64,000 nt of DNA, from NCBI GenBank assembly GCA_030603495.1, contig JAUVXR010000013.1, positions 1 through 64,000 of the forward strand, read 5' to 3'. Shown here piece by piece: positions 1 to 64,000 of the stretch. The notes beneath the pieces were generated by a model. That model made no database searches and was not told where the DNA came from. It saw only the letters and a program-made list of their open reading frames with translations. The position numbers and the translations under genes are program-made. The first letter of the stretch is position 1, and every line of letters starts with the position of its first letter. The stretch is from a bacterium (GTDB lineage Bacteria; Armatimonadota; Zipacnadia; Zipacnadales; Zipacnadaceae).

Positions 1-109
1 TCTCTGTTTCCTGCACTGATTCCTCCTCTGTGGATCATTTAGCTAACACAACCCGGGATTAGAAGAGTTCTGCCTGCACCGCTGACCCCAATTCTAGCAA
101 ATTCAAGCA

Positions 110-139
110 TTGACTTCTACCTCCTCCCCCCGCTATAAT
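110..139 (+). promoter_or_regulatory. sigma-70-type promoter for the first gene
   Basis: A -35 box TTGACT (110-115) and a -10 box TATAAT (134-139) are separated by 18 bp. Transcription would start near 146 and leave a leader of about 135 nt before the GTG start at 281. No gene is seen in bases 1-280. Confidence 0.6.
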
Positions 140-280
140 ACCTTTGCAGCAGTCTCGACAAGTAAGCATATGGGAAGTGTCCCGTTGGATAGGGTTACCT
201 CACCGGTCTGAACCACGCTGCGCGTTTCGGCCGCCCCGTACTCTAGACACAAGCAGCAGCCGGTATCCGGAGGAAAAGCA

Positions 281-3205
281 GTGACTGGAAGACATATGTC
301 GATGTTGGTGAAGCCTGAGTGCGGACCATACCGCCCCCTCCCTACTAGGGAAGGTGAGTGGGCCAGGGGTGGTGACCTGGTTCGTCTGCCCTTGGAGATG
401 CTCGACGTGGGCCTGCCCGAATCATTGTCGAGTAAGGACCTGCGTAGCTTCGCAGTCGTCTGCCACGATGGCACCAATTGGACCTCGTTGCCCTGCCAGG
501 TTGAGCCACTCAGTGGCTACGGTGAATGGCAAGGCAAGCAGGCATCTGGGAACATGCCCACCTGGCAGCTTGTATTTCCTGCACCGACCGCGGCACGGCC
601 AACTGCTGCGGAGTGGCCTGATGCACAGCACTTCGAGGGCCACCTTGACCTGCGTCTATGGGATAGCTACCACATGGCCCGGCTGGAAGGCGTACGCCTC
701 TACTACTCGACTTGCGAGGCAGCTAGCCCCGCAGTGGATACCCCTGCAACTCTGGAGCTGAGCGAAACTGACGACGGCTACTCAGTATGGCTCGACGGTC
801 AACTCGTGCTACATTTTGCTGCTCGTCTCAACTTCCAGATTGACCAGGTGTTCATGCCCGGCTCCGATACCAACCTCGTTGCTCCAGATACTGTTTGGCG
901 CTGGGCTTTGTCTGCAGATATCACTGACTGCTTATCGCCGCCCGTCGATGAGCACGTCGAGTTCCTGCCTCGAATCACCCAGGGAGTGGACCTAGTCGTC
1001 GAAGTCAAGGCTACCTCGCGCACGGGGGCCATGAGTGCGTTGATGCATATCTACACGGTCGGGTCCTCATTGGCCCTGACTCTGGACTGCTACCGCTCGC
1101 GGCGCACCCTGCCTGAACCTGACGTGGACGGGGCAGCTAACCAGTTGGATCGCGCCCCGAATCACACCTCCGAAGACGGCATCTACGCCACAGTGCTGGT
1201 AAACTGCCCGGCACAGCGACTCAAGGACGTCTGGGACCATCTCAGCCCCCACCGTACGTTTTGCCCGGATTCCACATTACAGAGATATGAGCGAAACGAC
1301 GACGGCCAATGGATGGCACTGAACTGTGGTGATGCGGCAATTGGACTTATAACCCGTGGCCACACCATGGGCAACGTCCTACCCTGGTTCTGGGCAAAGC
1401 CAGGCAACGGGGCGTATCTCGGGACAGACCCGTACGGTGCGGTGGTGAACGGGCATTTTGAGGCGCTTGATTCTCACACAATCATCCTCGCGCCCCGGGT
1501 TGAGCAGATGCAGGACCTTTTTGAACGTGTCTTAACCCATCCTGTGCTTGTATTTGTGTACCCACATCGTCAGCCACCGGTGATGGCTGCATATCAATGT
1601 CTGGCCAAATGGGTTGCGTTATGTAGCGATCACCTGCTAGTACCCGGACGATACCGACGAGCAATGCTCACGAGTGGCCCGCCGACGGATGACTGCCAGA
1701 GCATTGATCTTCCCATCGCCGAGTTTGTGTGGCTCTATGAGCGCACCAGACACAAACCGTTCCTGGAGAAGGCCAGTCAAGCTGCACTGTTTGTGGCCGA
1801 CTGGTTCAAGCAAGGCTACTATGCCCGCCGGGGTGAGAAGCCACTGGCCCCCGATGACGGCGGTATCTACCAGTCCGAGCATAACTATCTCCTGCTTGCT
1901 CTGGCCCGTGTCTATCGTCACGTGAAGGACGCCCGGCTCCTCGACGCTATTGATGAGACCCTGGCATGGATCGAGGACCAGCGTGGTGGGCTTGGTACTT
2001 GGGAATACCATGACTTCCGATGGCATGCGGGGGCTTACCACTGGGACGGTAGTGGTGTCTACTACTGGCCAGTCAACACCAACCAGGCAGCCAGCGTGAA
2101 TTTCCGCTTGTATCAGTTGTTGGGCGAACCTAAGTATCTCGCCGCAGCTACCGAGATCGTGGACATGTACCTCGGGCGGAAACCCAAGAATAGTTGGCCG
2201 CTGACCCAGGGCTGGGGCGTGAGCGACGAAACGCGCGGTGCCCACTTGTGGGTCGAGGCCTGGGAGGTCTATCCGGAAGACGACCCTACGCACCCCGGAA
2301 AGCAGTTTGCTCACTGGCTGGGAGATATGACGGATCACATTTGGTTGGGGGGACTTCCGCTTTGCCGACACCAGATTTACCGGGAGGGCGCACTTCCAGG
2401 CGAGGTTCCCAGTGTGTTCCTCAGCCCCGGCTACTCTCATAGTCACAGTTGTGGCTCTATTACTGACCTCAGCGCCCGGCTCAACAATTCTGCCGTAGTC
2501 GGGGTCAGTGAGACACTGACCAGTTTCGCTTTCAAGGATGGCTACTATAGCTTCAGCCCGCGTTTTGGCTGGCCCACCAACTTCATGATCAGCCACTACA
2601 CCTGGCAGCCCCGCCCGGTGGATGAGGCATGGTGGTTGGATCCGGAGATGCTTCTGGGCCTGTACGCTGCCGCGCGTCGCGGCTGGGTGCCGCCGGAGGA
2701 CCTGCAAGCTGCGCTCTGGAAGGTCTACACAATGCTGGTCAACACCTACATCTCGCTTGACGGACAACACGGCGGCTGGGCCGCGGCCTATGACTGTATG
2801 GAGGGCCAGCCCCTGAAGTTCTTGGGCAGCTTCTTCAGCGGCAGTGGGTATGCCCCTTATCGCTCCGACGAGCCCCGCGAGATTCATGGCTTCCTGCTGC
2901 GCGAAGCCAGCCACGATGGTTTCACACACTACCGGACTTCTCTCGAGCCGCTCGTCGCGGACTTGCTCTCCGTCGAGAGCGTCCAACAGGAGGACAAGAA
3001 CTGCCATATCGAACTGACCGACCAGTCTGACGCTCAGGGCTTGCCCCTCCTGCGTGCCGCGCTGGTACCTCTGCCCGCTGCTGCAGGCGAAATCCGCCCA
3101 GAGGATCTCACCGTGCTCCTGGACGGTTCCAAGTATGACGTACAAGACACCACTCGTGTGGCAATTGGCGACACCGACTTCTTGCTGCTTACCGTTCATC
3201 TGTGA
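281..3205 (+). CDS. large (alpha/alpha)-barrel-like protein, possibly carbohydrate-active
   Basis: This 974-aa protein starts at GTG 281, chosen because GGAGG at 269-273 sits 7 nt upstream. There is no signal peptide or membrane segment. The first ~400 residues look beta-rich. Residues ~430-800 read as a helical toroid with many Trp, Tyr, His and acidic residues, a composition typical of glycoside hydrolases and polysaccharide lyases with an (alpha/alpha)6 fold. I cannot assign a family; a YetA/rhamnogalacturonan exo-lyase-like relation is only a guess. A good promoter lies upstream and the gene stands alone. Without a signal peptide the product would act in the cytoplasm on imported oligosaccharides, which is inference. 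Confidence 0.75.
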   Translation: MTGRHMSMLVKPECGPYRPLPTREGEWARGGDLVRLPLEMLDVGLPESLSSKDLRSFAVVCHDGTNWTSLPCQVEPLSGYGEWQGKQASGNMPTWQLVFPAPTAARPTAAEWPDAQHFEGHLDLRLWDSYHMARLEGVRLYYSTCEAASPAVDTPATLELSETDDGYSVWLDGQLVLHFAARLNFQIDQVFMPGSDTNLVAPDTVWRWALSADITDCLSPPVDEHVEFLPRITQGVDLVVEVKATSRTGAMSALMHIYTVGSSLALTLDCYRSRRTLPEPDVDGAANQLDRAPNHTSEDGIYATVLVNCPAQRLKDVWDHLSPHRTFCPDSTLQRYERNDDGQWMALNCGDAAIGLITRGHTMGNVLPWFWAKPGNGAYLGTDPYGAVVNGHFEALDSHTIILAPRVEQMQDLFERVLTHPVLVFVYPHRQPPVMAAYQCLAKWVALCSDHLLVPGRYRRAMLTSGPPTDDCQSIDLPIAEFVWLYERTRHKPFLEKASQAALFVADWFKQGYYARRGEKPLAPDDGGIYQSEHNYLLLALARVYRHVKDARLLDAIDETLAWIEDQRGGLGTWEYHDFRWHAGAYHWDGSGVYYWPVNTNQAASVNFRLYQLLGEPKYLAAATEIVDMYLGRKPKNSWPLTQGWGVSDETRGAHLWVEAWEVYPEDDPTHPGKQFAHWLGDMTDHIWLGGLPLCRHQIYREGALPGEVPSVFLSPGYSHSHSCGSITDLSARLNNSAVVGVSETLTSFAFKDGYYSFSPRFGWPTNFMISHYTWQPRPVDEAWWLDPEMLLGLYAAARRGWVPPEDLQAALWKVYTMLVNTYISLDGQHGGWAAAYDCMEGQPLKFLGSFFSGSGYAPYRSDEPREIHGFLLREASHDGFTHYRTSLEPLVADLLSVESVQQEDKNCHIELTDQSDAQGLPLLRAALVPLPAAAGEIRPEDLTVLLDGSKYDVQDTTRVAIGDTDFLLLTVHL

Positions 3206-3271
3206 CCACACGCCGTCGCGGAGCACAGACCAGTACGCTCTCGCAGCCATGTCCAGAAAGATAGGCCCCGG

Positions 3272-3585
3272 TGACCTTTCCTCCGAAAACGAGCCCAGGT
3301 GTAGTTTTAGTATTTCCAGTATCCGGACCTGGGAAAAGCGCATGAGCAGAAAGTGCTGGACACCAGAGCAGATCATGGGCAAGCTGCGGGAGGCGCAGGT
3401 GCTAATCGAGTGATGGGAAGACACTACAATATTGTGAGGCCACACAGTTTACTGGGATATCGACCACCGGCCCCGGAAGCAGCCCAGCGATGGTCTCCAG
3501 GCTCGGCTACACCTCGCCTTCCGACCATGGCTGCAGAGCCCGTGAGACTAACATAGCAACTGGTACCCTTGGTGGCGGCAAGTCA
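3272..3585 (+). mobile_element. internally deleted IS3-family element (314 bp)
   Basis: Positions 3341-3411 encode the start of an IS3-family OrfA (MSRKCWTPEQIMGKLREAQV). The stretch from 3412 encodes the C-terminal end of OrfB (HYNIVRPHSLLGYRPPAPEA). Everything between, including the HTH remainder and the DDE core, is missing. The left end begins TGACCTTTCC and the right end finishes GGCGGCAAGTCA, so the outer TGA..TCA termini are inverted. The base triplet CGG lies directly outside both ends (3269-3271 and 3586-3588), consistent with the 3-bp target duplication common in IS3. The element cannot transpose by itself but could be mobilised in trans by a full copy elsewhere. Confidence 0.7.
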
Positions 3586-3588
3586 CGG

Positions 3589-3898
3589 CCTTTGCCAATA
3601 GGAGGTCGCGGACTGTGATAGAAATAGTTGACAGCGGCATAGTATATCGGAATCCGCATCCGAACTTGCGGCCGTACACGCATCCACGCCTGCGTCACTC
3701 ACGTCCGCTGGTGCAGACTGCGCGTCGTTAAGCGCTAGCAGCCATGACACCAGTCCTGTGCCTCGTCCCCTGCCATGCGGCGCCCTCATTACCTGCGTTT
3801 TGACGGGAGGCGAGCGAGTAGAGCGAACTGGCGCGGCTGGCCCGGTTCTGGGCGGAGGGGAAGGAATAGGCTCCCAGCGACGGGAACGTAGAGATGCT
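3589..3898. other. intergenic stretch without a recognisable gene
   Basis: About 310 bp lie between the IS3 remnant and the PHP gene. The PHP reading frame stays open back to 3758, but those extra 47 codons are not like the family and lack a ribosome site. TTGACA occurs at 3628-3633 without a correctly spaced -10 box. I see no RNA or repeat here. Confidence 0.4.
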
Positions 3899-4738
3899 AT
3901 GGCCGTTGACTTGCACATTCATTCGATCTTCTCCGATGGCACGCTCACGCCCGAGCAGATTGTGGGCGTGGCACTGGCCAAGGATCTGACAGCTATTGCC
4001 CTGGCCGACCACGATTCCGTTGGGGGTGTGGCTTCGGCTGACCAGGCTGCTGCGGGGAGCGGGTTGCTGGTCTTACCGGCCGTTGAGATCAGCACCACCC
4101 GGGCCGGCGCCGACGTGCATATTCTGGGCTACTTCATAGATGCCCAAGATGCGCACCTGCTGGAAAAGCTACGGGTGATTCGGCAGGCCCGGCTGCAGCG
4201 CGCCCGAGAGATTGCTGACAAGCTGGCCAAGCTGGGCATCGTCATTGACTTTGAGAAGCTCGTGGAGGAGTCCGGCCCCGATAGCTTGGGCCGGCCACAC
4301 ATTGCGACTCGGCTTGTGAAGGAGGGCCATACCAGCACTGCCCGGGAGGCTTTCGCCAGCTATTTGGGTCGCGGCCGTGCGGCCTACGTGGAACGCTACC
4401 GGCTGACGCCGGTGGAAGCTATTGAGTCGGTGATCGCCGCCGGTGGCTTGCCCGTGCTGGCTCATCCGCGTGTGGACGGTGCCGAGCGGTGGATTGACGA
4501 GTTGATGAATCACGGCCTCCAGGGGTTGGAAGCTTATCACGTTGTGCATAGTCCTGCCCAGGCGCGTCACTATGTCAGCGTGGCCGAGCAGCGGGGCCTG
4601 CTGGTCACCGGCGGCAGCGACTCGCACGGACCAGAGGGGCCGGTGCCGGTAGAGATTGGAGCGGTGGACGTGCCTGACGAATCCGCGCAACGCCTGCTGG
4701 AGTGGGCCCAAAGGCACCAGCCGGCCGGGGCAAAATAG
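3899..4738 (+). CDS. PHP-domain metal-dependent phosphoesterase
   Basis: A protein of about 280 aa begins at ATG 3899, immediately before the PHP motif HIHS (VDLHIHSIFSDG). Further motifs are ALADHDSV, the EIS stretch after VLPAV, VLAHPR and GSDSHGP, which supply the His/Asp/Glu ligands of the polymerase-and-histidinol-phosphatase fold. The length and motif order match the YciV/RNase AM-like subgroup, whose members hydrolyse 3',5'-bisphosphonucleotides or 5'-trim RNA; the exact substrate is inference. The start is chosen because family members begin just ahead of HxHS, although the ribosome site is weak. The next gene follows within 10 bp and is probably cotranscribed. Confidence 0.85.
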   Translation: MAVDLHIHSIFSDGTLTPEQIVGVALAKDLTAIALADHDSVGGVASADQAAAGSGLLVLPAVEISTTRAGADVHILGYFIDAQDAHLLEKLRVIRQARLQRAREIADKLAKLGIVIDFEKLVEESGPDSLGRPHIATRLVKEGHTSTAREAFASYLGRGRAAYVERYRLTPVEAIESVIAAGGLPVLAHPRVDGAERWIDELMNHGLQGLEAYHVVHSPAQARHYVSVAEQRGLLVTGGSDSHGPEGPVPVEIGAVDVPDESAQRLLEWAQRHQPAGAK

Positions 4739-4747
4739 GTGAGCCAT

Positions 4748-5104
4748 ATGGAAACAACGGTAACTGAAGTCGCCGGCGATCCGCCGGTAACAGTACTTGC
4801 GATCTGTGGCGCAGTGGATGCCGGGCCGGAGGGATTGGGGCAGCTCAATGGAGTGCTGGACGGACTGATTGACGAGGGGGCACTTCACCTGGTCGTGGAC
4901 TTGACAGACGCCGAGTTCCTGGTCTCACGGGCGCTGGGTCAGCTCCTAACCACTGCCGTGCGCCTGCGCAGCCGGGGCGGGGACATGGCCATCGCCGGAG
5001 CTACAGGCTCAGTTGCTGCGTCGGTCCTGATGGTGGGAGTGGGCGCGATGGTCCAGCTCTGCGAGACGGTAGAGGACGCCGTCGCGGCCCTCACCACACG
5101 GTAG
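4748..5104 (+). CDS. STAS-domain anti-sigma-factor-antagonist-like protein
   Basis: This is a small (about 118 aa) single-domain protein with the STAS pattern: strand-helix alternation, VVDLTDAEFLVSRALGQLL around residues 52-70, then an alternating Gly-rich C-terminal half. In classical SpoIIAA-type antagonists the motif is DSSGL with a phosphorylated Ser. Here it is VSRAL, so a Ser is kept but the second Ser/Gly context is changed. ATG 4748 is preferred because AGGTGAG lies just upstream; GTG 4739, abutting the previous stop, is an alternative. No kinase or sigma factor partner lies next to it. Confidence 0.7.
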   Translation: METTVTEVAGDPPVTVLAICGAVDAGPEGLGQLNGVLDGLIDEGALHLVVDLTDAEFLVSRALGQLLTTAVRLRSRGGDMAIAGATGSVAASVLMVGVGAMVQLCETVEDAVAALTTR

Positions 5105-5428
5105 GAGAGGGCGCGCTTGTCGCCTTCAGGGCATCGCGGGTCGTTGTCGGCGGCCTGCCTTCTACTATCCCCTAGCTGTTGTTAGCCAGCCAGTCGAGCA
5201 GGTCATCGGCTTCGGCGGGGCTGCTGGGGCTGGGCGCGAAGCTGCGCCGGCGGAAGGAGAGCTAGAAGGTCGGGGCAGGAGTGCCCCTCCCACAACAACA
5301 CAACACGATGGCTCAGGCATCCTGCCTGAGTCATTTTTCTTGGGCCCACCGGCTGGGGTTCGACAAGCTCACCCTAATAGAAGCCGGTGCCACCGGAATG
5401 CACACAAATGTCGGTGGACACATGAGCC
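5105..5428. other. intergenic region with terminator and possible gene relic
   Basis: About 320 bp lie between convergent genes. On the minus strand, roughly 5273-5173 reads open and ends in a coding-looking tail (EADDLLDWLANNS, stop at about 5173), but I see no start or upstream body, so it may be a relic. The stretch 5270-5300 (GGCAGGAGTGCCCCTCCC) resembles a dispersed repeat. A terminator hairpin follows. Confidence 0.3.
5312..5338 (+). terminator. intrinsic terminator after the STAS gene
   Basis: CTCAGGCA pairs with TGCCTGAG across a 3-nt loop (5312-5330), followed by TCATTTTT. It would end transcripts from the PHP-STAS pair. Confidence 0.65.
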
Positions 5429-5995
5429 CTACGATCCAACCGGCAACTCCTTACCACTTGCCAGGTCGAATATCCTGACCGCGCCCTCTTCGATCACCCC
5501 ACACGTGGGGCGCCGCAGCACCTCCTGCTCGGCGAGCGGATAGGTCGGGCTGCCCGGGTTGACGTGCGTGAGGCTGCCGATCTCGCTGACCAGCGGCACA
5601 TGAGTATGGCCGGTGATCAGAAAGGCGACCTGCCACTTCTGGGCCAACGTGACTATCTCATCTACAGGCGTGAGGTGTCCGTGCGTCGCCAGCAGACGCA
5701 CCTTACCCCACTGCGCCAGCAGATAGGGCTGCTGAAGCGGAACTTCCAGCATGAGCTGGTCCACGTCCGCGTCGCAATTGCCGCGTGCGATCAGCACTGG
5801 CACGGGCGCTGAGTTTATGGCCGGGGCCAAGTCATTCGGCCCATAGGCAGGCGCTGGCGTGAACTTGGGCCCGTGGTAGAGCACATCCCCGCAGTGGACG
5901 ATGACCTCGCACGTGCTCAGGACCAGCTCCCAGGCCCGCTGCCAGCCGTCCAGATTGCCGTGGGTGTCGGAGATCAGCCCTATGCGCACAGTCAT
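5429..5995 (-). CDS. yfcE: YfcE-family metallophosphoesterase
   Basis: At 188 aa this is close to the 184 aa of E. coli YfcE. It shows the calcineurin-like metal motifs in order: SDTHGN (residues 9-14), HCGDVLYHGP (~34), ARGNCDADVDQ (~70), THGH (~105) and GHTHVP (~129), then HVNPGSP. The spacing and the GNCD(A/S)(D)VDQ stretch are characteristic of YfcE, a two-metal phosphodiesterase active on generic phosphodiesters. The physiological substrate is unknown in the family. The gene is a minus-strand single unit facing the plus-strand PHP-STAS pair. Confidence 0.9.
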   Translation of the reverse strand: MTVRIGLISDTHGNLDGWQRAWELVLSTCEVIVHCGDVLYHGPKFTPAPAYGPNDLAPAINSAPVPVLIARGNCDADVDQLMLEVPLQQPYLLAQWGKVRLLATHGHLTPVDEIVTLAQKWQVAFLITGHTHVPLVSEIGSLTHVNPGSPTYPLAEQEVLRRPTCGVIEEGAVRIFDLASGKELPVGS

Positions 5996-6178
5996 AATCC
6001 TTCGCGAAACTCGTAGCGTATCTTCGGGTAAGCCTGCCCGTTAACTCTTTCGCGGCAGCAATCATCTCACCTTCTACGCGGACCTGGCTGGGAGGGATAT
6101 GGTCCCATCATGCAGAAGAGTAGTGGGCGAGGCTCGCCGCTCGTCAGGCGAGTAGACTTATAATAGCACGGTGGCATT

Positions 6179-7372
6179 ATGCCACAGTTTGAATATGAAG
6201 CGATAGACCCGGACGGCCAGGCCCAGGCGGGCACCGTTGAGGCGGACTCGCGGATGCTGGCGGCCGTCAAACTGCGCGAACGGGGTCTGCACCTCCAGAC
6301 CCTGAAGGAGCAGAGGCTGGGCCGTCTGGCGACAGACGAGCGTCCCGAGGACGTCGAGTACTCTGTCTTCTACCCGCTCTCTCCGGTCGCGCCACACCGC
6401 CTGGCCGAGCTGTACGCACAACTGGCTGAGCTGTTGGAGGCGGGCGTGGGGATATATGAGGCGACCGAATCGCTCCAAGGACGCGTGGACAAGCGGCTGG
6501 CTCGGATCCTCGAGGAGATCTCGCCTCAGCTTTCGGCAGGGGGGGAGCTGTCTGAACTCATGGCGAGGTATCCGCAGATCTTTCCGGTGCACGTCCGGGC
6601 GATGCTCAGCGCCGGGGAGACGTCAGGCAACCTCGACCAGGCCTGCGCAGCGATCGCCGCGCACTACGACGAGGAGCACCAGCTCCACCAGAAGCTGCGC
6701 CTGCCTAAGATCTACTACGGCCTGGTGCTGATATTCTGCATCCTGGTGCCGACTTTCCCCTGGATCATTTCCCGGGGCCTTAGTTGGTATCTGCATCAAC
6801 TGGCAGTGGTGCTGGTACCGGTAATCGCGGGGCTTATCGCCATGCTTCTGATCGGCAAGGTGGTCCTGGCTATGCCACATGTCAAAGCCGTGGTTGATGA
6901 TATCGTCTTCCGTCTGCCCTGGCTGGCGCCGTTTGGGATGCGTGCGGCCCGGGCGCGCACGCTCCAGACGCTCTACATCCTCACCCGTGCCGGGGTTGAT
7001 CTGCCCGTGTCCGTCAATCTGGCGGGACAGGCCGCGGGCGTGCGGCCAATGAGAGCAGAGCTGCGGATCGCCGCCGCCAGAATCCGGGAGCAGATTCCGG
7101 TGACTCAGGCGTTGGCGGACTGCCGCGGGTTGTCCGACCAGGTTAAGGGCGCGCTGGCCACCGCCGAGCAGACCGGGCTGTACGAGGAGGCGTTGGGGCG
7201 GCTGACCGAGGCCGCGGTCAGCGAGCGGCGCAATGTCATCAACAGGCTTGTCATCGGCAGTATGTTGACCTTCCTGGCATTTACGGCCGTCCCGGTTGCT
7301 ATCGCGGTCTATTTCGGCTACAGTGCTTATGTTGATGCGATTATGGAGCGGTTCGAAGAATGGATGCCATGA
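6179..7372 (+). CDS. type II secretion / type IV pilus inner-membrane protein (GspF/PilC)
   Basis: The 397-aa protein has the PilC/GspF layout: an N-terminal FEYEAIDPDGQ...GTVEADS stretch, then two repeated T2SF helical domains (about 70-190 and 270-390), each followed by hydrophobic helices (about 175-230 and 365-390). In T2SS and pilus machines this polytopic protein sits in the inner membrane and couples the assembly ATPase to the pseudopilus. No GspE/PilB, pseudopilin or secretin gene lies nearby, so it is an orphan here. A TATAAT at 6159-6164 lies very close to the start, suggesting a short leader. The next gene overlaps its stop codon. Confidence 0.9.
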   Translation: MPQFEYEAIDPDGQAQAGTVEADSRMLAAVKLRERGLHLQTLKEQRLGRLATDERPEDVEYSVFYPLSPVAPHRLAELYAQLAELLEAGVGIYEATESLQGRVDKRLARILEEISPQLSAGGELSELMARYPQIFPVHVRAMLSAGETSGNLDQACAAIAAHYDEEHQLHQKLRLPKIYYGLVLIFCILVPTFPWIISRGLSWYLHQLAVVLVPVIAGLIAMLLIGKVVLAMPHVKAVVDDIVFRLPWLAPFGMRAARARTLQTLYILTRAGVDLPVSVNLAGQAAGVRPMRAELRIAAARIREQIPVTQALADCRGLSDQVKGALATAEQTGLYEEALGRLTEAAVSERRNVINRLVIGSMLTFLAFTAVPVAIAVYFGYSAYVDAIMERFEEWMP

Positions 7373-9579
7373 GCGATAGGCCTACGATTTATGCAATCGG
7401 ACTCACTATATTATTGCTCGGAGCGACCGGTGCTGCGAGCGCTGATGAGCAGCTCAAGTTGGATCGCCGTGACTGGGCGGAGGTTGGGCCGGCGCGATCC
7501 GTTGTCGAGATTGTCACGGACTCCGGTACTGACGAGAAACCGGCGTTTCTTATCACACCACAGTCAGCCGCCGGCGCTTGGGCGGTTTCAGAGCCGCTGG
7601 CGGCTGCGATCGGGCCTGTGGCACTCTCGATGCGAGCGCAGCGGCGCTCGGGTAGCGGAGAGTTGGCGGTCAGCCTCGTATCAGACATCCCTGAAAAACC
7701 TGAGCAGATAACGCCGCTGTGGCACCTGGAGTTCAACGACGGCAGGGAGCACAGGGTCGAGTTGGGCCTGGTGCTGCCCGGCAATGAGCCAGTGCGTCTG
7801 GCCATCGGCGCCCCGGGCGGACCAGGCGAGTGGCGAGTCACGGAGATAGAGCTTGCTGAATGGACACCGCCACGCCAGGAAGACGGGCCAACGGCGGAAC
7901 TGCCGCCGGCAACCAGCCTGGAGCCGTTGCCGCTGGGTTGGGAGCCTGAGGGCAGTCTTGATGGACGCTGGCGCAGAGTTGGCGCGGGCAAGGAAATCGT
8001 CGTCGAGGTTGGCGGCCTGAGCATCAGCCTTCCCGCAGAAATAGGGGCGGAGCAGGCCGTGCGGGGGGGTGCAACTGCCTATGTGAGCAACCGTGGCGAC
8101 GCCGAGAAGGAGCTGACCATCAGCCTGCAGGGGCCAACGGGCGCCTATATGCCCACCTTCACGGTGCCCTTTGCTGGTGGTGGCATGACCCGTTTCCGCC
8201 CGCCGGTGCAGATGTTGGTCACCGGCAAGCATTGGATCAAGCTGATCCTCTCTTGCGGCGGCGAGACAGCCGCCATTCCCGTACTGGTGGAGTGCGAAAA
8301 GCGCTATCCTGCGCTGGGCCTGGCTGCTGACTTATCCGCACTGGCCTCAAAAGTGTTGCACCGTGATCAACTGCTCCAGTTCTTTCACGTTCGGCTGCCC
8401 GAGGAGCTGCCCGCCGCCGATACTGTGCGCCAAGTGCTCGGCCCGGAGCCGGGGCAGACAATCCTCGATCTGCCCTTGCTTCGTGATCTATCTGATGTAA
8501 TGACCGGCTATGATTCCCAGCCGGCGAGTCGCCTGATGTCGCTGGTCAGCTTCTACCTCCCCGAGGCTATGGGCGAGCCGTCCGGCAGTGAGATAACAGC
8601 TACGACAGCCGCCGCCGCGACGCAGATCAGAGCCCGTTTCTCCGAGGCCAGCTTCCTCAGCCCGCCACTGCCAGTCGTGACCTCCCCCGAAGGCCTCCAG
8701 CCTGCGGGACGGCTTGCTGAGGCGCTTGAGGCAGGAATGGGTGCAATCGTCAGCGCCGTGGCGGTCAATCTGCCGCGGCCACCGGCAGGTGCCGTGCTCA
8801 TTGAGAGGATTGATGGCCGCCTGCGCCGGGAGCCGGGCTCGTTCTGGGCGGACCTGGATCGCCGTTACGATTTCTATTCGTTGCGCCAAGCGCTGAATAT
8901 GGGCGGGGCACAATTGCCGATGCTGCTGGCTGAGCTGCCCACGACAGCGAGCGGTGATCCGAGGCTCGACGCGCTGATAATCGGTCGCCTGCTTATCAGC
9001 GGCTTCGCCCAGGGCTGTACCGGCGCGACCTTCGGTCCCGAGCTGCTATACCTGCCGCCTGTGCCCTCTGCCGGAGATATCCCGGCTGAGCACCCCGTGC
9101 GCACAGCCCTGCGCGAGCTAAACCGTGAGCTATCCGGAGCCGTGCCCTTGCGCGGTCTGGCTCGTACTGAGGGCTTCTCCGGACGGATTGGCGAGCCCCT
9201 TGTCTATCGCTCGTTCCTGCGGGGCCGCGAAGGCATCGTCTTTATGTGGAACAACACCTCGGTGCCTCTGGATGTCGCTGTTGTACTGCAGGCTCTGCCC
9301 GTGCAGATGCAAGTCCTGCGCCTGGCTTATACGGGCCAGCTTGTCACCCGCAAGTGTCAGGGGTTATTCGCCTTCAGCGAGGAGGCCAAGGAGAACCAGC
9401 AGCAGGCGGTCTACGTGCGAGTCCGACCGCTGGAGATCGTAGGGCTCAGCTTCAGCCTAAGAAACCCTTATGCCGGTTGGCTGGGGGAGCTTGCACCGCG
9501 TCCGCCCCGCAAGAGAGATAACGGACCGAAGTGGCCGAGGGGCGGCGACCTGTGGCGTCCGGGGGAGACGCAGCCTTGA
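7369..9579 (+). CDS. secreted protein of unknown function
   Basis: The gene starts at ATG 7369, overlapping the preceding stop (ATGA), or at ATG 7360 in the same frame; the protein is about 736 aa. A signal peptide is visible (TIYAIGLTILLLGATGAASA, cleavage before DEQ). A beta-rich first half (to ~280) is followed by an alpha/beta half (~350-600) that could be a degenerate barrel, then a final beta domain. I recognise no family signature or catalytic motif. Translational coupling to the GspF-like gene suggests a joint function, for example an exported surface protein, but this is inference. Confidence 0.75.
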   Translation: MSDRPTIYAIGLTILLLGATGAASADEQLKLDRRDWAEVGPARSVVEIVTDSGTDEKPAFLITPQSAAGAWAVSEPLAAAIGPVALSMRAQRRSGSGELAVSLVSDIPEKPEQITPLWHLEFNDGREHRVELGLVLPGNEPVRLAIGAPGGPGEWRVTEIELAEWTPPRQEDGPTAELPPATSLEPLPLGWEPEGSLDGRWRRVGAGKEIVVEVGGLSISLPAEIGAEQAVRGGATAYVSNRGDAEKELTISLQGPTGAYMPTFTVPFAGGGMTRFRPPVQMLVTGKHWIKLILSCGGETAAIPVLVECEKRYPALGLAADLSALASKVLHRDQLLQFFHVRLPEELPAADTVRQVLGPEPGQTILDLPLLRDLSDVMTGYDSQPASRLMSLVSFYLPEAMGEPSGSEITATTAAAATQIRARFSEASFLSPPLPVVTSPEGLQPAGRLAEALEAGMGAIVSAVAVNLPRPPAGAVLIERIDGRLRREPGSFWADLDRRYDFYSLRQALNMGGAQLPMLLAELPTTASGDPRLDALIIGRLLISGFAQGCTGATFGPELLYLPPVPSAGDIPAEHPVRTALRELNRELSGAVPLRGLARTEGFSGRIGEPLVYRSFLRGREGIVFMWNNTSVPLDVAVVLQALPVQMQVLRLAYTGQLVTRKCQGLFAFSEEAKENQQQAVYVRVRPLEIVGLSFSLRNPYAGWLGELAPRPPRKRDNGPKWPRGGDLWRPGETQP

Positions 9580-9587
9580 GAGGGCAG

Positions 9588-11438
9588 CTACCGACTGGCG
9601 GCCTGGGCAATGGCCGCAGCGATCCGCTCAGTAGCCTGTCCGTCCTGGGGTCCCAGGTGCCGGGCGAGAAACTGAGGGCGGCTCGCGGCCAGGTTTTCGC
9701 GCGCAGCAGCATCAGCGAGTAGCGAGTGCATAGCTGGCTCGATGTCCTCATAGCGGTAGACGCCCTGGGCCCCACCATCTTCAGCAAGAGCGAAGCGATC
9801 CCGCTGGCCGGAAAGGTTCACCGTAATCACCGGCTTATCCCGCAGATTGGCCTCGTAGGCCACCGTCGAGTCCCGTGTGACCAGCAGGTCACAGGCCGGG
9901 AGCAGATCGGTGAGCGTATCTTCGCCGTGGGGTATGACCGTAACCGCGTTCGGCCACTGCCGGGCCAGATCCTGATAAATCGTCACGGCCTTCTCTTCGG
10001 GGTGAACCTTGATCAACATCGCCGCATCGGCGGCCTGGCAGGCCTGGGCCGCCGCCTCCAGCCACCACCGTGGCTGAGCGCGCTGCACGTCATACTCATC
10101 GGGCTGCGTTGCGACCAGGACTACGAATCTGCTCTCGCCGGCAAGCTCACTGCGTAGCGCGGCAATCTGTTCGGGCGGCCCGGGCGTACGCGCGTCGTCA
10201 TAGAGGCAGTGCCCGGTCACCTCGACCTCGGTTACCGGATCGAGCAGGTCCGCCAGCAGGTCGGCGGTGTACTCCCCGAAGGCCAAGAATCTGTCCCAGG
10301 GTAGATTCCCGAGCGTGCGGTGATACGGCCCGCGAATGCCGTGTTGGCAGCAAACCGTGGGAATGTCCCGTAGGTGCGCGGTGAGCATCAGCGGGGCAAC
10401 GATATCGGCGTACAGGTGGAAGCCGACAACTGCGCGGGGGGCGAGTTTCTCGATTATCACTCGTGCAGCGCTCAATTGCGCAAGACCTAAAGCGGCCCGG
10501 CCCGCCAGCGTGACCAGCATCCGCCGGCGCAGCAGTGGCGTCAGCCATTCACGGCCGCCAAGCTCATCGCCCGCTGCACCAAGCTGGGCTTGGAAGTGCT
10601 GCCACCACCTTGGCCAAAGTCCCCGGCCAGCGCGAATCAATTTGCTGCCGTAGCAGCGCGGATCGGCATCTACCACCGGTACGTCAGCGCCAGCCAGAGC
10701 ACGGGTCGAGCCGCCGAAGTGCAGGTCGGCGGCGACAGATTTGAGCCCGTGATCATCCGTCAGCCGTTCCGCCACGCGGGCGATTATCGGTGCCGCGGTC
10801 GCGCCCACCGCCAGGAACAACACGTCGCAGTCGTCGGCAGAGATACGCTCGAGCCCGGTGGCAGTCGGGCTACCATACGAATTCAACGCGCCCAGCAGCG
10901 CCTGCCCGTGACTCAGCATAGGCAGGGCCAGATTCCGCACACTGCGCCACAAGCCACTGGGCGTAGTGCGTAGGGGCACCCGAGCTTCCCGAGCCGCCGC
11001 GGCCACCGCCTCGTACGCCCCAGTCCGCTCCCGCCACCAGGCGCTGTCACGCTTTTCATGCAGTGCCGCCAGTTGGCCACCCGAGGCCAGGGCCTGGCGG
11101 GCGATCTGGTGGTTGACGATTGCCGGCACCACCGAGAAGCGGGCGAACTGGTCACGGTAGCAATCCCAGAAGCTGGGCATTTGTGGTGCGGGTGGTTCGC
11201 GCAGTTCGGGGGGTAGGTAGCTGCCGAGTTGGGTGGCTACCGCGCGGGCTTGCGCGCAGAAGTCGCCCAGAGACGGGCGCAGGCTTTCGAGCAGGGGATG
11301 GCGGCTGAGTTCAAGCTCGCGCACGTCCGCGACCAGCGACACAATCGTCTCATCCGCTTGCGCCTTGCGTAAGCGCACTCCCGGCCCGAGAAAGGTTACC
11401 TGGCGACGTGACTGCTCCATACTCGGCCAATTCGCCAC
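9588..11438 (-). CDS. GT-B-fold glycosyltransferase or epimerase-like protein
   Basis: The 616-aa soluble protein has a C-terminal half resembling GT-B enzymes of the UDP-GlcNAc 2-epimerase/CDP-glycerol transferase group: VVGFHLYADIVAP, a QHG motif (TVCCQHGIRGP), then FLAFGEYTADLL, VEVTGHCLYD, LIKVHPEEK, and LLPACDLLVTRDSTVAYEA with the Asp/Ser-Thr cluster typical of the nucleotide-sugar site. The N-terminal ~300 residues are not recognised. The start at GTG 11438 is uncertain; ATG 11420 is an alternative. It converges on the secreted-protein gene with only 8 bp between stops. A role in surface polysaccharide synthesis is likely but the donor and acceptor cannot be read. Confidence 0.65.
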   Translation of the reverse strand: MANWPSMEQSRRQVTFLGPGVRLRKAQADETIVSLVADVRELELSRHPLLESLRPSLGDFCAQARAVATQLGSYLPPELREPPAPQMPSFWDCYRDQFARFSVVPAIVNHQIARQALASGGQLAALHEKRDSAWWRERTGAYEAVAAAAREARVPLRTTPSGLWRSVRNLALPMLSHGQALLGALNSYGSPTATGLERISADDCDVLFLAVGATAAPIIARVAERLTDDHGLKSVAADLHFGGSTRALAGADVPVVDADPRCYGSKLIRAGRGLWPRWWQHFQAQLGAAGDELGGREWLTPLLRRRMLVTLAGRAALGLAQLSAARVIIEKLAPRAVVGFHLYADIVAPLMLTAHLRDIPTVCCQHGIRGPYHRTLGNLPWDRFLAFGEYTADLLADLLDPVTEVEVTGHCLYDDARTPGPPEQIAALRSELAGESRFVVLVATQPDEYDVQRAQPRWWLEAAAQACQAADAAMLIKVHPEEKAVTIYQDLARQWPNAVTVIPHGEDTLTDLLPACDLLVTRDSTVAYEANLRDKPVITVNLSGQRDRFALAEDGGAQGVYRYEDIEPAMHSLLADAAARENLAASRPQFLARHLGPQDGQATERIAAAIAQAASR

Positions 11439-11577
11439 CGGCCCACGCCAGGCCTTCCCGTCAACGGCCTGAGCAGCCCGGGACGGGAGGTTTGCTGTTC
11501 ACTTCACATAAGAACAGCAGAGGGCGAAATTATTCACTCATCGGTGTAAGTTGAATTCAAAAGTCTTTGCGGAGGGG

Positions 11578-11616
11578 TGTGGGGAAGCCACTTTCTACAG
11601 AAAGGGGTTCCCCACA
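11578..11616 (-). terminator. terminator-like hairpin downstream of the isomerase-like gene
   Basis: TGTGGGGAA (11578-11586) is complementary to TTCCCCACA (11608-11616), with a second inner stem between CTTTC and GAAAG. It lies just past the stop at 11638 on the minus strand. The T-rich tract is displaced by several bases, so efficiency is uncertain. Confidence 0.45.
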
Positions 11617-11637
11617 ATGCCGTTGCGGTTCGCTTCC

Positions 11638-12633
11638 CTAAACCGTCAGCGTGATGCCCTCTGCGGGCACGAACTGGCGGAGGTAGTCGTGGGATTCGGC
11701 CAGCTCGCGCAGGAGATTGTCCTCGCTCTTGGTGGAGCTGGGGATGACCTCCAGGATCAGCATGTTGCGGTTGACCGGTTCCATTACTCCCGAGACCGGG
11801 CTGGACTCCCAGTTTTCGTGGGCGTACTCGATAGCCTCCATCAGCCGGTCCATCTCCACTTTGCCCTTTTCATTGTACTCGGCGGTGAAGGGCCAATGGG
11901 CGCTAGCCTCCGGCGTGGTCTGCTGGAGGTGGATAACCTCGGCGAAGGGGGCGAACTGGCGGGTCCACTCCAGATAATCCAGGTCCGCGCCCGACATCCC
12001 GTACTGCTGGCCGGCCTGGTGGCCGACATCCAGCGTCAGGTAGATCGGCACACCGTCGCTGTCGGCGTTACAGGCGATGAGGAACTGCTCGGTTTGCTCG
12101 AGCGTACAGGGCACCTCGGAGGGGGTATACATCTGCTCGACGGAGATGCTTACCAGTCCCTTCTCCTTGGCGACGACCGCCATCTCGCGCCAGGTGGCAT
12201 ACAGCAGCGCGATCCTCTTATTGGTCTCCTCGGGGTCCGCGAGGACTTCCACCGACAGCGCGTCCACGTGCCCGCCCCAACGCCCGCAGCCCATCTCGCG
12301 GGTCAGGTCCATCATCTCTATCAGCCACTGCTTCATCCGTTCGCGCGGCTCTGGGCGGCTGTGCGACCAACTATGCCAACGGTGGGTGGCCATCCCGGTA
12401 TAGGTGTCGAAGATCTCCACGCCATAGTGCTCGGCGGCGCGCTTGACATCGCGGGCCATTTCCATGGTGAATTCCCTGGGCCCCATGAAGAACGGGTCAA
12501 TGTGGTCGCAGCAGTATTCGTGGACAGTGAAGCCCAGTTCTTTGGTGATGCGAATAACATTCTCAGGATTCTCCCAGCGGCGCGTAGCAAAAGCGCCGTC
12601 CAGTCCGAGTTGTAACTCTACTTCACGCGACAT
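11638..12633 (-). CDS. xylose-isomerase-like TIM-barrel protein (sugar isomerase/epimerase)
   Basis: This 331-aa protein reads as an AP-endonuclease-2/xylose-isomerase-like TIM barrel. Metal-ligand candidates follow the family order: GGHVDAL around residue 120, SVEQMYTPSE (Glu ~165), LTLDVGHQAG (Asp-x-x-His ~202), HLQQTTPE (~235) and GVMEPVNRN (Glu ~287). Enzymes of this fold interconvert ketoses and aldoses or epimerise them; the substrate cannot be deduced. GGAGG sits 7-8 nt before ATG 12633, a strong ribosome site. It is monocistronic, with a terminator-like hairpin behind it. Confidence 0.75.
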   Translation of the reverse strand: MSREVELQLGLDGAFATRRWENPENVIRITKELGFTVHEYCCDHIDPFFMGPREFTMEMARDVKRAAEHYGVEIFDTYTGMATHRWHSWSHSRPEPRERMKQWLIEMMDLTREMGCGRWGGHVDALSVEVLADPEETNKRIALLYATWREMAVVAKEKGLVSISVEQMYTPSEVPCTLEQTEQFLIACNADSDGVPIYLTLDVGHQAGQQYGMSGADLDYLEWTRQFAPFAEVIHLQQTTPEASAHWPFTAEYNEKGKVEMDRLMEAIEYAHENWESSPVSGVMEPVNRNMLILEVIPSSTKSEDNLLRELAESHDYLRQFVPAEGITLTV

Positions 12634-12792
12634 AGTGTCCTCCAGGTATTAGGGTTGGAGCGAATAGGGCCGGATAACTCACCACTAACATTTCTCTGTA
12701 GCCCAGATAATAACCTCCGCTACAGTAGCCTCGGCCCAGAGGGCAGAGACAGCTAAGCAGATAGAACAGCGCCTGGGCAGGTGAGGCGAATA

Positions 12793-14103
12793 CTACAAGA
12801 GTTGCCGCGCCTTGATGGCGAGATAGCGGTTGACCGTGGCGACGGTGAGCTGCTCGGGGAGGGCGTCCACGATGCGGGCGCCCCGCTGGCGCAGCGCCAG
12901 GAGCGCCTCACGTCGGTCGCGCAGCAGGCCCGCTGCTACGGCCCTCTGGTAGACAGTGGCTGCCGCATCGGGTCTGGCCTCAACCGTCTGCTCCAGGTGC
13001 GGGTCGCGGATGGTCACGACCAGGGGGAGGTGCTGGGGGTAGAGAGCGGCGCTGTGGGCGAGAAGCTGTTGCGAGGCTTCCTTGTCAATGATGTCGGTGA
13101 AGATGACCACCAAGGAGCGCTTGCGACTGCGGCTCTGCAGCATCATCAGGGCCGCGCCGTAGTCGGGCTCCGTCATCGTCGGCTGGACGGCGTAAAGCTG
13201 ATCAGCGAGGCGACCGATCTGCGCCGTGCCCTTGCGTGGGGGTACGAAGGCCTGCACCGTATCGGCGAAGACCATCATCCCGACCGCATCGTCCTGACGG
13301 GTAGCCACGTAGGCCAGCATCAGTGCGGCGTTGATAGCGTAATCGAGCTTCGACATACCGTCAAGCTGGGCGCACATCATCCGGCCTGCGTCAATCATCA
13401 TGATCAAGTTCTGGCTGCGCTCGATCTGGTAGTTGCGCGTGATCGGCTTGCTGCGCCGGGCGCTGGCCTTCCAATCAATGTCACCGAAGTCGTCGTCGGG
13501 GACGTAGTCGCGCAGGCTCTCAAACTCGGTGCCCTCGCCTAGTCGCCGCAGCAGCCGGAAGCCGGGCTGCTGGAGGTGGGCCTTGCGGGCCAGCAACTCA
13601 TAGCGATGGACCTGCAGCAGGTCGGGGTAGACGCTGATCTCCTGTTGGGCGGGTATGCGGCGTTGCCACCAGCTCAACGCCAGCCACGAACGCCCGCGCA
13701 GGTGAATATCGCCGAACTGGTAGTCGCCCCGGGCTTGGGGGACAGTCTCATAGGCAACGCGTCGGGTCTCGAAGGCAGCTAGTTTCAGGCTGTGCTGGCG
13801 CTGGGGAGTGTGGAAGGCGACGGGGGGGTCATCTTTGACTACCAGGCGCAACTCCCGGTCGCTGCGGCTGTACAGTTCGATCTCCACCCGGTTTTGCGTG
13901 CCCAGCGATAGCTTCTGGCCCACCCGCCGGTAGGCCTCGACTGTGCTCGCACGGCGTGAGAGTAAATTATCGGCAATTGCCGCTACTACTACGGCCAGGA
14001 TCCACGCCCACCCCAGACCGGCCAAGAACGGGAAGAACTCCGCCGCTACGATCAGGGCGGGTCCGATGAGCATAATTGCCAGGCCCAAGGGCGTAAGAAT
14101 CAT
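12793..14103 (-). CDS. DUF58 domain membrane-associated protein
   Basis: The 436-aa protein has two N-terminal membrane helices (about 5-25 and 30-45), a beta-rich segment and then the DUF58 block: FESLRDYVPDDDFGDIDWKA (about 180-199), followed by a vWA-like part with MMIDAGRMM and VIFTDIID. DUF58 proteins are normally encoded beside MoxR ATPases, as here (27 bp downstream of the moxR-like stop). They are thought to act with the ATPase in maturation or assembly of envelope complexes, but no biochemical role is settled. It is the last gene of the operon starting at 17130. Confidence 0.85.
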   Translation of the reverse strand: MILTPLGLAIMLIGPALIVAAEFFPFLAGLGWAWILAVVVAAIADNLLSRRASTVEAYRRVGQKLSLGTQNRVEIELYSRSDRELRLVVKDDPPVAFHTPQRQHSLKLAAFETRRVAYETVPQARGDYQFGDIHLRGRSWLALSWWQRRIPAQQEISVYPDLLQVHRYELLARKAHLQQPGFRLLRRLGEGTEFESLRDYVPDDDFGDIDWKASARRSKPITRNYQIERSQNLIMMIDAGRMMCAQLDGMSKLDYAINAALMLAYVATRQDDAVGMMVFADTVQAFVPPRKGTAQIGRLADQLYAVQPTMTEPDYGAALMMLQSRSRKRSLVVIFTDIIDKEASQQLLAHSAALYPQHLPLVVTIRDPHLEQTVEARPDAAATVYQRAVAAGLLRDRREALLALRQRGARIVDALPEQLTVATVNRYLAIKARQLL

Positions 14104-14130
14104 CGTGAGTAGCTCAACTTGTTTGATTGC

Positions 14131-15073
<943 letters not shown>

Positions 15074-15102
<29 letters not shown>

Positions 15103-16375
15103 CAGTGAGGGCCTCCTCGAATTGGGCGATTCTGTGCACCAGCCGCAGCATCTCTGCCTCGGAGAATCTGGTGTCTGGGTCAATAGACTGTAGTTCGGTA
15201 AGCAGTTGACTTAAGGTAGCAGCATCTATATCGGCAGCACGAGCTACAGCCCGGGCCAGCTCCTCGGCAGGAGCGGCCGGCCCCAGGCCAGTTAGCGCCG
15301 TCAGGCGGGACTCAAAGCGGCGGGCAATCATTGTCAGCGCTGCGCCGGTGGCCTGGGCACCTTCGTAGAGGCCGGCAAAGGCCTCTACGTGCTCAGCCAG
15401 CGAGCGTCGCGGCTCCGGGGAGAGCGGCACTGGTTGCCCAAAGCGCCAGAAGCTGCCGGACAGGTATATCGCCAGGCAAAGAAGTATCGCCCAGATTGCT
15501 GCAAAGACCGAAGCGCCCGGCAAACGCTCACCCTCGAAGGGCCGCCCCCGCCGACCGTGATGGTATTCGTCGAAGTAGATGGTTGCGGGCGCACCCCGCG
15601 CGTATATCAGATTCATCGCCAGAACAGCGTTATCCGCCTGGCCGATCTGCCCGTTGCCCAGGATATCGGCGTCGCTGAGCACGTCAATCATGCCCGTACC
15701 CACCTTCAGGCGCATCACCAGCACCCCGGCGTCATCGTCCAGCAGCGGGGTCCGTTCGTCTGCTTCGACCGGCGAAATCGCCGGGAGCTTGTGCTCATCT
15801 TGCACCAGCTTACGTAGATGATCGGCCAGTTCCGTGGACGATTTGGCGACCGCCAGGCGAGAGGAAGAACTGACGGATAGTTCTTCCACCTGACACCCTA
15901 TGCGTGCCCCGGGCACTGACTTGACCCGGACGGTCTCCGGGCAAGCCCCCTTGGATTCGGCGACCAGCCCGAGATAGCCCAGAAGTACGTGATTAGCGTT
16001 GAGGTGCCCGTAGGCTGGATTATAGCCTACCGCGCTGTCCGTGTCAGTGGCCACTAGGAGGCGGCCGCCGCTTTTCACCCATTCCATCACAGCTTCGATT
16101 TCATGCTTCTGCGGGCCGGAACCGGGATCGAATACGCACAGTAGGCTGCTGGGCTCAGCCTCGAGCTCATCCCAGGGACGGCGATACTGCTCGGTGGTAA
16201 GCCCATTGCGCTCGCACAGCTCGCGCAGCGCCTTGGTGCCCCACTGGTTAGTGCGAAAGCTGGCGTGGTCCGCGGTAGGGTCGTAGGTGGGCGACCGCCA
16301 GGCGAGGTATACCAGCAGGAGCGTGAAGAATGCTATCAGGCCCAGGATGACAACTGTCGGTCGCCAGTAGCGCAT
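15074..16375 (-). CDS. DUF4350-containing membrane protein
   Basis: The 433-aa protein has an N-terminal membrane helix (about 8-27), a periplasmic or extracellular alpha/beta domain, a second helix near residues 285-305 and a cytoplasmic C-terminal helical region. The N-terminal layout (TNQWGTKALRELCERNG followed by LLCVFDPG and GGRLLVATD) is that of the DUF4350 family, found next to MoxR/DUF58 genes in many bacteria. Position between the DUF4129 and MoxR genes (2 bp and overlap) indicates one membrane complex. No catalytic motif is visible. Confidence 0.8.
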
Positions 16376-16377
16376 TG

Positions 16378-17130
16378 TTAACCACCCGCCTCCTGCCAGA
16401 GCTCGTCGGCGAGGGCGTCAAGCTCGTGATAGGCAGCGGCCGCCAGCGGCCGCCGGCCGTAGCTGATCCCGTCCACCGCCCGGGTCAGCGGAGCCAGTAG
16501 GCGGAACAGTTTGGGCTGGGGGCGCACGGTCTGGAGGTACTCGCCGTTGGTCAGCCCGGGACGGTAGCGCACGTGACCCTGGCGTTCGAGCCGCCGCAAG
16601 CAGGCCTGATACAGCGATAGCAGAGCAGCAGCAAACTTGCCCTGCCCCGCGAGCCTCGCGGCTTGGCGGCGCAGCTCGCCCGGGGAGGTCATAGGCATCA
16701 GCTCGGGTTCGGCCCGCTCCCGGCGCTTGCGGCGCTTGGGGCCGAAGGCACTGCGGATTGTCACGAGGATGTGGTACAGTAGCAAGGATGCAGCCGCCGT
16801 CAGACCGACAACGAGGAGCCAATAGGCAAACGGCCTGGTGGCGTAGAGGTGCTGCAGCGCTGGGTTGTCAAAGATTGCCCGCAGCAGGCGTATCACGAAC
16901 TCAAGTGCGCGGTCCATGAGCCGGGCCAACCAGATAGGCTCTTCGGTCTGGTATTCGGGCTGGCTGAGGATACTTGCGACCTGCTCACGAATCACCGACT
17001 CGGCTGGACGGTCCGCAGGCCCGCCCTGCGCCAGGCCCGTTCGAGGTAGCCCCTCGATTATTCCTACCCCGAGCAGAAGAACAACCCCGAGCCGCAGCAG
17101 ACGTATGTTGGATGCCCCATAGCTGGTCAT
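16378..17130 (-). CDS. DUF4129-containing membrane protein, first gene of the MoxR operon
   Basis: The C-terminal ~100 residues (GELRRQAARLAGQGKFAAAL...YRPGLTNGEYLQTVR...YG) match the DUF4129 pattern usual for MoxR-linked operons. The N-terminus contains a signal-peptide-like helix (LLRLGVVLLLGVGIIEGL) and there is a central membrane helix. The frame stays open to 17268, but that extension runs into the leader terminator. ATG 17130 (about 250 aa) puts the signal sequence at the N-terminus and is preferred; ATG 17172 is possible. The gene follows a structured leader and its stop lies 2 bp before the next start. Confidence 0.75.
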   Translation of the reverse strand: MTSYGASNIRLLRLGVVLLLGVGIIEGLPRTGLAQGGPADRPAESVIREQVASILSQPEYQTEEPIWLARLMDRALEFVIRLLRAIFDNPALQHLYATRPFAYWLLVVGLTAAASLLLYHILVTIRSAFGPKRRKRRERAEPELMPMTSPGELRRQAARLAGQGKFAAALLSLYQACLRRLERQGHVRYRPGLTNGEYLQTVRPQPKLFRLLAPLTRAVDGISYGRRPLAAAAYHELDALADELWQEAGG

Positions 17131-17354
17131 TAGATAAGACCCGGTATCGGCGATTCGACTGGGTGTATGCATGCAACGATTTCGCCTTAGGGGTTGCTTC
17201 TCCCTGCCTGATGGGTCACTTGTGAGCGGGCAAAGAAATATCCCCTGCTGCTCTATAGCAGGGGACATCTCTAACCCGGCTTTTAGCCGAGGGGGGAGCT
17301 AAGTTGTTCTCCGCGGCAAATGAGCCGCAAACTCTACGTTTGTGTTCCGACTTT
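17131..17354 (-). promoter_or_regulatory. structured leader with attenuator in front of the MoxR operon
   Basis: From the inferred start point near 17354, the roughly 220-nt leader folds into consecutive hairpins: CAAAC/GTTTG (17342-17328), GCGGC/GCCGC (17328-17313), GGAG/CTCC (17312-17295), CGGC/GCCG (17289-17277), then a strong terminator (17265-17241). Hairpins followed by a terminator before the start codon is the layout of a riboswitch or other attenuator. The sequence does not match the riboswitch consensus motifs I know (c-di-AMP, c-di-GMP, TPP, SAM, cobalamin, glycine and others). The ligand, if any, is unknown. Confidence 0.5.
17231..17265 (-). terminator. intrinsic terminator inside the MoxR operon leader
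   Basis: Read on the minus strand, a 9-bp stem (TCCCCTGCT with AGCAGGGGA, 17265-17257 and 17249-17241) closes a 7-nt loop and is followed by TATTTCTTT. It lies between the promoter and the first start codon, so read-through must be regulated or partial. Confidence 0.7.
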
Positions 17355-17360
17355 GGCCAT

Positions 17361-17389
17361 AGTATAGCAGATATGTGACATTATGTCAA
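17361..17389 (-). promoter_or_regulatory. sigma-70-type promoter of the DUF4129-DUF4350-MoxR-DUF58 operon
   Basis: On the minus strand TTGACA (17389-17384) and TATACT (17366-17361) are separated by 17 bp, a near-perfect match. The start point is expected near 17354. Confidence 0.75.
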
Positions 17390-17530
17390 GACCATTCGCA
17401 GTTTCTTCGAAAACTTTTCTACATGACCAGGGGGAGGATATTAGGCTTCTAAGAAGAAAGATCCTGCAGGTGGTCAATGACCCTAGCGTAATCCTGGGTT
17501 ACCAGGCAAAATGCTGACAAGGACGAGTGG

Positions 17531-18316
17531 GTGGATATGGAACTCAACACATTGGCGCAATACAGTCGGCAAGTGGCGGCAATGATGAATCCGAAAGCAG
17601 CCCGGGATCTTGATCAGGCCATAGAAAGCCTGGCGGACGCCGGGCAGTGGGACATCTTAGGGCAGGTGCTGCCAACTGCTTCGGAAGTGGCGGCGCGGCG
17701 CATCGTCGGCCGGCTGATACAACAGGGCGAGTATGATTGGCTGGCCGCGGCAGCCTGCCTGCGGCGGCAACTCCGCCAGCCGGGTCGGGAGGCGACGGGT
17801 GGACGGGTGGCCCGGCAGGTCTTCCGCGACATTGATGCCGAGGAGGATGCCGAAGGCGTACCGGAGCACATTATGGAAGAGGCGCAGGAGTTGGCCAATG
17901 CGGCAGCCGAGCGGCGGGCCATCTCCGAGCGCCAGGCCGCACAGGTAGACCGGGACCCGGTACGCGAATTGATCGTGGAGCAACTGGCCAGTTGCTTGCC
18001 CGAGCAGCGGGCCGGGGAAGCCCTGCTGGTTGTTGCTAAAGGCTGCCCCTTTGACCAGACACGGCGGCAGGCAGCTATCAAACTGGTCAATCATAAACAG
18101 TGGATAAACCAGCTTGTCGCGGCGAAGCGGACTGCCGACCTGATCGCAATCAGTGAGTCAGCTAGGCTCAAGGCGGTGATGGCGAATGCGGCCCGGCTGC
18201 TGGGGGAACAGGTAGCTGGGCTTCAGCAGGCCGGGGACCAGGCGGCGCTCCGTTTTATTGCTGAACATCATCCCAATGGGGAAATCCGCCAGGAAGCTCA
18301 CGATGCGTTAGCTTGA
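17531..18316 (+). CDS. HEAT-repeat-like helical protein
   Basis: The 261-aa protein is almost wholly alpha-helical and rich in Ala, Leu, Arg and Glu, with repeated 30-40-residue units such as DAGQWDILGQVL..., HEAT-like in appearance. It has no signal peptide or membrane segment and probably serves as a protein-protein scaffold. The start is GTG 17531 (AAGGACG upstream) or ATG 17537. Its stop codon is embedded in the promoter of the next gene. I do not recognise a named family. Confidence 0.65.
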   Translation: MDMELNTLAQYSRQVAAMMNPKAARDLDQAIESLADAGQWDILGQVLPTASEVAARRIVGRLIQQGEYDWLAAAACLRRQLRQPGREATGGRVARQVFRDIDAEEDAEGVPEHIMEEAQELANAAAERRAISERQAAQVDRDPVRELIVEQLASCLPEQRAGEALLVVAKGCPFDQTRRQAAIKLVNHKQWINQLVAAKRTADLIAISESARLKAVMANAARLLGEQVAGLQQAGDQAALRFIAEHHPNGEIRQEAHDALA

Positions 18317-18341
18317 CATCACCGTTGACCTCCGATATAAT
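18313..18341 (+). promoter_or_regulatory. consensus promoter for the S1-domain gene
   Basis: TTGACA (18313-18318), a 17-bp spacer and TATAAT (18336-18341) form a perfect sigma-70 consensus. It overlaps the stop codon of the upstream gene, so the S1 gene has its own strong promoter. Confidence 0.8.
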
Positions 18342-18411
18342 CACTACTACTGATAACACCAGATAGGCTCAAGCAAACACGAGCGGACAGGAGTAGATCA
18401 CTTACACCATA

Positions 18412-18792
18412 ATGCCAGTTTCAGTCAGCGAAGTTATAGAGGGTACCGTAACTAAACTGCTGCCCTACGGCGCAGTTGTGGAGTTGCCTGACAGTACGAC
18501 GGGTCTCGTGCACATCTCGGAGATCGCAGAGGGTTACGTAGAGCAGGTCAGTGACCATCTGCGGGAAGGCGATGTGGTGCGAGTGAAGCTTTTGGCTGAG
18601 AAAGAACCAGGCAGGTGGGAGCTGTCCATAAAGCAGACCGAGGCGGGGACTGCGAGCCGTGCTGGGCGGGCGCCCCGCAGGCCTCGGGCTGTTGAGGAAG
18701 ACTTTGAGAGGCGCCTAACCGAGTTTATGCAGAAAAGCAACCGTCGCCAGAACGAGATCCGCCGGCGGGCGGCTCGTGGGGGCGGATACTAG
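18412..18792 (+). CDS. S1-domain RNA-binding protein (YugI/CvfD-like)
   Basis: The 126-aa protein has one S1 OB-fold domain at residues 5-78 (GTVTKLLPYGAVVEL, GLVHISEI, VRVKLL) and a basic Arg-rich tail (RAPRRPRA, NRRQNEIRRRAARGG). This is the layout of the small general-stress S1 proteins YugI/GSP13/CvfD, which bind RNA or the ribosome. AGGAG at 18389 is rather far from the ATG (18 nt), so translation initiation may be weak or the start may be atypical. It has its own consensus promoter, which suggests high expression. Confidence 0.85.
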   Translation: MPVSVSEVIEGTVTKLLPYGAVVELPDSTTGLVHISEIAEGYVEQVSDHLREGDVVRVKLLAEKEPGRWELSIKQTEAGTASRAGRAPRRPRAVEEDFERRLTEFMQKSNRRQNEIRRRAARGGGY

Positions 18793-18923
18793 GATCGGAT
18801 GCTTCGTGTAGAGTTTTGCACCTCTCGGGCGCTATTACATCGCTTGTTAGTCCACCGTTGCGGGAAGCTCGTGTTAGCGCAATGTCAACCGGGATTGGCT
18901 AGAGTCAGGAGGACGCTGTAGAG

Positions 18924-20627
18924 ATGGCCGAAGACGTAACCTCCGAAGGTCCGGAATCCTTGCGAAAAGAGCTAGAGCGGTACCGCTTGGTCGTCAGTGA
19001 TCTTCACGAGAAGATTCGGGAGTTGGAAGCCGAGCTTGAGATAACGACGACGATGGCGGAGATGCCGGGCGTAATCGTTACTCGCCCGGAGTTGCAGCGG
19101 ACCATGTCTCGGCTGATCGGCAAGATCGCGATGATCGTGCAGGCCGAGAAGGTCATGATCTTTCTGTACCACAGTGAGAGCGGGGAACTGGCTCTGCTGC
19201 CCCCTTCGTTGGGGGTAACCGACGACCAAGCCAGCGGGATAGCTATTAGACCCAGCGAGGGTATCGTTGGCGAGGTCTACCAAACGGGCGAGTCAATCAT
19301 CTACAACGACGCACTGAACGATCCCCGTGCTCTGCCCGAAGTTGTCTCCGCCCTGCGCATCCGCAACGGTATTGCTGTGCCGCTGGTCATTAAGCAGCGC
19401 AATGAGCAAGAGCGTATCGTCCACGAGCGGATTATCGGCGTTGCCCACGCATGCAACAAGCGCTACGAGCAGGAGTTCAATCAAGACGACCTGCGGCTGC
19501 TGGAGATGTTGGGGGAGCAGGCGGCGGCCGTGATATCCAACGCCCAGCTCTATATCACGCTAACTGAGGAAAAGGAGCGCCTGGAAGATGCGCTGGAGAG
19601 TATCCGCTCCGGCGTCATTGTGGTCAGCGCCGAAGGCCGTATCCGGCTGATGAATCGGGCTGCTTGCCAGGTTCTGCAACTGCCCGCCGACGGATATGAA
19701 GGCAAGGAGTTGACCGAGGTCATTGCCAATGACCAAGTACGTAGCCTGCTGAATCAGACCTTTGACAGCCTGCGGGAGGAGTCCCTGGAGATCGAGCTGG
19801 ACAACGAGGATGTCTACCGCGCCGAGACCAGCATGGTCGTCGGCGAGAACGGTAGCCCGACGGACGTAGTTGTCATATTCACTGATATTACCGACATTCG
19901 CCACGTCGAGCAGATGAAGACTACCTTCGTCTCGACAGTTTCCCACGAGTTGCGCACGCCGCTAACCTCCATCAAGGGTTTTATCGCCACCCTGCTGGAC
20001 GATACCAGTAGTGTCTACGACGACCAGACCCGCCACGAATTCTACGAGATCATTGATCAGGAGTGCGACCGGCTGACGCGGCTGATCAGTGACCTGCTGA
20101 ATATCTCCCGTATAGAGTCTGGTCGGGCACTAGACATGAATATCTCGCCAGTGGATGTGCGGGACCTGGCCCAGCGGGTACTCGACACCCAGCAGCAGTA
20201 CACCTTACGGCACAATCTGACAAACGAGATACCACCAGACTTCCCCATAATTGAAGCCGATTCCGACCACGTGACCCGCATTCTGGATAACCTCCTGGGC
20301 AACGCTATCAAGTACTCGCCCGACGGCGGGGATATCGCACTCAGCGGGGTGGACGAGGGCGACTCCATCCGTATTGATGTTACCGACCACGGTCTGGGCA
20401 TTCCGGTGCGCCAACACGATAGAATCTTCGATCGGTTCCAGATGGTCGAAGGTGACAGTAATCGCAAGGGTATCAAGGGCACGGGCATTGGCCTGTACCT
20501 GGTTCGCCACTTAGCGCAGGCCCACGGTGGTGACGTTTGGCTGACGTGGAGTGAGGTGGACAAGGGCTCTACCTTCAGTGTCAACCTGCCCAAAGTCCCT
20601 CAGATTGAGCAGAGCAGCGAGCAATAG
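18924..20627 (+). CDS. cytosolic GAF-PAS sensor histidine kinase
   Basis: The 567-aa protein has a short coiled coil (10-45), GAF domain (about 55-210), PAS domain (about 222-325), HisKA dimerisation domain with phospho-acceptor His341 (FVSTVSHELRTPLTSI), and an ATPase domain with N box (DNLLGNAIKYS), G1 (DHGLGIP), F box and G2 (GTGIGLYLV). It has no transmembrane segment, so the signal is intracellular. AGGAGG (18907-18912) precedes the ATG. No response regulator is adjacent; the OmpR-type regulator at 28511 is a possible partner. Confidence 0.95.
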   Translation: MAEDVTSEGPESLRKELERYRLVVSDLHEKIRELEAELEITTTMAEMPGVIVTRPELQRTMSRLIGKIAMIVQAEKVMIFLYHSESGELALLPPSLGVTDDQASGIAIRPSEGIVGEVYQTGESIIYNDALNDPRALPEVVSALRIRNGIAVPLVIKQRNEQERIVHERIIGVAHACNKRYEQEFNQDDLRLLEMLGEQAAAVISNAQLYITLTEEKERLEDALESIRSGVIVVSAEGRIRLMNRAACQVLQLPADGYEGKELTEVIANDQVRSLLNQTFDSLREESLEIELDNEDVYRAETSMVVGENGSPTDVVVIFTDITDIRHVEQMKTTFVSTVSHELRTPLTSIKGFIATLLDDTSSVYDDQTRHEFYEIIDQECDRLTRLISDLLNISRIESGRALDMNISPVDVRDLAQRVLDTQQQYTLRHNLTNEIPPDFPIIEADSDHVTRILDNLLGNAIKYSPDGGDIALSGVDEGDSIRIDVTDHGLGIPVRQHDRIFDRFQMVEGDSNRKGIKGTGIGLYLVRHLAQAHGGDVWLTWSEVDKGSTFSVNLPKVPQIEQSSEQ

Positions 20628-20717
20628 GACAGATTGGCCCGTACCGTCATATCTGCTCGGCAGTATCCGGCTGGTCACCACGCTCCGGGAGGCAGATGCT
20701 GGCACTGGGTTGGTGAG

Positions 20718-20743
20718 GCCTCCTGGCGGGCAGGAGGCTTTTT
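20718..20743 (+). terminator. intrinsic terminator after the GAF-PAS kinase
   Basis: GCCTCCTG (20718-20725) pairs with CAGGAGGC (20731-20738) over a 5-nt loop and is followed by TTTTT. It separates the kinase from the rpiB operon. Confidence 0.85.
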
Positions 20744-20780
20744 GACTGAGGCGGGTCCAAGCCCAACACGGAGGATTAAG

Positions 20781-21245
20781 ATGCGAGTGGCTCTAGGCAA
20801 TGATCACGCCGGGCTGCCGCTGCGGGCGGTGGTCATTGGCTTGCTTGAGTCGCTGGGGCACGAGTTGGTTGACTTCGGCACGGACCAAGGACGGCCGGTG
20901 GACTATCCGTACTTTGCTGCGCGCGTGGCCCGGGCTGTCCGGGACGGCGAGGCCAACCTGGGAGTTGTGATCTGCGGCACCGGTATCGGGAGCAATATTA
21001 CTGCCAACAAGATTTGTGGGGTGTATTGCGCGCTGTGCAACGATGTCTACAGTGCCCGGATGGCCCGCAGCCACAATGCCGCCAACGTAATTGCGTTGGG
21101 CACCCGGGTAATCGGGCCGGGTCTGGCTGAAGAGATACTTCAGGTCTTCCTGGCGACTGAGCCGTCTGCGGAGCCACGCCATGTGGGGCGCCGCGAGTTA
21201 ATCGGCAGACTCGAGGCTGGTGACGAAGAGCTATCCCGGGAGTAG
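20781..21245 (+). CDS. rpiB: ribose-5-phosphate isomerase B
   Basis: The 154-aa protein starts at ATG 20781 with GGAGG 6 nt upstream. It interconverts ribose 5-phosphate and ribulose 5-phosphate in the pentose phosphate pathway. RpiB signatures are all present: GNDHAG (6-11), the catalytic-cysteine loop [15 protein letters not shown] (Cys65) and [13 protein letters not shown] (97-109) with His98. It heads a tight operon with dCMP deaminase, WecA and WecB genes, an arrangement reminiscent of the rpiB-glyA-upp-tagO-mnaA clusters of Firmicutes but lacking glyA and upp. Confidence 0.95.
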
Positions 21246-21250
21246 ACAGC

Positions 21251-21745
21251 ATGACTGGCCAAGGTACAGCGAGCAGGTCCGGCGCGCCGCGACCAGACTG
21301 GGACACGTACTTCATGAAGATCTGTCATGTGGTGGCGGAGCGGTGCACGTGTTTGCGCCGGCAGGTCGGTGCACTATTGGTGGCCAACCGTCGCCTCCTG
21401 GCCACGGGCTACAATGGTGCGCCCCAGGGCCTCCCGCACTGCGCAGAAGTCGGCTGCCTAAGAGATAGGTTGCAGATACCCTCGGGCGAGCGCCAGGAAT
21501 TGTGCCGCGGCCTGCATGCGGAGCAAAATGCCATCATCCAAGCAGCGGTTCACGGTGTTGCCCTCCACGATGTGACCTGTTACAGTACCATTCAGCCGTG
21601 CATCACCTGCGCCAAGATGCTCACTAATGCCAACGTCAAGCGAATTGTCTATGAAGGCGACTACCCGGACGAGCTGGCAGCCAAGATGCTGGCAGAGGCA
21701 GGCGTCGAGCTGGTGCGCTGGCCGGCTCACGGAGAAGGTGGATAG
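21251..21745 (+). CDS. dCMP deaminase / ComEB-family cytidine deaminase
   Basis: The 164-aa zinc enzyme deaminates dCMP to dUMP for dTMP synthesis. The zinc motif is LHAEQNA (His89, Glu91 as proton shuttle) and PCITC (Cys117, Cys120). [14 protein letters not shown] and [14 protein letters not shown] match the dCMP-deaminase substrate region. It starts 5 bp after rpiB and its stop overlaps the next start (GTG at 21745). An extra Cys pair near residues 32-34 (CTC) is also seen, possibly allosteric or structural. Confidence 0.93.
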
Positions 21746-22689
21746 TGACTGTGCCCTGGCTGATGGGTGCGGTCATAGCTCTGGTCGTGGCAGCGGTCCT
21801 CACGCCACTGGTGAGAGCCCTGGCAACCAGGATTGGTGCTGTGGACCTCCCCGCACAGCGGCGGGTGCACCACAAGGCGACAGCGACAGGTGGCGGCTTG
21901 GCCATATTTGTTGCTTTCTGGATGGCGGCAGCGCTCGCCGGCGGCCTACGAGACCATGCCGTGGTGGGGATCCTGGCCGGATCAGCGTTTCTGGCGGTCT
22001 TATGCCTGGTTGACGACATGTACCATCTCTCCCCTGCGCCTCGCTTCCTAGGGCAGATAGTCGTGGCTATGATCGCTCTGCAGTGGGGCGTACGTGTGGA
22101 GGGGGTTACCAACCCTCTGGCGCTATTCGGCGGCAGCGACTATCTCTCCCTGGGCATCTGGTCCGGACCGCTGACGGTAGCGTGGATCGTCTTCATGACC
22201 AACGCCATTAATTGGATTGATGGACTCGATGGATTGGCGGCGGGGGTCTGTGCCCTGGCCGCAGGCACGCTGGCAGTGATGGCTATCAATGCGGGGCTGA
22301 CTCAGGTCGGCATACTAAGCGCAGCGGCCGCCGGTGCCTGCCTAGGGTTCCTACCCTATAACTTCACTCCGGCCAGCATCTTTATGGGGGATACTGGCGC
22401 GATGTTCCTGGGCTATCTACTGGCCTGCGTTTCGGTCACCGGTGCGTTTAAGAGCACGGCGGTGCTGGCTGTCTTTGTGCCTGTGCTGGTCCTGGGTATT
22501 CCCATATACGACACCCTCAGCACGACTATCCGGCGGGCAGTCAACGGTCGGTCCATCTACACCGCGGACCGCACTCATCTGCACCATCGTCTGCTCGCCC
22601 GGGGGTTTAGCCAGCAGCAGACGGTACTGCTGATTTACGGCCTTACCGCGCTGCTGTGCGGTATGGCCCTGTGGTTGTGGTTGCGTTGA
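21745..22689 (+). CDS. wecA: undecaprenyl-phosphate GlcNAc-1-phosphate transferase (WecA/TagO)
   Basis: The 314-aa polytopic membrane protein of the MraY/WecA superfamily has about 10-11 helices. Characteristic cytosolic loops are RRVHHKATATGGG (~40-52), LVDDMYHLSP with the Asp pair (~90), NAINWIDGLDGLAAG (~153), NFTPASIFMGDTGAMFLGYLL (~213) and the His loop THLHHRLLARG (~275). It would attach HexNAc-1-phosphate to undecaprenyl phosphate, starting a surface glycan. The WecB homologue encoded immediately after supports UDP-GlcNAc as the substrate pool. GTG 21745 overlaps the previous stop. Confidence 0.93.
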   Translation: MTVPWLMGAVIALVVAAVLTPLVRALATRIGAVDLPAQRRVHHKATATGGGLAIFVAFWMAAALAGGLRDHAVVGILAGSAFLAVLCLVDDMYHLSPAPRFLGQIVVAMIALQWGVRVEGVTNPLALFGGSDYLSLGIWSGPLTVAWIVFMTNAINWIDGLDGLAAGVCALAAGTLAVMAINAGLTQVGILSAAAAGACLGFLPYNFTPASIFMGDTGAMFLGYLLACVSVTGAFKSTAVLAVFVPVLVLGIPIYDTLSTTIRRAVNGRSIYTADRTHLHHRLLARGFSQQQTVLLIYGLTALLCGMALWLWLR

Positions 22690-23852
22690 AGCCTATACCG
22701 GTGGCAATTGTGTTTGGGACGCGGCCTGAGGCGATCAAGCTGGGGCCAGTATGGTCGCGGCTGACGCAGCGGCCCGAGGTGTTCTTGCCGCAGGTGGTGG
22801 TCACGGCGCAGCATCGGGAGATACTGGACCAGATGCTAGCGGTATTCAATATCACCCCGGACGTGGACCTGGACATAATGCAAGCGGAGCAGAGCCTCAG
22901 TGAAGTTACTACTAACGCACTTACCGGTGTGGAACGAGCGCTGCAGGAGCTCCGGCCGCGGATTGTGCTGGTCCAGGGCGATACGACGACGACCTTTGCT
23001 GCGAGCCTGGCGGCGTTCTATCAGAAGATACCGCTGGGCCACGTAGAGGCGGGGCTACGTAGCGGCGACAAGTTCTCGCCCTTCCCGGAGGAGATTAACC
23101 GGCGACTGACCACAGTGCTGGCCGATTTGCACTTTGCGGCCACGCCCCGCGCGGCGGAGAATCTTCGCGCCGAGGGTGTCCGTTCGGAGGCGATCTTCGT
23201 CACGGGTAATCCAGTTGTGGACGCCCTGGAGACGATCCGCCAGCGGAAGCCGACGCTAGCCGGTACGGAACTGGAGTGGGTAGAAGAGCTGCCCGGGCGG
23301 ATACTGCTGGTAACACTGCACCGGCGCGAGAACCTGGGCGAGCCGTTTAGCCGGATTTGCGCAGCGCTGCGGCGGATTCTGGAGGAGCATCCTGACGTTA
23401 CGCTGATATATCCGGTGCATCCCAATCCGGTGGTGCGCCGGGCGGCGGAGGAATTGCTGGGGAGCGTAGCGCGGGTGAGGCTGGTCGAGCCGCCCGATTA
23501 TCTGGTCTTCGTGGCGCTGATGGCGCGGGCCGACTTGATTATCACCGACTCGGGCGGTATCCAAGAGGAGGCGCCTTCGCTGGGGGTGCCCGTGCTGGTC
23601 GCTCGAGAGACCACCGAACGACCCGAAGCCATTGACGCGGGGGTTGCTCGACTGGTCGGCACCAAAACCGATAGGATCGTGGCGGAGGCTGACCGCCTGC
23701 TGGGCAGCCCCAGTGCCTACGCCCGGATGGCTGCCGGCGGATCGCCATACGGGGATGGTCAGGCGGCAGTGCGCATCTGCGATGCGCTGGAGTATCACCT
23801 GGGTATCCGCCCGCAGCGGCCTGGGGAATTCGAGCCGCCCACACAGGAATAG
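22686..23852 (+). CDS. wecB: UDP-N-acetylglucosamine 2-epimerase (non-hydrolysing)
   Basis: The roughly 388-aa protein converts UDP-GlcNAc to UDP-ManNAc. The epimerase signatures are complete: FGTRPEAIKLGPV, TAQHREILDQML, VQGDTTTTF, HVEAGLRSGD, FPEEINRRLT, TGNPVVD, VTLHRRENLG, YPVHPNP, and DSGGIQEEAPSLGVPVLV followed by ETTERPEAI. TTG 22686, overlapping the wecA stop, is the most compact start; GTG 22656 is an in-frame alternative. WecA and WecB homologues together suggest a ManNAc-containing teichoic-acid-like or capsular polymer. Confidence 0.93.
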   Translation: MKPIPVAIVFGTRPEAIKLGPVWSRLTQRPEVFLPQVVVTAQHREILDQMLAVFNITPDVDLDIMQAEQSLSEVTTNALTGVERALQELRPRIVLVQGDTTTTFAASLAAFYQKIPLGHVEAGLRSGDKFSPFPEEINRRLTTVLADLHFAATPRAAENLRAEGVRSEAIFVTGNPVVDALETIRQRKPTLAGTELEWVEELPGRILLVTLHRRENLGEPFSRICAALRRILEEHPDVTLIYPVHPNPVVRRAAEELLGSVARVRLVEPPDYLVFVALMARADLIITDSGGIQEEAPSLGVPVLVARETTERPEAIDAGVARLVGTKTDRIVAEADRLLGSPSAYARMAAGGSPYGDGQAAVRICDALEYHLGIRPQRPGEFEPPTQE

Positions 23853-23872
23853 GACTGGCAAGGAGAAGAGAT

Positions 23873-25015
23873 ATGGCTACGGACAACCAGAGCCAACAAG
23901 CGTGGACCTCGCGGCGCGTCATCGCTACGCTCGCCGTGACCGGCCTGCTGTTGTACATCATCTTCTGGACACCGCCGGTGCTGGGGATCTTCTTCAGCAG
24001 AATAGCCGGCATTATCGCTATGATCCTGCTGGCTGTCGCCTTGGCCTACATCATCAGCCCAGCAGTGCAACGCCTGTCGCAGGTACGGCTGCCACTATCT
24101 GAGCACAACCGGCGGGCACTAGCTGCCGTTGTCGTTATGCTCATCGGCGTTGGACTTATCGTGCTGATTGTCATGACCACGTCTTCCGCCATCAGCGAGG
24201 ATGTCGAAGAGGTCGCCACCTTGGTTAAGGATTTCACCAAGAACCAGCTCCCGGTACTGATTGAGGAGTGGCGATTCGAGGAGCGTATCGAGAAATGGAT
24301 GCGCGACTACCCCGATCTTACCCCCGAGAGCGTCAAGGAGTCTATTGCCAAGCGTGCCGGGGCCTGGACGGAGAGCCTGCTGACACTGGTGGCCAGGGTG
24401 CCCGCCTGGGCGGCCCCGAAAGCTATCTTCATAATCTCGCTGGTCCTGGTACCCTTCCTGGCCTTCTACTTCGTTACCGACAGCCGGAAGATTCGCGCCA
24501 GCGCGCTGGCTCTGCTGCCGCTGGACTACCGCGAGAATGCCAATGAGCTTATCGGTCGCGTTAATGCAACGCTGCATCATTACGTTCGCGGGATGCTCCT
24601 CGTCTGCCTTATCATTGGTGCGGCCACCGCGCTGATTCTTTATGGCGCCGGCGTCAGCACTTACCTGACCCTCGGCTTGCTCACCGGGCTCGCCCAGCTC
24701 ATTCCCTACATCGGCTCCATATTTGCCGGTGTCCTGGTCATAGGGATCCCGCTGCTCCAGGGCAACGCGAATGCTGCATTTATCGTGGCCATACTTTACA
24801 TAATCCTGAACATACTGCAGGCTAACTTGGTCGTGCCCATGGTACTGGGACGGGAGATCAAACTGCACCCGGTGACGATAATCATCGTGCTGCTCATCGG
24901 CGCCGAGTTCGGAGGCGTACTGGGGATGATAGTGGCCGTGCCTGTGGCAGCAATTGCCAAAGTGACTCATCAGTGGTACGGGGACCTGGTCGAGGCTAAT
25001 GAGGAGCCGCTGTGA
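23873..25015 (+). CDS. AI-2E family transporter (PerM/TqsA-like)
   Basis: The 380-aa membrane protein has the AI-2E/PerM topology: helices at the N-terminus (about 17-60), a pair near 80-105, a long amphipathic central domain (110-170), and a C-terminal block with GAGVSTYLTLGLLTGLAQL then IPYIGSIFAGV and ILQANLVVPMVLGREIKLHP, the most conserved part of the family. Family members have been linked to autoinducer-2 export, sodium/proton antiport and permease roles; which applies here is open. AGGAG is just upstream. The next gene overlaps by 4 bp. Confidence 0.9.
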   Translation: MATDNQSQQAWTSRRVIATLAVTGLLLYIIFWTPPVLGIFFSRIAGIIAMILLAVALAYIISPAVQRLSQVRLPLSEHNRRALAAVVVMLIGVGLIVLIVMTTSSAISEDVEEVATLVKDFTKNQLPVLIEEWRFEERIEKWMRDYPDLTPESVKESIAKRAGAWTESLLTLVARVPAWAAPKAIFIISLVLVPFLAFYFVTDSRKIRASALALLPLDYRENANELIGRVNATLHHYVRGMLLVCLIIGAATALILYGAGVSTYLTLGLLTGLAQLIPYIGSIFAGVLVIGIPLLQGNANAAFIVAILYIILNILQANLVVPMVLGREIKLHPVTIIIVLLIGAEFGGVLGMIVAVPVAAIAKVTHQWYGDLVEANEEPL

Positions 25016-25824
25016 GCTGGCTGACGGCAGTTATTTTGGGCGCGATACAGGGTGCCACGGAGTTTCTGCCTGTCTCCAGCTCGGGACACCTGGTGATCTT
25101 TTCCCGGCTGTGTCGCTTGCCGGAATTACCGCTCGCCTTCGTCGTCATCACCCATTTCGGCACGCTGCTGGCTGTAGTGGCCTACTACCGGCGCGATTTT
25201 GGCGATATGCTCCGCTCGCTCGTGGTTTGGTCATCGGCAGAGCCTCGACTCAGATGCAGCCGCCGACTGGTCGTCTTGCTGGCGATTGGGACAATCCCGG
25301 CAGCAGTTGCCGGCGTGTTGTTCGAGGGCAAAGTCGAGGAATTGTTCAACAGCATAGTGGCAGTAGGGGTAGCGCTGGTGATAACCGGGCTGATCCTGCT
25401 GGCAGTGAACTGGCTGTCCGGACGAAAAGAAGAGGAACGCACTACGGTGGTTGATGTTTTGCTCATCGGAGTGGCTCAGGCCGTCGCACTCGTGCCCGGG
25501 ATATCCCGCTCGGGCAGCACCATTGCCGCCGGTCTGGGGCAGGGTCTGCACCGCGATTGGGCTCCGCGCTTTGCGTTCCTGCTGTCAGCGCCGGTAATCC
25601 TGGGGGGCACGGGGCTGGAAATAGTCAGACTCGTTCAGCAGCCCGTGGCCTCCTCCCAGTTAGGGCTGTATCTATTGGGCGGGCTGGTGGCGGCCGCTAC
25701 CGGCTATTTTGCCGTGCATCTGGTGGTGAAAGCCGTCCGCCAGGGCAACTTGATATACTTCTCGGGATATTGTATAGTGCTGGGGATTGCCACCACCCTG
25801 ATCGGGGGAAGGCTCCCGAGTTAG
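25012..25824 (+). CDS. uppP: undecaprenyl-diphosphatase (UppP/BacA)
   Basis: The 270-aa integral membrane enzyme dephosphorylates undecaprenyl diphosphate to recycle the lipid carrier. Both signature loops are intact: QGATEFLPVSSSGHL (about 10-24) and LVPGISRSGSTIAAGL (about 160-175) with the catalytic Glu, His and Arg. GTG 25012 overlaps the previous stop. Its place behind wecA and wecB fits a lipid-carrier-dependent glycan operon. Loss or overexpression in other bacteria changes bacitracin sensitivity. Confidence 0.95.
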   Translation: MSWLTAVILGAIQGATEFLPVSSSGHLVIFSRLCRLPELPLAFVVITHFGTLLAVVAYYRRDFGDMLRSLVVWSSAEPRLRCSRRLVVLLAIGTIPAAVAGVLFEGKVEELFNSIVAVGVALVITGLILLAVNWLSGRKEEERTTVVDVLLIGVAQAVALVPGISRSGSTIAAGLGQGLHRDWAPRFAFLLSAPVILGGTGLEIVRLVQQPVASSQLGLYLLGGLVAAATGYFAVHLVVKAVRQGNLIYFSGYCIVLGIATTLIGGRLPS

Positions 25825-25864
25825 ATGCTTAGCTTGTATTAGGAGCCACATTTCTCCCAGGACT

Positions 25865-25893
25865 GGTAGGACAGGCGTCTCGCCTGTCCTACC
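25865..25893. repeat. perfect palindrome, probable dispersed hairpin repeat
   Basis: GGTAGGACAGGCG pairs with CGCCTGTCCTACC across a 3-nt TCT loop. No T-tract follows, so it is not a standard terminator. The form (xCAGGCxTCxxGCCTGx) resembles the hairpin at 5312-5330, suggesting a repeat family. Confidence 0.5.
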
Positions 25894-25997
25894 GGAACGG
25901 GAGATTTCTTGAACACAACCCCTGGCTCTGCCCCGGGTTATGTGCTGTGTGGCTTGTTGCACCGTGCGCCGTCTGTCTATCGAAGGAGGCAGGAAAG

Positions 25998-28250
25998 TTG
26001 CAGTTTACTAGTTTTGAGTCAACCATCCTGTGGGTAGTAATCGCCAGCGGCATCCTCGGCGTCCTGTACGCGCTGTATCTGAGGAAGAGCGTCCTGGCGC
26101 AAGACCCGGGCACCGAGAAGATGCAGGAGATCGGTGCGCAGATTCGGGAGGGTGCCTACGCCTACCTGAGCCGCCAGTTCAAGACCATCGCCTGGCTGGT
26201 CATCATCCTGGTTGTGCTACTGAGCCTCAGCGGCATACGCGGAGGCGCAGGCACCGCACTGGGCCGCGGCCTGGCCTTCCTACTGGGCTGTCTGGGCTCG
26301 GGCCTGACCGGGTATATCGGCATGACCCTGGCGGTGCGCGCCAACACCCGTTGCACCGCGGCGGCGCGCACCAGTATCAGCGATGCCCTCTCCATCGCGT
26401 TCCGGGCTGGTGGAGTGACTGGTATGTTCACCGTTACCATGGGCCTGCTCGGCGCGACGGTTCTGTTCATGATCTACAAGCAACACGCCACCGAGGTGCT
26501 ACTGGGCTTCGGCTTCGGGGGTAGTCTGCTGGCCCTGTTTATGCGGGTGGGCGGCGGTATCTACACCAAAGCCGCCGACGTCGGCGCCGACCTGGTCGGC
26601 AAGCTCGAAGCCGGCATCCCCGAGGATGACCCGCGCAACGCGGCAGTCATCGCTGATAACGTGGGTGATAACGTCGGCGACTGCGCGGGAATGGCTGCTG
26701 ACATCTTCGAGTCGTACGAGGTGACCCTGGTCGCCTCGATGATCCTGGCCCTGGCTCATTTCCAGGACGATCCTCGGAAGGCGACGGTATGGATCGTCTT
26801 TCCGCTGATCGTCCGGGCCATTGGGGTCATCACCTCGATGGTCGGTATCTGGATCGTAAAGATGCGCAGCGACCAGGAACACCCCATGGCCTGCATCACG
26901 CGGGGTGTGGTCTGGTCGGCTGTGCTGTCGGCCATTGGCTTCTTCATCGTCGCACAGAGTTACGTGACCTCCTCGCATGACGGGATGAAGCTGTTCTGGG
27001 CTACTGTCTCGGGCCTGGTACTGGCCATCGCCATCTACAAACTGACCGAGTACTACACCTCCCACAGTTTCAGACCAGTCAAAACAATCGCTCACTCTAC
27101 CCAGACCGGAAGCGCCACCACCATCCTGACCGGCTTTGCCGAAGGCCTGGAAGGCTCGGTCTGGGCACTGATCGTCATCTGTGGCTCGATCTTCGCCTCG
27201 GTTGTGATCTTCGCCGGCGGCAGCACCGTAGATATTCTCTACGGGGTGTCGCTGTGCGGCCTGGGTATGCTGACCACCACTGGGGTCATCATCTCCATGG
27301 ATACATTCGGGCCGGTTGTGGACAATGCCCAGGGCATCTCGGAGATGGCGCAAGTTGAGGAGGCCACCGATGCCGTGGAGCTACTCGATGCGGTCGGTAA
27401 CACCACCAAAGCCGCGACTAAAGGTATAGCCATAGCTTCGGCGGTCATCGCCGCAATAGCGCTATTCGGCTCTTACTTGTCGAAGATTGCTCAGGTGGGT
27501 GGCGGCGGCGCAGCCAGTGAGGCGGTCAGCATCAAGGCTTTGGCGCAGTTGCAGGGCAGCCTATCTGTGGATGACCCCAGGGTCTTCATTGGCTTGCTGA
27601 TTGGCGGGGCTATGCCGCTGCTGTTCAGCTCGATGACTATCCGTGCAGTAAGTCGGGCTGCTTTCCAGATCATTAACGAGGTACGGCGCCAGTTCCGGGA
27701 GATTCCGGGCCTGATGGAGGGCACAGCGATGCCGGAGTCGGCGAAGGTGGTTGACATCTGCACCGCCTCGGCGCTGCGCGAGCTGGTCGCACCGGCACTG
27801 CTGGCGATTCTCAGCCCGATCATCGTGGGCGCCTTGTTCGGCTGGGCGGCGCTGGGCGGGTTCCTGGCCGGCATCATCGTCGTCGGCCAGCTCCTGGCGG
27901 TGTTGCTATGTGACGCCGGTGGGGCCTGGGATAACGCCAAGAAACTGATCGAAGACGGAGCCTACGGCGGTAAGGGTAGCGACGCGCACACGGCAGCAGT
28001 AGTTGGCGATACGGTCGGTGATCCGTTCAAGGATACCGCCGGCCCCGCGCTTAACCCGCTGCTGAAGGTAATGAACATGGTGGCGTTGCTGGTGGTGCCG
28101 TTCATTGCTATGTACCAGTATACCTCCGGGCTGTACATCATTGGTGTGGTTCTGGCGGTTGTAGTCGCCATAGCGCTGATAATAAGCAAAGGTGAGTCCC
28201 AGGAATTGCCGGATACGCAGCAGGCGCTGGACGACGAAGGGGCAGCCTAA
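25998..28250 (+). CDS. hppA: K+-independent membrane-bound proton-pumping pyrophosphatase
   Basis: The roughly 750-aa protein starts at TTG 25998, chosen because AAGGAGG (25983-25989) lies 8 nt upstream; the frame is open back to 25947. It couples pyrophosphate hydrolysis to proton export across the membrane with about 16 helices. Substrate motifs are present: KAADVGADLVGKLEAGIPEDD, NVGDNVGDCAGMAADIFE and the C-terminal DTVGDPFKDTAGP. The GNTTKAATKG stretch carries Lys where K+-dependent (including Na+-pumping) enzymes have Ala, so this should be the K+-independent H+-pumping type. It ends at a strong terminator. Confidence 0.95.
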   Translation: MQFTSFESTILWVVIASGILGVLYALYLRKSVLAQDPGTEKMQEIGAQIREGAYAYLSRQFKTIAWLVIILVVLLSLSGIRGGAGTALGRGLAFLLGCLGSGLTGYIGMTLAVRANTRCTAAARTSISDALSIAFRAGGVTGMFTVTMGLLGATVLFMIYKQHATEVLLGFGFGGSLLALFMRVGGGIYTKAADVGADLVGKLEAGIPEDDPRNAAVIADNVGDNVGDCAGMAADIFESYEVTLVASMILALAHFQDDPRKATVWIVFPLIVRAIGVITSMVGIWIVKMRSDQEHPMACITRGVVWSAVLSAIGFFIVAQSYVTSSHDGMKLFWATVSGLVLAIAIYKLTEYYTSHSFRPVKTIAHSTQTGSATTILTGFAEGLEGSVWALIVICGSIFASVVIFAGGSTVDILYGVSLCGLGMLTTTGVIISMDTFGPVVDNAQGISEMAQVEEATDAVELLDAVGNTTKAATKGIAIASAVIAAIALFGSYLSKIAQVGGGGAASEAVSIKALAQLQGSLSVDDPRVFIGLLIGGAMPLLFSSMTIRAVSRAAFQIINEVRRQFREIPGLMEGTAMPESAKVVDICTASALRELVAPALLAILSPIIVGALFGWAALGGFLAGIIVVGQLLAVLLCDAGGAWDNAKKLIEDGAYGGKGSDAHTAAVVGDTVGDPFKDTAGPALNPLLKVMNMVALLVVPFIAMYQYTSGLYIIGVVLAVVVAIALIISKGESQELPDTQQALDDEGAA

Positions 28251-28282
28251 GCGATAGATAGTCGTCAAGGTGATCGTTGTGC

Positions 28283-28318
28283 AAACGGAGCCAGCGAATT
28301 CTCTGGCTCCGTTTCTTG
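28283..28318 (+). terminator. terminator after hppA
   Basis: AAACGGAGCCAG (28283-28294) pairs with CTGGCTCCGTTT (28303-28314) and is followed by CTTG. The 12-bp stem is strong and the T-tract short. Confidence 0.75.
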
Positions 28319-28510
28319 TGATGTTTAAAGAATGGTCTCTCGGCTGCCAATAGTCAATATGAGCACGGGGCACCAGTACTCGGCAGATGAGAGGCGAACT
28401 CGAACACGTGTTGGGCTCTGTAGCACAGCCGGCAGGCTGAGCAGACGAGGTGGCTCCGGCTATCGCCAAGTCATAGACCAAGGGGGGACGTGGAATGAAT
28501 GGTGATCTGA

Positions 28511-29215
28511 ATGCCCTCCCGAATCCTACTAGTGGACGACGACAGGCAATTCGGCCAGTCGGTGCGGTTAGCCCTGGAGGATAGCGACTATCTGGTTACG
28601 GTCGCCCACACCGGGGCGCAGGGCTGGCGCTATTTTGCCGATCGTAGTTTCAGTCTAATATTGCTTGATCTTATGCTGCCGGACGTTGATGGGTTGGACC
28701 TCTGCGGGCGGCTGCGGGCAGCAAGTATGATCCCCATACTAGTGACCTCGGCCCGTCAGGACCAGGGCGACCGGATGGCGGCGCTGGAGCTGGGCGCTGA
28801 CGGATATCTGCCCAAGCCCTTCGACCTACGGGAGTTGCAGGCGCGGATAGCTGCCTCTCTGCGCCGCGCGGGCGCCCCGTGGTCGGACCAGCCGGGCCTT
28901 CAGACAATGCAGGCCAACGGGGTGCGCCTGGATATGGCGGCCCGGCGCGTATGGGTCAATGACGTGCCTATCAACCTGACGCCTAAGGAGTTTGATTTGC
29001 TTGGAGCGCTGATGAGCAATGTCGGGCACGTCTGGCGGTCGGAAGAGCTGCTGTGGCGTGTGTGGGGCTACGACAAGGCCATCCAAACCCGGACTCTTAG
29101 TGTCCACGTCGGGCGGCTACGCGCTAAGATCGAAGATGACTCCGCCCGACCGGAGCGCATCGTAACCGTGCCGGGTGTGGGCTATAAGTTTGTGGACTTG
29201 GACTTAGCGGCTTAG
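28511..29215 (+). CDS. OmpR/PhoB-family response regulator
   Basis: The 234-aa protein has a receiver domain (1-120) with acidic pocket DDD (9-11), phospho-acceptor Asp in LILLDLMLPDVDG (~54), Thr/Ser in LVTSAR and Lys in YLPKPFD. A winged-helix DNA-binding domain follows (about 135-230) with LTPKEFDLLGALMSN, WRSEELLWRVWG, the TRTLSVHVGRLRAKIE recognition region and VPGVGYKF. No kinase is encoded beside it, so it is an orphan; the cytosolic kinase at 18924 is a candidate partner. The ribosome site is weak. Confidence 0.93.
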   Translation: MPSRILLVDDDRQFGQSVRLALEDSDYLVTVAHTGAQGWRYFADRSFSLILLDLMLPDVDGLDLCGRLRAASMIPILVTSARQDQGDRMAALELGADGYLPKPFDLRELQARIAASLRRAGAPWSDQPGLQTMQANGVRLDMAARRVWVNDVPINLTPKEFDLLGALMSNVGHVWRSEELLWRVWGYDKAIQTRTLSVHVGRLRAKIEDDSARPERIVTVPGVGYKFVDLDLAA

Positions 29216-29269
29216 CGCCTGCGCTATCTACTGCTGCCAAGTGGGTCAGGACTCTGAACGGCCTTATGC

Positions 29270-30691
29270 TCAAATATCTGCGCGTGGTTCCAGCAGGTCG
29301 AAACTGTCCAGAATCTCGGGTACATGGACGGGTACCGCCAGCCGCTCTCTTATGCCCTCGGCCAGGGCTAAAGCCGCCTGCTCTTCGCCGTGTGTGCAAA
29401 AGATCGCCTCAGCGCCGCTGCCAACTGCCTCAGCCCACGCCAGTAGCTCGTCGCGGTCGGCATGTGCGGAAAAGCCGTCGAGCATCTCCACGCGGCACCG
29501 CACTTTGTGATGCTCCCTGGGGAATATGGTCACATAGCGGGCACCCTCCAGAATCCGCCGGCCTAACGTTCCCGCAGCCTGATAACCGGCGAACAGCAAT
29601 GTGTCTTGGCGGCGGCGGAGATGGTGGCGCAGATGGTGACGGATGCGACCGCCCGTGCACATTCCGCTGGCCGAAATGATTACGCAGGGATCAGTGAAGT
29701 CGTTGATGGCCATCGAAGCCTCCCGGCTGCGGCAAATCTTCAGTTGCGGGAAGCTGAAGGGCGAATTGCCCGACCGAATCAGCTCATTCATCTCTTCGTC
29801 AAAACACTCGGGGTGGCGCCGGAATATCTCCGTGGCATCAATGGCCATCGGGCTATCCACGAAAACAGGAATCTCGGGAATCCGTCCGGCCCGGAGCAAG
29901 TTGGCCAGTTCATACAAGACTGCCTGGGTCCGGCCGACGGCAAATGCCGGAATGATCACCTGCCCGCCCTGGGCTATCGTCCGTTCGACGATTTCTTCGA
30001 ACCGGGCCACGGTCTCCGCGTATGGGTCGTGGTGGCGGTCGCCATAGGTTGACTCGATCAAGACGATGTCGCCTGGCTCGGGTAGTTGCGGATCACGCAC
30101 AATCGGCTGGCCCAGGCTGCCCAAATCACCGGAAAAGATCAGCTTGCGTTCCCGGCCGGCTGCAGTTACCCAAACCTCTATCGAGGCCGCGCCCAGGATG
30201 TGACCGGCATCGCGGAAGCGTACGCTCAGCCCCCGGGCCAACTCTTCGGTGCGGTTGTAGGGCACACTTCGGAAGGCGCGCAGGCACTTGTGGACATCCT
30301 CGACCGTATAGAGAGGCAGAGGGGGTGGGCCGTGGCGGCCGTGCTTGCGCCACTTCTTCAGGTCAAAGGCGGCGTCCTCTTCCTGGATCTCGGCACTGTC
30401 CAGCAGCATCAACTCACACAGGTCGGCGGTGCCGGGGGTGGTGATCACCTCGCCGCGGAAGCCCATGGCGACTAAGCGGGGCAGCAAGGCACTGTGGTCA
30501 ATGTGGGCATGGGTGAGCAGCACCCAGTCCAGCTCGGCGATGTCGAAGCCGAAGTCACGGCGATTCTGCCCACGGGGATGATCCTGGCCCTGGTACAGGC
30601 CACAATCCACCAGGAACTGGCCGGCTGGTGTGTCCACGTGATACATCGAGCCGGTGACTTGGCGGGCGGCACCCAGAATCTGTAGTCGCAT
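29270..30691 (-). CDS. beta-CASP metallo-beta-lactamase-fold ribonuclease
   Basis: The 473-aa protein combines an MBL core with a beta-CASP insert, the CPSF73/Ysh1-like layout of bacterial enzymes such as Thermus TTHA0252. Motifs are LTHAHIDHSALLP (motif 2, ~57-69), DAGHILGAAS (motif 3), LIESTYGDR (motif 4), IPAFAVGRTQ (beta-CASP entry), ISASGMCTGGRI and GFSAHADRDELL (C-terminal His motif). Such enzymes cut or trim RNA endo- or exonucleolytically. The gene lies 17 bp downstream of the LOG-like gene in the same direction, and converges on the response regulator. Confidence 0.9.
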   Translation of the reverse strand: MRLQILGAARQVTGSMYHVDTPAGQFLVDCGLYQGQDHPRGQNRRDFGFDIAELDWVLLTHAHIDHSALLPRLVAMGFRGEVITTPGTADLCELMLLDSAEIQEEDAAFDLKKWRKHGRHGPPPLPLYTVEDVHKCLRAFRSVPYNRTEELARGLSVRFRDAGHILGAASIEVWVTAAGRERKLIFSGDLGSLGQPIVRDPQLPEPGDIVLIESTYGDRHHDPYAETVARFEEIVERTIAQGGQVIIPAFAVGRTQAVLYELANLLRAGRIPEIPVFVDSPMAIDATEIFRRHPECFDEEMNELIRSGNSPFSFPQLKICRSREASMAINDFTDPCVIISASGMCTGGRIRHHLRHHLRRRQDTLLFAGYQAAGTLGRRILEGARYVTIFPREHHKVRCRVEMLDGFSAHADRDELLAWAEAVGSGAEAIFCTHGEEQAALALAEGIRERLAVPVHVPEILDSFDLLEPRADI

Positions 30692-30708
30692 AGCAGGCTT
30701 GCTCCCTA

Positions 30709-31293
30709 TTAGATCGTGGTTCGTGGCCCGAGATAGGCGGTGCCCGCGGCTATGCGTCGTTCATGGCACGCCACGGCCTTTTCCACCAGCGCTGCCGGCT
30801 CGGTTTCGTAGATAATCTCCGCTCCGGTCTCCTTGTCTATCACCCTAAGAACTTCTGGCAGGTGGTCGGCGATGCCCCCGGTGCCCTGGAGCACAGCGAT
30901 GACCTTGCCCTCGTCGTAGGCGATGGCAAACTCACCCAGGGTCCCCGAGCGTCCGCCCACGATGGCCACGATATCGCAGCTCCTGATGGTGGTTATCTCC
31001 CGTCCCATCAGCCCGCTGCCAGTGAAGATAATGATGTCGTACTCCTCGTAGGGAGACAGGTATCGCTTGCGGTGTTCGTCAAGCCCTAATGCCGGGGAAA
31101 TGCCCACGACCAGGCCCCCTTGCTGTCGGGCGCCCAATACAGCCTGGTGAGGCAGGCCCGGGCAAGCACCAGTGAGGATAATGCAGTTGTGGTCGGCAAT
31201 CTGTTCGCCCAGTCTGAAGCTTTGGTCCATAATCGTAGGGACGAATTCGCCCCCGGCTGAGCCCATTACGCCGAACTTGGTTCGAATGACCAA
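30709..31293 (-). CDS. LOG-like Rossmann-fold protein (TIGR00725-type)
   Basis: The product resembles the lysine-decarboxylase-like/LOG superfamily: GEQIADHNCIILTGACPGLPHQAV, then TGSGLMGREITTIRSCDIVAIVGGRSGTLGEFAIAYDEGK, where the PGGxGTxxE-type motif appears as GGRSGTLGE. Cytokinin LOG enzymes and DprA relatives share this fold. The TIGR00725 subgroup with this motif is uncharacterised. The frame is open to 31431, but the family begins near IRTKFGVMG. AAAGGAGGTG lies at about 31303-31294, so a TTG near 31293 is the probable start. The assignment of that start is uncertain. Confidence 0.75.
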   Translation of the reverse strand: MVIRTKFGVMGSAGGEFVPTIMDQSFRLGEQIADHNCIILTGACPGLPHQAVLGARQQGGLVVGISPALGLDEHRKRYLSPYEEYDIIIFTGSGLMGREITTIRSCDIVAIVGGRSGTLGEFAIAYDEGKVIAVLQGTGGIADHLPEVLRVIDKETGAEIIYETEPAALVEKAVACHERRIAAGTAYLGPRTTI

Positions 31294-31460
31294 GCACCTC
31301 CTTTTAGCAGGAACAGCCAGTAGCGCTCCTACCAATGTGTAGAATAATCCTTCTCCGTTGACCACCCGCAGACCTCCCCAGGGACTCCAGACACGGCGGC
31401 CCGTTGAGCCGCGGGTAAACTTTATCAGCAAAATGCCGATATAGGGAAGGCCGGAGAACG

Positions 31461-31489
31461 TTACACCGGTGCGGTAAGCGTATTAGAAT
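31461..31489 (+). promoter_or_regulatory. promoter for the hybrid kinase
   Basis: TTACAC (31461-31466), 17 bp and TAGAAT (31484-31489) precede the gene by about 50 bp. The match is moderate in both boxes. Confidence 0.5.
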
Positions 31490-31537
31490 GCGCGTGCTGG
31501 CCTCGAAGGTTGGGGGGTTCCGCTGAAAGCAGAGCTG

Positions 31538-33040
31538 ATGCTCACCAGTGACAAAGACCCGCAGGAAGGCCCGCTGGGCGACCCCAGTACGGTAGCGCGG
31601 CTCCTGCTCGCGTGCCCCGATGCTCTGATGCTGGTAGATGAGCGTCGCAACATCCAGTATGCTAATAGTGCTGCGGTGCAGGTCACTGGCTACGACTACG
31701 ACGAGCTGATCGGCCTGAACGTGGCTGAACTGGTGCCGGCGGAGATGCAGCAGTGGCTCGAGGAAACCGCAGAGAAGGTTAACCAGATTGCGAAGGTGAG
31801 CTGTGTAGCCGGCAAGACACGACGGCAGGATGGCACGGTGGTACCGGTAGAGGTATCAATCAGCAAGGTGGCGACCGACGAAGGCCCAATCTATATGATT
31901 ATCGGCCGGGAAACAGCCCACCTGGTCCATCTCTCTGAAGAGGCCTTGCACGCCGAGCACCTGCGGGCGCTGGGCGAAATTGCCATGGGCATAGCCCACG
32001 ACTTCCGTAACCTACTCGCTGCTATACTGGGGCGTAGCCAGTTGCTGCTGATGAAGACTGCCGATCCTCAGATGTGCGAGGCGCTTGAGACTATCGAAAA
32101 AGCAGCTTTGGACGGAGCGGAGACGGTCAACAGGATCATGCGCTGCGGCAGACCGGCGCAGGGCGAGCCCGAATTCGTCCCCCTTGACCTCAACCAAATA
32201 CTCGGGGAAGTCATTGACAACACTCGTTCTCGCTGGCTGCACCAGCCGCAGCGTGAGGGTAAGTGCATTGACCTGGAGACGCACCTGACCGCCCTGCCAC
32301 CGACGGAGGGTAACGCGGCTGGACTGCGCCAGTTCTTCACCAATCTGATAATGAACGCCTGTGATGCCATGCCCGACGGCGGCAGGATCACGGTGAGCAC
32401 CCGACCGGGCCCGACCAGTGCAACCGTTACCATCTCCGATACCGGCAGCGGAATGACACCGGAGGTGCGGGAGCGGATATTTGACTCTTTCTTCACGACC
32501 AAAAAGAGTGGCAGTCTGGGGCTGGGGCTGGCGCTGGGCAAGGACCTAGTGCACCGGCATGGCGGCGAGATCACGGTAGACAGCAGCGCAGGCGAAGGCA
32601 CAGCCTTCACTGTGACATTACCGCGCAGCGAGCAGGTCGTCGCGGAGATACCGAGTGAGCCGTCGCTGCCGCCGGCTACTACACAGTCCGCGCGTATCCT
32701 GGTGGTTGATGACGAATCAGTGCTGTGCGAGCTACTGCGGGAGACCGTTGTTTCACTGGGGCACGAGGTTAACATGGCGTCGTGTGGTGAGGAGGCACTT
32801 CAACTGCTCAACCTCCAGCGCTACGATGTAGTAATAACAGATCTGGGCATGCCGGGTATTCCCGGCTCGAGGGTGGCACAGGCCGCTAAACAAGCTTCGC
32901 CGGACACTCACGTCGTACTGCTCACCGGCTGGGATAACCCGCTCAGCCCGGTGCAGAACAAGTATGTGGATCAGATCTTGATCAAGCCGGTCTCCGTGGC
33001 CGACCTGGGCGCTGCCATTGAGGCTGGTGTGGCCGCTTAG
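31538..33040 (+). CDS. PAS-containing hybrid sensor histidine kinase/receiver
   Basis: The 500-aa cytosolic protein has a PAS domain (about 17-125), a HisKA-like helix pair with His154 in GIAHDFRNLLAAILGR (the HDFxN form typical of NtrB-like and hybrid kinases), an ATPase domain with N box NLIMNACDAM, DTGSGM and GLGLALGKDLV, and a C-terminal receiver (385-498) with Asp391/392, phospho-acceptor Asp435 (VVITDLGMPG), Thr463 and Lys483. The fused receiver lacks an output domain, so phosphate may be passed on or used for autoregulation. A separate promoter precedes it. Confidence 0.93.
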   Translation: MLTSDKDPQEGPLGDPSTVARLLLACPDALMLVDERRNIQYANSAAVQVTGYDYDELIGLNVAELVPAEMQQWLEETAEKVNQIAKVSCVAGKTRRQDGTVVPVEVSISKVATDEGPIYMIIGRETAHLVHLSEEALHAEHLRALGEIAMGIAHDFRNLLAAILGRSQLLLMKTADPQMCEALETIEKAALDGAETVNRIMRCGRPAQGEPEFVPLDLNQILGEVIDNTRSRWLHQPQREGKCIDLETHLTALPPTEGNAAGLRQFFTNLIMNACDAMPDGGRITVSTRPGPTSATVTISDTGSGMTPEVRERIFDSFFTTKKSGSLGLGLALGKDLVHRHGGEITVDSSAGEGTAFTVTLPRSEQVVAEIPSEPSLPPATTQSARILVVDDESVLCELLRETVVSLGHEVNMASCGEEALQLLNLQRYDVVITDLGMPGIPGSRVAQAAKQASPDTHVVLLTGWDNPLSPVQNKYVDQILIKPVSVADLGAAIEAGVAA

Positions 33041-33086
33041 ACGATCACTGCTGGGGCCGCCGACCGGCCACTGAGCCAGCCACTAA

Positions 33087-33124
33087 CAAAAAGGAGCCGT
33101 CACGCCACTAGCGTAACAGCTCCT
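33087..33124 (-). terminator. terminator of the cold-shock gene
   Basis: On the minus strand a 14-bp stem with two G-U pairs (33124-33111 with 33105-33092) is followed by TTTTTG. It lies about 110 bp past the csp stop, between convergent genes. Confidence 0.75.
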
Positions 33125-33237
33125 CAGTTGCGGCAGCAGAGTATCCTGCTACTTAGGCTTTGCGTCTGCCGGTGGTGGTCACCTGCACCGCTAACTCGGT
33201 GGCCAAGGCGACGCCACCCCCGGCTAGGGTAACTTAG

Positions 33238-33477
33238 CTACCACGTGCTCTGTTCGGCGTCATTCCCTGCAGCGGCTTGAATGATCACCACGTTAGCAGC
33301 GCGTGGGCCTTTGTTATCCTCTTCGATGTCGAATTCGACGACCGCACCCTCGCCGAGGGTGCGATAGCCTTCACCGCTGATGGAAGAGTAGTGTACGAAC
33401 ACGTCCTCACCATCATCGCGTTCAATGAAGCCGTAACCCTTGGCATCATTGAACCATTTGACTGTACCGGTTGGCAT
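33238..33477 (-). CDS. cold-shock protein (CspA family)
   Basis: The 79-aa single cold-shock domain binds single-stranded RNA/DNA as a nucleic-acid chaperone. RNP1 (KGYGFI, 13-18) and RNP2 (VFVHYS, 26-31) are intact, followed by [27 protein letters not shown] sits 8 nt before ATG 33477. The inferred promoter at 33605-33633 gives a long leader of about 120 nt, as is usual for cold-inducible csp mRNAs. It ends with a short acidic tail of about 12 residues beyond the domain. Confidence 0.97.
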
Positions 33478-33604
33478 ACGAACAACCTCCGTCCTTCATG
33501 GGATTTACGCCAGTCCTGCCGTACAGCCCAAAGGCCTATGGAGGATTGTCCATACGGCACCTCGGAACAGCAAATGACAAGGTCTGGCAAAACGAACAAT
33601 GTAA

Positions 33605-33633
33605 AGTATACAGCAAATCGTCAAACAACACAA
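33605..33633 (-). promoter_or_regulatory. probable promoter of the cold-shock gene
   Basis: On the minus strand TTGTGT (33633-33628), 17 bp and TATACT (33610-33605). The -10 box is good and the -35 weak. The distance to the ATG implies a leader of about 120 nt. Confidence 0.5.
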
Positions 33634-33742
33634 GGCCCTAATCAATGTATGACTGTTAGGACAAGCTTTTTGTGATCCGAGCCAGCGATGGTAGAATCTG
33701 CCGATGTGAGGATTCCCCTTTCCCAGCAGCGTGGTGGGTGGC

Positions 33743-33771
33743 TTGACCACGGCAGCGGTATTTGCTATAGT
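33743..33771 (+). promoter_or_regulatory. promoter of the stand-alone bS18 gene
   Basis: TTGACC (33743-33748), 17 bp and TATAGT (33766-33771). Transcription would start near 33778. The roughly 70-nt leader contains a GCCCC/GGGGC hairpin with a CCG at its loop base (about 33796-33813). Confidence 0.7.
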
Positions 33772-33850
33772 GGGGCGGTAAGCAAGCCGTAGCAGGCCCC
33801 GACAACCAGGGGCATTTGTTAATAGATTGTTCATGAGGAGCAATGCATAG

Positions 33851-34084
33851 GTGCGAAATCACTATCGCCATCGCGGGCGCAAACGAGGCTGCCAGTTTTG
33901 CGCTGAGCCAACGCGGCATGTTATTGACTACAAGAACGTCCGGCTGTTAGAGAGATTTGTGGACGAGCAGGGACGGATCCGCAAGTCAGGCAAGACTGGT
34001 GCGTGCCGGCGCCACCAGAGCCAGCTTGCGCAACAGATCAAGCGAACTCGAGAGATGGCACTGCTTCCTTATACGGCCAGTTAG
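33851..34084 (+). CDS. rpsR: ribosomal protein bS18, cysteine-containing form, outside the rpsF-rplI operon
   Basis: The 77-aa protein is a full-length bS18: RNHYRHRGRKRGCQFCAE, then IDYKNVRLLERFV and the diagnostic end RRHQSQLAQQIKRTREMALL. It binds bS6 and 16S rRNA in the small-subunit platform. Cys14, Cys17 and a third Cys in TGACRRHQ form the zinc-type C+ variant. The start is GTG 33851 with GAGGAG 11 nt upstream. It has its own promoter and no rpsF, ssb or rplI beside it, so it is either a relocated single copy or a second paralogue. Confidence 0.93.
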   Translation: MRNHYRHRGRKRGCQFCAEPTRHVIDYKNVRLLERFVDEQGRIRKSGKTGACRRHQSQLAQQIKRTREMALLPYTAS

Positions 34085-34155
34085 GCTTAGCAGGCAGATC
34101 TGCTGGGCGAAGTTGACGGCAGTGTGCGGACCTACTGTTCGCCAAGTGCTAGGTA

Positions 34156-34269
34156 GTGTCCCAGCCGACGGCGGAACAGTTGGCTGCCATCGCGGGAGGC
34201 TACTGGGGGATTCTTCCCATCGGCTGCTTCCACCCCAATGTGGCCGACTGGTATAACGATGGCCAGTGA
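34156..34269 (+). CDS. possible 37-aa small protein
   Basis: GTG 34156 opens a frame whose product has coding-like content (TAEQLAAIAGGYWGILPIGC then FHPNVADWYNDGQ) and ends at TGA 34267-34269. The ribosome site is poor and I do not recognise it. It lies 70 bp after rpsR and could be cotranscribed, or could be the tail of a lost gene. The rest of 34085-34355 shows no further gene. Confidence 0.25.
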   Translation: MSQPTAEQLAAIAGGYWGILPIGCFHPNVADWYNDGQ

Positions 34270-34355
34270 GACTGGGTACTCGCGCTTAATCGGCGGATAT
34301 TAGCCCAATGATGGCGCGGTCGTGACGTGTCACTGCCGCGCTGATCTATGCCCCT

Positions 34356-35682
34356 TCAGGCTCCGGCCAGCGCCGCCTTCAGGCTCGCTTCGAAGATATC
34401 CAGGCTCTCGTTGACCTGCTCTTCGGTGACGACCAACGGCGGGGCGACGCGAATCACGTTGCCCAACATCCCGATGGGCGCGATGCAGGCCAGCCCCCGT
34501 AGGTACGCCTGGTGGATAATCTCGCCGGCTAACTCCTTCGCCGGGGCCTTGGACTGCACGGCCTCGACCATCTCCAGGCCCAGCACCAGCCCCATACCGC
34601 GCACGTCACCGAGCTGCTCGTACTTGTCTTTCATCTCGTTGAAGGCATCCATCATTATCTGGCCCAGGCGGGCGGAATTCTCTACCAGGTTCTCGCGTTC
34701 GATGATCGCAATGGATGCCAGTGCCGCCGCGCAGCTCAAGGGATTGCCGCCGAAGGTAGAGCCCATTGAGCCAGGCGGCAGGGCATCCATTACCTCGCTT
34801 GTCCCTAGCACCGCCGCGCAGGGCACGCCTGAGCCCAGCCCCTTCCCTAACGTCACCAAATCGGGCTGGATGCCCCAGTGCTCCATTGCGAACATCTTGC
34901 CAGTCCGCCCGAACGAGGACTGCACCTCGTCAAGGATGAAGAAGATCCCTCTGTCCTTGCGCCACTGGTCAAGCTGTTCGAACCAGCCCGGCGGCGGGAT
35001 GATGCTGCCGGCCCCGCCCTGGTACGACTCGGTCATTACCGCGCACAGCTCGCCGCAACTTTCCTGGGAAACCACCCAGTCGAGGTACTCCAGGCACTGG
35101 AAGCCGCATACATCGGGGCCCGCGCAGCCCAGCGGGCAGCGGTAGCAGTACGGGAAGGGCGAGTGGATGCAGCCAGGCACCAGCGGGCCGTAGCCGGCGT
35201 GAACGCCCAGAGACGCACCGACGGAGGCTGCGCCGAGCGTCCGGCCGTGGAAGGCGCCGTGGAAGCCGATGATCTCCCAGCCCTCGTGGGCGCGGCGGAC
35301 CATGCGGATGGCGGCTTCAGTCGCATCGCTGCCGGTGGTGACCAGGAAGGCCTTGTCCAGATAGTCCGGGCTGATTTGGACCAGTTTCTCCGCCAGGTCG
35401 GCGCGTGGCGTGCTCAGGAAGTCATAGCAGTTATAGAGCTTCTCGGCCTGGGCCTTGATCTGCTCGACATAGTGCGGGTGACAGTGGCCGACGTTGGTCA
35501 CCAGTACGCCGCTGCACCAGTCCAGGAACTCATTGCCGTCCACATCGGTTATGACACAGCCGCTGGCCTTTTCCCAGACCAGGGGTTGCTGGTAGCCGAT
35601 GGAGCGGGGCTCGTATTTGGTGCGATTTCGCCAAACACTCTCGGGCTTTGGGACCAGGAAGTTCAGTCACAATATTGGGCAT
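34356..35682 (-). CDS. class-III PLP aminotransferase (4-aminobutyrate/acetylornithine type) with apparent N-terminal frameshift
   Basis: The main frame gives about 437 residues down from 35666 and carries the family hallmarks: DVDGNEFLDWCSGVLVTNVGH, FHGAFHGRTLGA, FILDEVQSSFGRTGKMFA, and VTLGKGLGSGVP with the PLP lysine. It lacks a good start in its own frame; the first start codon is GTG 35543, inside the domain. Upstream, ATG 35682 opens the usual family N-terminus MPNIVTELPGPKARE in a different frame, joined near 35640 by a +1 (or -2) shift. Either the gene is mutated, the sequence has an error, or a frameshift is used. It converts amino groups between an omega-amino substrate and a 2-oxoacid. 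Confidence 0.8.
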
Positions 35683-35734
35683 AGCCTCGTTATCACCTAC
35701 ATACAACTAGGATGGGCATCCCGATCTGGGGTGC

Positions 35735-35763
35735 TTGACTAAGCCGACAGTGCCCTGTATAGT
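35735..35763 (+). promoter_or_regulatory. upstream rRNA operon promoter (P1)
   Basis: TTGACT (35735-35740), 17 bp and TATAGT (35758-35763) point toward the rRNA operon, about 375 bp before 16S. The region 35764-35988 has an AGACGTT/AACGTCT-type hairpin near 35850-35869 but no convincing gene. Confidence 0.65.
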
Positions 35764-35988
35764 AGCACTCGTGCCAAGCGGATGCAAGTGCCAGTACGGC
35801 ATACTAGTTGCAGTGGTACAAATTGCCATAGGCAGCATGACCCGAACTTAGACGTTGCCGCAAACGTCTATACTAAGGAGGACGACTACAAGAGCCGATA
35901 TAAGGGTTGTTCGGGGAACCAAACGTTGCTAGGCGCGAAGTATTGGCCAGGGCGCAACAGGACAAAGTGGCTATTTTCCAAAAGGGTC

Positions 35989-36017
35989 TTGACATGAAGA
36001 CGATTTAAGAGTATAGT
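35989..36017 (+). promoter_or_regulatory. proximal rRNA operon promoter (P2)
   Basis: TTGACA (35989-35994), 17 bp and TATAGT (36012-36017) form a near-consensus promoter about 120 bp before 16S. Together with P1 this is the tandem promoter layout usual for rRNA operons. Confidence 0.85.
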
Positions 36018-36037
36018 AACAAACCGTTGAGGCAAGA

Positions 36038-37764
<1,727 letters not shown>

Positions 37765-37856
37765 CACGCAAACCATTAGGGTGGTTCAAGACCACGACTA
37801 TGGGTCGAAGGGCAAAAGTGAAGTCGTAAGCTGTAGCTGGTGATGAGGCTTTCCCG

Positions 37857-37885
37857 CGAGGGGGGACTTGATCCCCCTCGTTTTT
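37857..37885 (+). terminator. terminator-like hairpin in the 16S-tRNA spacer
   Basis: CGAGGGGG (37857-37864) pairs with CCCCCTCG (37873-37880), followed by TTTTTG. It lies between 16S and tRNA-Ile, within the operon, where a functional terminator would cut expression of the tRNAs and 23S unless antitermination acts. The rest of the 37680-37957 spacer carries the 16S processing stem. Confidence 0.6.
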
Positions 37886-37957
37886 GTGTGCATCGTGCAC
37901 CTTGAAAGATATCGCGCACCTGGCAAAGGCGGCCCGGCAACCGGGGAGCAAGCTGGG

Positions 37958-38034
37958 GGGCAATTAGCTCAGTTGGTTAGAGCGCGCCCCTGATAAGGGC
38001 GAGGTCCCTGGTTCGAATCCAGGATTGCCCACCA
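37958..38034 (+). tRNA. tRNA-Ile (GAU)
   Basis: The 77-nt cloverleaf has acceptor stem GGGCAAT/ATTGCCC, D arm TAGCTCAGTTGGTTAGAGC, anticodon GAT at 37992-37994, T arm with GGTTCGAATCC and an encoded ACCA end. It occupies the usual rRNA-spacer position. Confidence 0.98.
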
Positions 38035-38120
38035 CTTAACGGCAGACGACGACAGAAAAGGCCAGACAACGACAGATAACAGCGGAATCTGTCCACTGGC
38101 CACTATCCACTGTCCGTTGT

Positions 38121-38196
38121 GGGGACGTAGCTCAGTTGGGAGAGCGCCTCCCTTGCACGGAGGAGGTCACCGGTTCGAGCCCGGTCGTCTCCACCA
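38121..38196 (+). tRNA. tRNA-Ala (UGC)
   Basis: The 76-nt cloverleaf has acceptor stem GGGGACG/CGTCTCC, anticodon TGC at 38154-38156, T arm CCGGTTCGAGCCCGG and an encoded ACCA end. The following spacer to 23S (38197-38445) contains an ATCAGCTATT/AATAGCTGAT inverted repeat and the 23S processing stem. Confidence 0.98.
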
Positions 38197-38342
38197 GCCT
38201 TCGCTCAACCGCGTTGAGCTACGGCCGGCTTCGCCATAGATGTCGGCAAGTAAGCCGCGGCAGGCAGGCTGCTATCGGTAATTAGTCATCAGCTATTCGG
38301 GGTATACTCTAATAGCTGATCAGTAGTTGCCGCAAAACCAGT

Positions 38343-41680
<3,338 letters not shown>

Positions 41681-41819
41681 GTGCCGCGGCCCGTATGGCC
41701 GCGCGCCCCTGATCTTATGTGGCCGGGCATTAATCGCACCGGGCTATGCAGTTTGGTACCAAGCCCGTGTCTTGCACCAGCCACGCCAGCTTTTTACAAC
41801 TGAATACGTTCAGTTTTTT

Positions 41820-41935
41820 CCCGGTGACTATAGCGGAGGGGCCACACCCGTTCCCATTCCGAACACGGCAGTTAAGCCCTCCTGCGCCGATGGTACTGCA
41901 CGGGCGACTGTGTGGGAGAGTAGGCCGTCGCCGGG
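41820..41935 (+). rRNA. rrf: 5S ribosomal RNA
   Basis: The 116-nt gene has helix I formed by CCCGGTGAC (41820-41828) and GTCGCCGGG (41927-41935). The internal landmarks TTCCCATTCCGAACACGG, AGTTAAGCCC and GGGAGAGTAGG are all present. T6 follows directly. The last 68 nt are also present, with four changes, at 44898 onward, marking the edges of a gene island. Confidence 0.95.
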
Positions 41936-41940
41936 TTTTT
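41868..41940 (+). repeat. left 5S-derived direct repeat
   Basis: This 73-nt stretch is the 3' part of the functional 5S gene plus its T-tract. It is repeated at 44898-44970 with 69 of 73 positions identical, exactly 3,030 bp away. In this copy helix IV pairs properly. Confidence 0.9.
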
Positions 41941-41983
41941 TGCTTTTATAGGGGCCGAATGGTATAATGCCATTTGGCCCCTA
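41940..41983 (+). promoter_or_regulatory. hairpin with a promoter -10 box in its loop
   Basis: A 14-bp stem (41949-41962 with 41970-41983, one G-U pair) closes a loop holding TATAAT (41963-41968, its last base or two at the stem edge). TTGCTT at 41940-41945 lies 17 bp upstream of the TATAAT. The hairpin directly after 5S and its T6 could help end the rRNA transcript, while the duplex form could be the promoter for the two island genes. It is immediately inside the left repeat. Confidence 0.5.
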
Positions 41984-42044
41984 CTTTCTCCGAACCCGCG
42001 ACCCACATAAACACGAGCATTAGGCGTCCCCGAGGTGAACACAC

Positions 42045-42638
42045 ATGGCAGTGGACAATTACCATGACGAAGCCGAGCAAAGGACAAAGATAGGATTCCT
42101 GACCGTGCGACACCTGGAGGATGGAAGCTACCGTGCTGGCCTGCTTGTTACGGATGAGAGGGGTAGGCCGCTGGAACTTCGTGCCAGCGACGCTTTACGA
42201 CCTGACCGAATTCAGCAACTGCTGTACGGGGACACGCTGATCCCTACTATCGCTCAAGTGCTATGCGGTCAACCTTTGATAGACAGCTTGCGCGAGAAAC
42301 CAGACGTTATCGCGGCGGACAACCAAGCGTTTCTTCCTCTACATAAGGATGACTGTCCCGTGGTCTACATTCGCCGAACGGGCCAAGAGCTGGAGGTTGA
42401 CGTGGACGGCGATGTAGACCCCCAGGAAGACCCTCCCGAGGAGGTCTTACGACCAGTTGGAGCCAGATTCGATCCTGTTGTCCTAGAGTTCGCTCGCAGA
42501 ATTGAGGGAGAGGACAGACAGTTGTTGCGTGACAAACTTGCCCGCCTGCTTGAAGCATTTGACCTTGTGGAGCCCTTTGAGCGTCTTGCCAAAGCCCTCG
42601 ATATGCTCCACGAGCAGCAATCTAACAAGGGAGCATAG
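42045..42638 (+). CDS. uncharacterised 197-aa protein coupled to the SNF2-Mrr gene
   Basis: ATG 42045 follows GAGGTGA by 6 nt. The 197-aa soluble, acidic protein begins with a beta-rich half (TKIGFLTVRHLEDGSYRAGL, LVTDERGRPLELRAS, ALRPDRIQQLLYGDTLIPTI). An acidic linker (VDVDGDVDPQEDPPEE) and a helical C-terminus with charged heptads (about 145-193) follow. I recognise no named domain. Its stop is 5 bp from the next start, so the two proteins are made together. It may be a specificity, sensor or regulatory partner of the helicase-nuclease; that is inference from context. Confidence 0.8.
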   Translation: MAVDNYHDEAEQRTKIGFLTVRHLEDGSYRAGLLVTDERGRPLELRASDALRPDRIQQLLYGDTLIPTIAQVLCGQPLIDSLREKPDVIAADNQAFLPLHKDDCPVVYIRRTGQELEVDVDGDVDPQEDPPEEVLRPVGARFDPVVLEFARRIEGEDRQLLRDKLARLLEAFDLVEPFERLAKALDMLHEQQSNKGA

Positions 42639-42643
42639 GCAAT

Positions 42644-44905
42644 ATGCTGCACGTGAGAGATACAGCCCTCCGATTTTGGAGCAGTTTGCCGTATGTACGC
42701 CCCTTAGGCTCCTGCGTGATAACAGAGGATCTCTTACTCGTATGGCACACTAAGTTAGCTGCCCCTCTCTCTACAAGGCAGTACAAAATCCGAACTCTCG
42801 GAGCGCCAGCTTTGACGGACGACCTTGCTGCATTTCCGCCCCCCCACATCGCAGAATGGCGACTCCTTCAAGGGCCTCTTTTGGCCAACGTTAATTTTGA
42901 TGCTTTCTGTCCCTCCTGCAATATTGTAGGCAAGCACTTTCTCGTGCGTGTGACTGCGCAGTCCGAATTGCCGCGCATCACCAGGGAAGGACCGACTAGA
43001 TATGAGCCGAAAAGAACCGGGGAAAGGTTGCCAGTACCTGCCGCGGAGTTCCTGTGGGATGCCATCCTTGTAGTTCTCCAGCCGCCACTTGACCTCAGTC
43101 TATCGAGAATCGTTGATCTGCCACACGATCTATATGAGTTCCAAGTACCAGGCATAGAGTTCCTCGCAAAGACGCAGCCCGGCGCTCTTCTAGGTGATGA
43201 TATGGGCTTGGGTAAAACCGTTCAGGCCATCGTAGCGCTGCGGGTCCTGTTTCAAGCCGGGAGGATAAGGCACGCCCTGGTAGTTTGCCCACGAAGCGTT
43301 CTGCGACAATGGGAGAGGCACTTCGAGGAATGGGCACCTTTGCTCGTAGTTACCACTGTGGACGGTGACCGGTACGTGCGTCAAGGGTGCTGGATAGGTT
43401 ATGCCAAGGCCCATGTATATTTGATGACCTACGGAATTATGCGCCAAGACATCCAGTTGATCACAAGACGCGCTGAGAACAACCCTCGCCTTCGTTTCGA
43501 CGTCGTAGTTCTCGACGAAATCTCGAATATTAAGAATCCTGGCACTAGACAATCGCAAGCCGCGAAGGCTCTGCCCAAGCGGGTGGGATGGGGACTTTCG
43601 GGAACCCCATTAGAAAACCGCCCCGGTGACGTCGTAGCAGAATTCGATTTCCTGCATCCAGAATTGTTTGCGGGCCGGACGGATTTATCCAATAGCCAAG
43701 TAAGAGATAGAATTGCCCCTTATTTTATGCGGCGACGCAAGAGCGAGGTGCTAAAGGACCTCCCTGCTCTGACGCATACCGAACACTGGCTTGAACTTAC
43801 ATCTCAGCAACAAGACTCCTATGAGAAGGCTTATGAAACCGGCGTAGTGGAGCTGAGAGAAAAGGGGGAACAAGTCACTGTTACTCATATCTTTGCACTC
43901 TTGACGAAATTAAAGCAAATCTGCAACGTAGACCCGCGCACGCGCAAGAGTGGCAAACTGAAATGGCTACAGGAAAACTTAGAGCAGATGGCCAGCGATA
44001 ATGACAAAGTGCTAATCTTTTCTCAGTGGTTGGAATCTGGCGTTGACGAGATATACCAGCATTTGCCCGAGGAGAGGACACTGAGGTACGTCGGTGAGAT
44101 GAGTTCGGCGAAACGTGAGGCGGTAGTGGAACGGTTCCGGAGTGACCCAGATAAGAACGTTCTTCTCCTAACCTACGGAAGCGGGGGGCACGGCCTGAAT
44201 CTACAGGCAGCAAATTATGTGATATTGTTTGACCATTGGTGGAATCCGGCGACTGAAAAGCAGGCTGTGGACAGAACTCATCGCATAGGACAGACGAAAC
44301 CGGTATTTGTATATGACCTATGGATAAAGAATACAGTTGAGGAGAAAATATACCAGATTCTGGAGGATAAGCAGCAGCTTTTTGCTGAAGTAATAGACTC
44401 GCTTGCTGTTGGTGGGGCCGAACGTACCGGGCTCAGCGAGGAGGACTTGTTTGGACTATTCGATCTTACACCTCCTCGGAGCGAAAGAGAGAAGAAGAAG
44501 CCCACAGTTCAGTATCTACTTGCCCTTACTCCCGATCAATTTGAAGAGTTGCTTGCTCGTATTTACAGACAAACTGGATATGATGTCAGAGTCACTCCTG
44601 CCACGAGAGACCAAGGCATAGACGTGATTGCTCACAAACAGGACGCCCTAAACCCAGAGTGCATCGCCATTCAGTGCAAGAACCATAGAGCACCTATCGG
44701 TCGCCCAGACGCACAACGCTTTCTTGGTGCAGTGACGGACCCGAAGTATTCGCAAGCTATTCTCGTTGCTACGGCCGGCTTCACGCATGATTGCGAGGAG
44801 TTTGCCCGGAAACAAGGGCGTCTCAAGCTGGTAGACGGCCAGCATCTCTGTGACCTCATGCAGGACCTGGAAATCTCGCTTCGTACGGAAGAGTTGAGCA
44901 GTTAA
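42644..44905 (+). CDS. SNF2-family helicase fused to a C-terminal Mrr-type restriction endonuclease domain
   Basis: The 753-aa protein has an unrecognised N-terminal domain (1-160, with CPSC at 89-92). The SNF2 ATPase core (about 165-590) shows motif I DDMGLGKT (Lys191), motif II DEIS (291-294, in place of DEAH/DEAQ), motif III LSGTPLENR, motif IV LIFSQW, motif V GSGGHGLNL and motif VI DRTHRIGQ. An Mrr nuclease domain (about 625-740) follows with GIDV (Asp660) and IQCK (Gln677, Lys679), the D-QxK active site. This is the make-up of ATP-driven anti-phage or type IV restriction proteins. The stop codon TAA lies inside the right 5S repeat. Confidence 0.92.
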   Translation: MLHVRDTALRFWSSLPYVRPLGSCVITEDLLLVWHTKLAAPLSTRQYKIRTLGAPALTDDLAAFPPPHIAEWRLLQGPLLANVNFDAFCPSCNIVGKHFLVRVTAQSELPRITREGPTRYEPKRTGERLPVPAAEFLWDAILVVLQPPLDLSLSRIVDLPHDLYEFQVPGIEFLAKTQPGALLGDDMGLGKTVQAIVALRVLFQAGRIRHALVVCPRSVLRQWERHFEEWAPLLVVTTVDGDRYVRQGCWIGYAKAHVYLMTYGIMRQDIQLITRRAENNPRLRFDVVVLDEISNIKNPGTRQSQAAKALPKRVGWGLSGTPLENRPGDVVAEFDFLHPELFAGRTDLSNSQVRDRIAPYFMRRRKSEVLKDLPALTHTEHWLELTSQQQDSYEKAYETGVVELREKGEQVTVTHIFALLTKLKQICNVDPRTRKSGKLKWLQENLEQMASDNDKVLIFSQWLESGVDEIYQHLPEERTLRYVGEMSSAKREAVVERFRSDPDKNVLLLTYGSGGHGLNLQAANYVILFDHWWNPATEKQAVDRTHRIGQTKPVFVYDLWIKNTVEEKIYQILEDKQQLFAEVIDSLAVGGAERTGLSEEDLFGLFDLTPPRSEREKKKPTVQYLLALTPDQFEELLARIYRQTGYDVRVTPATRDQGIDVIAHKQDALNPECIAIQCKNHRAPIGRPDAQRFLGAVTDPKYSQAILVATAGFTHDCEEFARKQGRLKLVDGQHLCDLMQDLEISLRTEELSS

Positions 44906-44970
44906 GCCCTCCTGCGCCGATGGCACTGCACGGGCGACTGCGGGGGAGAGTAGGTCGTCGCCGGGTTTTT
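44898..44970 (+). repeat. right 5S-derived direct repeat (5S fragment)
   Basis: This is a partial second copy of the 5S 3' end with four substitutions relative to 41868-41940. Two of them break pairs in helix IV, and the 5' half of 5S is absent, so it cannot be a functional rRNA. It contains the last codon bases and stop of the SNF2-Mrr gene and ends in T5, which may serve as that gene's terminator. Confidence 0.9.
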
Positions 44971-45042
44971 CGTTCGTCGGTACGCTCCGTTTTGGCCACT
45001 CTACGCACGTGTTTGGGCCCTCTCCGTCGTGACCCCTTTCAG

Positions 45043-45072
45043 TTGACTTTTGCCCCCTAAATAGAGTATAAT
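45043..45072 (+). promoter_or_regulatory. promoter downstream of the island
   Basis: TTGACT (45043-45048), 18 bp and TATAAT (45067-45072) give a good promoter for the small protein and the presenilin-like gene. The leader is about 85 nt. Confidence 0.75.
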
Positions 45073-45162
45073 TCTGAGGCTCAGACGGTCTATATCTGAT
45101 AAACTGTCGTCGGACGAGAGGCTCTCATAACGTCATGTATCGTCCGAGGAGTTTGAGAATAT

Positions 45163-45507
45163 ATGGAGACTTTGGTCCAGAAGATCCGCGATATCTTCTG
45201 GGGCCAGCCCAGCGAAAACGGCAACGGGATGGCTCCGGCAATGCGGATCACCGTACAATGTGACTGCGGCGAGCAAATCTCAACACGCATCGAAAAAGCA
45301 TACGAGCTACAAGAGCAATATCTGCAGGCCTCTGATAACGACAAAGATAAACCACCAGCCATCGCCGGCTATCTGTTGAGAAAAGAGCTCGTCGGTAACT
45401 GCTGCCAGAACCCAGTGCGGGTTATCGTGCATTTCGACGCCGAAAGGTGTCCGGCTGACCACAGTATCGAGGGCGGCGAGTGGGTCTCGGCCGAAGAATG
45501 CCTGTAA
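45163..45507 (+). CDS. small cysteine-containing protein of unknown function
   Basis: This 114-aa soluble protein begins at ATG 45163 with GAGGAG 11 nt upstream. Cysteines occur as CDC (about 34-36), a CC pair (about 80) and two single Cys near 96 and 113, which might bind a metal. GYLLRKELVGNCCQNPVRVI and a D/K-rich loop (SDNDKDK) are the clearest features. I do not recognise the family. It is followed after 41 bp by the presenilin-like gene and probably shares its transcript. Confidence 0.75.
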   Translation: METLVQKIRDIFWGQPSENGNGMAPAMRITVQCDCGEQISTRIEKAYELQEQYLQASDNDKDKPPAIAGYLLRKELVGNCCQNPVRVIVHFDAERCPADHSIEGGEWVSAEECL

Positions 45508-45548
45508 CCTGGGGGAGTGGCTCGAGGCGTCGTGCGGAGGGATGAGCT

Positions 45549-46448
45549 ATGAGTGGCATCAGCGAAGCAGCCTCCGAGCCGCGCGGTAGCTGGTTGTTGC
45601 TAGGATCGCCGGTAGGGAAATTAGTCCTGCTGGCGATTGGCATCTATGTCGTTCTGGTCAGTACCCCCCTGATTCCCCTTCCCCCCAGCTACGGCCTGTA
45701 TCTGGTCTTGGCGGGGTCGCTCGTGGCGACGCTCCTGCTGGCGGCGTTGTCGCTGATGCTGCTGATCAATGGTGCTCGGCTGCATCTATCAGTAGCTCAT
45801 GAAGTGGGTCTGGTGGCTATCTCAGTGGGCCTGTGGCTGGGCCTGACCAGGTTAGCCGAACTGACTCACCTGCTCCAGCTACTCATCGCGCCCGTTGCTA
45901 CCGTAGTCTTCCTGCTGGCGTGCTTATGGCTGGGGAGAGTGATATCACGCCTGTTCCGGGACCGGAGCATCCTCCTGCCGGTCTGTGGGGCGGCGGCGGT
46001 GATGGATATTTTCACGGTCTACGCTGGGCCGACGGGCATGATGCTGGAGCAGCACCCCGAGTTTGTTAAGAGCCTGTCGGTGGCTATTCCCCAGATCGGT
46101 TCAGCCGCGGGCGAAGCGGGCCTGGCGGGGCTCAGCATCGCCAACTTCATCGGCCTGGGCGATTTCATATTCCTCGCGGCATTTCTGACCGCAGGAGCCA
46201 GGTTCGGTTTCAATCTGGCCCGCACGGCGGGGGTGGTGCTGCTTCTGGTGGCCGCGGGAATGACTGTGCACGTTTTCTCACGTGTTATGATGGGCATGCC
46301 GCTGCTCCCGTTCATCGTAGTGGGGTTTGTAGCGGCAAACTGGCGCGAGTTCCGCTTGAGCGCGGAGGAGAAGAAGGCGGTCGCTGCGGGAGCACTGCTG
46401 ATCGCTGGGTTGATGCTGATAATGTGGCTGCTGGTCTGCCGAAGCTGA
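45549..46448 (+). CDS. presenilin/signal-peptide-peptidase-like GxGD membrane protein
   Basis: The 299-aa protein has about nine hydrophobic helices. Two Asp residues lie in consecutive membrane segments in the arrangement of GxGD aspartyl proteases: Asp153 in GAAAVMDIFTVYAG and Asp205 in NFIGLGDFIFLAAF. A C-terminal MPLLPF (250-255) sits where the family has its PAL motif. Presenilins and signal peptide peptidases cut substrate helices inside the membrane. The YD motif is MD here and PAL is PLL, so activity needs proof. GGAGGG precedes ATG 45549. It converges on folK with 14 bp between stops. Confidence 0.7.
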   Translation: MSGISEAASEPRGSWLLLGSPVGKLVLLAIGIYVVLVSTPLIPLPPSYGLYLVLAGSLVATLLLAALSLMLLINGARLHLSVAHEVGLVAISVGLWLGLTRLAELTHLLQLLIAPVATVVFLLACLWLGRVISRLFRDRSILLPVCGAAAVMDIFTVYAGPTGMMLEQHPEFVKSLSVAIPQIGSAAGEAGLAGLSIANFIGLGDFIFLAAFLTAGARFGFNLARTAGVVLLLVAAGMTVHVFSRVMMGMPLLPFIVVGFVAANWREFRLSAEEKKAVAAGALLIAGLMLIMWLLVCRS

Positions 46449-46462
46449 GGCTGTGCAAGACC

Positions 46463-46951
46463 TCACTCTCCCACGCGCCGCAATGTGGGATCAGCGGGCC
46501 GGGCCGCCTCGGCAGCAGTGCGTCCGTCAGGTAGCACCAAGTCGGGGGCAATCTCCGCGAGCGGCACAAGCACAAACTGGCGGTGGAGAATCTGGGGATG
46601 AGGTATCTTCAGGTCGGGCTCGTCTACTGTCTCATCGCCATAGAGCAGGATGTCAATATCAATGGACCGCGGGCCCCAGTGCTGAGCGCGCACGCGGCCT
46701 ATCTCCTTTTCTATCCCCTGGACTATCGATAGCAATCGCCGCGCTGAGCAGATCACCTGTACCTCGGCTACCTGATTAAGAAAATCCGATTGGTCCTGGG
46801 GACCAACCGGAGCACTCTCGTACACAGACGAAGTGCTATCAATCTCGATTTCCGGTACTTCCGCCAGCCGCCGGCGCGCGTCTTTGATGTTGCGGGCGCG
46901 GTCGCTGAGATTGCTGCCCAGGCTGAGGTAGCAGGTGACAGGACTGGTCAC
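46463..46951 (-). CDS. folK: 2-amino-4-hydroxy-6-hydroxymethyldihydropteridine diphosphokinase
   Basis: HPPK transfers pyrophosphate from ATP to the pterin in folate synthesis. The product is about 162 aa from GTG 46951; the open frame extends to 46999 but overlaps ftsH. Motifs are CYLSLGSNLSDR, SSVYESAPVGPQDQSDFLNQV, the Mg/ATP loop RAQHWGPRSIDIDILLYGD (Asp pair) and LKIPHPQILHRQFVLVPLAEI, all full matches to the family. It is the last gene of the accB-to-folK operon. Confidence 0.95.
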   Translation of the reverse strand: MTSPVTCYLSLGSNLSDRARNIKDARRRLAEVPEIEIDSTSSVYESAPVGPQDQSDFLNQVAEVQVICSARRLLSIVQGIEKEIGRVRAQHWGPRSIDIDILLYGDETVDEPDLKIPHPQILHRQFVLVPLAEIAPDLVLPDGRTAAEAARPADPTLRRVGE

Positions 46952-46964
46952 TGTTTCCACGACC

Positions 46965-48929
46965 TCAAGGCGTCTCGGGCAAGGGGCGCCGCGGCACAAC
47001 CTCCGGGGCTGGTTGAGGGGCCTCGGGCTGCCGCTCGGGCTGGGGCTCGCGCTCGCCCACCTCTTCAGCCTTAGGCTCGGCGGCTTCCTGGGGCAGTTCG
47101 CCGCGCTCGAGCAGCGCCTCGACCTGTGCCATCGTCAGCGTCTCGTGCTCGAGGAGGGCCTCGACGAGCAGATCCAGCTTGTCCCGATTTTGGCGGAGGA
47201 TATCCGTGGCGCGCTGCTGGGCCTCCCCTACCAGGCGGTGGACCTCCTCGTCAATCTTCTGGGCAGCATCCTCGGAGTAGTTGCGCTCTTCGGTGAACTC
47301 CTTGCCCAGGAAGACCGGCCCCGTGTGACGTCCATAAGTAATCGGCCCGAGCTCTTCACTCATTCCATATTCAGTGACCATCTGCCGGGCGAGCTTGCTG
47401 ACCTTCTCCAGATCATTGGCGGCGCCGGTAGTGATATCCCCGAATACCAGCTCTTCGGCAGCTCGGCCGCCCAGGGCCTGAGTGATCTGGTCGTGCAATT
47501 CCGTGGCAAACATCATATAGCGATCATCTTCGGGTAGGTTGAGCGTATAGCCGAGGGCCATGCCCCGTGGCAGGATACTGATCTTGTACGTCTTATCGAA
47601 GCCGGGCAACATACTGCCAACCAGCGCGTGGCCGGCTTCGTGGTAGGCCAGGACCCGGCGTTGGTCTTCGCTCATCACGCGACTCTTGCGCTCGGGCCCG
47701 GCCAAGATGCGCTCGACTGCCTCGTCGAGTTCAGGCATATCAATTTGCTTTTTGTGGCGACGGGCGGCGAGCAACGCGGCCTCGTTGACCAGGTTCTCCA
47801 GGTCCGCTCCCGAGAAGCCGGGCGTGCGCTTGGCCAGGACGGCGGGCAAGACTTCCTCTCCCATGGGCTTGTCTTTCATATACAGCTCCAGGATCGCCTG
47901 GCGCTCCCTGACATCGGGATTCGGCACAACCACTTGCCGGTCGAAGCGGCCGGGGCGGAGCAGGGCCGGGTCGAGGATGTCGGGCCGATTGGTCGCGGCC
48001 AAAATGATGATATCGGCGTTGGGATCGAAGCCATCCATCTCCACCAGCAAGGCGTTGAGCGTCTGCTCCCGCTCGTCGTGGCCGCCGCCCAGTCCTGCGC
48101 CGCGCAGGCGGCCGACAGCGTCCAGCTCATCAATGAAGATAATGGCGGGCAGGTGCTGCTTGGCTTCCTTGAACAAGTCGCGCACCCGTGATGCGCCTAC
48201 GCCGACAAACATCTCGACAAAGTCGGAGCCGCTCATATAGAAGAAGGAGACGCTCGCTTGCCCGGCGACGGCTCGAGCCAGCAGGGTCTTGCCGCAGCCG
48301 GGCGGACCGACCAGCAGGACGCCACGGGGAATCTTAGCGCCCAGGGCCCGGAAGCGCTCCGGGTCCTTGAGAAACTCCACGACCTCCTGCAGCTCTTCTT
48401 TGACCTCCTCCATGCCGGCGACTTCGTCGAAGGTCACCTGCTTCATAGCCTCGCCTAGGAGCTTGGCCTGGCTGCGGCCGAAGTTAAAGGCCTGGCCGCC
48501 TGCACCGCGCATCTGCCGGAGGATGAATATCCAGAAGACCAGTAGAATTGCTATCGGCACAATGAACGTACCCAACATGCCCAGCAAGTTGTCGGTCCAG
48601 GAGCCGGGCACCGGGGCGATCTGGACTTTAGGGTGCTCGTCTATGAGCTTGGCGATCGTCTGCGCATCCAGTTCGGCCTGCACTTTGTATTCCTCGAAGA
48701 CTTGCCCGCCAGCGACGAACGCCTCCGCTGTGAATTCGCCCTCGACCCGCTTGCCGCCGGTGACGCGCATCGTCGCGATCTTGCCAGCGTCCAAGTCAGC
48801 GATGAAGTCGCTGTAGTATTCATACTCCTTAACTGCTGGAGTCTGCCGCGACAACTTCGGGATCATGAAGAAGGCCGCCACGATCGCAGCGATAACCAGC
48901 AAGGTTACAAACGGATTGTGCCTGCTCAT
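46965..48929 (-). CDS. ftsH: ATP-dependent zinc metalloprotease FtsH
   Basis: The 654-aa membrane-anchored AAA+ protease degrades misfolded membrane and regulatory proteins. Two membrane helices (7-25 and 118-138) flank a small periplasmic domain. The AAA module has Walker A GPPGCGKT (208-215), Walker [12 protein letters not shown] (263-273), pore [11 protein letters not shown] and the second region of homology with NRPD...RPGRFDRQV. The zinc site is HEAGH (430-434) with a distal Asp in the TTGAANDLE stretch. The last ~45 residues are Pro/Glu-rich. The order tilS-ftsH-folK is widely conserved in bacteria. Confidence 0.98.
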
Positions 48930-48951
48930 CTATTAGCCTCTCAATTGACTG

Positions 48952-50400
48952 TCAGCGGCACGATTCCTCAACAGGCGTTGCCGACAGCCTCAAGAACGTG
49001 CTGGTGTCTTGAGTTACTCGAAACGGCTCACCGACCCGCAGCCCCACTGCCCATATGATACGATTACGGCTATCCACAACCAAAGCAACTGCGCTGCGCT
49101 GCCGGCGCGGGACTTTTTCGTCCACGAACAGGTCCTGAAGCTTCTTGTGGCCGCTCATACCTAACGGCTGGATGGCATCGCCGGGCCGCCAGTTGCGGAC
49201 CTGGAGCGGCGGGTCAACGGCATCAGCGTCCACAACAACAGGACTGCCAACTGCATCACCGAACTCAGCCGACGATTCTGCCAGGAGTTGCGCCGCCACT
49301 GTCATTTCCGACTCCGGCACCTGTACCATACCCGGCATCGGTAGCTCGTAGGACCATTCTGCGGCGGCTTCGTTTCGCGTCGGCAGCTCGCCACTGGCAA
49401 CTAGCTCAAAGTCAGTATACCCAATTGTGGCCAAGAGTCTACCCGGCAGGTGCAGTTTGGCCCCGGTCTGGCCCCTCTGTATGAGTTTGCGCAGTTCATC
49501 GTAATGAACAGTGCCAACATCGGTCGCTGCCCCGGATAACTCGACCAGCGCCCGGCGCAGGACCCGGTGAAGCAGTCCCGCCGGCATCTCGGCCAGCTTA
49601 GCTCGATTGAGCCGGACCCGGTCGTGACCCACTTCAGCGATCTCGATGAAGGCTTCCTCTACCAGCGGCTCGGTCCAGTCCAGCTCCTCCTCTGCTGCCT
49701 GGATGAGCCGCAGGAGTACCTGCTGCGGGTCCTCGGTGTATTCCTCGGCCAGCAGCGGCAGCAGCTTCAGCCTGATCTTGTTACGCAGAAAATCGGATGG
49801 GTCAAGATTGCTCTCATCACAGCGTGCCAGTAAGCTGTTGGCGCAGCAATATTCGACTGTATCCTGGCGGCTAGTCGTAATCAGTGGGCGGATGAAGATG
49901 CCGCGCACTGGCGGAATACCGCGCAAACCATGCAAGCCACTGCCCCGCAGGATGTTTATGAGCAGCGTCTCTACCCGGTCGGAGGCAGTATGTCCCAGGG
50001 CTACTCGATCAAAGCTGTGCTCGGCAGCCAAGCCGGTCAGGAGGTGATAGCGGGCCTCTCGGCCCGCCTCCTCCAGAGACAAGCCCTCGCGCTTAGCCCA
50101 AGCGGCAACGTCTTCCCGGGCAACGAAACAGGGCAGATCCCAGTTGGCGCATAGCTCGCGGACGTAGGCTTCATCCTGGTCACTTTGCTCGCCGCGCAAC
50201 TCGTGGTTGAGATGAGCCGCCGCGAGTTCGACGCCAAGCTCCCGAGTCAACGAGCGCAGTACGTGGAGCAGAGCTACTGAGTCCGGGCCCCCTGAGACCG
50301 CCACCAGCACTTTGTCGCCGGCTTGCAACATTCGGTAGCGGTCCACTGCTTCTAAGACCTGCTGGCGCATACCGCCCGCACCACTCGCCATGGCCACCAA
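48952..50400 (-). CDS. tilS: tRNA(Ile)-lysidine synthase
   Basis: The 482-aa enzyme puts lysidine on C34 of tRNA-Ile(CAU) so that AUA is read as Ile. The N-terminal PP-loop SGGPDS (about 35-40), HLNHELRG and LGHTASDRVET are characteristic, followed by a central helical domain and a C-terminal TilS domain with NWRPGDAIQPLGMSGHKKLQDL and FVDEKVPRRQR. GTG 50400 has AGAGG 5 nt upstream; ATG 50391 is an alternative. It starts 5 bp after purC and ends 22 bp before ftsH. Confidence 0.96.
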   Translation of the reverse strand: MVAMASGAGGMRQQVLEAVDRYRMLQAGDKVLVAVSGGPDSVALLHVLRSLTRELGVELAAAHLNHELRGEQSDQDEAYVRELCANWDLPCFVAREDVAAWAKREGLSLEEAGREARYHLLTGLAAEHSFDRVALGHTASDRVETLLINILRGSGLHGLRGIPPVRGIFIRPLITTSRQDTVEYCCANSLLARCDESNLDPSDFLRNKIRLKLLPLLAEEYTEDPQQVLLRLIQAAEEELDWTEPLVEEAFIEIAEVGHDRVRLNRAKLAEMPAGLLHRVLRRALVELSGAATDVGTVHYDELRKLIQRGQTGAKLHLPGRLLATIGYTDFELVASGELPTRNEAAAEWSYELPMPGMVQVPESEMTVAAQLLAESSAEFGDAVGSPVVVDADAVDPPLQVRNWRPGDAIQPLGMSGHKKLQDLFVDEKVPRRQRSAVALVVDSRNRIIWAVGLRVGEPFRVTQDTSTFLRLSATPVEESCR

Positions 50401-50405
50401 TTCCT

Positions 50406-51305
50406 CTAGCTGGACTGTCCCAGCAGCCGCTGCATCGTTTCCTGGTAAATCTCGCGAGTTCGGCCCACGACCTCGGGAGGAAGCTCAGGCCCGGGTGGCT
50501 CCTTGTCCCAGTCGAGGCTCCCCAGGTAATCGCGGACGTACTGCTTATCAAAGGACTGCTGGGGATGGCCCGGCTCCCACTTCTCGATATCCCAGTAGCG
50601 AGACGCATCGGGTGTGAAGATCTCATCGGCGACGATCACCTCGCCGTTGATCAGGCCGAACTCGAACTTGGCGTCGGCCAGGATAAAGCCACAGCGCGCG
50701 GCATACTCAGCGCCAAACTGATACAGCTTCAGCGCTTCGTTACTGAGGTCCTCGGCGAGGCGCTGGCCGGTAATCTTGGTCGTCTCCTCCCAGGTGATGT
50801 TGATGTCATGACCGGACGGCGCTTTTGTTGCCGGGGTGAAGATCGGCTCGGGCAGCTTGTCAGCCTCCTGTAATCCTTCGGGCAGCTTGTGCCCGCAGAT
50901 CTCGCCGGTTTCCTGATAGGAGTGCCATGCTGAGCCGGCCAGATAGCCGCGCACAACACATTCAACTGGTACGATCTTGGCCTTGCGCACCCACATCGTG
51001 CGGCCCCGGAGGATGTCGGCGTGTTCCGCGACCGCCTCGGGAAAGTCCGCCACGTCGGTGGAAAGGAGATGATTGGCTACGAGATGCTCGGTCTTCTCGA
51101 ACCAGAATTCGGAGATAGCAGTGAGTATCTTGCCTTTGCCAGGAATGCCGTTAGGCATGACCACATCGAAGGAAGATATCCGGTCGGTGGCGACAATAAG
51201 CAGGTTCTGGCCAAACTCGTAGATGTCTCGCACCTTGCCGGAGCGGCGGGAGTCGGCGCCCGGCAAGTGCGTGGCCAAAATTGTCTTCTCAACGAGTTCC
51301 GCCAC
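50406..51305 (-). CDS. purC: SAICAR synthetase
   Basis: The enzyme joins CAIR and aspartate using ATP in purine synthesis. GTG 51305 is taken as the start because AGGAGG lies 8 nt upstream; the frame remains open to 51446 but that part overlaps thrC and is not family-like. At 299 aa it matches the longer ADE1-type enzyme. Motifs are SGKVRDIYEFG, LLIVATDRISSFDV, VECVVRGYLAGSAWHSYQ, FTPATKAPSGHD and LADAKFEFG. Confidence 0.96.
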   Translation of the reverse strand: MAELVEKTILATHLPGADSRRSGKVRDIYEFGQNLLIVATDRISSFDVVMPNGIPGKGKILTAISEFWFEKTEHLVANHLLSTDVADFPEAVAEHADILRGRTMWVRKAKIVPVECVVRGYLAGSAWHSYQETGEICGHKLPEGLQEADKLPEPIFTPATKAPSGHDINITWEETTKITGQRLAEDLSNEALKLYQFGAEYAARCGFILADAKFEFGLINGEVIVADEIFTPDASRYWDIEKWEPGHPQQSFDKQYVRDYLGSLDWDKEPPGPELPPEVVGRTREIYQETMQRLLGQSS

Positions 51306-51331
51306 AGTCGCTACCTCCTGTGATGCAACAT

Positions 51332-52417
51332 CTAAAGTTCCAGCATTGCGAGAACCGCCTCGGTCCGCGCCGGTGCCTTCTCCGGCTCGGCGGCCAGGGC
51401 GACGGCGCGATCCGGGTCCTTCAGGCCGTGGCCGGTTACCGTGCAAACGACGCTTACTGGGCCATCCTCGAAGAAGCCCTCGTGGGCCAACTTGATGACG
51501 CCAGCGACACCCGCGCCAGAGGCCGGTTCGGCGAAGATGCCCTCTTGGCTGGCCAATGCCGCGTAGGCAGCAAGAATCTCTTCGTCAGTTACACTTCTCA
51601 GCAGACCGCGGGATTCCTCAACTGCCTCCGCCGCCTCCTGCCAGCGCGCCGGGTTGCCGATGCGGATGGCGGTTGCCACGGTTTCCGGGTTCTCAATGGG
51701 CTTGCCGTGGACCATCGGGGCCGCGCCGGCAGCCTGAAAGCCAAGCATCTGCGGCAGAGAAGCGATTATCCCGCCTTGGTGGTACTCCTTGTATCCCCAC
51801 CAGTAGGCGGTGATATTTCCGGCATTGCCCACGGGCAGTGCATGGAAGTCGGGAGGGCAGCCCAGCGCGTCACATACCTCAAAAGCCGCCGTCTTCTGAC
51901 CCTCGAGGCGATAGGGATTAAGCGAGTTGACTAGGACCACCGGATAGTTGTCGGTGATCTCACGGGCGATCGCCAGGCACTCGTCGAAGTTACCGGCCAC
52001 CTGGATAGCGCGGGCCCCGTGGGCTAGGGCCTGGGCCAGCTTGCCCAGGGCGACATAGCCGTCGGGGATAAGCACGACTGAGGCCATCCCCGCCGCTGCT
52101 GAATAGGCCGCCGCTGCCGCAGAGGTGTTGCCGGTGGAGGCGCACATAGTGATGCGTGCGCCGTCTTCTTTGGCCTTGGAAATGGCCATTGTCATCCCCC
52201 GGTCCTTAAACGAGCCGGTGGGGTTGACGCCCTCGTACTTAAAATAGAGTTGGATGTCGCCGGGTAGGCCGGGCCCGATGCTGCGTGAGGGGATCAGGGG
52301 GGTGTCGCCTTCGAGCAAGGTCACGATCGGCGTCGCGGGGCTGACCGGCAGATGCTGCCGATATGCTTCAATTACGCCCGGCCAGCGGCCCCCAGGCCCC
52401 GTGCGCAACTCGCTCAC
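51332..52417 (-). CDS. thrC: threonine synthase
   Basis: The 361-aa PLP enzyme converts O-phosphohomoserine to threonine. The PLP lysine lies in NPTGSFKDRGMTMAIS (about residue 78). The Asn/Ser contacts (MCASTGNTSAAAAAYSA), the phosphate-binding loop (PVGNAGNITAYWWGY) and the C-terminal SGAGVAGVIKL are all recognisable. GTG 52417 begins 2 bp after the hom stop, so the pair is translationally coupled as the hom-thrC branch of threonine synthesis. Confidence 0.97.
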   Translation of the reverse strand: MSELRTGPGGRWPGVIEAYRQHLPVSPATPIVTLLEGDTPLIPSRSIGPGLPGDIQLYFKYEGVNPTGSFKDRGMTMAISKAKEDGARITMCASTGNTSAAAAAYSAAAGMASVVLIPDGYVALGKLAQALAHGARAIQVAGNFDECLAIAREITDNYPVVLVNSLNPYRLEGQKTAAFEVCDALGCPPDFHALPVGNAGNITAYWWGYKEYHQGGIIASLPQMLGFQAAGAAPMVHGKPIENPETVATAIRIGNPARWQEAAEAVEESRGLLRSVTDEEILAAYAALASQEGIFAEPASGAGVAGVIKLAHEGFFEDGPVSVVCTVTGHGLKDPDRAVALAAEPEKAPARTEAVLAMLEL

Positions 52418-52419
52418 TG

Positions 52420-53724
52420 TTATTGCACCACCCGGATCATGCTGGGGATCTGCTTGATCACTGCCAAATCCTGGATGGCCCGCAATGCTGCCTGGAGATT
52501 CCGCTCCGGCCCACGGTGCATCACCCAGACGATCTCGGCGACGTCGTCGCGGGAAGATTCTTGGATCACGGACTGAATGCTGACATTCTCGCTGCCCAGG
52601 ACCGTAGCGATCTGCCCAAGTACGCCGGGCTGGTCGGCGACTTGCATGCGCACGTACGCACTGGTTTGGACCTCGCCCATCGGCCGTAGTCTGGCTTCGC
52701 CCTCGCAGGTGCAGGGGGCGCGGCCGCGGCTGCCGTGGGCGATGTTGCGAGCGCAGTCAATAACGTCCCCGGCTACGGCAGTACCGGTGGGCAGCGCGCC
52801 CGCGCCGCGCCCGTAGAGCATCACCTCGCCACATTCCGGGCCGCGTAGGAATATCGCGTTGAACACACCCCGCACCGCCGCCAGAGGGTGGTCGGCGGGA
52901 AGCAGGGCTGGATGTACGCGTAGCTCCAGCTCCTCACCTTCACGCTTGCCGATGGCGAGCAGCTTGATTACGTAGCCCATGCGGCTGGCATAGTCAATGT
53001 CGGCGGGGGTGACCTGCGCGATGCCTTCGTGGTGAATCCCTTCGACGGATATACGCTGGCCAAAGGCCAGCGCTGCCAGGATGGCCAGCTTATTGGCTGC
53101 GTCAATGCCCTCGATGTCGTCGGTAGGCTCGGCCTCAGCATAGCCCTCGGCTTGAGCAGCAGCCAATACCGGGGCAAAGTCGGCACCTTCTTCGCTCATC
53201 CTGGTAAGAATGTAATTGGTCGTACCATTGACGATGCCAATTATCTCATCAATGCGCGCCGAGGCCAGGGTCTCCTTCAGTGACCTCAGGATCGGGATCA
53301 CCCCGCCGACGCTGCCCTCGAACTGGATGTCCACACCGTGCGCTGCAGCCAATGCCAGGAGATGCTCGCCATGCTTGGAGATCATCTCCTTATTGGGGGT
53401 AACCACGCTCTTGCCCGCTTTGATCGCCGCCGTTACGTAGTCGAGCGCCGGGGAGATTCCCCCGATGCTCTCCACAATAATGTCAATGTCCGGATCATTG
53501 ATCACCCCGGAGGCGTCGGTGGTCTTGAGGGCCTCGGGGACGGAAAAGTCGCGGGGATGCTCCCAATCTATGTCACAGGCGGCGGCCACTTCGATACCCA
53601 CGCCGGCCACGCGCTGGATCTGCTCGGCGTTGCCTTGGAGAATCTGGTACAGGCCTCCGCCGACCACGCCCAAGCCCAGTATGCCTACTTGCACGCAGCC
53701 GTCTCGCATCTGGAATTCACCCAC
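52420..53724 (-). CDS. hom: homoserine dehydrogenase with ACT domain
   Basis: The 434-aa enzyme reduces aspartate semialdehyde to homoserine. The N-terminal NAD(P) fold has VGILGLGVVGGGLYQIL. The catalytic domain has NGTTNYILTRMSEEGADFAPVL (split here into NGTTNYILTRM and FAPVLAAAQAEGYAEAEPT, DIEGIDAANKL). The C-terminal ACT domain (about 350-430) starts AYVRMQVADQPGVLGQIA and probably mediates threonine feedback. The start is GTG 53724 or ATG 53709. The ribosome site is weak, suggesting coupling to accB 34 bp upstream. Confidence 0.97.
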   Translation of the reverse strand: MGEFQMRDGCVQVGILGLGVVGGGLYQILQGNAEQIQRVAGVGIEVAAACDIDWEHPRDFSVPEALKTTDASGVINDPDIDIIVESIGGISPALDYVTAAIKAGKSVVTPNKEMISKHGEHLLALAAAHGVDIQFEGSVGGVIPILRSLKETLASARIDEIIGIVNGTTNYILTRMSEEGADFAPVLAAAQAEGYAEAEPTDDIEGIDAANKLAILAALAFGQRISVEGIHHEGIAQVTPADIDYASRMGYVIKLLAIGKREGEELELRVHPALLPADHPLAAVRGVFNAIFLRGPECGEVMLYGRGAGALPTGTAVAGDVIDCARNIAHGSRGRAPCTCEGEARLRPMGEVQTSAYVRMQVADQPGVLGQIATVLGSENVSIQSVIQESSRDDVAEIVWVMHRGPERNLQAALRAIQDLAVIKQIPSMIRVVQ

Positions 53725-53758
53725 TGCCCACCCGGCGAACTTCGACCAGGTCTCTGGG

Positions 53759-54178
53759 CTACGTTTCGATGATCATCAGCAGTTGGTCTGCGGCAACCTG
53801 TTGATTATCCTTGGCCAGGATACTGATGATTACGCCGCTGGCCGGTGCTGGTATTTCGTTGAACAGCTTCATCGCCTCGACCAGACCGACCGCGTCACCG
53901 TACACAACTTCATCACCTACATCCACCAAAGGGTCGGCCTCCAGGGTGCCCGCCCGATAGAAGACGCCGGCAACCGGTGCAAGTACCGGGATATGATGTT
54001 CATCCAGTTCTGGCCCGGAGTGTGGTCGGTCGGCAGACGAGGTCACGACATGAGGGTCGGTCAGGGTGGCTGCGATCACCACTTGCGACTCACCCTCGCG
54101 GACCTCAATTTCGGCGAGACCTTCAGCTTCGAGCAGCTCTAGCATCCAGCGTATGTCCTCGTTGGACATACGGTTCAT
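53759..54178 (-). CDS. accB: biotin carboxyl carrier protein of acetyl-CoA carboxylase
   Basis: The 139-aa protein starts at ATG 54178 with GGGAG 9 nt upstream; the frame is open to 54280 without a plausible start. An N-terminal helix (NEDIRWMLELLEAEGLAEIE) and linker precede the biotinyl domain with VEAMKLFNEI, where Lys is biotinylated; Phe replaces the more usual Met after KL. It delivers CO2 between carboxylase and transferase subunits in fatty-acid synthesis. The accC partner is not in the window. The birA gene at 60433 encodes the ligase that should modify it. Confidence 0.94.
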   Translation of the reverse strand: MNRMSNEDIRWMLELLEAEGLAEIEVREGESQVVIAATLTDPHVVTSSADRPHSGPELDEHHIPVLAPVAGVFYRAGTLEADPLVDVGDEVVYGDAVGLVEAMKLFNEIPAPASGVIISILAKDNQQVAADQLLMIIET

Positions 54179-54324
54179 GACTCGGGGCTCCCTGCAGCCT
54201 GAACCTACTGGATCGAGCACTAGTCTACCTGAGACGATATCACAGATAGCACAGCCACCGTGCAGTTCACCGGCGGCCAACTGTGCCTGAGGCGTGCAAC
54301 CAAGTCCAGGCAGATGAGGTAGGC

Positions 54325-54401
54325 TGGTAGCGGAGGAGGGATTCGAACCCCCGACGACGCGGGTATGAACCGCGCGCTCTAACCAACTGAGCTACTCCGC
54401 C
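54325..54401 (-). tRNA. tRNA-Met (CAU), elongator type
   Basis: The 77-nt cloverleaf on the minus strand has acceptor GGCGGAG/CTCCGCT with a G1-U72 pair, as in elongator tRNA-Met. The anticodon stem CGCGG/CCGCG has loop TTCATAC (CAT at 54367-54365), the T arm contains GGTTCGAATCC, and ACCA is encoded. The loop is not the initiator CTCATAA and there is no GGG/CCC initiator stem. Confidence 0.96.
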
Positions 54402-54434
54402 ACCACGCAATTCACCACTGGGCTGCCGCTGGGC

Positions 54435-54581
54435 CTATCGTCGCCTGCGGCGCTTTTTCTTGGGCTGCTCGCGCTCCCGCTGCTCGCGGGCCATTTTGCG
54501 CTGAAGCTCCTGTTCAAACTCGTGAAGAGCTGTGGTGTCCAATTTGGCTAAGGATTCGTAGTCCGTCTTCACCTTGCTCAT
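54435..54581 (-). CDS. small basic protein, 48 aa
   Basis: ATG 54581 (or 54623) opens a frame encoding a helical stretch (KVKTDYESLAKLDTTALHEF) that ends in a strongly basic tail of Lys and Arg (PKKKRRRRR). Codon use looks coding and the tail suggests RNA binding, but I recognise no family. There is no clear ribosome site. It lies between purB and tRNA-Met in the same direction. The 54582-54759 interval shows nothing else. Confidence 0.45.
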   Translation of the reverse strand: MSKVKTDYESLAKLDTTALHEFEQELQRKMAREQREREQPKKKRRRRR

Positions 54582-54759
54582 AACTGTGGGTAAGAGCATA
54601 CCGTTTTCAGCACCTGCTGTCAAGCTCGCCTAACCATTCCCACCCGCAGCGACTACTGACAGCTGCAAACAGGCAATTGCGCTGTTGGTCGCCCACCTGT
54701 ACCTCCCCTTCCCTGGCATTTGTGGCCGTTCTCTGTTGTTGCACGCTGCTACCTGCCGC

Positions 54760-56178
54760 CTAGCGGACTAACCCCAGCCGCTGCTCCCACAGATCGCATA
54801 TCTCCTCGGCTTTGGTGGCCGCAATCCCGGTGTACAGCGCTGGGTCGCGCAGCAGTGCCTGCTGCGTCTCGGTGAACTGTCTTAAGTACGGTGCCAGCTC
54901 TTCCGAGCCTTCCAGCAGCTCCACAACCGGCTGGCCCGTCTGCTGTGCCTCCAGGGTGAGCTGGCGGACGACTTCATGGGCGTCAGGATGACCATGGGCG
55001 GCTAGCAAGATGTATGCCGGCTCTGCTGCGATCAGGCCCTCAGTCATTCGGAAGTTCTCGCGCATGCGCTGGGGATCGGTCACCAGCCGACTCATAATCT
55101 GCTGCATCCGTTTCGCGCTGGATACCAGCGCCACGACTACTTCGGGCAGGAATCGGCCGGACGCCGAATTGGTCAGGTCGCGCTGGTGTTCACAGAGCTG
55201 GTCAGCGTACACGGTCTGCATCCGGGGCACAAACGCCTTCCACATACTCTTGATGTTCTCGAAGTTCCACGGATTGCGCTTGTGCGGCATGGTGGACGAC
55301 CCAACCTGCTTGGCCTCGAAAGCCTCGGCCACTTCGGCGATCTCGGTGCGCTGGAGGTGGCGCATGTCGTCGGCCAGGTTCGCCACTACGCCGAGTGTCG
55401 AGATCAGCGCGTGGACGTAGTCGGTTATGAACTCCGGCTCGACAATCTGCGTGGAATGCGGTGAAGCCTCGAGGCCAAGCTGGTCCAAGACCTCGCGCTC
55501 GAACTGCCGGGGGTCCTCGAAGAAGAGAGCACTGGCATTATAAGCTCCTACTGCGCCGCTGATTTTGCCGCGCAGGTTATCCGCCGTCGCCTTGACCGCC
55601 TCAATGCGACCACCTAGCCGGCTGACGTGCTCCGCCATCGCGAACCCGAAGGTTATCGGCTCGGCGTGCTGGCCGTGAGTGCGGCCGATCTGGAGGGTCT
55701 GTTTCTCGCGGCGGGACAAGCCAATCAACACCTTCTCCAGTTCCAGAAGCTGCGGCACCACGGCTGCTTGGGTGACCGTCTTCAAGCGCCAGGCCGCCGC
55801 GGTATCAATGACATCAAAGCTGGTCAGGCATAGATGGATGTATGGCCGGGCTGGGGGGGGGACTTCGGCCCGCAGGACGTTGACCAGCGCGCGGATGTTG
55901 TGATGGATGCGCTGCTCCTCCGCGGCCACGGCCTCCGGCGTGACCCGCTCGGCGCCTCCCCGGACCTCCTCGGCAATATCCTGGCCGCAGATGCCCAGCT
56001 TCGCCAGCGCCTGCACTGCTGCGACCTCCACCCGCAGTTCTGCGCTGAGCCGCCCACGTTCGGTCATATACGGCCCGAGCTGCTCCTGGAGCTGGAGATC
56101 CTGGCCGTAATAGCGGAAGTCCAGCGGGCTGACGCAGTCGAAAATTGACATCCGGCTACTGTCACTAGTTTCATTCAT
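54760..56178 (-). CDS. purB: adenylosuccinate lyase
   Basis: The 472-aa enzyme cleaves SAICAR and adenylosuccinate in purine synthesis. The superfamily signature GSSTMPHKRNPWNFE, with the mobile catalytic-Ser loop, is intact, as are the RTHGQHAEPITFG stretch and TSFDVIDTAAAWRL. The length fits the fumarase/aspartase-like superfamily. The start is ATG 56178, or ATG 56151 inside it. It follows the glycosidase-like gene by 4 bp, so a purine gene is appended to an envelope/carbohydrate run. Confidence 0.95.
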   Translation of the reverse strand: MNETSDSSRMSIFDCVSPLDFRYYGQDLQLQEQLGPYMTERGRLSAELRVEVAAVQALAKLGICGQDIAEEVRGGAERVTPEAVAAEEQRIHHNIRALVNVLRAEVPPPARPYIHLCLTSFDVIDTAAAWRLKTVTQAAVVPQLLELEKVLIGLSRREKQTLQIGRTHGQHAEPITFGFAMAEHVSRLGGRIEAVKATADNLRGKISGAVGAYNASALFFEDPRQFEREVLDQLGLEASPHSTQIVEPEFITDYVHALISTLGVVANLADDMRHLQRTEIAEVAEAFEAKQVGSSTMPHKRNPWNFENIKSMWKAFVPRMQTVYADQLCEHQRDLTNSASGRFLPEVVVALVSSAKRMQQIMSRLVTDPQRMRENFRMTEGLIAAEPAYILLAAHGHPDAHEVVRQLTLEAQQTGQPVVELLEGSEELAPYLRQFTETQQALLRDPALYTGIAATKAEEICDLWEQRLGLVR

Positions 56179-56182
56179 TAGC

Positions 56183-58498
56183 CTATCCCGCTCCTCTGGA
56201 TGCGCGTAGTCTTATCAACAGTGCTTCAGCCGGGTAGGCGAGGGGCTGCGTGACCGTCTGACTGTACTGCCCCGTCGGCGCGAAGACGGTCATTTCAACC
56301 TGTTGCGGCAAGTCGGACAGCTCCAGCCTTGTTTCGGGCACATCACAGTAAAACAGCCAATCAGGTCCGTCGCGCACCAGCTCCCACACGCCGCCCTCTA
56401 GATAAATGGTCAGCACCGTGCTGCCCGCCACCTGCACTTTCAGCGGTTCGGCCACCGCCTGCCCCCCAGTCACGACCGGGGCAATGCCGTCTTCGAGCAG
56501 AGCGTGCATATTCTGGCCGCCCTTGGCAAAATGGGGCCGGCTGCGCTGCCCAGTATTGCGAGTCCGGCTCACGTGCTTAAGCATCCAGGTGCGCGCCGAA
56601 GTCGCTGGCCTGCTGTCGAGGCTGCACCACACCAGCGTCCCCGCCAGTTTCCCACCGCTAACCGCCAGTATCCGACTTTGGCCCGTGATAGTCTTCGCCG
56701 GATCGCCCGTGCCCTCCTGCCCGCTCACGAAGGCGAAGTGCTGAGAAGAGGATGGGGTCGGCGGCAAATCGGTCAGGCGGTCAAGGACTTGGCCCCTTGC
56801 GCCCGCGGGGAGATGGTCGTGGAGCTCGGCTTGCATTCGTTGGGCGTTGCGCCGCAGGTAGAGAAAATCAGCCGGCCCGGGCGGACAGCCGGGGAACCAG
56901 TTGGCCAGGTGCGCGCGGCTGCCCAGATCGTAGACTTCGTCCACCAGCGTACCAGCGGGGTTGCCGAAGATGTCAACCTCGCTGAAGACCACCTGGACTG
57001 TGACATCATGCTGCACTTCCTGGGCGCGGAAAACCTGGCCTGCTAGTGCGGCCAGCCCCCAGCGAGTCGGGTCGGCTGAGACGTCGAAGTAAGACAGCTT
57101 GTCTGAGTCTGGCTGGCAGTCGTAGGTAAAGAGCAGCATCGCGTCTATATCCTGCTCGGCACCATACTCTGCGGTCTGCATAATACCCTCCGCCCGCCAG
57201 GGGTTGGGCCAGCAGACGTTCCATTCCCGAATCACCAGCGGCTTGCCCACCACTCGCGGCCCACACAAGCGCCGCACCGCGGTGTCCGCCCCCACGGCCA
57301 TCAGGGGATTGCCGGCTTCAAAGTAGGCGAGCACATCACTGGGCCGCTCGGCCTTGAAAAAGGGGTGCGCAAAGTAGTAGTTTGCCGCGACGAAATCCAG
57401 TTCCGCAGCGATCGAGAACAGGTCTGCGGGATGCGTGAAGTCAGCTACTGCGCTTATCGGCGCCCGCACGCCCATTTCCCCCAGCGCCTGGCGCATGCGG
57501 CGGAAGTAGTCGCGGTGCACTTCGACCACGAACCGGCGAGCATCGCTCATGCGGGCCGCGTTCGCCGGCGCGGATAGCGCCATACCGGGCAGAACCACCG
57601 TGCCCGCGTCCAGGCTCTCGAAATGCGCCAGTGGCTGATTACAGCCGCTGCGCCGCCAGGCCTGAGCAAGGTGTTCGGTAGTCCGATAGCGCGCGCGTAG
57701 CCACGCGTTCCAGCGCTCAATAAGCTCCCGCCGGTAGGGCGGGATTATCCGCCGCCAGTGCTGCTCGGTGGCAAACAGGCCGTTCTCATCGCACAGCTCA
57801 ATTATCGCGACTGCCGGGTCCTGCGCGTAAGTCAGGCCCGTATACGGGTTCACGTGCTCCGCCAGCAGCTCCCGTGCGTAATCAATCTGAAGGTCAATAA
57901 GCCGGTTGGCGAAGACCGCGTACGGCTTGGCACCGCGCCCCAACACGCTACCGTTGGGCACGCCTTCGTCTTCCCAGAAGGTCCGGTAATCCAGCAGGTC
58001 CAGATAGACGTAGATGCCTCGCTTCTTGAGCGCAGCGATCCAGTAGTCAACGGCGTCGAGCTTGTCGGGGTCCAGTCGTGGTTTCTGACCGGCCCGGTCC
58101 GGCGGCAGCAGTCCGCCCACGTCGTCGAGGTGATGCAGGCGCACCAGGTTGAAGCCGGCGCGGGCAAACAGCTCAGCGACCGCATCAATGGTCTCGTGCG
58201 GCTGGAAGACAGCGTGCTTGGCGACGTTGATACCCCAGAATCGGACGCGCTGTCCGTCCGCGAAGCAGAACTGCCCGGATTTATTCACGGTCAGAAAGCC
58301 ATGTTGCCCCGCGGGCCCAGAAAGCTGACTGCTGAAGTCAGCCAGACAGGAATCAGCGAAACGGTAGTCGTTGACGTCGAGGCGGGGCAGTTCATCGAGG
58401 TTGACCACTGGTGAATCAGTGTGCCCCGTGGCCAGCGCGAGTAAGCCAATCAGTACAACGGCAACCGCAGTGTTAGCTTGGCACAACCAGCGCTTCAC
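56183..58498 (-). CDS. secreted glycoside-hydrolase-like TIM-barrel protein
   Basis: The 771-aa protein has an N-terminal signal sequence (VAVVLIGLLALATGHTDS). From residue ~50 it resembles GH5/GH-A clan enzymes: RFWGINVAKHAVF, FARAGFNLVRLHHLDDVG, GIYVYLDLLDYRTFW, AVAIIELCDENGLF (candidate acid/base Glu) and VIREWNVCWPNP (candidate nucleophile Glu). After the barrel (~480) beta-rich domains follow. It should act outside the cytoplasm on a polysaccharide, substrate unknown. GTG 58498 overlaps the deacetylase stop by 4 bp, so the two are coupled. Confidence 0.8.
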   Translation of the reverse strand: MKRWLCQANTAVAVVLIGLLALATGHTDSPVVNLDELPRLDVNDYRFADSCLADFSSQLSGPAGQHGFLTVNKSGQFCFADGQRVRFWGINVAKHAVFQPHETIDAVAELFARAGFNLVRLHHLDDVGGLLPPDRAGQKPRLDPDKLDAVDYWIAALKKRGIYVYLDLLDYRTFWEDEGVPNGSVLGRGAKPYAVFANRLIDLQIDYARELLAEHVNPYTGLTYAQDPAVAIIELCDENGLFATEQHWRRIIPPYRRELIERWNAWLRARYRTTEHLAQAWRRSGCNQPLAHFESLDAGTVVLPGMALSAPANAARMSDARRFVVEVHRDYFRRMRQALGEMGVRAPISAVADFTHPADLFSIAAELDFVAANYYFAHPFFKAERPSDVLAYFEAGNPLMAVGADTAVRRLCGPRVVGKPLVIREWNVCWPNPWRAEGIMQTAEYGAEQDIDAMLLFTYDCQPDSDKLSYFDVSADPTRWGLAALAGQVFRAQEVQHDVTVQVVFSEVDIFGNPAGTLVDEVYDLGSRAHLANWFPGCPPGPADFLYLRRNAQRMQAELHDHLPAGARGQVLDRLTDLPPTPSSSQHFAFVSGQEGTGDPAKTITGQSRILAVSGGKLAGTLVWCSLDSRPATSARTWMLKHVSRTRNTGQRSRPHFAKGGQNMHALLEDGIAPVVTGGQAVAEPLKVQVAGSTVLTIYLEGGVWELVRDGPDWLFYCDVPETRLELSDLPQQVEMTVFAPTGQYSQTVTQPLAYPAEALLIRLRASRGAG

Positions 58499-60405
58499 CA
58501 GCTCAGGCCCTCCTCGGTGGCGGCAACGAGGTCAGAGCGCAGGCCGGACAGCGCGACCATCTTTAGACCCCGTTTTCTTAACTCGTCGGGCAGACCAGGC
58601 AATACATCAACGGTTTCATCGTCCCCGTTATGCAGCAGGACGATTCCCCCGGGCTGGATGTTGCTGAGCAGTCCTGCTCTGATCTGGAACGGCTGGGCAC
58701 CCGGATAGTCGCAGATGTTGGCTGTCCAGAAAACGGTGGTGTACCCCCACAAGCCGGTGGCCTGCCGCACGGCCTCATCGTAATGGCCACCCGGCGGCCG
58801 GAACAAAGTAACGCTGACTCCGCTAGCCTGGCGGATAGCTGCACGGCTGCGCACCAGCTCTCGCTCGATCTCCAGTGGGGAGAGCTGCCGCATATCGCGG
58901 TGGGTGTAGGAGTGCGAGCCTAGCTGGTGACCTCGGCGGACGATCTCACGGGTCAGCTCGGGATACAGGTCAACCTGCTTACCGACCAGGAAGAAGGTAG
59001 CCTTCGCCCCGGCTTGGTCGAGGTGGGCGAGTATCCACGGTGTGATCTTGGGGTGCGGGCCGTCATCGAAGGTGAGTGCCACGGCGTCTTTCTCCCCCAC
59101 CAACTGGTGCATTTCGCCGGGCGAGCTTCTGGTGGGGATGTTGAGATGCTGGTAGGCGACCAAGAGATGATCGCGCAGTCTGGGCAGCGCCGGTGACTGG
59201 GTGAACGCCGCCTCGTAACTCGCGATGGCCTGCAGGTAATCCCTCTGAGCTTGCCAGATGCAGCCGCGCAGATGTTCCCATAGGCCAGGACCGGGCTGCA
59301 GGAACAGGTACGGCCGTAGCTGCTCCACGGTCACCTCTCTAGCCCGTTGTTCCTGGGGTGCTAGCGTGCGATTGCCGTTTTGCACTACCACGCCCACCCA
59401 GACGCTGCGTACAACCCGGCCCTGGTGGTCATAGCCGTCCACTCGCAATCTCTGCCAGCCCTCGGGGCAGTTCGCCGTCGTCACGAACAGGTCAAACGGA
59501 GCCTGGTTACTCATACTTACAAACCTGTCCCCCAGCAGCACCGATATGTGGCTAACATCGAGCGCGCTCCCAATCTGCACGCGGACACGCAGGCGGCCCG
59601 AGACCGGTGAGCCGTGCCGGGGGCGGACTATCTGGAAATCCGGCTCCTGGTGAAGAAGTTCCTCCCCGCTCACTGGTAGCCTGGGTGCAACAGGTGGTGG
59701 TGCGGGCTGGGCCAGTGGGTGGGCTCGGGCATAGTAAGCCCCTTGACCGAACAGGCAGTCTTCGACCATCAAGCCGTACAGCGCCAGGCCACTGGGCGGC
59801 TCCTGCATGGTCTGGGCAGCGGGCCCGGTCTGTTCTCTGGCCAGCAGGCTCGCGGCCCGGACGTAGCGCGCCAGGAGATGGTCGGCATCCTCCTGCAAAG
59901 CCTGGGCCGCTGAGCTGAGCGCGCTGTCGTATAGACCCTGGCGACATTGCAGGTAGGCCACGGCGGCGCTGACTTCGACTCGCTCCTGGCGGCCAAGGTC
60001 GGTCAGCAGTAGTTCTTGGTAGGTCTTGAGAGCAGCCTGGTCGTCGCCGAGTTGACAGTATGCCGCGGCCAGACCAAGGCGTCCCAGCGAGGAGTTAGGG
60101 CCGAGGGCGGCCACCGCCTGGAAATCGGTTACGGCCTGGCTACCTTCCCCGAACAACAGATGCACCAGACCGATGCCGGCGCGTGCCTCCCCGCAGCGGC
60201 TGTCCTGCCGGTAGGCGGCTTCAAACTCCTGCCCAGCACGCTCCAGCTCGCCCCACTGCAGCAGCCTGCAGCCCGCCTCCAGCCTCTGCCCGACGGAAGC
60301 GTCCCCGGGTAGGCCCACTGCCAAGACCATCGGCAATACCAGCCAGCCCAGAACCTCCGCCAATGGGTTATGCTGCCATGGTGCTCGCATCTTCATTGTG
60401 CCCAC
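58495..60405 (-). CDS. TPR protein fused to a polysaccharide deacetylase (NodB) domain
   Basis: The 636-aa protein has a hydrophobic N-terminal segment (about 18-34) as signal or anchor, TPR-like repeats (40-200), a beta-sandwich (about 250-330), another TPR-like unit (about 370-415) and a NodB domain (440-620). NodB motifs are LTFDDGPHP (metal Asp), GSHSYTHRDM (His pair), LFRPPGGHYD and IVLLHNGD. It would deacetylate N-acetylated or O-acetylated glycans at the cell surface. The fusion with TPRs is unusual and may tether the enzyme to a glycan machine. It is coupled to the glycosidase-like gene. Confidence 0.88.
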   Translation of the reverse strand: MGTMKMRAPWQHNPLAEVLGWLVLPMVLAVGLPGDASVGQRLEAGCRLLQWGELERAGQEFEAAYRQDSRCGEARAGIGLVHLLFGEGSQAVTDFQAVAALGPNSSLGRLGLAAAYCQLGDDQAALKTYQELLLTDLGRQERVEVSAAVAYLQCRQGLYDSALSSAAQALQEDADHLLARYVRAASLLAREQTGPAAQTMQEPPSGLALYGLMVEDCLFGQGAYYARAHPLAQPAPPPVAPRLPVSGEELLHQEPDFQIVRPRHGSPVSGRLRVRVQIGSALDVSHISVLLGDRFVSMSNQAPFDLFVTTANCPEGWQRLRVDGYDHQGRVVRSVWVGVVVQNGNRTLAPQEQRAREVTVEQLRPYLFLQPGPGLWEHLRGCIWQAQRDYLQAIASYEAAFTQSPALPRLRDHLLVAYQHLNIPTRSSPGEMHQLVGEKDAVALTFDDGPHPKITPWILAHLDQAGAKATFFLVGKQVDLYPELTREIVRRGHQLGSHSYTHRDMRQLSPLEIERELVRSRAAIRQASGVSVTLFRPPGGHYDEAVRQATGLWGYTTVFWTANICDYPGAQPFQIRAGLLSNIQPGGIVLLHNGDDETVDVLPGLPDELRKRGLKMVALSGLRSDLVAATEEGLSW

Positions 60406-60432
60406 GTAGCGGGCCGATGCTATGGCGAGCTG

Positions 60433-61221
60433 TTATTCACACTCAGCAAGTAGCTGGACCTCGCCCGCCGCAATCTCGCGCTGCCCCTCGGCAGTGCAAA
60501 TGGCCAGTGCGCCGCGATCGGTAATCGCCTCCGCCGTCCCGTAAACCTGCTCTGTACCGACGGTTATGCACACCGCCCGGCCTAGCAAGCCGTCAAACTT
60601 GCGATAGCGGTGTACGACACCGTCGCTGTCACCAGCCTGAAACTGTTGGTAGATACCATCCATCTTCTCAAGGACACCCACGAGGACCTCTTCGCGTCGT
60701 AGCGGTGCACTGGTCTCAGCTTCCAGGGTAGTGAGGGGGCGGTCTACGTCTGCCTGCAGGGCCTGGGGCTGGCCATTGACGTTCAACCCCAAGCCGACTA
60801 CTACCGCCTCGCCCCGGCCTTCCAGCAGGATGCCCCCGACCTTGCGCCCGCCAATCAGCAGATCGTTGGGCCACTTGGTGGCAACAGGAAGATCGTAGCG
60901 GGAGCTGAGCACCTCTGCCACCGCTGCCGCCGTACCCAGAGACAATATCGGAAGCCCACGCGGCTCAACGGTGGGGCGCAGTACCGTCGAGAAGAGCAGG
61001 CTGTGGCCGGGCTGGTCGTGCCAGCGGCGGCCCCGCCGCCCCCGTCCGGCGCTCTGGGTCTCGGCGATGATCACCGTGCCCTCCGGCTCTCCGGTAGCGG
61101 CGAGACGCAGAGCTTCGTCCATTGTGGAAATCAACTGGGGATAGTATAGCAGCGTCGCGCCGACGAGCTGCGTTCGAAGCTGCCCTGTACACCACGCCAC
61201 ATCCAGTGCCCTACTCGCCAT
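60433..61221 (-). CDS. birA: biotin-[acetyl-CoA-carboxylase] ligase, catalytic domain only
   Basis: The product is 262 aa from ATG 61221, which overlaps the anti-sigma gene by 11 bp; the frame continues upstream but the family begins near here. It activates biotin with ATP and transfers it to AccB. The biotinyl-AMP loop GRGRRGRRW (about 59-67) and the KWPNDLLIGGRKVGGIL stretch are intact, and the C-terminal SH3-like domain has the YGTAEAITDRGAL motif. There is no N-terminal HTH, so it is a non-repressor (group I) ligase. Confidence 0.94.
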   Translation of the reverse strand: MASRALDVAWCTGQLRTQLVGATLLYYPQLISTMDEALRLAATGEPEGTVIIAETQSAGRGRRGRRWHDQPGHSLLFSTVLRPTVEPRGLPILSLGTAAAVAEVLSSRYDLPVATKWPNDLLIGGRKVGGILLEGRGEAVVVGLGLNVNGQPQALQADVDRPLTTLEAETSAPLRREEVLVGVLEKMDGIYQQFQAGDSDGVVHRYRKFDGLLGRAVCITVGTEQVYGTAEAITDRGALAICTAEGQREIAAGEVQLLAECE

Positions 61222-62581
61222 CAGCGTCCACGGCGTCCCGGGAGATGTAGTAGGTTTCGTCCTCGACCTGAAGCTGGCAGTCGGCGATATCGGCCAAAAT
61301 GCGCAGCGCAGCTTCGGCTGGTACCCCGGTGCTGAAGTCGGCCGATATCGGCTCCTGGCCGATGCCCTCGCCGGCAATGACTTCTACCTTCGCCTCCTGA
61401 GCAACCGCCTGGAGCGCCTCGTCGAGTGGTGTGTCCCGGAATACCTGTGTGGTCAGGTGCTTTGGCGGAGGCTGGAAGTCGGGAATGGTCACCTGGGCGG
61501 AGGCAGCCACGCCGGGCAACTCGGAGAGCAGGTCCACTTGTAGCTCCTGCGCACCGCTCGCCGTGGCGATGATGCCGAAAACCAGGTGCTTGCTTTCCTG
61601 TGCCTTAAGCGGCCCGTGGTAGATGATCGGCTTGCCTTCCGTCAGGCGCAGGCTACCCTTGGGCTGCACCTGCACAACGGCCTCTTTGACATCGGCCTCG
61701 GGCTGAATCGTTATCTGGACATCGAGCGGGCGCCCGACAGTGCGCTGCTCCAGTGGTGGTGGCGTGACGATCATCTTGGCTCCGGCTTTGGCTTCCGCGA
61801 CGACCGCGCCGGTGCTGGTCGCCCCATAGAGAGGCCCGAGCGTACGCCGTTCGCCGAGCGGCTCAAGTGGTGGGGCCAAGTCCGGGCCGGCGTCAGCAGC
61901 TTGTCCGCCTGCGGGCATCTCCTCTGCTGCGCCGTTCGCGCCTTCCGGCACCATGCTCTTGCTCACAGCGTCTGTTGTTAGTTCGCGCTCAGCGACCGGT
62001 GGTGGCGGGGGCTGGATGGCAAGGGGCTGCTCTTCGAGTCTTGCTGGCCTATGCGGTTGGGGCTGCCTGACTCCTACTGCGGCGGGCGTGGGGGCACTGG
62101 GCGGCACTGGCTCGCGGGTGACCCTGTCTTCAGGCGCTTGTGCCAATTCAGGCGAGGCGAACTCCTCGGACTTTGCCAGTTGTGCGGTCTGGTCGAGGGC
62201 CTCGCTGCTAGGCGCTGGCATGCTTGGCGTCGGTCCGACGCTCTTGGCGACCGGCAGCACTCCCTGATATGAAAGGACCGCCCAGAAGCCCACCAGCAGC
62301 GTGGCAGCTACCGCTACCGTGCTGATACGCTGCCAGGAAATCCGCGATCTGCCGACGACTGTCTGCGCTGCCACCGCCTGATTGATCCGGGCCAGTAAGT
62401 TCTCCGGCGGGCTGGCTGCGGGCAACGAATGCAAGGCGGCGACGGTCCGGCGCAGCGCCTCTAGTTCCGCCGTGCAGTCCGAGCACGCGTCCAGGTGAGC
62501 AGCTACCTGTTCGCCCTGCTGCGGCGTCAGGCTGCCCTCCAGATAATCAGTAAACTGTCCCTGGCACTGCGTGCAACGCAT
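61211..62581 (-). CDS. zinc-binding anti-sigma factor fused to an STN (secretin N-terminal-like) domain
   Basis: The 456-aa protein opens with a ZAS-type anti-sigma domain (1-60) carrying HLDACSDC (His29, Cys33, Cys36). A membrane helix (about 88-106) separates it from a long Pro/Ala-rich extracytoplasmic linker (about 110-225), a beta domain (about 240-360) and a C-terminal STN-like domain (TTQVFRDTPLDEALQAVAQE onward). It should hold the ECF sigma encoded 65 bp upstream. An STN domain on an anti-sigma C-terminus points to sensing by a secretin- or TonB-like partner; that is inference. Confidence 0.85.
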   Translation of the reverse strand: MRCTQCQGQFTDYLEGSLTPQQGEQVAAHLDACSDCTAELEALRRTVAALHSLPAASPPENLLARINQAVAAQTVVGRSRISWQRISTVAVAATLLVGFWAVLSYQGVLPVAKSVGPTPSMPAPSSEALDQTAQLAKSEEFASPELAQAPEDRVTREPVPPSAPTPAAVGVRQPQPHRPARLEEQPLAIQPPPPPVAERELTTDAVSKSMVPEGANGAAEEMPAGGQAADAGPDLAPPLEPLGERRTLGPLYGATSTGAVVAEAKAGAKMIVTPPPLEQRTVGRPLDVQITIQPEADVKEAVVQVQPKGSLRLTEGKPIIYHGPLKAQESKHLVFGIIATASGAQELQVDLLSELPGVAASAQVTIPDFQPPPKHLTTQVFRDTPLDEALQAVAQEAKVEVIAGEGIGQEPISADFSTGVPAEAALRILADIADCQLQVEDETYYISRDAVDADGE

Positions 62582-62646
62582 CGCTTCTCACCGAACCGTA
62601 TTCACTGCTCTCTGCCCCGCTGGGGACATGCAAGAATATGACTTTC

Positions 62647-63243
62647 CTAAGGTTCAAAAAGTTCCAGGTGCGGCTTGAGTTCTTCCTTGAGCGCGTTGCG
62701 AGCCCGGCTTAGCCGGGACTTCACCGTGCCCAGCGGCATATTCAACGCGTCGGCTACCTCCTGATAAGAGAAGCCGTTGAGGTCGTATAGCACCAGCACA
62801 ATGCGGTGTTCTGGCGCTAGCCGTTGGAGGGCTTGATGCACCAAGGCCTGGCGCTCGTGGCGAGTAGCCTCCCGGGCCGGGTCGGCTGCCTGGTCGGGAA
62901 TGCTGCGCTCCTGGGGCCCTTCGTCGTCGTCGGTAACTAGGGTCAAGCTGGTGGGCTGCCTTGCGGACTCGCGCAATTCGTCCAGGCAGACGTTGGCGAC
63001 TATTCGGTATAGCCACGTGGAAAACGACGAATCGCCGCGGAAACTGCCCAGCGAGCAGAAGGCGCGCACGAATGCTGCCTGGGTCGCATCGGCAGCGCTG
63101 TCGGCGTCGCCCAGCATGCGAAACGCGGTGTTGTAGGCACGCGTGTAGTGCTCCCTGACCAGCAGGTCGAAGCCGCTACTATCGCCCGCCCGGCACTGAC
63201 GGATTATCTCTGCCTCATTAGCCGACAATTGCTCTTGCCTCAA
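62647..63243 (-). CDS. ECF RNA polymerase sigma factor
   Basis: The 198-aa protein has region 2 (about 25-92: FDLLVREHYTRAYNTAFRML, ADATQAAFVRAF, STWLYRIVANVCLDELR) and region 4 (about 137-188: LAPEHRIVLVLYDLNGFSYQ, EVADALNMPLGTVKSRLSRA), which is the RpoE/SigW type. A negatively charged spacer (DDDEGPQE) lies between. The start is ambiguous: TTG 63243 or TTG 63228, the latter with GAGG 9 nt upstream. It is paired with the adjacent zinc anti-sigma factor. Confidence 0.94.
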   Translation of the reverse strand: MRQEQLSANEAEIIRQCRAGDSSGFDLLVREHYTRAYNTAFRMLGDADSAADATQAAFVRAFCSLGSFRGDSSFSTWLYRIVANVCLDELRESARQPTSLTLVTDDDEGPQERSIPDQAADPAREATRHERQALVHQALQRLAPEHRIVLVLYDLNGFSYQEVADALNMPLGTVKSRLSRARNALKEELKPHLELFEP

Positions 63244-63273
63244 ATCCTGGTGCAGCGACGGGCTGTCCGGCGG

Positions 63274-64000
63274 CTACAATCGCTTTCGCTCGGCCAGCCT
63301 GTCGTCAACATAGACGTGCAGCCGGTCGCCGGTCGCGGCGGTGAAGTCAATCAGGATCTCGTCACCTGGGCGGTGGATGCGGTCGTACAGATCCCTGGCA
63401 CCGTAGCGGTGATTGAGCGTTATTCGTACTCGCTGGACGGTCGGGCCGGCGGGGACCACGATGCGTACGCGGCGCAGCAGCAGGCTGTGCCCGTCCCGGT
63501 CGCGAAGCTGCCCGAAGTCGGCCCCGCCGCTCAGCACCAGGTCTATCGCTTCACCCCGGGCCAGCTTCTCGCCGCCGGCCGGGCTCTGGCTGAGCACGTG
63601 GTCTAGGGGTTGGTCACTGTGCCGGCGAGTGACCCTTCCCAGCTCGAATCCTGCAGTCGCCAGCAGCAGTTTCGCATCATCTACGGTCAGTTCGACGACC
63701 TTCGGTACGCTGATCTTACGCGGTCCGCCGCTGATGATCAACTCAACGCGGCGTCCTGTCCGCACCTGCATCAGGGGAGGAGGTTCGCTACCGATTACGT
63801 GCCCGTGAGGGACTTGCTCGTGGTGATTGTGAGCCGCAACGTGGCCCGCCAGTCCTGCCTCGGCAAGCATCACCAGGGCTCTTCCCTCCGGTTCGCCGAT
63901 TACGTTGGGCACCGCCACTGGTTCACTACTGGACCCGAGCCCGACAAACGAAACCCCCACGAAAGCCAGACTCCCCGCTGCCAGGACCACCAGAACGCTG
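63274..64000 (-). CDS. PASTA-domain membrane protein (5' end beyond the window)
   Basis: The frame is open through the right edge, so the N-terminus is missing. The visible part begins with a membrane helix (VLAAGSLAFVGVSFVGL), then two PASTA repeats (VPNVIGEPEGRALVMLAEAG to about residue 95 of the visible part, and VPKVVELTVDDAKLLLATAG to about 165), then a beta-rich tail. PASTA units bind peptidoglycan fragments or beta-lactams and usually follow a Ser/Thr kinase or penicillin-binding domain. Whether a kinase lies upstream cannot be seen. It is followed within 30 bp by the ECF sigma gene. Confidence 0.8.
   Translation of the reverse strand, partial: SVLVVLAAGSLAFVGVSFVGLGSSSEPVAVPNVIGEPEGRALVMLAEAGLAGHVAAHNHHEQVPHGHVIGSEPPPLMQVRTGRRVELIISGGPRKISVPKVVELTVDDAKLLLATAGFELGRVTRRHSDQPLDHVLSQSPAGGEKLARGEAIDLVLSGGADFGQLRDRDGHSLLLRRVRIVVPAGPTVQRVRITLNHRYGARDLYDRIHRPGDEILIDFTAATGDRLHVYVDDRLAERKRL

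Follow-up and report, generated by a model that had tools for sequence, protein, structure and literature searches.

Duplicated 5S rRNA 3' ends border a small, laterally transferred gene cassette in an uncultured bacterial lineage

Small gene sets, mostly of anti-virus type, have probably been inserted repeatedly at the 3' tail of the gene for 5S rRNA in an uncultured bacterial lineage, each time with a duplicate of this tail staying behind. The case described here lies in the window, that is, the whole stretch of DNA analysed (positions 1-64000 of one contig), which belongs to a 2.67-Mb draft genome of 62 contigs (G000). The island in the window is best explained as a laterally transferred, compact defence-type cassette inserted at the 5S 3' end, and is likely one of several in the family. 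Genomic islands are known to integrate at the 3' ends of tRNA and tmRNA genes. The work of Reiter et al. (1989) on tRNA-end integration is cited in PMC2217521. By analogy, the 5S cassettes would parallel tRNA-gene islands but with a different RNA gene, a smaller size, and no recombinase of their own. The collection used for comparison comprised 15 genomes of the family and 41 of the order; all genomes compared were drafts.

The 5S-bordered cassette of the window

According to Rfam, the rRNA operon of the window is ordered 16S, tRNA-Ile, tRNA-Ala, 23S, and 5S. The features of the locus are listed in Table 1. The Rfam 5S match spans 41820-41936, and the gene ends at 41940 once the T-run is counted. 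A second Rfam 5S match is below threshold (31.5 bits) and is genuine over its 3' part only. The original prediction, made from sequence alone, was that the 3' part of 5S recurs downstream; this held. In a whole-genome search, positions 41868-41940 and 44898-44970 were 95% identical (E = 9e-27), no shuffle reached the score of this match, and no further 5S match was found in the 2.67-Mb genome besides these two copies. None of the four differences lies beyond 5S position 106, and the copies agree over their last 15 nt. The duplication of the 5S end is shown.

Table 1. Features of the 5S locus in the window
Feature	Position	Strand	Evidence
Full 5S rRNA gene, functional-looking, with T-run; left border	41820..41940	+	Rfam RF00001, 108.2 bits
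Cassette start with perfect 16-bp hairpin (41949-41983)	41940..41983	+	Hairpin z -6.6
p197, 197 aa, unknown family	42045..42638	+	No Pfam/NCBIfam match
SNF2 helicase with C-terminal Mrr-type nuclease domain (SNF2-Mrr), 753 aa	42644..44905	+	Pfam
5S 3' fragment (5S positions 49-121); right border	44898..44970	+	69/73 identity, 0/1000 shuffles
Native flank with p114 promoter-like site (45043-45072)	44971..45162	+	Promoter scan 11/12; 82% over 179 bp to G001
Native downstream genes p114 and p299, conserved junction marker	45163..46448	+	28/61 and 54/61 relatives

The prediction also stated that only an unknown 197-aa gene and a SNF2-Mrr gene lie between the copies, that these differ from their neighbours in G+C and arginine codons, and that no integrase is present. 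The ORFs, Pfam, and NCBIfam confirmed that p197 and SNF2-Mrr are the only two ORFs between the copies, and Pfam identified neither of them as a recombinase or integrase. Pfam likewise found no transposase among the cargo proteins of five cassettes. The G+C content between the copies is 52.3%, versus 60.6% for the whole window. AGA and AGG make up 32-40% of the arginine codons in p197 and SNF2-Mrr, versus 0-9% in folK, ftsH, tilS, purC, and thrC. The codon claim therefore holds for most neighbours; p114 (2/6) and p299 (3/13) have too few arginine codons to be judged. One feature was absent from the prediction: the TAA stop codon of SNF2-Mrr (44903-44905) sits within the 5S fragment.

The SNF2-Mrr protein matched SNF2-rel_dom (1.4e-40), Helicase_C (3.8e-20), and Mrr_cat (1.8e-29) in Pfam. 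It shares the SNF2 helicase with Zorya ZorD, Dpd DpdE, and DISARM DrmD, and the Mrr-like nuclease with ZorD. Distinct from these proteins, it is shorter, its partner is p197 rather than ZorA/B/E or Dpd genes, and it missed the NCBIfam equivalog cut-offs of ZorD (168/1500 bits), DpdE (65/500 bits), and DrmD (100/950 bits). p197 adjoins SNF2-Mrr also in G006 and G013, the only genomes in which p197 relatives were found among the GTDB r220 contigs. In viral contigs, p197 was not found by the search made, and no 5S 3' pattern was detected. The structure prediction of p197 (pLDDT 37.6) was unusable for a fold search. From the domains and the neighbourhood only, p197 and SNF2-Mrr are inferred to be an anti-phage nuclease system; phage protection itself is an inference. 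A lone C-terminal stretch of about 70 codons of a SNF2-Mrr homologue lies between other genes in G011 (L050 4099-4308), and is apparently the relic of a lost cassette.

The hairpin at the cassette start contains TATAAT (41963-41968) at its centre, and a possible -35 element, TTGCTT (41940-41945, 3/6 match), was noted by eye only; the promoter scan called no promoter in 41940-41983. This segment resembles the flanks that follow 5S pieces in G011 and G013, which belong to another genus, and bears no resemblance to the right flank of this locus or to the G001 flank. In several genomes, strong hairpins with a central TATAAT or TGTAAT were observed immediately downstream of 5S or of a 5S piece (examples are window 41949-41983, L091 4782-4850, and L044 5740-5800). 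Their sequence varies and their pairing is preserved; they could be operators, terminators, or recombination sites. On the native side, p114 and p299 had no Pfam match. The pair is conserved across the order, p299 is present in much of the phylum, and both genes are unknown.

The 5S-p114 junction in relatives and lateral transfer

The sequence from 44971 onward is homologous to the sequence that follows 5S in G001, which indicates that 5S formerly continued into the p114 flank. In G001, a 100-nt 5S 3' piece continues into this same flank; its left neighbour is an unrelated, apparently divergent ORF. Insertion relative to the native flank is shown. The G001 copy lacks the first ~21 nt of 5S and lies close to a contig end, hence a fully intact empty site has not been seen at this locus. 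The predicted arrangement, in which the left junction rebuilds 5S and the right one keeps a fragment, was supported by the tests run.

G006 has the same order as the window: 5S, p197, SNF2, a decayed 5S piece, p114, and p299. Its sister G004 (16S, 99.0%; core proteins, 85-92%) has 5S, a nucleotidyltransferase (MNT), a truncated HEPN gene, and p114 at the junction. To the right of the G004 cargo, similarity to 5S was not significant (410/1000 shuffles). One and the same 5S-p114 junction carries different neighbours across related species, and cargo exchange at this junction is shown. The order-level relatives checked have one 5S each, with an ordinary terminator-like hairpin downstream and other genes beyond it. 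An old tandem 5S gene would have refuted the prediction; no intact tandem 5S was found in any relative checked.

The cassette genes have been laterally transferred. Between G000 and G006, dS is 0.35 for p197 and 0.40 for SNF2-Mrr, versus 0.78-1.90 for seven flanking genes (p114, p299, folK, ftsH, tilS, purC, and thrC). The cassette values are close to the G004-G006 distance (0.15-0.37), which places the arrival of the cassette in at least one of the lineages well after the species had separated; they are too low for purely vertical inheritance, which was rejected. With dN of 0.11 for p197 (dN/dS about 0.3) and 0.10 for SNF2-Mrr, both genes are under purifying selection (dN/dS about 0.25-0.3). 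For the MNT gene beside 5S in G004 and G011, which are of different genera, dS is 0.70; core genes between the genera (G000-G008) have dS of at least 1.56, some being saturated.

The same genes also occur in G008 and G013 at other loci, without a recognisable 5S piece. This counts against the preferred explanation. Relatives carrying the same genes without a downstream 5S fragment had been named as a refutation; since these lie at other loci, insertion at the window locus is not refuted. A candidate decayed 5S remnant before p197 in G013 (C43) was rejected as not significant (50/1000 shuffles).

Stacked units and 5S pieces at other loci

In G011, of the sister genus, several units stand in a row, namely 23S, 5S, ~250 bp, 5S 68-121, a GH39-like lipoprotein gene, 5S 99-121, MNT, HEPN, 5S 39-121, and nth. 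Two tail types alternate along this array: GGTCATC...AATTTGTC at 5S and at the 99-121 piece, and GGCCGTC...AATTTTTGC at the 68-121 and 39-121 pieces. Such alternation is expected from stacked insertion if each unit carries its own tail. The inferred order of insertion is MNT-HEPN first, the GH39 unit next, and the empty unit last. The HEPN gene takes its TAA stop codon from the 5S piece.

5S pieces also border restriction-modification (R-M) pairs at two non-rRNA loci. In G006 (C6), the order is g368, 5S 98-120, an N6/N4 methyltransferase, a type II restriction enzyme (PADLOC, E = 2e-49), 5S 14-85, and ffh. The two genes that flank this pair in G006 lie only ~200-260 bp apart in G000 and G001, with no cargo and no significant 5S similarity; the ffh site is empty in both genomes. 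In G006, the left piece corresponds to the 3' end of 5S and the right piece covers its 5' and middle portions, an arrangement expected if a circle opened within 5S between positions 85 and 101. GAGTAG, the native gene end upstream of ffh in G000 and G001, is also 5S 99-104 (by inspection). In G013 (C170), the order is a NosL-like gene, 5S 57-121, a PLD-family protein gene, an N6/N4 methyltransferase gene, an exact 14-nt 5S tail, and a LysE-family gene; the syntenic position in G011 has a 5S piece without cargo. The pieces on both sides of the two R-M pairs are same-strand, and all were unmatched by 1000 shuffles. In the family, every cassette flanked by 5S pieces carries defence-type genes except for the GH39 unit and the empty unit.

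In G005, a partial gene for another N6/N4-type DNA methyltransferase was observed directly upstream of ffh (L131 5740-6310), the position that the R-M pair occupies in G006 and that is vacant in G000 and G001. No 5S piece was seen in this upstream region, where the contig ends. A second defence hotspot may lie in front of ffh.

The original prediction suggested searching for other genes enclosed by a 5S gene and a 5S 3' fragment; such cases were found in G006, G011, and the distant G049. The phenomenon is broader than the single island claimed. In a phylum survey of 171 genomes, G049 was the only genome outside the family with an inner 5S 3' fragment among those sequence-checked. There (L099 1-1986), 5S at the contig start is followed by a 534-aa sigma-factor/WD40-like ORF on the opposite strand and a 5S 3' piece (43-114); the case is distant and apparently independent, and its cargo is not of defence type. 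Apparent 5S fragments in G027 (C248) and G060 (C158 and C178), as well as the first G049 copy, were contig ends. A pattern scan of the 15 family genomes for extra 5S tails gave, beyond the known ones, matches at about the control frequency; one of them, in L144, was unrelated on inspection.

Two explanations without insertion are considered unlikely. The first is that the 5S 3' piece has been retained by selection as a transcription terminator for the preceding gene and is no insertion mark. Pieces begin 0-44 nt from a same-strand stop codon in G000, G006 (two loci), G011, and G013, and both SNF2 of G000 and HEPN of G011 obtain TAA from 5S. However, the fragment was not called by the terminator scan, its fold is no better than that of shuffles (z 0.37), the neighbouring ORF is divergent in G049 and apparently in G001, and bordering on both sides is left unexplained. 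The second is old redundancy, in which an ancestral second 5S gene or rRNA operon at p114 was lost or eroded from its 5' side and trapped unrelated genes. The right pieces are always at the native flank and 5'-truncated, and some other bacteria are known to have extra 5S genes, Helicobacter pylori 26695 being one example (PMC3091624). Against it, a whole-operon search of seven genomes returned matches in the tRNA region and the 5S pieces alone, without any stray piece of 16S or 23S; a lost rRNA operon was rejected on this ground. In addition, there is one 5S per order relative checked, the cargo at the junction is exchanged and laterally transferred, and 5S pieces flank R-M pairs on both sides at non-rRNA loci.

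Mechanism, known systems, and significance

Under insertion, the preferred explanation, a cassette would consist of one or two genes behind their own 5S 3' tail, usually with a hairpin or promoter. Recombination near the resident 5S 3' end would let the incoming tail complete the resident 5S, and a second, 5'-truncated copy would stay at the far end, where it can provide a stop codon. Circles or similar intermediates are inferred to be the mobile form of the units. The crossover may lie within the last ~20-25 nt of 5S; this is suggested, not proven, by the layout of the ffh pieces, the GAGTAG match, the G013 C170 pieces, and the identical last 15 nt in the window. The agent would be an enzyme acting in trans, such as a resident tyrosine recombinase, or host homologous recombination, and the choice remains open. 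Tyrosine recombinases were present in all seven genomes searched (counted, unclassified), none linked to a cassette.

Several points weigh against this explanation. The 5' ends of the 5S pieces vary widely (about 14, 22, 39, 49, 54, 57, 62, 68, and 99); from a fixed attachment core, such variation would be expected only if the ends had eroded afterwards. At the window locus, an empty site in fully intact form was not seen, the genomes are drafts, and no recombinase is linked to a cassette.

A mechanistic sub-rival is that RecA-dependent homologous recombination alone is at work: an incoming 5S end from another strain, with cargo, recombines with the resident 23S/5S, without a site-specific step. 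The variable right ends would then be one-sided or illegitimate joins, and the hotspot would merely reflect 5S conservation. The variable 5' ends, the lateral transfer between congeners, and the precedent of SAR11 HVR2 between 23S and 5S (PMC2217521) support this view, as does the 23S-5S spacer of G006, which is mostly like that of G000 and unlike that of its sister G004. However, R-M cassettes with 5S pieces lie at ffh and LysE, sites that lack 5S homology in relatives; the small size and the defence content recur; and the 5S body of G006 is of the sister type (98% to G004, 92% to G000) despite a G000-like downstream flank. On balance, we lean slightly against the RecA-only view. The 23S-5S spacer of G004 (L044 5309-5624), which differs from those of G000 and G006, was observed to be enlarged to 316 bp, with short GC-rich repeat-like sequences.

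The original prediction that 5S serves as an attachment site held in part: insertion at 5S is supported, and a site for a dedicated integrase is not shown. In the open-access literature searched, no publication was found to report 5S as the attachment site of an integrase. A bolder reading, possible at present, is a distinct kind of cassette exchange in which a trans-acting recombinase uses the 5S 3' end as its recombination site. Cassettes would then carry a 5S-derived site, stack in an integron-like manner at rrn, and occasionally enter secondary sites with a short 5S-like core (GAGTAG).

The 5S cassettes share with tRNA/tmRNA 3'-end islands the RNA gene rebuilt on one side, the partial 3' copy on the other, and stacked insertions; they differ in using 5S, in their cargo of 1-3 kb with one or two genes, in the absence of an integrase from the unit, and in the variable repeat length. 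Like integron gene cassettes, they have small cargo without an internal recombinase, stacking at one site, and a structured RNA-like border after the gene. Distinct from these, they are bordered by a 5S 3' end rather than a recognised attC, and seemingly have their own promoter. The nearest published precedent found is SAR11 HVR2, which lies between 23S and 5S and whose flanking rRNA genes were proposed as zones of homologous recombination (PMC2217521). It also has variable cargo beside 5S (PMC2217521; PMC3815206), but it is 48 kb long, carries mainly cell-surface genes, and sits between 23S and 5S; duplicated 5S 3' ends are not described in the relevant sections of the two papers. An additional 5S that is not accompanied by a 23S is present in H. 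pylori 26695 (PMC3091624). The extra copy is linked to a plasticity zone. The two cases are alike in that a variable genome has a 5S copy standing apart from 23S; in H. pylori it is an extra 5S gene, whereas here 5'-truncated copies flank defence cassettes.

Should the 3' ends of 5S prove to be landing sites, 5S fragments would allow a systematic search for defence genes, and p197 with SNF2-Mrr would be a candidate defence pair found by its location. The family would offer a testable case of how small, recombinase-free cassettes travel between species, and a case in which an essential RNA gene is repeatedly rebuilt by incoming DNA.
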